From Candidatus Saccharimonadota bacterium (GTDB lineage Bacteria; Patescibacteriota; Saccharimonadia; Saccharimonadales; JAICHO01): 33,581 bases of DNA. Positions 1 through 33,581 of this stretch are shown piece by piece. The notes under the pieces were generated by a model, which saw only the letters and a program-made list of their open reading frames with translations, did not search any database and was not told where the DNA came from. A program made the translations under genes and the position numbers. Each line of letters starts with the position of its first letter. Position 1 is the stretch's first letter. Where the stretch lies: assembly GCA_025924835.1 (NCBI GenBank), contig JAICHO010000007.1, positions 1-33,581 of the forward strand, in the 5' to 3' direction.

Positions 1-1
1 C

Positions 2-1132
2 CCGCAATGGCAAAGTGTAGACAGCCCGCTGGCGTTTGCTATTGGCAAAGACATTTCCGGCGCGCCCATCATAGCCGACCTGGCCAAAATGCCGCATTTG
101 CTGGTGGCCGGCCAGACTAACTCCGGTAAATCAGTCATGATTAATGCGATATTGACCAGTTTGCTGTACCGCAATAGCCCCAGTGATCTTAAGCTTATTC
201 TGGTGGACCCCAAACATGTAGAGTTGACGCCTTATAACGATGTGCCGCACTTATTAACAGAGGTAATTACCGAACCCGAAAAGTGTATCAGCGCGCTCAA
301 ATGGGCAGTTGCCGAAATGGAACGGCGTTACCGCACCATGGCCGAAGCCAGATGCCGCAACATTGGCGAATACAACGCGCAGAAAAAAGAAGAAGGTATG
401 CCGTACATTGTGATTGTCATTGACGAGCTAGCCGACCTGATGATGATGGCTGCCCGCGACGTTGAATCGTTGATTGTACGAATTGCTCAGAAAGCCCGCG
501 CCGTTGGTATCCACCTAGTAGTGGCTACCCAGCGCCCCAGCGTTGATATTATTACGGGGCTAATTAAGGCTAACGTGCCAGCCAGGATTGCCTTTACCGT
601 CAACAGCCAGGTAGATTCGCGTACCATTATAGATATGATGGGCGCCGAAAAACTGCTGGGTATGGGTGACATGTTGTTTGCTACCTCCGATACGCCCAAG
701 CCACGGCGCGTTCAGGGGGCGCTAATCACCACCGAAGAGATCCAAAAGGTGACCGATTATCTGCGTATGCAGCGCCCGCCGCAGTACGATGACGAGGTTG
801 TCAGCCAGCCGGTACAGTTAAATGGCAAAGGTGGCATAGTGGCCGACTATGGCGGCCAAGATGCGGATGATGACATGTTCCGCGACGCGGTGCGGGCGGT
901 GATTGAGGGCAAAAAGGCCAGTACCAGCCTGCTACAGCGACGCCTGCGCATTGGCTATGGCCGGGCAGCACGGCTCATAGAAACCATGGAAGAGCAGGGC
1001 ATTATCAGCCATGCGGACGGCAACCGGCCCAGGGAAGTACTGGTGAGTAGTTTAGATGATGTTTATGGTAGCGCGGTGGGTGGTGATGCTGAAATATACG
1101 AAGAAAATTTTCCTGATACCGGTCAGGTGTAA
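2..1132 (+). CDS. ftsK: DNA translocase FtsK/SpoIIIE, C-terminal part (5' end outside window)
   Basis: The frame is open from base 2 (PQWQSVDSPLAFAIGKDISGAPIIADLAKMPHLLVAGQTNSGKS). Walker A is GQTNSGKS, Walker B is IVIVIDELADLM, and the C-terminal gamma winged helix is DAVRAVIEGKKASTSLLQRRLRIGYGRAARLIETMEEQGII. Confidence 0.95.
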   Translation, partial: PQWQSVDSPLAFAIGKDISGAPIIADLAKMPHLLVAGQTNSGKSVMINAILTSLLYRNSPSDLKLILVDPKHVELTPYNDVPHLLTEVITEPEKCISALKWAVAEMERRYRTMAEARCRNIGEYNAQKKEEGMPYIVIVIDELADLMMMAARDVESLIVRIAQKARAVGIHLVVATQRPSVDIITGLIKANVPARIAFTVNSQVDSRTIIDMMGAEKLLGMGDMLFATSDTPKPRRVQGALITTEEIQKVTDYLRMQRPPQYDDEVVSQPVQLNGKGGIVADYGGQDADDDMFRDAVRAVIEGKKASTSLLQRRLRIGYGRAARLIETMEEQGIISHADGNRPREVLVSSLDDVYGSAVGGDAEIYEENFPDTGQV

Positions 1133-1138
1133 AATCAT

Positions 1139-2803
1139 ATGCCAGCAAAAAAATCACCTACCAAATCTAAACAACCATGGCGCTCCCAAGCGCGGCGCAA
1201 GACAGTAGCCAGACGTAAGTCCGGGCTGCTGTTTATTTTGATCTTTGCCACCGTTGGTGGAGCCATGCTTTTGTTGACTCATGCCGCCGGCGACACCACA
1301 CCGGTGTATGAACTCTATAATTCGTCGCTTAATGATTACTTATATACCACTTCTAGCGCAGAAAAGGATAATGCTCAAAACCTAGGGTATAACTACCAGG
1401 GTATAAGTTTTTACGCCTGTTTGTCTTCGTCAGCGGGAGCGGTACCGATCTACCGTGTGTATAACGATACTTACTACGACCACTTTTATACATCTTCCGC
1501 GAATGAGCGGGACAATGCCCTTAATAATGGCTATCAGAACGAGGGCATAGGCTTCTATGGTTGTCCTCAGTCTAGATCGGATGCACTACCTGTCTATCGG
1601 TTGTACAATTCGGCGCGGACGCTCCACTATTACACCACGTCGGCTAATAACCGTGATTATGTCATGAATTACGGCTTTAGTTATGAGGGAATTGAATTTT
1701 ACGGTTCGACCGGCAATCCTGCTCCGGCGCCATCTCCATCACCTACTCCTTCTCCCACCCCCTCGCCATCTCCTTCTCCGTCACCTTCACCTTCACCCAC
1801 ACCTTCGCCAACTCCATCCCCGACGCCCTCATCCACTACGACTACGCCACCACCACCGGTTACGAGCGGCAATAGTCCACAGCCTACAACTTCTAACCGG
1901 CCGATACAGGGTGGGGGAACACCCAAAACCAAGCCAATTACGGTAGCGCCAGCTGGACCGGATACGGCGCCACCAAGCAAGCCGACGGACTTTGCCGCGC
2001 ATAGTGACGAGCAAGGGGTCAGTATTGATTTAAGCTGGACGGCATCACAAGATAATTCCGGGGCGGTAAACTACCAGCTTGAACGTTCGACTGACCAACA
2101 GTCATGGCAGAGTCTTTCCGAGAACAAGTCGGATACAGCCTATGCTGATCTGGACGTTAGCTTTAATACGCATTACTTTTACCGTGTCAGGGCCTCCGAC
2201 GCGGCAGGTAATAAGTCCGATTATGCAACGGCCGATGCCACCACAGCCGGCTTTAGTGGTAACGCCTCACCGGATAAGGATCTTACGCTGACGGATGATG
2301 AAAATCATATTAAAGCTACACTACCTGCCGGCGCTTTATCGGATGTTGCCAGTTGTGCCATAGAGACCGGCACATTTAAAGATATCAATGCCGAGCCGCA
2401 TGGCTATACAACCGTCAGCGGCCCATTCCAGATTTTGTGCAAGAAAACCGATAACTCTGTTATATCCAGCTTCAATAAGCCCGTCGCTATAGAGTGGACT
2501 ATTACGCCGCCCAAAAATGTCGCCGGCGCTTTGGAGTATTACGGCAGTGACGGCAAGTTATACAAGCTGGCCATAAAGTCGCATGATACCAAATCACACA
2601 CCGATACCTTTACATTGGATAAGGGGACGACCTTTGTAGCGCTTGGCAAAGTCAAGCACACCTCTATCTGGGTCAGGATATTAGAAGTGATGGTAGTCAT
2701 CATACTGATTGTCGGGGCGGTGCTAGCCTTTTTGTACCGCCGTTACCGTAAACAGCAGCAATCAGTCTACGACGATTACATACACAAAATGCGCGGCGTG
2801 TAA
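1139..2803 (+). CDS. Membrane-anchored surface protein: three DUF5648-like repeats, Pro/Ser/Thr-rich linker, fibronectin type III-like domain, C-terminal TM
   Basis: N-terminal TM (LLFILIFATVGGAMLLL). Three repeats of about 44 aa of the form PVYxLYNxxxxxHxYTTSxxxRDxxxNxGYxxEGIxFYGC, then a PSPTPSP linker, an FN3-like segment (APPSKPTDFAAHSDEQGVSIDLSWTASQDNSG...YFYRVRASDAAGNKS) and a C-terminal TM with basic tail. Confidence 0.8.
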   Translation: MPAKKSPTKSKQPWRSQARRKTVARRKSGLLFILIFATVGGAMLLLTHAAGDTTPVYELYNSSLNDYLYTTSSAEKDNAQNLGYNYQGISFYACLSSSAGAVPIYRVYNDTYYDHFYTSSANERDNALNNGYQNEGIGFYGCPQSRSDALPVYRLYNSARTLHYYTTSANNRDYVMNYGFSYEGIEFYGSTGNPAPAPSPSPTPSPTPSPSPSPSPSPSPTPSPTPSPTPSSTTTTPPPPVTSGNSPQPTTSNRPIQGGGTPKTKPITVAPAGPDTAPPSKPTDFAAHSDEQGVSIDLSWTASQDNSGAVNYQLERSTDQQSWQSLSENKSDTAYADLDVSFNTHYFYRVRASDAAGNKSDYATADATTAGFSGNASPDKDLTLTDDENHIKATLPAGALSDVASCAIETGTFKDINAEPHGYTTVSGPFQILCKKTDNSVISSFNKPVAIEWTITPPKNVAGALEYYGSDGKLYKLAIKSHDTKSHTDTFTLDKGTTFVALGKVKHTSIWVRILEVMVVIILIVGAVLAFLYRRYRKQQQSVYDDYIHKMRGV

Positions 2804-2882
2804 GAGATAGTTAGGATTAGGTTCTATAGACTAAAGACTAATAATATGATATTAGTATAGTATTGTTGTTTAGGAGATATTA

Positions 2883-3392
2883 ATGGGAGTTACGACTGCT
2901 ATTGCCGAGCGCACAGGGTCTACATCGCGCCGGTCGGGCACACGATTGGGCACGGCACTTTTGATGCTGGTTTTGTTAACAGGCTGTTCAGGGGGGCGTC
3001 AGGGAAGTGGTGAAGCTGTGGCGCCAGAAGCTACTTCTACCACTCTCCAAATTCCTGGGTATATTGGAGGTTGCCAGCCCTTTGAGGTGATCACCCAGGA
3101 CAGGTGGGATCCCCGAGGTGCCGCAATTCGGGATTCACCAGACATACACGCAGAGCAGGTTGGCGGTTTTAAAGGCAATATACATATTCAGGTTGACGGT
3201 TGGGTAGAGGCCAAAGAAGCATATCCTCTAAACCCAGACCCGTATAAAGGCGAGCAATGGTACCACTTTGTTGGCGGCGGCTGGATGACCCGGGCAGCGC
3301 TCCGCTCCGAAGAAACCAAGTACGATAAATACGCACCAGACGGTGGTCTGTTACCAGCACTGCCACCCGAATGCCGACTTACCCCTCAGTAA
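2883..3392 (+). CDS. Putative lipoprotein with SH3-like domain
   Basis: Signal peptide with lipobox-like LLTGC. The segment AIRDSPDIHAEQVGGFKGNIHIQVDGWVEA...WYHFVGGGWMTRAALR resembles a bacterial SH3 domain. Upstream SD aggag at about 2872. Confidence 0.65.
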   Translation: MGVTTAIAERTGSTSRRSGTRLGTALLMLVLLTGCSGGRQGSGEAVAPEATSTTLQIPGYIGGCQPFEVITQDRWDPRGAAIRDSPDIHAEQVGGFKGNIHIQVDGWVEAKEAYPLNPDPYKGEQWYHFVGGGWMTRAALRSEETKYDKYAPDGGLLPALPPECRLTPQ

Positions 3393-3422
3393 ACTGTGAT
3401 AGAGTCGTGTTGAAGTGATAGC

Positions 3423-4169
3423 CTACGCAGCTAGCAGTAAGTCAGAGGGCACTCGTGGGACAATTGCCCCATGCTGGATTCGGCCATGCAAAGAGCGCGC
3501 AGTAGCCAGCCGGGCTGCCGGAATAATACGGTCTTGGGCGGGAACCTGAGAAATAAAATCAGACACTTTCTTCCAGCCTTTCAGGCGTGCGTTAAGCTCG
3601 CTAAGCCAATATTCGCTGTTAACTCTTTCCTCAATCGGATTTTCTCCCCGTTGGCTAACAGGTGTGATGCCGTCTATCCAGCCTAGCACGCGCCTAGTCG
3701 TATGTTTCTTTGTATCGTAATCAATCCGTGCCTGGTCTACCTCCACTGCGCCCTGCAGTAACATGCTGGCGACTTTCCAGGCAAAGTTCCGGCGCCTCAT
3801 GACTTCAATTGAGGGAGGCGGAGGGGGCGTCATGACTTCCTCTATCCACATGTGTAAGACCCGCGGAACGTAAGCGATCTGTGGAGTAGAGTTTCTGAAC
3901 TCGTGGATTGTCCCTGAATCAGGAGAAGGCTGGCTGGCGGCTAATTTTCTCCAATACTCCTCTGTCCAGTAAATATGGTGCTTATCCCTTGTTGAAAGAT
4001 CCGATGGGGTTAGCATGTCGGGGAAGGTTCGTACGGCTAATTCAAAAGTGGCATCAATATCAGCAATACCACGCTCATCAAGCGGAGTCGCAAATTTTCC
4101 GGTTTGGTAGTCATAAAGGCGCGCAAGGGGTTCTGGTAGTTCGGGTGATAAAAGCGCTGCCCTCATCAT
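3423..4169 (-). CDS. Hypothetical protein
   Basis: Single long ORF of 248 aa with no better ORF on the other strand. No family recognised. Confidence 0.6.
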   Translation of the reverse strand: MMRAALLSPELPEPLARLYDYQTGKFATPLDERGIADIDATFELAVRTFPDMLTPSDLSTRDKHHIYWTEEYWRKLAASQPSPDSGTIHEFRNSTPQIAYVPRVLHMWIEEVMTPPPPPSIEVMRRRNFAWKVASMLLQGAVEVDQARIDYDTKKHTTRRVLGWIDGITPVSQRGENPIEERVNSEYWLSELNARLKGWKKVSDFISQVPAQDRIIPAARLATARSLHGRIQHGAIVPRVPSDLLLAA

Positions 4170-4266
4170 GTACGTTACGCTTCTTTACCATTAGCATTCA
4201 TCGTTAACCGTATTGTGTCGTATTACACGATAGCGCGTCAAGTTAATTTGCCTAATATATGTATAG

Positions 4267-4295
4267 TTGACTAACAGGGGTGGATAAGATATACT
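4267..4295 (+). promoter_or_regulatory. Sigma70-type promoter of rpsF-ssb-rpsR
   Basis: TTGACT (4267-4272), 17-nt spacer, TATACT (4290-4295). Confidence 0.8.
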
Positions 4296-4314
4296 TAGCG
4301 GGTTATAAACCTTA

Positions 4315-4340
4315 GCTCACGGCCAAAAGGGCGCGTGGGC
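4315..4340 (+). promoter_or_regulatory. Leader hairpin in the rpsF 5' UTR (candidate S6:S18 autoregulatory structure)
   Basis: GCTCACG...CGTGGGC forms a 7-bp stem and GCC/GGC an inner stem. It sits between the promoter and the SD (GGAGG at 4351). Confidence 0.5.
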
Positions 4341-4359
4341 TTTAACCAAAGGAGGATCC

Positions 4360-4746
4360 TTGAATCAGTACGAAATTGCCGTATTGTATCACCCTGACCT
4401 GGAAGTGGACTTGTCCAAAGCCGAGGAAAAGGTAACCAAAATCATCACCGGCAACGGTGGTAAAATTGTCAAAACCGATAACTGGGGCAAGCGCAAGCTG
4501 GCGTACATTATCAAAAAACAAGAGTTCGCGGTATATGTTTTTTATACCGTGGATATCCCTGGTGACGGGGTCAAGAAAGTAGAGAATACGCTTAATATTA
4601 CCGACGAGGTAATACGCTATCTCATTGTCCGACCGGATCTGAAAAAGATTGCCAAGGCCGAGGCTGACAAGGCCGAAAAGGCCAAGAAAGCCGCCGAACG
4701 CGGTGACCGTGGCGACGACAAAGACGAAGAAGACGAAAAAGAGTAG
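4360..4746 (+). CDS. rpsF: 30S ribosomal protein S6 (TTG start)
   Basis: MNQYEIAVLYHPDLEVDLSKAEEKVTKIITGNGGKIVKTDNWGKRKLAYIIKKQEFAVYVFYTVD is typical S6. SD GGAGG lies just upstream of the TTG. Confidence 0.95.
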   Translation: MNQYEIAVLYHPDLEVDLSKAEEKVTKIITGNGGKIVKTDNWGKRKLAYIIKKQEFAVYVFYTVDIPGDGVKKVENTLNITDEVIRYLIVRPDLKKIAKAEADKAEKAKKAAERGDRGDDKDEEDEKE

Positions 4747-4771
4747 AATAGGATTATAAGGAGTATTTGAC

Positions 4772-5239
4772 ATGGCACGAAGCGTAAACCAAGTAATTCT
4801 GATGGGTAATCTAACCCGTGATCCGGAAGTCCGCCAAACCCCTAACGGCCAGAGTGTTTGCAGCTTTAGCTTGGCACTAAACCGCGCCTACAAAGATAAC
4901 AGTGGCGAATGGAAAGAAGTCACTGACTATATTGATGTGGTGGCGTGGGGACCGCTGGGCGAGCGTGTCGGGCAATATCTGGCAAAAGGCCGCCGCGCCT
5001 TGGTGCAGGGACGCCTGCAAAGTCGCAGCTGGGAACAAGACGGCCAAAAACGCAACAAAGTAGAAGTACTGGCTAATGATGTTACTTTTCTGGATAGTCG
5101 TGGTGGTAGTGAGGGCGGTAGCGATAATGCGCCGGTTTCTGACGATGCGCCTAAACCTGCTAAGAAGCCAAAGGCTGATGACATCGTTATTGAAGATATC
5201 GGTGACGAACCGATTAATTTAGACGATATTCCGTTTTAA
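4772..5239 (+). CDS. ssb: Single-stranded DNA-binding protein
   Basis: MARSVNQVILMGNLTRDPEVRQTPNGQSVCSFSLALNRAY... OB fold, with acidic C-terminal tail ending DDIPF. Confidence 0.96.
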   Translation: MARSVNQVILMGNLTRDPEVRQTPNGQSVCSFSLALNRAYKDNSGEWKEVTDYIDVVAWGPLGERVGQYLAKGRRALVQGRLQSRSWEQDGQKRNKVEVLANDVTFLDSRGGSEGGSDNAPVSDDAPKPAKKPKADDIVIEDIGDEPINLDDIPF

Positions 5240-5243
5240 AACC

Positions 5244-5311
5244 ATGAGACACCTGGAAGGTTTCTCATCGCGCGGGCAAAATGGAATACATTTTGTCCGG
5301 CTGCTTTTCCC
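5244..5311 (+). repeat. Two-hairpin dispersed repeat, copy 1
   Basis: Hairpin 1 ATGAGAcACCT-GGA-AGGTtTCTCAT, then CATCGCGCGGG, then CAAAATG-GAATA-CATTTTG and CCGGCTGCTTTTCC. Shared with copies at 7733-7812 (-) and 26865-26931. Confidence 0.75.
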
Positions 5312-5374
5312 GAAAACCACTGACCATTAACGAATAAGAAGGAATTTAAGTTTAAGAAGTAAGGAGAATATTTT

Positions 5375-5578
5375 ATGGCGAAGATTTTTAAACACCGAAC
5401 AGACGTAGCGTATTTTGACTACAAGGACTTTAAGACCTTGCAGCGCTATGTAAATGGCTTCGGTCAGATTGAAAGCCGCAAAAAAACCGGCCTGAAAGAG
5501 CACGAGCAGCGCCGGTTGGCTATAGCTATCAAGCGTGCCCGACATATCGCGTTGCTGCCATTTGTTGCCAGCAACTAG
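5375..5578 (+). CDS. rpsR: 30S ribosomal protein S18
   Basis: 67 aa, DYKDFKTLQRYVNGFGQIESRKKTGLKEHEQRRLAIAIKRARHIALLPFV. Canonical position after ssb. Confidence 0.95.
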   Translation: MAKIFKHRTDVAYFDYKDFKTLQRYVNGFGQIESRKKTGLKEHEQRRLAIAIKRARHIALLPFVASN

Positions 5579-5649
5579 GGCAACAAATTACCAAATAAGT
5601 AAGGCAAGGCTGGGATTTTCCATACCTGCCATGAATGAAAGGAGCATTG

Positions 5650-6213
5650 ATGGCACTTGGGCCAACAGATCTAAAAAAGGGACAGGTTTTTCAATTGGAC
5701 GGAGTACCGTACCGTGTGGTGGAATACGGGCAGAAGGTTATGGGTCGCGGCGGATCGATTGTGAATGTTAAGATCAAAAGCCTGACGGACGGTAAGGTTT
5801 TGGATAAGACCTTTAAGGGAAACGAATCGATTGAGCCGGCTGATATTACCAATAAAAATGTCCAATACCTGTATAACGACGGCACAACGTTCTTTTTTAT
5901 GGACGAAGTGTCATATGAGCAGTTTGAATTGCCGGCCAGTGATATGGCTGACAAGGTGGGTTATATGAAAGAGGGTGATACCGTCCAGGCCCAGCTGTTT
6001 GACGGCCGGGTGATTAATATTGAGTTGCCCAAAAACCTGCCACTTAAAGTTACTTATACTGAAGATGCGGTTAAAGGCGACACCAGCTCATCAATAACCA
6101 AGGACGCCACCTTGGAAACCGGCATCAAAATCCGCGTACCCGCGTTCGTAAAAACCGGTGATGTCATAAGCGTTGACACTGCCACCGGTGCCTACCGCGA
6201 GCGGGTAAAATAG
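5650..6213 (+). CDS. efp: Elongation factor P
   Basis: KKGQVFQLDGVPYRVVEYGQKVMGRGGSIVNVKIKSLTDGKVLDKTFKGNE... ATG at 5650 has SD GGAG at 5641, so it is preferred over the ORF-track start at 5635. Confidence 0.94.
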   Translation: MALGPTDLKKGQVFQLDGVPYRVVEYGQKVMGRGGSIVNVKIKSLTDGKVLDKTFKGNESIEPADITNKNVQYLYNDGTTFFFMDEVSYEQFELPASDMADKVGYMKEGDTVQAQLFDGRVINIELPKNLPLKVTYTEDAVKGDTSSSITKDATLETGIKIRVPAFVKTGDVISVDTATGAYRERVK

Positions 6214-6219
6214 GCAAAT

Positions 6220-6996
6220 ATGTCTGCATCTGGTGAATTTATTGAATCAGCAGTTGAGCAATATGGCATTACTGGCGGCCAAGAGCTTTGCGCAACCATA
6301 CTGAATAGCGTTGATTTCGCCGGACATTATCATGACCTAAGGTGGCCTTTACAAACGATTAAACTTGGATTCAGTTCATGGCCAGATCGCGATGAGGGAG
6401 GAGTTCCGATGCTTCCTGTCATAGGAATTTCGGATGGATATTACGGTTTTGGCATGATGTTCAATACAGCATATCCACTAGAAGTGTTAAAGCTTGGTGT
6501 TAGGCCGATTGCGGTACACGAGACTTCACATGTAGCACAGTTCCAGGAGGGATGGTTAAGTGGAGAGTATGCCAAGGGCGGGCAAGGCTTTACTTTTTTA
6601 AAGTATGTATTTAATGAAGGGGCAGCGGATTGGCATGCAAGCCGTTGTCAAAGTAGGTTATACGGCTCGTTGGTGAGCGTTGCTTTGCATCACCCCAAAT
6701 CTCCTAATATTGGACTTGATGTAGCGGCTGAGTTGGCTCATATATCTACGATAGGAACTGATTTTCCAACAAGTGAGCTTGTTGATTATTTGCAAGGTGA
6801 TCCTGATTGTCCAAAAAAAGGTTATAGGCTTGGTTTGTACATAGTACAAAAAGCACTTGCCTTAAAGTTAGTCAAAGCAACAGAGTTGGTAAGCATGACT
6901 AACTTAATGGTGCAGTCTGCTTGCGAAACTATACTCTCGGCCATAGAAGCGTCAAAACCCTCAGGAGTATCACCAAGTGGTGAAGCAACGGCTTGA
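6220..6996 (+). CDS. Predicted HExxH zinc metallopeptidase (DUF2268-like)
   Basis: PIAVHETSHVAQF followed by FLKYVFNEGAADWHASR, i.e. HExxH with a downstream E in an EGxAD/E context, as in gluzincin-type predicted proteases. Confidence 0.6.
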   Translation: MSASGEFIESAVEQYGITGGQELCATILNSVDFAGHYHDLRWPLQTIKLGFSSWPDRDEGGVPMLPVIGISDGYYGFGMMFNTAYPLEVLKLGVRPIAVHETSHVAQFQEGWLSGEYAKGGQGFTFLKYVFNEGAADWHASRCQSRLYGSLVSVALHHPKSPNIGLDVAAELAHISTIGTDFPTSELVDYLQGDPDCPKKGYRLGLYIVQKALALKLVKATELVSMTNLMVQSACETILSAIEASKPSGVSPSGEATA

Positions 6997-7705
6997 TAAG
7001 GAACTCATGCGGCGGGGGCTGGTGGCGTCGCGTAGCCAAGCGGAGGATATTATTCGGCGCGGGTTTGTGACGGTTAGGGACACGCCTATTACCAAGACCG
7101 GATTTTTAGTTGATGAAATAACGCCAATCAAAATTAAATCCCGTGTTAGTTTTGTGTCACGGGCAGGGGAGAAGCTATATTCCGTTATTAGTGCGTTAGA
7201 CCTCAACTTTAAAGACAAAGTAGTACTTGACGTCGGATCATCCACGGGTGGCTTTACGGACCTAGCCCTGCGGGAAGGTGCCAGTAGAGTAATTGCCGTA
7301 GATGTTGGTACCGACCAGATGCATCCGCTACTGCGCCAAGATGTGCGCATTGAGCTGCATGAAAAGACGGATATACGTGATTTCAAAACGACCCAGCATG
7401 TAGACATAGTCGTTGTTGATGTGTCCTTCATCTCTTTGCGTGAAATTTTGCCTGCCGTAAAAGCGTTAATATCTCCTAAAACCCAAGTAGTGGCTATGGT
7501 GAAACCGCAATTTGAAGCCGGCCAAGGGGCCAAGCACAAAGGGGTAATAAAAAACGACCACATGCGCCGGGAAATTTTAAAAGATTTTGAACTATGGGTA
7601 CAGAATGTGTTCGTTATTGTATCCAAAGCCGACTCAGAAGTAGCGGGCGCCAAAGGCAACCGCGAACGTTTTTATTTGCTCACAGCCTTGGGCCCGAATC
7701 GTTAG
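6977..7705 (+). CDS. tlyA: TlyA family rRNA 2'-O-methyltransferase (S4 domain + FtsJ-like)
   Basis: MVKQRLDKELMRRGLVASRSQAEDIIRRGFVTV (S4) and VVLDVGSSTGGFTDLALREGASRVIAVDVGTDQM (SAM motif). GTG start, overlapping the upstream ORF by about 20 nt. Confidence 0.92.
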   Translation: MVKQRLDKELMRRGLVASRSQAEDIIRRGFVTVRDTPITKTGFLVDEITPIKIKSRVSFVSRAGEKLYSVISALDLNFKDKVVLDVGSSTGGFTDLALREGASRVIAVDVGTDQMHPLLRQDVRIELHEKTDIRDFKTTQHVDIVVVDVSFISLREILPAVKALISPKTQVVAMVKPQFEAGQGAKHKGVIKNDHMRREILKDFELWVQNVFVIVSKADSEVAGAKGNRERFYLLTALGPNR

Positions 7706-7732
7706 CCTGAAATATTATTCTTGCCCGAAATA

Positions 7733-7812
7733 GGGAAAAGAGCAGCGTGGGCAAAATGTATTTCATTTTGCCGGAGCGATGACGGGGTCCCCATAAAACC
7801 TGTTTTATGGGG
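7733..7812 (-). repeat. Two-hairpin dispersed repeat, copy 2 (inverted)
   Basis: Perfect CCCCATAAAAC-CT-GTTTTATGGGG (7789-7812). CAAAATG-TATTT-CATTTTG (7752-7770). The reverse complement matches copies 1 and 3 over TCATCGC..C..CAAAATG.AATACATTTTG....GCTGCT.TTTCC. Confidence 0.75.
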
Positions 7813-7846
7813 TAAGGTGAGAAAAACCGCAGATTTGTCTCATGGT

Positions 7847-8494
7847 TTATAAATAAGACTTTAGTTTGTCTATATCTTTTAAGATGACATAGTGCGGGAA
7901 GGCCTGGATTAAGCCTTTCTTTTCCAGCGCGGAAATCTCCCGGCTGGTAGTTTCACGGGAGGCATTTATAGAGCTGGCGACATCTTGTTGGCGCAAAGGT
8001 AAGTCAACCAGAATACCATCCTCATGGGGTTTGCCAAAACGTGTAGACATGGTCAGAAAAAACGAGATCATACGTTCGCGTACGGTGCGGTACTCCAGGT
8101 TAATGATGCGTTCGGAATGCAGGCGGTACATTTCTATGGTCATATCCAGTAACGGCAGTAATGTAGTGTCGGGGTTCTGAAGATATTCCAGAAAAAGTTT
8201 CCGGCTTATGCGCCATGCTTCAGTCGGTGCCATTGCTTGGTATATAACGCGACGTTCCTGGCCGGTAATCGCCCAGATTAGCGGGAAGATCTCTTGGCCT
8301 CTACGGACGATCAGCAAGTTTTCTTCGCCATACTTGGTAATGTCGTATGCTTTTACCAGACCTGTTTCTATTAAAAAAACGCCCGAAGGAATTTCCCCCG
8401 GGCGAATAATAAATTCCCCTTTGTTGTATTTGAGCTTGGTGCCTCGCCGGAACGTGGCCACCAATGCTTCTAGCTGTTGTTCATTGGCCAACAT
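7847..8494 (-). CDS. Crp/Fnr family transcriptional regulator
   Basis: Cyclic-nucleotide-binding-like fold (KYNKGEFIIRPGEIPSGVFLIETGLVKAYD) and HTH (RQQDVASSINASRETTSREISALEKKGLI). Confidence 0.92.
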   Translation of the reverse strand: MLANEQQLEALVATFRRGTKLKYNKGEFIIRPGEIPSGVFLIETGLVKAYDITKYGEENLLIVRRGQEIFPLIWAITGQERRVIYQAMAPTEAWRISRKLFLEYLQNPDTTLLPLLDMTIEMYRLHSERIINLEYRTVRERMISFFLTMSTRFGKPHEDGILVDLPLRQQDVASSINASRETTSREISALEKKGLIQAFPHYVILKDIDKLKSYL

Positions 8495-8535
8495 AACTAC
8501 ATTATGTCACAAATTAATACCGTGACGAATAACTA

Positions 8536-8551
8536 TGTGATTAATATCTCA
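8536..8551. promoter_or_regulatory. CRP-type operator candidate between the crp-like gene and the divergent bPH gene
   Basis: TGTGA-TTAATA-TCTCA, one mismatch from TGTGA-N6-TCACA. Additional half sites at 8507-8511 and 8559-8563. Confidence 0.5.
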
Positions 8552-8631
8552 TGAACGATGTGATGATGCGTACCGACAGAATAACGGCCAAGGGATATCA
8601 TGCGAGTACATTATGAGCGAGGAGGCCCACC

Positions 8632-9213
8632 ATGGTTCATCCGGATGAAATCAAAAAACAATTAGCGGGGATTGGGGCTAACTCCTTGATGTGGGGCAGA
8701 GCCGAACTGCGTGAATTGCCAAAGATATTGTTTGAGGGCGAACGCTTAAACCATGTTCTAAACGGGCGGTATGAAGGTGGCTTTGCGGTCTTATGCGCCA
8801 CGAACTACAGAGTAATACTAATTGACAAGAAGCCGTTTTACCTGACGCTTGAGGATACTCGCTACGATATGATTTCCGATGTGCAATTTAATCATCGTTT
8901 GATTGATGCCAGTATATGGATAGGGACGGTACATAAAAAAATGACATTTATGGCTTACAATCACGCCAAGTTACGGAACATGACCCACTTTATACAGGAA
9001 CAAGTGATGGCTACTCGCCAGCAACAGACCCAGCCCGAAATACAGCCCGAAGCCATACAAGCCCCTCTGCCACCTCAGCCTTTGACAGGAAACCTTCCTC
9101 CAGCCCAGCAACTACCGGTGGTAGAAGGAGCGCTCGCGTCCGCTCCTCAGCGCCCACCGATAAACCCATATAGAACACCGCTGATGATCCGTCACCGCAT
9201 TTCCCGCTATTAA
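8632..9213 (+). CDS. bPH-domain-like (YvbH/SHOCT-associated) protein with Pro/Gln-rich C-terminus
   Basis: Pattern VLNGRYEGGFAVLCATNYRVILIDKKPFYLTLEDTRYDMISDVQFNHRLIDASIWIGTVHKKMTFMAY. SD gaggag-like just upstream. Confidence 0.65.
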   Translation: MVHPDEIKKQLAGIGANSLMWGRAELRELPKILFEGERLNHVLNGRYEGGFAVLCATNYRVILIDKKPFYLTLEDTRYDMISDVQFNHRLIDASIWIGTVHKKMTFMAYNHAKLRNMTHFIQEQVMATRQQQTQPEIQPEAIQAPLPPQPLTGNLPPAQQLPVVEGALASAPQRPPINPYRTPLMIRHRISRY

Positions 9214-9230
9214 TCTCTGCGCCTTGATTG

Positions 9231-10319
9231 TTACACATTAAACCGGAACTCAACAATATCATCTGGTTGCATAATGTAGGTTTTGCCCTCGGTGCGGACT
9301 TTGCCGGCTGACCGTGCGGCGCTTAATGATCCGGCACTCAATAGATCCGTGTAACTCACAACCTCTGCGGCTATAAAACCGCGCTCAAAGTCGCCATGGA
9401 TAACGCCTGCCGCTTGCGGAGCTGTGGCGCCCTTTGGAATTGTCCAGGCCCGGACCTCTTTTTCGCCTGCCGTTAGGTAGCTTTGCAAGCCCAGGGTATC
9501 GTAGGCTGCCCGAATGAGCTGTACCAAGCCGGATTCTGTCGCGCCATAACTGAGCAGCAACTCCTCACGGTCGTTTTGATCCAGACTTTTTAGCTCGCTT
9601 TCCAACTTGGCGCACACAAATATCACCTGTGAGGGCGACACCAACTGGGTCAATCGCTGCTTTATAGAATCATCCGCTAGCGCGGCTTCATCAACGTTAA
9701 AAAGATAGATAACGGGCTTGGCAGTTAGTAACTGCAGATCCTGGAGTAGCGAGTAATAGGTAGCCAGTAGCGGGGGATCCGCCGATAATGGCTTGCCTGA
9801 ATTAAGCGCCGCATGGATTTCCTGCAGCGCTGTTAGTTGTGGTTGCAGTTTAGGATTGGCTTTAGCTTCTTTTTCTATGCGGGGCAAGCGCTTTTGGACG
9901 GTTTGTAGATCGGCCAGGACCAGTTCGGTGTTAATAACGTCTATGTCTTTAGCGGGATCGTGATCTGTGTCCACGTGCACGACGCTGTCGTCACTAAAAG
10001 CCCGCACCACATGGCAAATAGCACTGCAGGTGCGGATATTTGCCAAGAACTGGTTGCCCAAGCCTTCACCCTGGCTGGCACCAGCTACTAGACCGGCTAT
10101 ATCCGTAAATGTGACGGTGGCGGGCACTATTTTTTGGGAGTGGTATAGCTTTGCTAATGTGTGAAGCCGTTCATCGGGAATCGGCACAATGCCCGTATTC
10201 GGTTCAATAGTGGCAAACGGATAATTCGCCGCCAGTATATTATTGTCGGTTAGGGCGTTAAACAGCGTTGATTTCCCAACATTAGGCAATCCGATGATCC
10301 CGATAGACAAAGAAGACAT
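9231..10319 (-). CDS. ychF: Ribosome-binding ATPase/GTPase YchF (Obg family)
   Basis: MSSLSIGIIGLPNVGKSTLFNALTDNNILAANYPFATIEPNTGIVPIPDERL; C-terminal TGS domain GVIHGDFERGFIAAEVVSYTDLL... YIMQPDDIVEFRFNV. Confidence 0.97.
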   Translation of the reverse strand: MSSLSIGIIGLPNVGKSTLFNALTDNNILAANYPFATIEPNTGIVPIPDERLHTLAKLYHSQKIVPATVTFTDIAGLVAGASQGEGLGNQFLANIRTCSAICHVVRAFSDDSVVHVDTDHDPAKDIDVINTELVLADLQTVQKRLPRIEKEAKANPKLQPQLTALQEIHAALNSGKPLSADPPLLATYYSLLQDLQLLTAKPVIYLFNVDEAALADDSIKQRLTQLVSPSQVIFVCAKLESELKSLDQNDREELLLSYGATESGLVQLIRAAYDTLGLQSYLTAGEKEVRAWTIPKGATAPQAAGVIHGDFERGFIAAEVVSYTDLLSAGSLSAARSAGKVRTEGKTYIMQPDDIVEFRFNV

Positions 10320-10455
10320 GTCTGTAGTGTATCAACTTCCGGAACTTTTGCTTAGGTTATTGGGTAATTAAAAATTAATGTTGACTTATTGTCTGAAATG
10401 TAGCACACTATTTGCTAATTGTAGTGATTAAAGAAACCAAGAAAGAGGTATTTAT

Positions 10456-11295
10456 ATGGAAGGACGATATGTCGGCTTAAGGGCTCGCCAGTTCATCGCT
10501 GGTGCAGCCGCATTAATAGCTGCAGGAAATGTATTGAGTTTAGCTGAAAGCGTAGAGCCGGCGAGTGCAGCTGCCGCCGTGACAACCTTTGCAGGTGTTG
10601 AAGTTACGGGCATAAATTGTAGCTCTAGTCCGCGCACCCTATCTGTTTTAGAGACAGGCACAGGTTTTAGGCACATTGTAGGCTATAACCCTGCAACGGG
10701 CGCAGATCTTAGGGGTAGTGGCGTAAATCTTGGCGGCACCGGAGATACCGGTACCGTAGTGGTACCTGATGTAATTGGCGAAGATCAGTCCCTTGGCCTT
10801 CGCGCCGAGGATCAGCAGGGTAACGTACTAGGTTCAACGTCGGTTGTTATTGACTGCCAAAAAGACCAACCACCCACTTCATCCACTACCTCTTCTTCTA
10901 CAACAAGCTCTACAACAACCAGCACATCTACGCCCCCAGCTTCCGTCCCTGGCGGCGAACAAGGCCGACCCGCAGTTGGTGGTACGCCCCCAGCTTCCGT
11001 CCCTGGCGGTGAACAAGGCCAACCGGCAGTTGGCGGTACGACTACTACGGCTGTTGTAGGTCATGAAGGCGGGAACGCTCCCGCCGCTAATGTTGACGAG
11101 TCTACTACTAGCTCAACCACAGCTAACGGTGATCAAGCTCCGGCTAACTCTGCTACGTCAGGTGATTCAAAACTGGCACGCTCGGGTGCCGATACCGATA
11201 CACCTGTACGCGGAGCCCTTGCTATGGTGGTAGTCGGAGGAGTCACTGTGTTTGCGTTAAGGCGCCGCAGAAACTCAAGCCGCACGACAGCCTAA
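10456..11295 (+). CDS. Secreted Ser/Thr-rich surface protein with LPXTG-like C-terminal anchor
   Basis: N-terminal signal-like segment. S/T-rich stalk (TSSTTSSSTTSSTTTSTSTPP). C-terminus LARSGADTDTPVRGALAMVVVGGVTVFALRRRRNSS (sorting-like motif, TM, basic tail). Good SD (aaagagg). Confidence 0.65.
   Translation: MEGRYVGLRARQFIAGAAALIAAGNVLSLAESVEPASAAAAVTTFAGVEVTGINCSSSPRTLSVLETGTGFRHIVGYNPATGADLRGSGVNLGGTGDTGTVVVPDVIGEDQSLGLRAEDQQGNVLGSTSVVIDCQKDQPPTSSTTSSSTTSSTTTSTSTPPASVPGGEQGRPAVGGTPPASVPGGEQGQPAVGGTTTTAVVGHEGGNAPAANVDESTTSSTTANGDQAPANSATSGDSKLARSGADTDTPVRGALAMVVVGGVTVFALRRRRNSSRTTA
10930..11037 (+). repeat. In-frame tandem repeat, 2 x 54 bp (TPPASVPGGEQGxPAVGG x2)
   Basis: acgcccccagcttccgtccctggcgg.gaacaaggcc.accc/ggcagttgg.ggt occurs twice in tandem with few substitutions. 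Confidence 0.9.
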
Positions 11296-11448
11296 GTAAG
11301 TGGTATTCTGCTTCTAACATCTTAGGCCAGGCCTAAGCTTCATGAGTCTAGCGTCGGGCATTCTAAAAGGCCAACCGTTATTTGCCGTTTCAATTGCATT
11401 CCGCTTTTGCTATTATTAACTTAAGTTAATAGTGCAAATGCTTTATTC

Positions 11449-12072
11449 ATGGCAGACCCAGATAATTTAAATTCGCAAGATCAAAAAGTATCTACACGCT
11501 TACCGGGGAGGAATATAAAAAAACCTCTAGCTATAGTCGGTATATTGGTTGCGGTCATACTTGTTGCCGGTCTGGCTTTCGCGGTCAAGAAATATACTAG
11601 TAAGTCCAAGCCAAGCCCTGTCGCAGATAAGGAGCCTGTGCCGGTGCTCGCTCCCCAAAAACGGACGGCACAACCTGTCACTGAAGACGAAAAAACCATT
11701 GCAGCTGCAGATAAGCTTATTGCGGCGAAGAATTACAGTAATGTTATCAAATTGTTGGAACCCTATGAGCCCAAAGTAACCGAGGCCAGCAAACAATATG
11801 CCATTAGACTGCGCTTGGGTAATGCCTATGCTGCCATTAACAATCCCAAAGAGGCTATTAACTGGTATGAGCGTGCGCAGCAAACAGCCCAACCAGGTGC
11901 TGACAGTCTGTATCTTTATATTGCACAACAGGCAGAAAAAAGTGGGGATAAACCCAAGGCGATTGCTGCGTACCATAAGGTTATTGAATTACTGAAAGCC
12001 CACCCAACGCCTACGAGCAGCACGAGCATTGATCAGTACCAGACCAAGATTAAAGCCTTGGGGGGCGTGTGA
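11449..12072 (+). CDS. Membrane-anchored TPR-like protein
   Basis: N-terminal TM (PLAIVGILVAVILVAGLAFAV). TPR-like helices (YAIRLRLGNAYAAINNPKEAINWYERAQQTAQPG...LYLYIAQQAEKSGDKPKAIAAYHKVIELLKAHP). Confidence 0.75.
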   Translation: MADPDNLNSQDQKVSTRLPGRNIKKPLAIVGILVAVILVAGLAFAVKKYTSKSKPSPVADKEPVPVLAPQKRTAQPVTEDEKTIAAADKLIAAKNYSNVIKLLEPYEPKVTEASKQYAIRLRLGNAYAAINNPKEAINWYERAQQTAQPGADSLYLYIAQQAEKSGDKPKAIAAYHKVIELLKAHPTPTSSTSIDQYQTKIKALGGV

Positions 12073-15000
12073 TGACGCATTTTATGAAACATAAAAAGCT
12101 GTACATAGTAATGCTCATTACTATGTCGGTGCTTGCCATGGGCGGATTAGCGCGGCGGGTTGGGGCCGTATCGTGGGAGTTACCCCAGAGAGACACAATT
12201 ACCAATCCTGATGGCACAACGCCAAATGGTGGGGTGGCGATTGAAATTGCCCAGCCCGGCCCAAATGTTAATCTAGACGTTAATGAAGCATGGGCTAAAG
12301 TCTATATTCCTGACGGTGTCCCCGACCTGACTATACAGATTGGTTATGGGCGTTTCGGTGGCTGCGGAACCAACACTTTTGACTCAGAAGGAGACAATGG
12401 TCCCTGCGACGGGCAGGACAACGCAGTAAATTATGAGTACTACTATGGGGACAATACAAATGGCGGCTTATCGCCTCTCCCTGGTGGGCCTGCACAGGTT
12501 GTCAATAGTAATTATTTTCCGGATGATAACTACAAACTAACGCCCTCCTTGCCATTGCCTGGGTATCCGGCAATAGATACGGGAACTGGAAAATATTATG
12601 TTGTTTTTGTGCGAGCAATATGGGCAAATGGCGGTGCGGGCTCGGACCGAATAAATTCTTTTAAGGTTGGTGGTTGGGATGCAGGTACTTTGACGAGCTA
12701 TTGGGGTTACAGTAATACATCACCTGGTCGCCCAAGCGGCGCGGGCTACGCCGTGCAAGATCGCGTCCATGACCACTATACGGAAGACGATATGAGTTTT
12801 CAGTTTGCCAGCCCCTGTAGCGTGACGACAGCGCAGACAGTTTATTTAAAATGGACTGATGCGGATGCGTACGGTGCGCCTAATACGGGCGTTCCTCCGG
12901 ACGGCAATGAATGGGCGGCAGACCAAGAGATAAACTTTGAACTGCAAGAAGCCGATATTGGTGCATCCAGTGGCGGCGTCATTTTATCAGTCAACTCTCC
13001 TCCTGGCTCTAATCCTGATGCTATTGGCGGCAATGGCGATTACAGAGAGGTAAGTTTTACGGTCCGGCCGGATAAGGTTTATATATGGAAATGGAAGGGT
13101 GTTAACCGCTATAACGGTGTTCAGATGTGGATTCCGTATGATAGTTTTTACTTTGGCAAAAATTGTGGGGGACCGACAAGCACGAGCAATATACCGAAAG
13201 GAGTTATTGATCAAAGCGACTGTAGTGCCATTAGCGGCTGGGCGTACGATCCGGATAGCTCAAGTACGGCCATTGGCATACACATTTATGTTAACGGGCC
13301 GGCACCGGCTGGGGACTTTTATGATTATGGAGCGACCAACGTATCCCGACCGGACGTGAATTCGGCTTTCGGCATCACTGGCACCCATGGGTTTAACTGG
13401 ACGGTCCCTAGTAAGTATAAAGACGGCAATACCTATCATTTCTATCTCTATGCGCGTGGTGTTGATAGCGCGGGGAACGGAGGGGGAACAGATGGCGATG
13501 CTAATAACCCTCAGATTACGGCCTTTTCATCATCTCCAAATAATGGTGGTATCTTCTCGTGCCCGCCACCGGCCGCACCAACGGTAAGCACGGTCTGCCA
13601 GCCTGACGGTACAACAACCTTTACTGTCAATTGGAACCCCGGCAATACTCCGGCCGGTACCACGCAAATTTATGTAGACGTGAATACCAGCAGCAGCTTT
13701 CCTTCAAGCGGTCCCTATTGGAATAAGGGTCCTTTGGCGTCGGGCGCGACTTCTACCACGGGACCAAGCGGCTTTAATACATGGCCAAGTGGCCCGGCCA
13801 TGCCACCCATAGATTCAAGCAACTATTACGCCCGGGTATTCTATAACACTTCATCGGGCGGGGTTCACTCTGGAGTTTCGACACCATTTACACAGGCTTG
13901 CCCGCCACCGCTCATAAGTTGTACTAGCGTTAATCCGTCACTGGTTGAAGCTGGCGGTCCTGCTTTTACCATGAATGTTAGCTTCAAAAATGCGGCCGGT
14001 CATGTGGGTCTGAAAAACGCTGCGGTTGTAGTCAGCGTCGCTGGCCAAAATTCTCCAAGCACAGGTTTTAGCCCCAATCCATTACCGGGGGACGGTACCA
14101 CAATCGCAATTGTCGGTATGAGCGTAAACCCGGCTACGATTGCTCCCGGTGCGTATGACGTAACCTTACAGTTTAGCGGCGGTAATTCACCTGCCGGTAC
14201 AGTCAGTTGCAACCCAATTAAACTACTGGTATCTACACGGCCATACTTTCGTGCTTTCAACGGTGACGTTATAGCTGGCAGTAACGCGGCCTGTACCAGC
14301 TGGCTGCCGCATACCGGCACCAGTACGGGCAGTATCTTGGCCTATAGCAACGGTAGTGGTATCGGTGCCGGCACACAGCTAGCGGCTCAGGCACTGGCTG
14401 TAATTGACGGTTTTAGTAGCGCGCAGAGCAGAAGTCCGGGCCCGGGCGGTCCGGACAAGGGATTGGCTTTTGCCAACTCGGCAGCCGGCACATATGGTGG
14501 TAACTTTAACGCTGGCGGCTGTCCATCAGACTTTTGGGCCAATCGTCCCACGGGCGCGGTTAGTGCTACGGGTAATCTGAATCTTAATCCAGCACTTACG
14601 GGCACGGTTATATATCAAGCGACCGGGCCTGGGGCGAATTTAAATCTCACGACGGCAGCTAATAAGCTTGCTGATGGGCAGACCCTGGCATTATATGTGG
14701 ATGGTGATGTCACGATTAAGGAGAATATAATAACTCAAAATACATCTTGGGCCAGTGTGAACGATATTCCTAGTTTTGTGCTTATTGCACACGGTGATAT
14801 TTATATCGATTCGTCCGTCAGCGCCATAGACGGGGTGCTCATTGCGCAATCCAGGAGCGCTGCCACCGGAGGGAATATATACACCTGTAGCAATGGTCAC
14901 GCCTTGCCATCGGCGGCTGACATGGCCGATACGACAGGTATATGCAAGGCTAACCCCTTGACCATTACCGGCAGCGTCATTGCCAGGACAATTAAACTGT

Positions 15001-15179
15001 TCAGAACCAGCGGTAGTGTCGCGTTTTCTAGCAACGGAGAGTTACCAAACGGCCCCACGGCTCATGCGGCCGAGCGCTTTGTTTACAGTCCGGAAGTCTG
15101 GGTACGCGCCAACCTGCTACGGGGAACACCAAGTCTCGGGGCCTTTGATGCTATCACAAACTTGCCGCCGGTCTTCTAA
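12072..15179 (+). CDS. Large secreted protein of unknown function, possibly pilus-associated
   Basis: About 1035 aa with a signal-peptide-like N-terminus and Ig/FN3-like Pro/Gly/Ser-rich segments. The C-terminal region contains ALYVDGDVTIKENI and FVLIAHGDIYIDSSVSAIDGVLIAQ. ATG at 12072 overlaps the upstream TGA; the ORF track starts one codon earlier at a GTG. Confidence 0.7.
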   Translation: MTHFMKHKKLYIVMLITMSVLAMGGLARRVGAVSWELPQRDTITNPDGTTPNGGVAIEIAQPGPNVNLDVNEAWAKVYIPDGVPDLTIQIGYGRFGGCGTNTFDSEGDNGPCDGQDNAVNYEYYYGDNTNGGLSPLPGGPAQVVNSNYFPDDNYKLTPSLPLPGYPAIDTGTGKYYVVFVRAIWANGGAGSDRINSFKVGGWDAGTLTSYWGYSNTSPGRPSGAGYAVQDRVHDHYTEDDMSFQFASPCSVTTAQTVYLKWTDADAYGAPNTGVPPDGNEWAADQEINFELQEADIGASSGGVILSVNSPPGSNPDAIGGNGDYREVSFTVRPDKVYIWKWKGVNRYNGVQMWIPYDSFYFGKNCGGPTSTSNIPKGVIDQSDCSAISGWAYDPDSSSTAIGIHIYVNGPAPAGDFYDYGATNVSRPDVNSAFGITGTHGFNWTVPSKYKDGNTYHFYLYARGVDSAGNGGGTDGDANNPQITAFSSSPNNGGIFSCPPPAAPTVSTVCQPDGTTTFTVNWNPGNTPAGTTQIYVDVNTSSSFPSSGPYWNKGPLASGATSTTGPSGFNTWPSGPAMPPIDSSNYYARVFYNTSSGGVHSGVSTPFTQACPPPLISCTSVNPSLVEAGGPAFTMNVSFKNAAGHVGLKNAAVVVSVAGQNSPSTGFSPNPLPGDGTTIAIVGMSVNPATIAPGAYDVTLQFSGGNSPAGTVSCNPIKLLVSTRPYFRAFNGDVIAGSNAACTSWLPHTGTSTGSILAYSNGSGIGAGTQLAAQALAVIDGFSSAQSRSPGPGGPDKGLAFANSAAGTYGGNFNAGGCPSDFWANRPTGAVSATGNLNLNPALTGTVIYQATGPGANLNLTTAANKLADGQTLALYVDGDVTIKENIITQNTSWASVNDIPSFVLIAHGDIYIDSSVSAIDGVLIAQSRSAATGGNIYTCSNGHALPSAADMADTTGICKANPLTITGSVIARTIKLFRTSGSVAFSSNGELPNGPTAHAAERFVYSPEVWVRANLLRGTPSLGAFDAITNLPPVF

Positions 15180-15214
15180 TCAATCAAAAAGGTTGTGGGC
15201 GTCTACGCCGCTTA

Positions 15215-15223
15215 TGCTATAAT
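15215..15223 (+). promoter_or_regulatory. Extended -10 promoter upstream of the pil operon
   Basis: TGcTATAAT at 15215-15223, about 115 nt upstream of pilM. Confidence 0.6.
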
Positions 15224-15337
15224 CAAGTCCATATGAGTCCCATTAAAAACGAATAGAAATAGGGATAAAAGGGTGCGGACCTGTAATGACTGAAGTAAAA
15301 TCAAATACAATGAAAATCGGGAAGAGGCTGTAAAGGC

Positions 15338-16381
15338 ATGAGTCTACTGAGTGGGGTATCTGATTTTTTTGGCCTGGATATAGGGACTACTGCCGTGCGG
15401 GTAGTGCAACTACAAGGTAGTGGACCAACTAAGACATTGGGCAAGTATGGTTATATCCCAATAGACAACAAACTTTCCCAAAGTGAATCTAAATCCGACC
15501 AATTAAAGCTTACAGAAAGTATTCGCAATCTTATTACACAGGCTCATATAAATACTCGTAATGTTGTTGTGGGCTTGCCTTCGGGCCGCGTATTTACGGC
15601 AGTCGTAGATTTTGACAGGCTAGCCACAAACGAGCTTGCCAAGACTATTAAGTACCAGGCCGAATCACTTATACCAACACCGTTTGGGGAGTCCACGCTT
15701 GACTGGGCGCAAATTGGCGATTCTCCCACCGATAAAAACAAAGTTGAAGTTTTGCTGACCAGCGTTGCGAATTCTTTTGTAGAAATGCGACTGGACTTAT
15801 TGGAGGGGATTGGTCTAAACGTCGTGGCGTTTGAGCCCGATAATTTAGCGCTCACGCGGGCTATGTTAACCCCGGAAGCCACGTTGCCCCAGATGGTTTT
15901 GGATGTGGGCAACCTGAGCACTGATTTAGTAATCGCCATGAATGGTGCACCGCGGTTAACCCGGGCGATCCCGACAGGTTACGACGCGATACTCAAAGCC
16001 GCCATGCAAAACCTGAGCATCGACCAGAATCAGGCCGAGCAGTTCGTAACTAAATTCGGGCTATCAAAGGATAAGCTGGAGGGTCAGATCCACCAAGCCA
16101 TAATTGGCACGGTTGACTTGCTTATGAACGAAATCGACAAGTCCATTAAGTTTTTTCAAAATCGTTACGGCGATACTGCCAAAATTGACCGTCTGATTGT
16201 GACCGGCGCCGCCTCAGCGTTGCCGGAATTCCCGCTATATATTGCCAATAAGTTTGGTATTAGCGTAGAAATAGGTAACGCCTGGCGAAACGTATCGTTT
16301 TCGCCGGATCGGCAAAATGAATTACTGGCCTTGTCTAATCACTTTGGCGTGGCAGCCGGCCTGGCGGAGAGGCAAGAATGA
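15338..16381 (+). CDS. pilM: Type IV pilus assembly protein PilM
   Basis: SDFFGLDIGTTAVRVVQLQGS...; actin-like ATPase fold motifs (MVLDVGNLSTDLVIAMNGAPRLTRAIPTGYDAI; LIVTGAASALPEF). Confidence 0.93.
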   Translation: MSLLSGVSDFFGLDIGTTAVRVVQLQGSGPTKTLGKYGYIPIDNKLSQSESKSDQLKLTESIRNLITQAHINTRNVVVGLPSGRVFTAVVDFDRLATNELAKTIKYQAESLIPTPFGESTLDWAQIGDSPTDKNKVEVLLTSVANSFVEMRLDLLEGIGLNVVAFEPDNLALTRAMLTPEATLPQMVLDVGNLSTDLVIAMNGAPRLTRAIPTGYDAILKAAMQNLSIDQNQAEQFVTKFGLSKDKLEGQIHQAIIGTVDLLMNEIDKSIKFFQNRYGDTAKIDRLIVTGAASALPEFPLYIANKFGISVEIGNAWRNVSFSPDRQNELLALSNHFGVAAGLAERQE

Positions 16382-17064
16382 TTCAGTTTAACTTATTACC
16401 AAGTGTCAAAATGGAATATGTGCGGGCGCGCCGTAATAAGCGCACGACTATGCTCATAGCTGGCTTGTGCGGCGCGGTCACCTTAGCTATATTTGCAATC
16501 CTGTTTGTGAGCGTTCAGATCATTCAAAAGAAATACTCATCGGATTTATCAAAAGACATTAAAACCGAAAGCTCTAAATTAGAACAGATCCCCGATCTTA
16601 ATAAGGTTCTAACTATTCAAAATCAGCTGGATAGTCTGGGCGCGTTGCATGATCAGAAGCCAGTGACTACTAGGTTGTACGACTACTTAAAACAAATAAC
16701 GCCAGCCAAGGTGAGTATTGCTTCCATGAAAACCGATTTTGCACTACAAACCATGGATATCACGGGCTCGGCCGACAGTATAAGTACCATCAATACCTAT
16801 GTTGATACTTTAAAGTTCACCACCTTTGAGACGAGTGATAAAAAAACCGGCAACGCGTTTTCTGCCGTTGTCTTGGTAAGCTTTGGCCGAGACGACAAGG
16901 GTGCGAGCTATCAGATATCTATGAAATACGATCCGGCTATCTTTGCCAGCAGTGGTCAAGCCGTACTCACGGTTCCTCCGGGCAAAATAACTACCCGTTC
17001 CGAAACCGAGAAGCCCGAATCACTTTTCCAGCCGCTTAGCAATCAAAATGGAGTTAAACAGTAA
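16378..17064 (+). CDS. pilN: Type IV pilus PilN-like protein
   Basis: MIQFNLLPSVKMEYVRARRNKR... followed by TM. ATGA overlap with pilM. Confidence 0.85.
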   Translation: MIQFNLLPSVKMEYVRARRNKRTTMLIAGLCGAVTLAIFAILFVSVQIIQKKYSSDLSKDIKTESSKLEQIPDLNKVLTIQNQLDSLGALHDQKPVTTRLYDYLKQITPAKVSIASMKTDFALQTMDITGSADSISTINTYVDTLKFTTFETSDKKTGNAFSAVVLVSFGRDDKGASYQISMKYDPAIFASSGQAVLTVPPGKITTRSETEKPESLFQPLSNQNGVKQ

Positions 17065-17069
17065 AAATC

Positions 17070-17744
17070 ATGGCTAAGAAACCCACCACATCGGCCAAAC
17101 GAATTCTAATAGACAAAAACAATGCCAGCATGGTTATTATTGTGGCCGCAGCGGCATTTGTAACCGTTTTTTCATTGGTCGCCAGTAAGGCGCTGCTTGG
17201 CCAGCGAAGCTACCAGACCAGAGTTATTAATGAAAAAAAGAAAGCACTAAACCAGCTCAAGGCAAATAATGCCGCCGCCACGGCGTTAATCGCGTCATAC
17301 AAAACCTTTGTTAGTGGTCCGGACAACAAGATAGGCGGTAGTACGACCGGCACAGGACCCAAGGATGGAGATAACGCTAAAATCGTACTGGACGCATTGC
17401 CCAGTAAATACGATTTCCCAGCACTGGCTACAAGTTTGGAAAAAATTATTCTGAGTAAAAACATTAAAATTAATGGCATTACCGGTATTGACGATGAGCT
17501 GAATCAAACAGCCAAAACAGACGCTGACGTCAAGCCAGTACCAATGGTATTCCAGATTAGCGTTAATTCTAGCTTTGATAACATCAAAACCATTAATGAC
17601 GCATTCGAACATTCCATTCGGCCTATTAGCATCACAAAAATAGTCTTCAGCGGCAATGATAATAACTTAAACGCTACCATGGACGGTATGACGTATTACC
17701 AGCCTGAAAAAACTATGAAAATAACAACCAAGGTGATCAAATGA
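17070..17744 (+). CDS. pilO: Type IV pilus PilO-like protein
   Basis: Single N-terminal TM, coiled coil, ferredoxin-like C-terminal region; position after pilN. Confidence 0.75.
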   Translation: MAKKPTTSAKRILIDKNNASMVIIVAAAAFVTVFSLVASKALLGQRSYQTRVINEKKKALNQLKANNAAATALIASYKTFVSGPDNKIGGSTTGTGPKDGDNAKIVLDALPSKYDFPALATSLEKIILSKNIKINGITGIDDELNQTAKTDADVKPVPMVFQISVNSSFDNIKTINDAFEHSIRPISITKIVFSGNDNNLNATMDGMTYYQPEKTMKITTKVIK

Positions 17745-17986
17745 AACAAAAGGACTTAGCGCTTATTATTGTGGTGGTATTTTTAAGCGGCGTATTATCG
17801 TTGACGCTTACCAAGTACCTGTTCGCCTCACCTAAAGACAGGCAAGAGAAAGTTGAAGTAGTTCAGCCAATTTCCGCTGATTTTAAATCTCCGCCAGAAC
17901 AATACTTTAATACTAATTCCATTGACCCCACGCAAATAATTACAATTGGCGGCAGCAATAACAACCAACCGTTTCACAAGCAGTAG
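17741..17986 (+). CDS. Small single-TM protein of unknown function inside the pil operon
   Basis: 81 aa with N-terminal TM (LALIIVVVFLSGVLSLTLTKYLF). ATGA overlap with pilO. Confidence 0.7.
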   Translation: MKQKDLALIIVVVFLSGVLSLTLTKYLFASPKDRQEKVEVVQPISADFKSPPEQYFNTNSIDPTQIITIGGSNNNQPFHKQ

Positions 17987-18001
17987 GGTTAGGGCAAAGA
18001 C

Positions 18002-19822
18002 ATGAGTGTCTTATCAGCAGCCACGCAACAACAAGTGCAGGATACGCTTGTTAAAGACGGGCTGATATCAGCGGAAAAGCTTAAAGACGCTGAAACAAAA
18101 GCGACCATAGCCAAAACCCCTTTGCTGACGTATTTGGTTCATCAAAAGATTATATCCAACGAATTGCTCACCAAAACCGTGGCTCATCTTACGAAAGTCC
18201 CGTATGTTAATCTTTCTAACGCCAAGATCGATCCCAAAATTCTGACATTATTATCCAAAGATATCGCCGAGCGCTACATGGCCGTGCCTTTAGGCGAAAT
18301 GCAGCATCGTCTGGTGGTGGCTATGCTGGATGCCGATAATGTCCAGGCAGTGGACTTTTTATCCAATAAGATTGGTCGTCCGCTCAAGGTGTATGCCGCG
18401 TCCGAGGAGGGGATCCGCCAAGTTATAAAACAGTACTCGCTGAGTATAAACGATCAGATGACTAGCAGCATTCAGGATGTGACCGCTGTTGTTGATGAGA
18501 CGCCGCCCGAGGCGGGCGAGGAGACAGAGGAGGGTAAGGCTCCCAAAAAAGTTAAAACTATTAAAACTATCGTTCAGGATTCTCCCATCACAAAGACCTT
18601 GTCCGCGGTTCTTGAATATGCGGCCAAGAACCGGGCCAGTGATATACATATAGAACCTCTGGAAAAAGAGCTTAAAATTCGTTGTCGAATTGACGGGGTA
18701 TTGCGGGAAATTATGAAACTACCCAAAAATACCGAAGCCCCATTAGTATCACGCGTCAAAATCCTGAGCAGTTTAAAAATTGACGAGCACCGTATTCCGC
18801 AGGATGGACAGTTTACTGTCCATGTCGGCAATAAGGACATTGACCTGCGTATTGCTATATCGCCCGTGGTATGGGGCGAACAGATAGTCATACGACTTTT
18901 GGACAAAAGTGGGACTAGCCTGAAGCTGGAAGATATGGGCTACAAAGGCCGTGCTCTGCGTACCATACGCAAAGGCCTACAGCAGCCAAACGGCATGATC
19001 CTGACCTCGGGGCCGACTGGATCCGGTAAGTCCACATCCCTATACGCTCTAATTCAGGAAATCATGAGTGATGAGATTAATATCGTCACCCTGGAAGACC
19101 CGGTTGAGTATAAAATGTCAGGTGTTAACCAGATTCAGGTTAATGCTGATGTCGGTCTGACGTTCGCATCAGGACTGCGTTCTATCTTGCGTCAGGACCC
19201 CGATGTCGTAATGGTGGGGGAGATCCGTGACAAAGAAACGGCCACTTTGGCTGTGCAAGCGGCGCTGACCGGACACCTCGTATTCTCTACGCTGCACACT
19301 AATTCTGCTGCCGGTATTCTGCCGCGTCTGCTTGACATGGGTATTGAGCCGTTCTTGATCGCCAGTACGGTACATACGGTGATTGGACAGCGTCTTGTGC
19401 GCCGTATTCCTCAGGACGACACCAAACAACAGTATCAGTCGGATCAAGCCGAAACAGAGGCCATACACAAAACCCTTGGCACTCTGCTACCTCAGAAAAG
19501 TGAAGACCTCAAAAAGGCAACCGAAGATTTAGGTTACGAATCCTTGCCACTGGCGGGCCAAAACGCTTATACTTTATTTAAGGGTACTGATAGTCCAGAG
19601 TCGCCCGGTGGTTTTAAAGGCAGAATGGGACTGTATGAAGTCTTTGAAATCAGCGAAACCATCCAATCCTTAATTTTAAAGAGGGCTACCAGTTCTGAAA
19701 TTCAAAAAGCGGCCCAGGCGGAAGGAATGATAACCATGCACGAGGATGGCTACCTAAAGGCGTTGGCCGGCTACACCTCGCTCACAGAAGTTAATCGGGT
19801 GGCGACCGAGGATAGTGCATAA
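18002..19822 (+). CDS. pilB: Type IV pilus extension ATPase PilB/GspE family
   Basis: N-terminal MshEN-like domain; GPTGSGKSTSLYALIQEI (Walker A); VTLEDPVEYKMSGVNQIQVNADVGLTFASGLRSILRQDPDVVMVGEIRDKETATLAVQAALTGHLVFSTLHTN. Confidence 0.95.
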   Translation: MSVLSAATQQQVQDTLVKDGLISAEKLKDAETKATIAKTPLLTYLVHQKIISNELLTKTVAHLTKVPYVNLSNAKIDPKILTLLSKDIAERYMAVPLGEMQHRLVVAMLDADNVQAVDFLSNKIGRPLKVYAASEEGIRQVIKQYSLSINDQMTSSIQDVTAVVDETPPEAGEETEEGKAPKKVKTIKTIVQDSPITKTLSAVLEYAAKNRASDIHIEPLEKELKIRCRIDGVLREIMKLPKNTEAPLVSRVKILSSLKIDEHRIPQDGQFTVHVGNKDIDLRIAISPVVWGEQIVIRLLDKSGTSLKLEDMGYKGRALRTIRKGLQQPNGMILTSGPTGSGKSTSLYALIQEIMSDEINIVTLEDPVEYKMSGVNQIQVNADVGLTFASGLRSILRQDPDVVMVGEIRDKETATLAVQAALTGHLVFSTLHTNSAAGILPRLLDMGIEPFLIASTVHTVIGQRLVRRIPQDDTKQQYQSDQAETEAIHKTLGTLLPQKSEDLKKATEDLGYESLPLAGQNAYTLFKGTDSPESPGGFKGRMGLYEVFEISETIQSLILKRATSSEIQKAAQAEGMITMHEDGYLKALAGYTSLTEVNRVATEDSA

Positions 19823-19836
19823 AAAGAGAGGGTGAC

Positions 19837-20904
19837 ATGAGCGCACAACCAAGGATAGAAGTATTACTAGAAGAAGTTATCAAGAAAAAGGCTTCCGATT
19901 TGCATTTGCAAGTAGGCTTGCCGCCGATGCTGCGAGTTGACGGTTCGCTGGGTCCTGTCCCCAGTACTGAACCCTTAACAGAGGAGTCTATCGAAGCGCT
20001 CATTTTTGCTATTTTGGATGAAGACCAAAAACAGATACTGCTTAAAGACAAGGAATTTGACTTTAGTTTCGCCTTTGGTGATTTGGGCCGCTTCCGTGTA
20101 AATGCCTTTCATGAACGCGGTAATTTGGCCGCGGCCTTGCGGCTTATCCCCAACGAAATGCTCACTATAGAACAGCTGGGACTGCCGCCCATTGTCAACA
20201 AATTTGCTAATTATCCCCGCGGTCTGGTGCTGGTTACAGGGCCTACCGGCTCTGGTAAGTCCACCACGCTGGCGGCTATGATTCACAAAATCAATATGGA
20301 GCGGGCCACTCACATAATTACCATTGAGGACCCGATTGAGTTTACGCATAAGAGCAAAAAATCAGTCATCGTCCAGCGTGAAGTCCACTATGACACCTAT
20401 TCGTTCTCGGCGGCGTTGCGTAGCAGCTTGCGCGAGGACCCGGACGTGGTACTTATTGGTGAGATGCGTGATCTGGAAACCATCGCCGCCGCCATTACTA
20501 TTGCTGAAACGGGGCACCTAGTGTTTGCTACGCTGCATACCAACAGCGCCGCCCAAAGTATTGACCGTATGATAGATGTGTTCCCGCCGCATCAACAGCC
20601 GCAAATCCGCGCCCAGCTGGCAAATATTTTGATGGCTATTTGTTCGCAGCGCTTAATTCCGACAATCGGCGGGGGGCGTATTGCCGCCGCGGAAATTTTG
20701 GTAGCCACCCCGGCCGTGCGCAATATCATTCGTGAAGGCAAAAGCCATCAACTGGAAGCAGTCATTCAGACCGGTGCCGAGTTTGGCATGCAGTCAATGG
20801 ACAAGACACTAGTCAATTTGATACACAACGGCAGTATTACTTACGACGAGGCCCGTAATTATGCAATCGATCTTGATGAGCTCGACAGATTAATGAGGAG
20901 CTAA
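19837..20904 (+). CDS. pilT: Type IV pilus retraction ATPase PilT
   Basis: KKASDLHLQVGLPPMLRVDG; GPTGSGKSTTLAAMIHKIN; AIRAMEG-like GEMRDLETIAAAITIAETGHLVFATLHTNSAAQSIDRMIDVFPPHQQPQIRAQLANIL. Confidence 0.96.
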   Translation: MSAQPRIEVLLEEVIKKKASDLHLQVGLPPMLRVDGSLGPVPSTEPLTEESIEALIFAILDEDQKQILLKDKEFDFSFAFGDLGRFRVNAFHERGNLAAALRLIPNEMLTIEQLGLPPIVNKFANYPRGLVLVTGPTGSGKSTTLAAMIHKINMERATHIITIEDPIEFTHKSKKSVIVQREVHYDTYSFSAALRSSLREDPDVVLIGEMRDLETIAAAITIAETGHLVFATLHTNSAAQSIDRMIDVFPPHQQPQIRAQLANILMAICSQRLIPTIGGGRIAAAEILVATPAVRNIIREGKSHQLEAVIQTGAEFGMQSMDKTLVNLIHNGSITYDEARNYAIDLDELDRLMRS

Positions 20905-20907
20905 AGC

Positions 20908-22131
20908 ATGCTATCTTTCCGCTACGTTGCCAGGGATCCCGCAACCGGCCAAAAAATTAAGGCCGAAGTTCAGGCCGACAGCGAACAGGCGGCGGCAAAA
21001 CTACTAAACGAGCAAGGCCTGGCGCCGCTGGAGATTAAGCTTAACGAACCATCCAGTAACGGCATCAATAAGCTGCTGCATCGTATTAGTACCAAAGACA
21101 GAATCCTGTTTTCCCGTCAGTTATCAACACTTATCAATGCCGGCTTGCCCCTGATTCAAAGCTTGCGCAGTGTCGCTAAACAAACCAAAAGCAAACCGCT
21201 GCAGGTCATTATTAACGATATTATAACCGATATTGAGGGCGGTAGCGCGTTTTCTGTCGCACTGGCCAAACACCCTGATGTGTTTAACCGGATTTATATT
21301 AGTCTTATAGCCGCCGGCGAAACCTCCGGTACGCTGGATGCGGCTTTGGACCGTATCGCACTGCAACAAGAAAAAGACGCCGAAATTATCAGCAAAGTGC
21401 GCGGCGCCATGATTTATCCGGCTATCGTGTTGGTGGTCATGTTTGGCGTTATGGGCTTTATGATTGTAAAAGTTTTGCCTCAGGTAGAAGTACTATACAA
21501 AGGCTTACCGGGTGATAACACCTTGCCGCTCGTTACCAGAATACTGTTAGCTATATCGCACTTTATCATTAAGCGCTGGTGGGTGGTCATAATTGGTGCT
21601 GCGCTGGCGGTCTTTTTTGGCAGACGCTGGGCCCTTACAACAAGTGGCAGACGAGTCTTTGACACTATTAAAATGCGCGCTTGGCCAATTGGTCCGCTGT
21701 TTATGAAGGTTTATATGGCTCGTTTTTCGCGTACCGGCACCACATTGGTGGCCAGTGGCGTGCCACTTATCCAGATGCTGGAGATTACTGGAGACGCGAT
21801 TGATAACGTTCATATAGAAGCCTCTATAAATAAAGCCATAGAAAAAGTCAAAGGCGGGACTGCCTTGTCCGACTCCATTCAAGGGGATCCCAACTTCTTG
21901 GATCTGGTGCCTGATATGCTACGTATCGGCGAGCAGTCCGGGGCTCTGGAAGCCATGATGAACAAAACCGCCGATTATTTTGAAAAAGAAGTAGATAACC
22001 AGATCAAAACCGTCTCAACTATTATTGAGCCAATGCTGATGGTTATTTTAGGCGTGTTCGCGTTTATTGTTGTGGCGGCGGTGTTGCTGCCGATTTACGG
22101 GCTGGCAGGCAAGAGTGGTTTTGGCGGATAA
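20908..22131 (+). CDS. pilC: Type IV pilus inner-membrane platform protein PilC/GspF family
   Basis: FRYVARDPATGQKIKAEVQADSEQAAAKLLNEQGLAPLEI; two T2SSF domains (RQLSTLINAGLPLIQSLRSV; ARFSRTGTTLVASGVPLIQMLEI). Confidence 0.95.
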   Translation: MLSFRYVARDPATGQKIKAEVQADSEQAAAKLLNEQGLAPLEIKLNEPSSNGINKLLHRISTKDRILFSRQLSTLINAGLPLIQSLRSVAKQTKSKPLQVIINDIITDIEGGSAFSVALAKHPDVFNRIYISLIAAGETSGTLDAALDRIALQQEKDAEIISKVRGAMIYPAIVLVVMFGVMGFMIVKVLPQVEVLYKGLPGDNTLPLVTRILLAISHFIIKRWWVVIIGAALAVFFGRRWALTTSGRRVFDTIKMRAWPIGPLFMKVYMARFSRTGTTLVASGVPLIQMLEITGDAIDNVHIEASINKAIEKVKGGTALSDSIQGDPNFLDLVPDMLRIGEQSGALEAMMNKTADYFEKEVDNQIKTVSTIIEPMLMVILGVFAFIVVAAVLLPIYGLAGKSGFGG

Positions 22132-22218
22132 CGCTATTGCTTTTTAGCGTAAAGTTGCCTATTATCGGTACTATAGATGTAAATCTAAGCAAATATTTAA
22201 ATAGGGGGCATTTGCAAA

Positions 22219-22743
22219 ATGAAAACTAAATTAAGAAACGAAAAGGGCTTCACCATCATCGAAGTCTTGATTGTGTTGGCTATCGCGGGACTTATCCTGC
22301 TGATTGTCTTCCTGGCTGTTCCAGCTCTGCAACGTAATTCACGCAATACGCAGCGCAAGAACGATGTCGCCGCGTTGCTGGCCGGTGTAGCTGAGTACGC
22401 CAACAATAACAGCGGTAACCTGCCTACCGCAGCACCAACGCAGCCTAGCGCAGGGGTGGTTCAATGGAACGGCGCCGCCGGTACGACATCTGCTCAAACC
22501 AAAGTCGGGTACTACACCGCCGGTATTGGTGCTGGCTCCGGTAAGGTTCAGCTTGCTGCTGCGGGCACTGCCATCGGTGCAAATACATATAGTACCCCGC
22601 TCTTTGATTATGTAACCGTTACAGCTCAGACACAGTGTAACGCTGACAACAGTTCTGCGGCCGGAGCAGCTCGGTCGGTTACAGCCGTCTATGCCATAGA
22701 AAATGGTAGTGGGACATTTGCTCAAGCTTGCCAAGGTTCATAG
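22219..22743 (+). CDS. Type IV pilin (probable major pilin)
   Basis: Class III signal NEKG^FTIIEVLIVLAIAGLILLIVFLAVPALQRNSRNTQRKNDV, Glu at +5. Located between pilC and pilD. Confidence 0.9.
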   Translation: MKTKLRNEKGFTIIEVLIVLAIAGLILLIVFLAVPALQRNSRNTQRKNDVAALLAGVAEYANNNSGNLPTAAPTQPSAGVVQWNGAAGTTSAQTKVGYYTAGIGAGSGKVQLAAAGTAIGANTYSTPLFDYVTVTAQTQCNADNSSAAGAARSVTAVYAIENGSGTFAQACQGS

Positions 22744-22763
22744 ATCAAGCTAAAACAGCAATT

Positions 22764-22794
22764 AAAACAGGCTCCTTTGCAGGAGCCTGTTTTT
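22764..22794 (+). terminator. Rho-independent terminator after the pilin gene
   Basis: AAAACAGGCTCC-tttgca-GGAGCCTGTTTTT: 8-bp GC-rich core stem, A/T extension, T run. Confidence 0.9.
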
Positions 22795-22815
22795 GCTATG
22801 GTACTATAAACGGTA

Positions 22816-23652
22816 ATGATTATAGTCGGCTTGATTATTCTAGGTCTGGCACTGGGTAGCTTTGTTAATGCTCTTGTGTGGCGACTGCACGAACAGGAAA
22901 AGCCCCGTAAACGGCGTGTTGCCAGTGATAGCGAGCTGTCAATAGTTAGTGGCCGGTCAATGTGTCCGCGCTGCCAGCATACGTTGGCGTGGTATGATCT
23001 GTTGCCAGTAATTAGCTGGCTTAGTTTGGGTGGCAAGTGCCGCTATTGCCATCAGCCCATTAGTTGGCAGTACCCCTTGGTAGAACTTGCGACAGCGTTT
23101 TTGTTTGTCATTTCTTACGCGTTTTGGCCTTACTCAATCCATACTCCATACTCCGTAGTACTTTTTGGGCTCTGGTTGATATTTGTGACAGGCTTCATGG
23201 CCTTAATGGTATATGACCTGCGCTGGATGATTTTGCCTAATCGTCTAGTCTTTCCTCTGCAGGTGTTGGCTGTCTTGTATGTCGCTATTCAGGTAGTTTT
23301 TGGCTTGGGAGGATGGCAGCTAGCACAAGGAGCACTGCTGGGAGTGGTGTGCAGCGCGGGACTGTTCTATGTTCTGTTCCAATTGTCCCAAGGGCGGTGG
23401 ATTGGCGGCGGCGATGTTAAATTAGCGGTTGTTTTGGGATTATTGTTAACCGGACCGTTACGCGCTTTGGCTATGCTGTTTGTCGCTTCATTATTGGGCA
23501 GTATCGTAGGCATACCGTTACTACTAAAGGGCAAGGCAAAACGAAATACCCGGCTGCCGTTCGGACCCTTTCTGATAGTGGCCACTATTATTGTTTACTT
23601 GTTCGGGGTAGGTTTGATCGCCTGGTACAAGCGCCAGTTCCTATTTATATAA
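22816..23652 (+). CDS. pilD: Prepilin leader peptidase/methyltransferase PilD
   Basis: GLALGSFVNALVWRLHE; CPRCQHTLAWYDLLPVISWLSLGGKCRYCHQPI (two CxxC); GGGDVKLAVVLGLLL catalytic Asp context. Confidence 0.95.
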   Translation: MIIVGLIILGLALGSFVNALVWRLHEQEKPRKRRVASDSELSIVSGRSMCPRCQHTLAWYDLLPVISWLSLGGKCRYCHQPISWQYPLVELATAFLFVISYAFWPYSIHTPYSVVLFGLWLIFVTGFMALMVYDLRWMILPNRLVFPLQVLAVLYVAIQVVFGLGGWQLAQGALLGVVCSAGLFYVLFQLSQGRWIGGGDVKLAVVLGLLLTGPLRALAMLFVASLLGSIVGIPLLLKGKAKRNTRLPFGPFLIVATIIVYLFGVGLIAWYKRQFLFI

Positions 23653-23694
23653 AACCCCTGTTATGCATGACGTTTATGCTTTATACTTGGTGGC

Positions 23695-24579
23695 ATGAAT
23701 AGGGTTCGTAGCCAAAACCACGGCTACACCATAGTTGAGACGTTAATATTTCTCGCGGTAACGGGGGCACTATTTGCCAGTGCAATGTTAATGATAAGCG
23801 GCCAACAGTCCAAGACCGAATTTTCGCAGGCGGTGCGTGATATTCAAAGCCAAATTCAGGATACTGCCAATGATGTTTCAACGGGGTATTACTCTAATCC
23901 CGGCAATATTGCCTGTAGCAATGTCGGTGGCCGCCCAGATCTTAGCACAACTGGTTCAAATACCCAGGGGACCAACCAGGACTGTATTTTTATTGGCCGT
24001 TTCATGCAGTTTGCGCCCATAGTCACGCCCGCCGATCCGGAACAGGTATTTACCTATAATGCGGTCGGTTTACGCAAAAATTCCACCGGTCCCGGAAGCC
24101 GTGAAGTAACAAGCTACGCCGAAACTTTTCCGACTGCCGTCGCGCCAAGCACTGGCTATCCCGGATTCCCGGACGCTACTCAAAAGAGTAATTTACAAGG
24201 TGGTATCAAAGCGGTAAAGGTGCGTTATTTTCAGGCCGGTATCCCGACTGATGTGGCTGGATTCGGGTTCATGACCACGTTTGCGCGCTACCCGGCCGGC
24301 AGTATAGCTTCGGGATCGCAGACGGTTAACATTGTTCCACTCGGTGTGCCCGCAGGCTCCGGGCCCGCCAAAGACCCCGTGGCTTTTGCCCAGGACATAG
24401 ACAATATTAACGGTGGGGCCGTGGTTAACCCTGACGGCGGTGTTGTCATCTGTTTAGCCAGTGCGGCGACAGATCAATACGGCGTTATAACCATCGGGGC
24501 AAACGGCACGAGCTTATTACCGCAGGTCAGTATTATGGACAAGGCAGTGGCCACTGCCCCCGGGGGAGTCTGCGGATGA
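23695..24579 (+). CDS. Prepilin-type N-terminal domain protein (pseudopilin)
   Basis: NHG^YTIVETLIFLAVTGALFASAMLMISG. Confidence 0.8.
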   Translation: MNRVRSQNHGYTIVETLIFLAVTGALFASAMLMISGQQSKTEFSQAVRDIQSQIQDTANDVSTGYYSNPGNIACSNVGGRPDLSTTGSNTQGTNQDCIFIGRFMQFAPIVTPADPEQVFTYNAVGLRKNSTGPGSREVTSYAETFPTAVAPSTGYPGFPDATQKSNLQGGIKAVKVRYFQAGIPTDVAGFGFMTTFARYPAGSIASGSQTVNIVPLGVPAGSGPAKDPVAFAQDIDNINGGAVVNPDGGVVICLASAATDQYGVITIGANGTSLLPQVSIMDKAVATAPGGVCG

Positions 24580-25055
24580 ACCGGCTTAACCACCGCGGTG
24601 ACACAATTGTTGAGGTGCTCATCGCCATAGTTATAGTAAGCAGTGTTTTGGTGGGTTCATTCGTATCGGCCCAGCGCAGCCTGACCGCAACCCGTAGATC
24701 ACAGGAACGGGGCGAGGCCTTAAAAACGGCAGAGGGGCAGGTAGAGCAGTTGAGGCGGGCGGCGATTCTGCGTCAAGGGTCCTTATTTGACGCAAGCGCC
24801 AGTAATCAATTTTGCGTAGATAGTACCGGAACTCGCAGTAACCTGTCAGCCTCTTTCCCGACCTCAGTTGATTCTGATACGTTTTCTGCCTATCCGGCCA
24901 GTTGTCAAACGTCTTACGGCGGCGTTACCTATCATACCGCGGTTATCCGTAGTGGTTTACCGGCTACGCCTACCTTTGTCGTGCATACGCGTTGGGATCG
25001 GGCCGGCGGTGGTGGCAACGAGGAAGTAACCTTAGCCTACAGGATCTACCAGTGA
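24576..25055 (+). CDS. Prepilin-like protein (pseudopilin, PilV/GspI-like)
   Basis: NHRG^DTIVEVLIAIVIVSSVLVGSFVSAQRSL; ATGA overlap with the upstream gene. Confidence 0.75.
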   Translation: MNRLNHRGDTIVEVLIAIVIVSSVLVGSFVSAQRSLTATRRSQERGEALKTAEGQVEQLRRAAILRQGSLFDASASNQFCVDSTGTRSNLSASFPTSVDSDTFSAYPASCQTSYGGVTYHTAVIRSGLPATPTFVVHTRWDRAGGGGNEEVTLAYRIYQ

Positions 25056-25681
25056 GTAAGTTACATAAAAAACAAAGCGGCTTTACTCTTGTTGAGCTGA
25101 TAATCTCCGCCGGGGTTTTCTCTACCATTCTCTTGGTATGTACGGCCGGTGTTATATTTGTCGGGCGGTTATTTTACAAAGGGATTACCAGTAGCAGTGC
25201 GCAGGAAGTAACGCGTGGTATATCAGATCAAATAACCAACGATTTTGCCCTTAGTGGCGGCTATTTTGTGCAGGTGGCGCCGCCGCCCAACGGTGGCTTT
25301 TGTATCGGCAGCCATCTTTATTCTTACAGGCTCAATCAGATTATTAGCCCCGCCGGCGTCGGCCATGCTTTTGTGGTGCGTGACTATCCGAACTGTGACA
25401 CTAGCCCTCCCGCCGGTCCGGATAACGTTGCTACTGGCAACAGTGCTGCCGGCGTACCGGTCAGCACCCAATGGCGGGAACTACTGGGACCCAACATGCG
25501 CCTTGACGCGTTTTCCGCTACGCCCGATGTAACCCCACAGCCGCAAGCCCTGAGCGTCAGCCTGAACGTTATCTCCGGTGATAGTTCGCTAACAACGGGT
25601 AGCCGATGCAATGGTGTGGCTGGCTCCCAATTTTGTGCCACTTCACAACTTAATACGTACACAGTGCGTAGATTGCGGTAA
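25052..25681 (+). CDS. Prepilin-type protein (PilW/GspJ-like)
   Basis: QSG^FTLVELIISAGVFSTILLVCTAGVIFVG. GTG at 25052 overlaps the upstream TGA; the ORF-track start at 24992 lies inside the upstream gene. Confidence 0.8.
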   Translation: MSKLHKKQSGFTLVELIISAGVFSTILLVCTAGVIFVGRLFYKGITSSSAQEVTRGISDQITNDFALSGGYFVQVAPPPNGGFCIGSHLYSYRLNQIISPAGVGHAFVVRDYPNCDTSPPAGPDNVATGNSAAGVPVSTQWRELLGPNMRLDAFSATPDVTPQPQALSVSLNVISGDSSLTTGSRCNGVAGSQFCATSQLNTYTVRRLR

Positions 25682-25689
25682 AATAGGCT

Positions 25690-26778
25690 ATGAATATGCA
25701 TAAACACAATGTTAAATCCGACCAAAACGGTTTGGTGTCTATCATTGTCACCATTATTATCATGATCGTCCTGAGCTTAATTGTGCTGGGCTTTGCCAAG
25801 GTCAGCCGGCGCGAACAACGCCAAAGCCTGGACAGACAGCTGACTAGCCAAGCATACTATGCCGCCGAAACGGGTATAAATGACGCACAGAAGTATATAA
25901 AAGACCAGTTGGCGCTACCATCTCCACCCCCTCCGTCTGCCTATACGTTTACTCAGTGTCAGGGCCCGGCGTCCTTTACGAACGTCTCGGGGATTAGCAA
26001 CGTAGTTAACGGCACAACTTCTTATTCGTGCGTTTTGGTAGATCCTAGCCCGGAGCAACTTATCTGGCAGCGCATAAATGCCAATAACAGTTTGGCGTTT
26101 CCGTTTAAGCCCAGTGGCCCAATAACTGGCATGACCTTTTCATGGCAAGATGCCGATACGCTCGCGGCAAATTATGGCGGTTGTCCCGGCGCTTTGCCTG
26201 CGTTGCCGTTCGTACCCCAAACCAGCTGGACGTGTCAAGCAGGTGCATTGCGGGTGGACGTAACGCCTGTAAGTGGCGCTGTAGACCGGGCTGGACTCAT
26301 CAGTAATACTAAGAACTTTATTCTGTACCCTCTTAATGGGGGTCCCAGCACGTTTGCCTATGGCAGCGTGGGGAAGGGCGACATTATCCCAGTAGGCTGT
26401 GCCGCCGTGGCTCCAACGCCAGCTACCCCGCGACACTGCAATCTGACGCTCACGGGTCTGCCAAGCGGTGATTATTTTGTCCGCATCCGACCGGTTTATC
26501 GGGCTGCCGTTATAGAAATGGCTGCCGTACCAACCGCCGGGACGGTGACACTTACTGACGCGCAAGCGGTTATAGATGTGACAGGCAAGGCCAACGATAT
26601 CTTAAAGCGAACCCAGGCCAGGGCTTCCATTAGTCGCATTGACAGTATCACGGACAACACAACCCTGGATTACACCATTCAATCAGTAGACAGTCTCTGT
26701 AAACAGTATGCCATTATACCGCCCTCTACCGTTACCCCTACCAATTCTACGCCAGATTCTAGTTGCACCTTCCCTTGA
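25690..26778 (+). CDS. PilX-like minor pilin component
   Basis: QNG^LVSIIVTIIIMIVLSLIVLGFAKVSRREQRQSLDRQLTSQAYYAAETGINDA: hydrophobic N-terminus without Glu5, plus the YYAAExGI motif typical of PilX N-terminal domains. Confidence 0.75.
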   Translation: MNMHKHNVKSDQNGLVSIIVTIIIMIVLSLIVLGFAKVSRREQRQSLDRQLTSQAYYAAETGINDAQKYIKDQLALPSPPPPSAYTFTQCQGPASFTNVSGISNVVNGTTSYSCVLVDPSPEQLIWQRINANNSLAFPFKPSGPITGMTFSWQDADTLAANYGGCPGALPALPFVPQTSWTCQAGALRVDVTPVSGAVDRAGLISNTKNFILYPLNGGPSTFAYGSVGKGDIIPVGCAAVAPTPATPRHCNLTLTGLPSGDYFVRIRPVYRAAVIEMAAVPTAGTVTLTDAQAVIDVTGKANDILKRTQARASISRIDSITDNTTLDYTIQSVDSLCKQYAIIPPSTVTPTNSTPDSSCTFP

Positions 26779-26794
26779 AAGTGCGTGTTTGTCG

Positions 26795-26860
26795 CTACTC
26801 GCCAGCAGGAGTTCTATTATGAAATTTCAAATGGACAGCCTTGAGGTGGGGATCAATAAC
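26795..26860 (-). pseudogene. Remnant of a Xer-type recombinase 3' end (21 codons plus stop)
   Basis: The minus strand encodes VIDPHLKAVHLKFHNRTPAGE*. The intact gene ends VTDPHLKAVHLRFHNKPASNE*. 14/21 residues are identical, with many codon-level differences. Confidence 0.8.
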
Positions 26861-26864
26861 ACTC

Positions 26865-26931
26865 ATGAGAGAACCTAGGTTCTCTCATCGCGCCGACAAA
26901 ATGGAATACATTTTGGCGGGCTGCTCTTTCC
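26865..26931 (+). repeat. Two-hairpin dispersed repeat, copy 3
   Basis: Perfect 24-nt palindrome ATGAGAGAACCTAGGTTCTCTCAT (26865-26888), then CGCGCCGA, CAAAATGGAATACATTTTG, GCGGGCTGCTCTTTCC. Confidence 0.8.
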
Positions 26932-26935
26932 TGGG

Positions 26936-27859
26936 CTACTCGTTAGAAGCGGGCTTATTATGAAACCTAAGATGAACCGCCTTGAGGTGGGGATCGGTTA
27001 CGTGGGTGTAAATCTGGGTGGTTGCCACATTGCTGTGCCCCAGCAGCGCCTGTACTGACCGCAAATCGGCACCGTTCATAAGTAAATCAGTGGCAAAACT
27101 GTGCCGTAGTGTGTGGGGGCTGACGTGCTTGGTGATACCAGCCATCAGGGCATAACGGGCCACCATGCGTTGCACGCTGCGGGCGGTCAAACGGTGAAAG
27201 TTACCTGTTAAATCGACTTTTTTCTGACCGCTGTAGCGTATAAAAAGCGGGCGCGTATTGTCTGTGCGCTTATCTATATAACGCTCTAACCAGGTAGCCG
27301 CATCATCACTGATAAATATCGGCCGATCTTTTTGCCCCTTACCACGCACCATAAACTCGCGGCGCTTAAGATTGATATGGTCTTTGTCTAAACCCACTAA
27401 TTCAGATACCCGCAGTCCGGACGAAAATAGTAACTCCAAGATAGCTCGGTCACGCAGTCCGTTCACGGTAGCAATGTCAGGCACGGACAGTAGGCGTTCT
27501 ATTTCTTCTGCCGATAAAAACGTTACTTGCTTGCGCGTTGTGCGCGCCAGTTCAACCTTGTCGGCTGATAGCGCTGGGACATCACGCTTGGCACAAAATT
27601 TTAAAAAGCTCCGTAGTGCTATCAGGTGATAATTTTGGGTAGTTTTTTGCAATTCGTCACTGGTGTTGGTACCCAAGCGGTTCAACCACAGACGCCATTT
27701 TCGAATCAGCTCAGCATCAATATCTGCTACTTTTATATCACCGGCAAAATCAATCAGCCGGGTCAGGTAATGATCGTAGTTGGCGATAGTTTTTTGTGAA
27801 CGGTTTTGTTCTATCTCCAGATATTCCAAAAAATCAGTTTTAGCTTTAGCAAATAGCAT
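26936..27859 (-). CDS. Tyrosine recombinase XerC/XerD-like
   Basis: SAM-like N-terminus; GLRVSELVGL, HTLRHSFATDLLMNGADLRSVQALLGHSNVATTQIYTHV catalytic motifs. Confidence 0.95.
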   Translation of the reverse strand: MLFAKAKTDFLEYLEIEQNRSQKTIANYDHYLTRLIDFAGDIKVADIDAELIRKWRLWLNRLGTNTSDELQKTTQNYHLIALRSFLKFCAKRDVPALSADKVELARTTRKQVTFLSAEEIERLLSVPDIATVNGLRDRAILELLFSSGLRVSELVGLDKDHINLKRREFMVRGKGQKDRPIFISDDAATWLERYIDKRTDNTRPLFIRYSGQKKVDLTGNFHRLTARSVQRMVARYALMAGITKHVSPHTLRHSFATDLLMNGADLRSVQALLGHSNVATTQIYTHVTDPHLKAVHLRFHNKPASNE

Positions 27860-27949
27860 GACCCCATTATAGCTGACAGTAAACGGCTAGCAGTAAACAG
27901 TTTCAATACCGTGTGCTTTAAACTGTGAGCTGTATATGAGCTCTGTATC

Positions 27950-27958
27950 TGTTATAAT
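27950..27958 (+). promoter_or_regulatory. Extended -10 promoter of ndk
   Basis: TGtTATAAT at 27950-27958, about 30 nt upstream of the TTG start at 27988. Confidence 0.6.
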
Positions 27959-27987
27959 TGTATAAATTAATACCACAAGGATCAAAA

Positions 27988-28452
27988 TTGGAACAAACGC
28001 TCATAATCGCCAAACCTGATGCCTTGCAGCGTGGTTTGGTAGGGGAAATCATCTCCCGGTTAGAACGAAAGGGCCTTAAATTGATTGGGCTCAAGATGGC
28101 TACTTTGGACAGTATGTTGCTGCAAGCCCATTACTCTGAACATATAGAAAAGCCGTTTTACGCCGATCTAGAAGATTTTATGAAAAGTTCGCCGGTAGTT
28201 TTGATGGCATGGGAAGGCTATGAGTGTGTCTCGTCCGTCCGACTAATAGTGGGCGCTACCAATCCCCGCAGCGCCGATGCCGGCACGATCCGCGGTGACT
28301 TTGCCATGGGTAATGGCCGAAATCTAGTGCATGCATCTGATAGCAAGCAAAGCGGGAAAGAAGAAGTCAGCCGCTTTTTCAAAGCAAGTGAATTATTCCA
28401 ATACGATAAGAGCGAATACGACCACGTCTATCCACCCCACGAACGCAGTTAA
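27988..28452 (+). CDS. ndk: Nucleoside diphosphate kinase (TTG start)
   Basis: MEQTLIIAKPDALQRGLVGEIISRLERKGLKLIGLKM; active-site GRNLVHASDS. TTG at 27988 has SD aagga; the ORF-track start at 27958 overlaps the -10 box. Confidence 0.93.
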   Translation: MEQTLIIAKPDALQRGLVGEIISRLERKGLKLIGLKMATLDSMLLQAHYSEHIEKPFYADLEDFMKSSPVVLMAWEGYECVSSVRLIVGATNPRSADAGTIRGDFAMGNGRNLVHASDSKQSGKEEVSRFFKASELFQYDKSEYDHVYPPHERS

Positions 28453-28474
28453 GACTTAGGGATAGCCCACACAT

Positions 28475-29035
28475 TTAAGAAACTTTAGCAGGGAAGCCAG
28501 GTAAACGATACTCCAGTGTATTAACAAGAATTGCCTGTAAGCCTTCGCGTTGAGCCGGAATTATATCGTGGATTGGTGAATTCCCAATATTGACTACCTT
28601 TTCTGGCGTATCTAAACAATCTTTCTCAAATAATATTTTCCGCCAGAATGGAGCGCGTTCTTTGCCCACTAGACCAAGTTTACCCGCTGCCCAGGGTTGG
28701 TAAATTGCGTCTAGTCTAACTCCCCACCTATCCAAGTCTTCTATGCGATCAAAACCTCCACCATCCGTCGCCATACTGAGTGATTTAAATCGAGTATCTT
28801 GGGTAATAAGTTCTAGCCATGCTCGTGTACGGGAACTAACTTCAAGGGTTTGTCTTCCTAGAGGAATCATAGTACCGTCAAAATCTACCACGATATGTTC
28901 AGCGCCTAGTTCAGCTAGGAAATCTAAGGGTACATCTGTTAGTTGATTAAATCGTCCTTGCGGTAAGCACTCGGCAAAGTTCGGGTCTTCCGGAGTAACG
29001 GGACGGCTATATACTTCGTGGTCTAGGGCAACCAT
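28475..29035 (-). CDS. HAD superfamily phosphatase (YqeG-like)
   Basis: HIVVDFDGTMIPL motif I; VVNIGNSPIHDIIPAQREGLQAILVN motif IV. Start at MVALDHEVY (29035), because the upstream part of the track ORF is tRNA sequence. Confidence 0.75.
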   Translation of the reverse strand: MVALDHEVYSRPVTPEDPNFAECLPQGRFNQLTDVPLDFLAELGAEHIVVDFDGTMIPLGRQTLEVSSRTRAWLELITQDTRFKSLSMATDGGGFDRIEDLDRWGVRLDAIYQPWAAGKLGLVGKERAPFWRKILFEKDCLDTPEKVVNIGNSPIHDIIPAQREGLQAILVNTLEYRLPGFPAKVS

Positions 29036-29042
29036 AAATATT

Positions 29043-29071
29043 ATTATAGCATAAGTACTATAATAATACAA
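29043..29071 (-). promoter_or_regulatory. Promoter of the HAD gene, leaderless geometry
   Basis: Minus strand: TTGTAT - 17 nt - TATAAT with TGc extension, -10 box ending 7 nt before the ATG. Confidence 0.65.
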
Positions 29072-29074
29072 ATA

Positions 29075-29149
29075 TGGTACCCCCGAGAGGAATCGAACCT
29101 CTATCATTTCCTTAGGACGGAACTACTCTATCCGTTGAGCTACAGGGGC
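29075..29149 (-). tRNA. tRNA-Arg(CCU), CCA encoded
   Basis: Minus strand GCCCCTGTAGCTCAACGGATAGAGTAGTTCCGTCCTAAGGAAATGATAGAGGTTCGATTCCTCTCGGGGGTACCA: full cloverleaf, anticodon CCT, T-loop TTCGATT. Confidence 0.92.
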
Positions 29150-29209
29150 GAACAGAGGTAGTATATCCTAAAAAGCCCATCTGTTGTAAACTTATAACAC
29201 GCTAATGCC

Positions 29210-29767
29210 ATGAATAAACAAAAATACTTTGCCGACCAATTTGATGATGAGGAAGTCTTATTTGTGTTTCATAAACACCCCGTAGTAATGCGCAAAGAGC
29301 TGATTTTGGCGATGTTGGGGCCACTACTTGGGATTATACCCGTAGCCATCAAGCCAACGCTGGGTTTCGGTTGGTTCTTTGGTGGTTTGGGGGGTGGCTT
29401 TTTGCTTGGCTTATTGCTGTTTTTCCCAGGTTGGATAGCCTGGTATTACAGTGTGTTTATTGTTACCGACCAGCGGTTTATACAGATTACACAAAAAGGT
29501 CTATTCCACCGTGCGGTCGTGGATATCGGGCTTAATCAGATACAGATGGTCAATTACGAGATAGCCGGATTGCAGGAAACACTGCTGGGATTTGGTACAA
29601 TAATGGTGCAAACCTACATGGGCGACCTGGTGATACATGACGTCCATCACCCGGCCAAGATTCAGAAAAAGATGATCCACATACTGCGCGACCAGGGCAT
29701 TATTGTCACCAACCACCCCATCAATCGCACTAATAAGGAAGCTGTTCCTATCAATGAAGAAAATTAA
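29210..29767 (+). CDS. bPH_2 (YdbS-like) PH-domain membrane protein
   Basis: Two TM segments followed by VFIVTDQRFIQITQKGLFHRAVVDIGLNQIQMVNYEIAGLQETLLGFGTIMVQT. Confidence 0.75.
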   Translation: MNKQKYFADQFDDEEVLFVFHKHPVVMRKELILAMLGPLLGIIPVAIKPTLGFGWFFGGLGGGFLLGLLLFFPGWIAWYYSVFIVTDQRFIQITQKGLFHRAVVDIGLNQIQMVNYEIAGLQETLLGFGTIMVQTYMGDLVIHDVHHPAKIQKKMIHILRDQGIIVTNHPINRTNKEAVPINEEN

Positions 29768-30818
29768 ACGTCCAAACTTAAAATTTAAGCCTACTTTGAG
29801 GCGCAAGAAAAACTCGGCACCAGCTTCCGAGGGCGGCGTACCACGTATAACCACCGAAACCATTGCCGCTCACCGCGAGCAAGTCATCGGCAGCGCCCGC
29901 AAATACATTTACCCTCTGCAACACTCCAAAAACCGTATTATAGCTATCACAACGGCTCTCATTGTCACGGCAGTTATCGGCTTTTTTACGTACTGTACGT
30001 TGGCGTTGTATCGCTTCCAATCAACGTCGGGCTTTTTGTACCGGGTAACGCAAGTCGTGCCGTTCCCAATCGCCCGCACCGGCGGCAGTTTTGTGTCCTA
30101 CGAAAGCTATCTGTTTGAAGTACGCCACTATACGCACTACTATGAGTCACAATTAAAACTTAATTTTGATTCGCCGGAAGGCAAGCAACAGTTGGCAGCG
30201 TTCAAAAAGCAGGCGTTAGACAAAGTGGTCAATGACGCCTACGTTAAAAAACTGGCCGCGGAGCACGACGTTAGCGTTACTGATCAGCAGATTAATGATC
30301 AAATTACTAACTTGCGCGCCCAAAACCGCTTAGGCAATAGCGACAAGGTTTTTGAGGATGTACTGCGTGATTATTGGGGATGGTCCACCGATGATTTCAA
30401 GCGTAGCTTGCGCGATCAAATCCTGGCCCAAAATGTTGTCGCGGCTTTGGATACAGGTACCCAAGATCGGGCCAAACAAGCCTTGGCCGAGCTTAAGTCT
30501 GGAGCTGACTTCGCGGAAGTAGCCAAAAAATACTCTGACGACACCACCAGTAAGCCAAACGGAGGCGACATAGGCGTCGTAGAACGGACCAAACGTGATC
30601 TGACCGCGGAAACAGTGGATGCGCTATACCAGCTTAAACCCGGACAGTATTCCGACATCATTAATATCGGCTATTCCCTGGAAATCGTAAAAAACATCGA
30701 GGTAAATCCAGACGGCAAAATTCACGCCGCGCACATATTATTTAATTACAAAGACATATCCGCCTACTTAAACGACCTTAAAGAAAAACAAAAAGCCACC
30801 GTATACATAAAGGCGTAG
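29754..30818 (+). CDS. PpiC/parvulin-type peptidyl-prolyl isomerase with SurA-like N-terminal region, membrane anchored
   Basis: TM near the N-terminus; FAEVAKKYSDDTTSKPNGGDIGVVERTK...LKPGQYSDIINIGYSLEIVKN; HAAHILF. ATG at 29754 overlaps the upstream gene by 14 nt. Confidence 0.85.
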   Translation: MKKIKRPNLKFKPTLRRKKNSAPASEGGVPRITTETIAAHREQVIGSARKYIYPLQHSKNRIIAITTALIVTAVIGFFTYCTLALYRFQSTSGFLYRVTQVVPFPIARTGGSFVSYESYLFEVRHYTHYYESQLKLNFDSPEGKQQLAAFKKQALDKVVNDAYVKKLAAEHDVSVTDQQINDQITNLRAQNRLGNSDKVFEDVLRDYWGWSTDDFKRSLRDQILAQNVVAALDTGTQDRAKQALAELKSGADFAEVAKKYSDDTTSKPNGGDIGVVERTKRDLTAETVDALYQLKPGQYSDIINIGYSLEIVKNIEVNPDGKIHAAHILFNYKDISAYLNDLKEKQKATVYIKA

Positions 30819-31045
30819 CCGGTTACTAGATTCCCGGTACACAATCATCTTCTTGGTTAAGTATATGGACGATTTCATCATCCTCAAGACTCTTGCTTAA
30901 GTCTTTTCTGCAAGCATCAACAGGGATGATAACGCCGATCCGCATCCCGCAACTGATTAAGAGGTTATAATGCAATAGGTAAGATACCTATAAGCGCCTG
31001 AGTTTTGGGCTACAAAGCAAGCATGTAACAGTGAGGCAAAACCAT

Positions 31046-32557
31046 ATGAGGAAAATTCCGGCCACCATGGCGACCCAACACCCAGACAACGCGTCACCGC
31101 CGTATTGGGACGAACAGCACCAGCCATTTGTGGCGGTTCATAAGGAAATTACAGAGTGCGCGACCTGTTTTAAAGATCTCGGCGTCAGCGAATATATGTG
31201 GGACTGGGAGGGGAAGTATGCCGATGCCGCCGTTATAGACAAGCTATTTTCGGATTATTACAGCTATTTTGAGCAGCACACCATGGGTCGCGACAAATTT
31301 TTAACCTTTCGATTGCCGAATATCTGGGAAGAAAAGGGCTATAGTCTATTGCAGGCCATGACCGTGCTACTGACCAGCGAGGATTTTGCCCGCGACTTAA
31401 AGTTTCCGGCCCGGCCGCTGTTTGAAGTCATATTGCCCATGACCGAGCGGGCCGATCAGCTCATGCACATGCATATATTATTTGAAAAGCTGGCTAATTT
31501 TAAATCCAAAGAATTTACCGCCAACCAAAAGGCAAATAGCAACTATTTGGAGCTAATTCCATTGGTAGAAAGCGTAGAAAGTCAACAAAACATACGTAAG
31601 CTGCTGCAGGAATACGTAAGCCTGCACCGGAAGCATTTTAATACGGCGCCACAGTACATCCGGCCATTTTTGGCCCGCTCCGATCCGGCCTTGGTATCCG
31701 GCCTGCTCGCCACCGTTATCGCCAACAAACTAGCCCTGTCGCAACTGTACGAATTTGCGGCCGACACCGGTATCAGGGTGTACCCAATCGCGGGTGTTGG
31801 CAGTTTGCCGTTCCGCGGCGGCCTGACACCGGATTCGGTAGACAGTTATTTGGCAGAGAATCCAGGCATCCGGACGGTCAGCTTACAATCGTCGTTCCGC
31901 TATGACCATTCAATAGCCAGTGTAAAAACAGCTATCGCCAAGCTGGAAACCGAACTACCCAAAACCAAGCCGCATTTTATTGATCCTGCCGCGCAGAAAC
32001 GCCTCACGGATATTGCCACACGGTCGACCAAGTTTTACCAGCAGACCCTTAACGCCATTGCGGGTGATATGCAGGATGTCTTTGATGCCATACCGCGCCG
32101 CCGCGAGCGCCGACAGCATGTTGGTTTATTGGCGTATGGACGGTCTATGGGCAGTCAGAAATTACCGCGCGCGATTACGTTTACTGCCGGGTTTTACTCT
32201 GTTGGCGTACCGCCGGAATTTATTGGCATGGGCCGCAGCCTGCAGGCACTAAGCGCTTCTGAACTGAAGTTAGTGGAGCAGGAGTACCCGTCACTTAGGT
32301 CCGACATGGAACGGGCCGGCCGTTTCCTGAATACGGACAATTTGGCTATTTTGGCCAAGCGCAACAGTGCCTGGAAGCAGGTTCAAACCGATGTGGCCAC
32401 CGCTGCCGAAGTGCTGGACATTACATTTGGTCCGCGTACCGATACCGAAAAAGCCCACAAAAACCTTACCTCCAACGCGTTATTGCTCCAGAACAATCAA
32501 GCCGCCTTGTCAGATCTTATTACGGAAATGTCGCTGTTGCGGAAAAGCCTCGGGTAA
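31046..32557 (+). CDS. ppcA: Archaeal-type phosphoenolpyruvate carboxylase (PEPcase_2)
   Basis: MATQHPDNASPPYW; GVGSLPFRGGLTPDSV; LAYGRSMGSQKLPRAITFTAGFYSVGVPPEFIGMGRSL. About 500 aa versus about 900 aa for the bacterial type. Confidence 0.88.
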   Translation: MRKIPATMATQHPDNASPPYWDEQHQPFVAVHKEITECATCFKDLGVSEYMWDWEGKYADAAVIDKLFSDYYSYFEQHTMGRDKFLTFRLPNIWEEKGYSLLQAMTVLLTSEDFARDLKFPARPLFEVILPMTERADQLMHMHILFEKLANFKSKEFTANQKANSNYLELIPLVESVESQQNIRKLLQEYVSLHRKHFNTAPQYIRPFLARSDPALVSGLLATVIANKLALSQLYEFAADTGIRVYPIAGVGSLPFRGGLTPDSVDSYLAENPGIRTVSLQSSFRYDHSIASVKTAIAKLETELPKTKPHFIDPAAQKRLTDIATRSTKFYQQTLNAIAGDMQDVFDAIPRRRERRQHVGLLAYGRSMGSQKLPRAITFTAGFYSVGVPPEFIGMGRSLQALSASELKLVEQEYPSLRSDMERAGRFLNTDNLAILAKRNSAWKQVQTDVATAAEVLDITFGPRTDTEKAHKNLTSNALLLQNNQAALSDLITEMSLLRKSLG

Positions 32558-32558
32558 T

Positions 32559-33296
32559 TTAGGCAGGTTTAGCGGCGGTTACAAAAGACAAAAATAATCT
32601 CCGGAGTTCCGGAACGGTTTTTGCCTCAAGTGATTCGGGGTGGCACTGCACGCCAATGGCATAGGTGTCGTCCAGTGATTCAATGGCTTCTACGACGCCG
32701 TCATCAGCCCAGGCTACGGCCTGCAAATTCTTGCCCATATCTTTTACGGCCTGGTGATGATGGCTGTTGGTGCGAATAGTCTGCTTTTTCAAAATACCCG
32801 CCAAACGTGACGATTGGTCAATCTTTATGCTATGTGCCGGATTCTCAAAATCCCGGCGGACGGTAGAGACGGTATGATCAGCAGCATTTTCAATTTGCGT
32901 TTGAATATCCTGATACAGCGTGCCGCCGCGGACCACATTCAGCAGTTGCATGCCCCGGCAAATACCCAAAATTGGCTTTTTATCCCGCAAGGCCCATTTT
33001 ATCAGTTGGACTTCTGCCGTATCCCGCCGTTTTGAAATATTAACGGTGGCGGGCTGCGGGGCTTCACCATAAAGCGCCGGGTCCAGATCATTGCCACCGG
33101 CACACAAAATACCATCCAGTCGCTTGTACAGTTGCTCAAGGTTTGTAGCATCACTCATCAAAGGGATCAGGCAGGGCACGCCACCAGCACGCTCAATCGC
33201 TTCACAATAGCCATAACTTTGGCCGTATACTATCGGCCCCCAGGGGTACATGGCATTCTGGATTTCACCTACGGTTATGCCGATGAGCGGTTTCAT
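32559..33296 (-). CDS. Class I glutamine amidotransferase-like gamma-glutamyl-gamma-aminobutyrate hydrolase (peptidase C26, PuuD-like)
   Basis: MKPLIGITVGE; GILCAGGNDLDPALYGE; PILGICRGMQLLNVVRGGTLYQDI; GVQCHPES. The MKPLIG start is preferred to the track start at 33332. Confidence 0.88.
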   Translation of the reverse strand: MKPLIGITVGEIQNAMYPWGPIVYGQSYGYCEAIERAGGVPCLIPLMSDATNLEQLYKRLDGILCAGGNDLDPALYGEAPQPATVNISKRRDTAEVQLIKWALRDKKPILGICRGMQLLNVVRGGTLYQDIQTQIENAADHTVSTVRRDFENPAHSIKIDQSSRLAGILKKQTIRTNSHHHQAVKDMGKNLQAVAWADDGVVEAIESLDDTYAIGVQCHPESLEAKTVPELRRLFLSFVTAAKPA

Positions 33297-33365
33297 ATGT
33301 CCATCATACCAATGCAAGCGATTATCTGACATACAATACGTGTTTTTTACTTATAATGGCCCGCT

Positions 33366-33581
33366 ATGCAAGGTGTACTGCTAGATGTGGACGGAACATT
33401 GGTATTAAGCAATGATGCCCATGCCCAGGCCTGGGTACAGGCTTTTGAGCATTTTGGTTATACGGTGGCTTTTGAAGACGTGCGTCCGCTTATTGGTATG
33501 GGCGGCGACAAGTTGATGCCTCAACTCGTGCCAAAGCTGGGCGAAGATACCGATAAAGCCAGCGAAATCAGCTCGTATCGA
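33366..33581 (+). CDS. HAD family hydrolase, phosphoglycolate phosphatase/beta-PGM-like (3' end outside window)
   Basis: [54 protein letters not shown], open to the window edge. Confidence 0.85.

Follow-up and report, generated by a model that had tools for sequence, protein, structure and literature searches.

A small structured element beside displaced gene ends in Saccharimonadales

Two xer tails and the parts of the locus

The window, by which we mean the whole stretch of 33,581 nucleotides that was analysed, comes from a 1.01-Mb genome that is 95% complete and has its nearest relatives among Candidatus Saccharibacteria and Saccharimonadales records. A PilX-like pilin gene (25690..26778, plus strand; Pfam PF14341) and an intact xerC-like tyrosine recombinase gene (26936..27859, minus strand; PF00589 and PF02899) converge here, and the same convergent pilX–xer order, with a short gap, is found in most relatives. 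Reading from the pilin gene, the gap in the window contains a displaced xer 3′ end (26795..26854, minus strand), a junction or spacer (26855..26864, plus strand; 2–23 nt in other cases) and an element on the plus strand. The element consists of hairpin 1 (26865..26888), with a purine-rich 5′ arm and a pyrimidine-rich 3′ arm, hairpin 2 (26890..26921) and a pyrimidine tail, CTCTTTCC (26924..26931). Both hairpins are supported by their fold (z = −5.8 for hairpin 1) and by covariation. The covariance model matches 26865–26934 with 86.7 bits and spans the gap between the two xer tails, leaving 4 nt to the end of the remnant reading frame and 1 nt to the xer stop codon (26936–26938).

The displaced end is a direct repeat of the last 20 codons of the intact gene (26936–26995, minus strand), which constitute the replacing gene end. 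The two tails (26794–26854 and 26935–26995) align without gaps over 61 nt with 77% identity, and the repeat is well beyond chance (E = 4.9 × 10−7, whole-genome search). On the minus strand, the remnant reads (V I) D P H L K A V H L K F H N R T P A G E before its stop codon and the working tail reads V T D P H L K A V H L R F H N K P A S N E before its own. A previous sequence-only reading had described a diverged duplicate of the xer 3′ end on the minus strand at 26795–26860, separated from the intact gene by a palindromic element. Both claims held, with the correction that the uninterrupted DNA match stops at the Asp codon (26852–26854) and not at the Val codon. The Val–Ile codons (26855–26860) are perhaps junction sequence, because Thr follows this Val in the relatives seen. 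A further claim, that the fragment evolved as coding sequence, is weak for xer by itself; 6 of the 14 differences are at third positions, a slight excess that does not prove recoding at this locus alone. Both tails share a Leu in the motif HL[KR]FHN that occurs in none of the listed relatives’ tails (mostly Glu, VHE[KRQ]FH), and the two therefore come from this lineage and have a shared ancestor.

Synteny establishes which of the tails is native. In relatives, the convergent gap between xer and the pilin gene has a median of 9 nt and is no longer than 30 nt in 59 of 72 cases. The stop codon of the remnant lies 16 nt from the pilin stop codon and that of the working xer lies 157 nt away. The remnant is thus at the position at which xer usually ends in relatives and is therefore the native tail, with the working tail and the element as the newcomers. 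A tail-motif screen of approximately 100 relatives’ xer loci found no second xer tail, so that a decayed tandem xer paralog, which the sequence-only reading had listed as an alternative, is unsupported. Its other alternative, recombination with a foreign xer allele carrying the element, is no rival and is the likely source of the new tail; no donor of this tail was found in 392 genomes of the order, in which the element alone was matched. In one relative (L111), pilX and xer are separated by a degenerate element copy and there is no second tail; a donor could have had an allele of this kind.

Three observations concern other xer genes. The xer–pilX gap of L138 carries a second palindrome family (see below). 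One public MAG (JAJZOE01, MAS4.bin52) has three different xer–pilX loci (L091, L116 and L136), which suggests a mixed bin. In a relative (G021, contig C8; L339:298–2481, minus strand, approximately 69897–72080), the gene for a XerC-like recombinase contains an in-frame intein with Intein_splicing and LAGLIDADG_3 domains, located within the catalytic motif HTLRH/SFAT.

Structure and distribution of the element

The element is a dispersed structure of approximately 70 nt in which hairpin 1, hairpin 2 and the pyrimidine tail follow one another in that order. Among 35 diverse copies, both sides had changed in 15 of 25 pairs, a level of covariation that was reached by no shuffle. Searches with the covariance model found approximately 26 copies in the window genome and recovered the element from 77 of 148 sampled Saccharimonadales genomes, with a maximum of 30 copies per genome. 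In a phylum-wide sample of 287 genomes, it occurred outside the order in only one (G560), in a shorter form. This genome, which belongs to another group of the phylum, has four copies of the short form (L322 and L328), with the stem GAGGGAAGG and the tail CTCCCATCC, which hints at a wider superfamily.

Two other copies are present in the window. One (5244..5314, plus strand) is situated 4 nt past the stop codon of an ssb-like gene, and the other (7732..7794, minus strand) is damaged, its hairpin 1 having been overwritten by another palindrome. This second palindrome family, GGGG-TCCCC ... AAAAC-GTTTT ... GGGG, lies inside hairpin 1 of some copies as a repeat within a repeat, and was seen within element copies at L196 and L068 as well as at 7732–7794.

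No family in Rfam 15 was matched at the gathering score; the best weak match of the element was 11 bits, and the sole match in the window was a tRNA. The element core had no exact match in IMG/VR. The literature searched, which did not extend to most subscription journals, contained no description of such an element from Saccharibacteria or Patescibacteria. Integron attC sites were considered and set aside; variants of hairpin 1 without AAC/GTT exist. We regard the element as a candidate for an undescribed family of structured RNA or DNA.

Position by position, the purine arm of hairpin 1 is matched in parallel by the pyrimidine tail (A to T and G to C, with one base skipped). The match is exact in 89 of 125 copies. 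Over 44 distinct combinations of tail and arm, the mean is 6.61 of 8 positions, compared with 5.63 ± 0.14 after shuffling (maximum of 6.14 in 5,000 shuffles). The pattern is that of a pyrimidine third strand, with the caveat that C opposite C–G pairs is not canonical; the triplex itself is no more than a possibility, inferred in the absence of probing or a solved structure.

Of the 134 copies collected for flank comparison, 24 follow a same-strand gene at a distance of −1 to 8 nt from its stop codon, and several of these are followed by what appears, when read by eye, to be an ordinary terminator. A role for the element in 3′ untranslated regions is therefore plausible. Some copies occur a few nucleotides from the 5′ ends of tRNA genes, in divergent orientation (L157, L165, L166 and L253), and the order gene–element–tRNA-Arg recurs in two families.

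Duplicated gene ends on either side of the element

The 134 copies were taken from the better-scoring matches, and the two flanks of each were compared for mutual repeats. Duplicated flanks were found in 27 copies, over 14–61 nt, with the repeats starting 2–23 nt from the 5′ edge of the element and 0–30 nt from its 3′ edge; in the shuffled control, 15 of 2,656 flank pairs reached the same score before any position filter. The polarity is constant in all 27 cases, with the working gene end 3′ of the element and the displaced one 5′ of it. Matches of 14–21 nt are individually weak. The genomes are mostly MAGs, although assemblies with two to five contigs (G066 and G084) show the pattern as well.

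With few exceptions, the repeats are ends of protein-coding genes; that at L206 resembles the 5′ end of a tRNA. The window genome has two other genes with duplicated 3′ ends flanking an element, fmt and uvrD, and in other genomes we found duplicated 3′ ends of uvrD (twice), alaS (twice), cobA (twice), mmcQ, leuS and a C-terminal processing protease. Gene 5′ ends are duplicated at tpiA, lepA (twice) and a cysteine-desulfurase-like gene (from translations), under the same polarity rule and with the element in the sense orientation. At least 15 different genes are targeted. The match does not continue past the stop or start codon, beyond which the bases are unrelated, as at L211, where a match of 53 out of 54 positions is followed by 11 unrelated nucleotides. 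No core motif shared by the junctions of different targets was visible among the approximately 27 insertions, by inspection only. The other 107 copies have no duplicated gene end, and the gene-end process may therefore not be the usual route by which the element spreads.

The native context of the displaced copies is shown at two genes in addition to xer. In G041, a displaced lepA start with a promoter-like leader is followed by the element, a new ribosome-binding site and the recoded start. Its sister genome, G011, is free of the element at lepA and has a single start for this gene, preceded by the leader that is found at the displaced start of G041. Of the 47 positions in the duplicated stretch, 41 agree with the displaced copy and 37 with the working copy. 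As the empty site resembles the displaced copy more closely, the displaced copy is the native one. In G084, the sequence downstream of the displaced end of uvrD is similar to that found in relatives. Displaced copies are thus in their native context by synteny at xer, by the empty site at lepA and by downstream sequence at uvrD. The sequence-only reading had proposed that, at the xer locus, an insertion into the 3′ end of the gene had restored the reading frame and displaced the original tail. This is supported by the spacing at xer, by lepA and by 26 further copies with the same arrangement beside displaced gene ends, and it proved to be general; the comparison with an empty site that it had suggested was possible for lepA and not for xer.

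Differences between the two copies are largely silent. In 24 coding cases, third positions account for 69 of 106 differences, and of the 88 codons that changed, 62 did so synonymously (this set omits L245 and L206, which are below the ORF cut-off, and L249 was mis-typed as a 5′ end). The third-position share exceeds the expectation for free drift of the displaced copy (at most approximately 50% by our own estimate; P = 0.001). This implies that coding constraint acted on both copies during their divergence and hence that they diverged in different genomes, and the proposal of evolution as coding sequence that was weak at xer is supported across genes. The differences are also unevenly placed, with 74 of the 106 on the element side, and in the ten most diverged cases the mismatch rate increases along the repeat, from 7.5% by the far junction up to 28% where the gene ends. 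At cobA (L259), 26 identical nucleotides are followed by 7 changes in 22 nt, every one of which is silent, and at lepA (L194) there are silent differences in 11 codons.

Candidate mechanisms and known systems

We propose a recurrent process in Saccharimonadales in which the element and a foreign, synonymously diverged gene end enter the same gene end and are joined to the gene body by homology-facilitated illegitimate recombination (HFIR). The structure of the element, the one-sided rule, the native context of the displaced copies, the coding-type divergence and the fall in mismatches towards the far junction are shown; the enzymatic steps are an inference and no donor of the xer tail has been found. 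We favour the process as a whole by a modest margin. In outline, the structured non-coding element of approximately 70 nt would arrive with a short foreign copy of the target’s gene end on its 3′ side. The new end would be joined in frame to the resident gene body, leaving the gene intact, and the resident end would be shifted to the 5′ side of the element, where it would remain as a remnant in its native context.

The constant order of element, gap and gene end, together with the one-sided identity, points to a molecule with a homologous 3′ part and a 5′ end that is set by the element. We infer that incoming single-stranded DNA, comprising the element and an orthologous piece of the gene end, may anneal at the orthologous gene and that its 3′ end would be extended into the gene body. 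The 5′ end, blocked and protected by the hairpins, would be joined to the arriving strand without being trimmed, and the hairpin would set the position of the illegitimate joint. Natural competence has been shown for cultured Saccharibacteria (PMC10633639), although not for the organism of the window, and HFIR in natural transformation joins one homologous end and one illegitimate end (PMC3240628). The gene ends described here resemble products of HFIR in having one joint made by homology and the other without it, with an identical tract on the gene-body side and no visible homology at the other joint. They differ in that the illegitimate joint of HFIR is not tied to a repeated element, whereas here it is always 2–23 nt from the 5′ edge of the element. 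Points against the model include the missing donor of the xer tail, the 107 copies without a duplicated gene end and the greater frequency of Y1 transposase genes in element-bearing genomes, which it does not predict.

By the proposed process, selfish or regulatory DNA could enter essential genes (aminoacyl-tRNA synthetases, helicases and lepA) without harming them, bringing a working, recoded end, and the displaced native ends would be fossils of gene transfer in ultra-small bacteria in which gene exchange is poorly understood. Cultured Saccharibacteria are transformable, and the mechanism is therefore open to direct test. A bolder reading, which we lean slightly against, is that this is a new class of mobile DNA, in which an enzyme-less, non-coding element that forms hairpins and possibly a triplex spreads between species, carrying an orthologous gene end as both homology arm and repair patch. 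Its structure would keep the free 5′ end from being trimmed while the DNA is taken up, and insertion into essential genes could then occur without loss of function. To our knowledge, no small repeat has been described that swaps gene ends as this element does, and harmless entry by way of a recoded gene end is not known except for integrase-coding elements such as e14 in icd.

An alternative that we consider unlikely is a tiny or reduced site-specific integrative element, for which a recombinase supplied in trans would join a circle whose attachment core is the gene end, as with e14 in icd. In its favour, the outcome at icd is the same, with a 165-bp 3′ end duplicated with 12 changes, of which two are conservative amino-acid replacements (PMC11148124), and prophages target gene 5′ ends too, for example Rac at ttcA (PMC6379469). 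Against it, the junctions of different targets show no shared core on inspection, a separate core would be needed for each of at least 15 genes, and the insert is non-coding and only approximately 70–100 nt long, with no longer form seen. The likeness to e14 (and phage 21) in Escherichia coli icd is that an insert inside the gene 3′ end supplies a recoded working end while the old end remains beyond it as a duplicated remnant (PMC11148124, PMC6379469), and the element shows in-frame end replacement of this type. A further trait of that system, a site-specific integrase of its own, is lacking in an insert of only approximately 70 nt; e14 is a prophage of 15 kb that codes for an integrase and has a single site, whereas the Saccharimonadales insert is structured and non-coding and occurs at many genes, including their 5′ ends. 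There is a real chance, although no more than a chance, that the element and its gene-end swap form a new class.

Single-strand transposition by a RAYT-like Y1 transposase, which would nick at the 5′ side of the element and carry adjacent sequence (one-ended transposition), is also improbable. In its favour, 36 of the 77 element-bearing genomes have RAYT-like Y1 genes, compared with 6 of the 71 without the element (P = 1.5 × 10−7, uncorrected for phylogeny), and the element has a hairpin structure whose 5′ side is fixed. However, the element is absent near 21 RAYT-like genes in 20 loci (E up to 1), some RAYT-like loci carry inverted palindromes of their own, the published description of RAYT genes has them invariably flanked by their own REPs (PMC2817692), and PF01797 has no match in the window genome (95% complete) despite the approximately 26 element copies. 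REP/BIME sequences with RAYTs are likewise short palindromic elements dispersed between genes; the element differs in having two unlike hairpins and a tail in a fixed order, in lacking RAYT flanking and in carrying recoded gene ends. By the defining test of RAYT flanking, it is not a REP/RAYT system, as shown for the 20 RAYT-like loci. At L305 and L309 (G126 and G127), RAYT-like Y1 genes have inverted palindromes of their own on both sides, which form a separate REP system.

We consider RNA-templated insertion, in which an RNA of the element and an antisense or sense gene end would be reverse transcribed at the target, to be very unlikely. The fixed order, with the structured element 5′ and the homologous gene end 3′, is as for an RNA with a 3′ targeting segment. 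However, reverse transcriptases are not enriched (14 of 77 genomes with the element compared with 16 of 71 without), the window genome has no reverse transcriptase (RVT_1) match, and the carried gene end has diverged, so that the source of the RNA would lie elsewhere. Diversity-generating retroelements have a gene 3′ end and a non-coding copy beside a hairpin, a likeness to the xer locus. This candidate was rejected: the differences here are mostly silent and not confined to adenines, and the genome lacks an RVT_1 match.

Ordinary duplication, by decay of a tandem xer paralog or by a long target-site duplication upon insertion of the element, would account for an element flanked by duplicated gene ends and for the near-identity of young cases, but is very unlikely given that tandem xer genes are absent from approximately 100 loci, that homology halts at the stop codon even though the element lies up to 14 nt beyond it, that the divergence is of the coding type, with a third-position share above that of free drift, and that L259 has its 7 silent changes in 22 nt directly beside 26 identical nucleotides.
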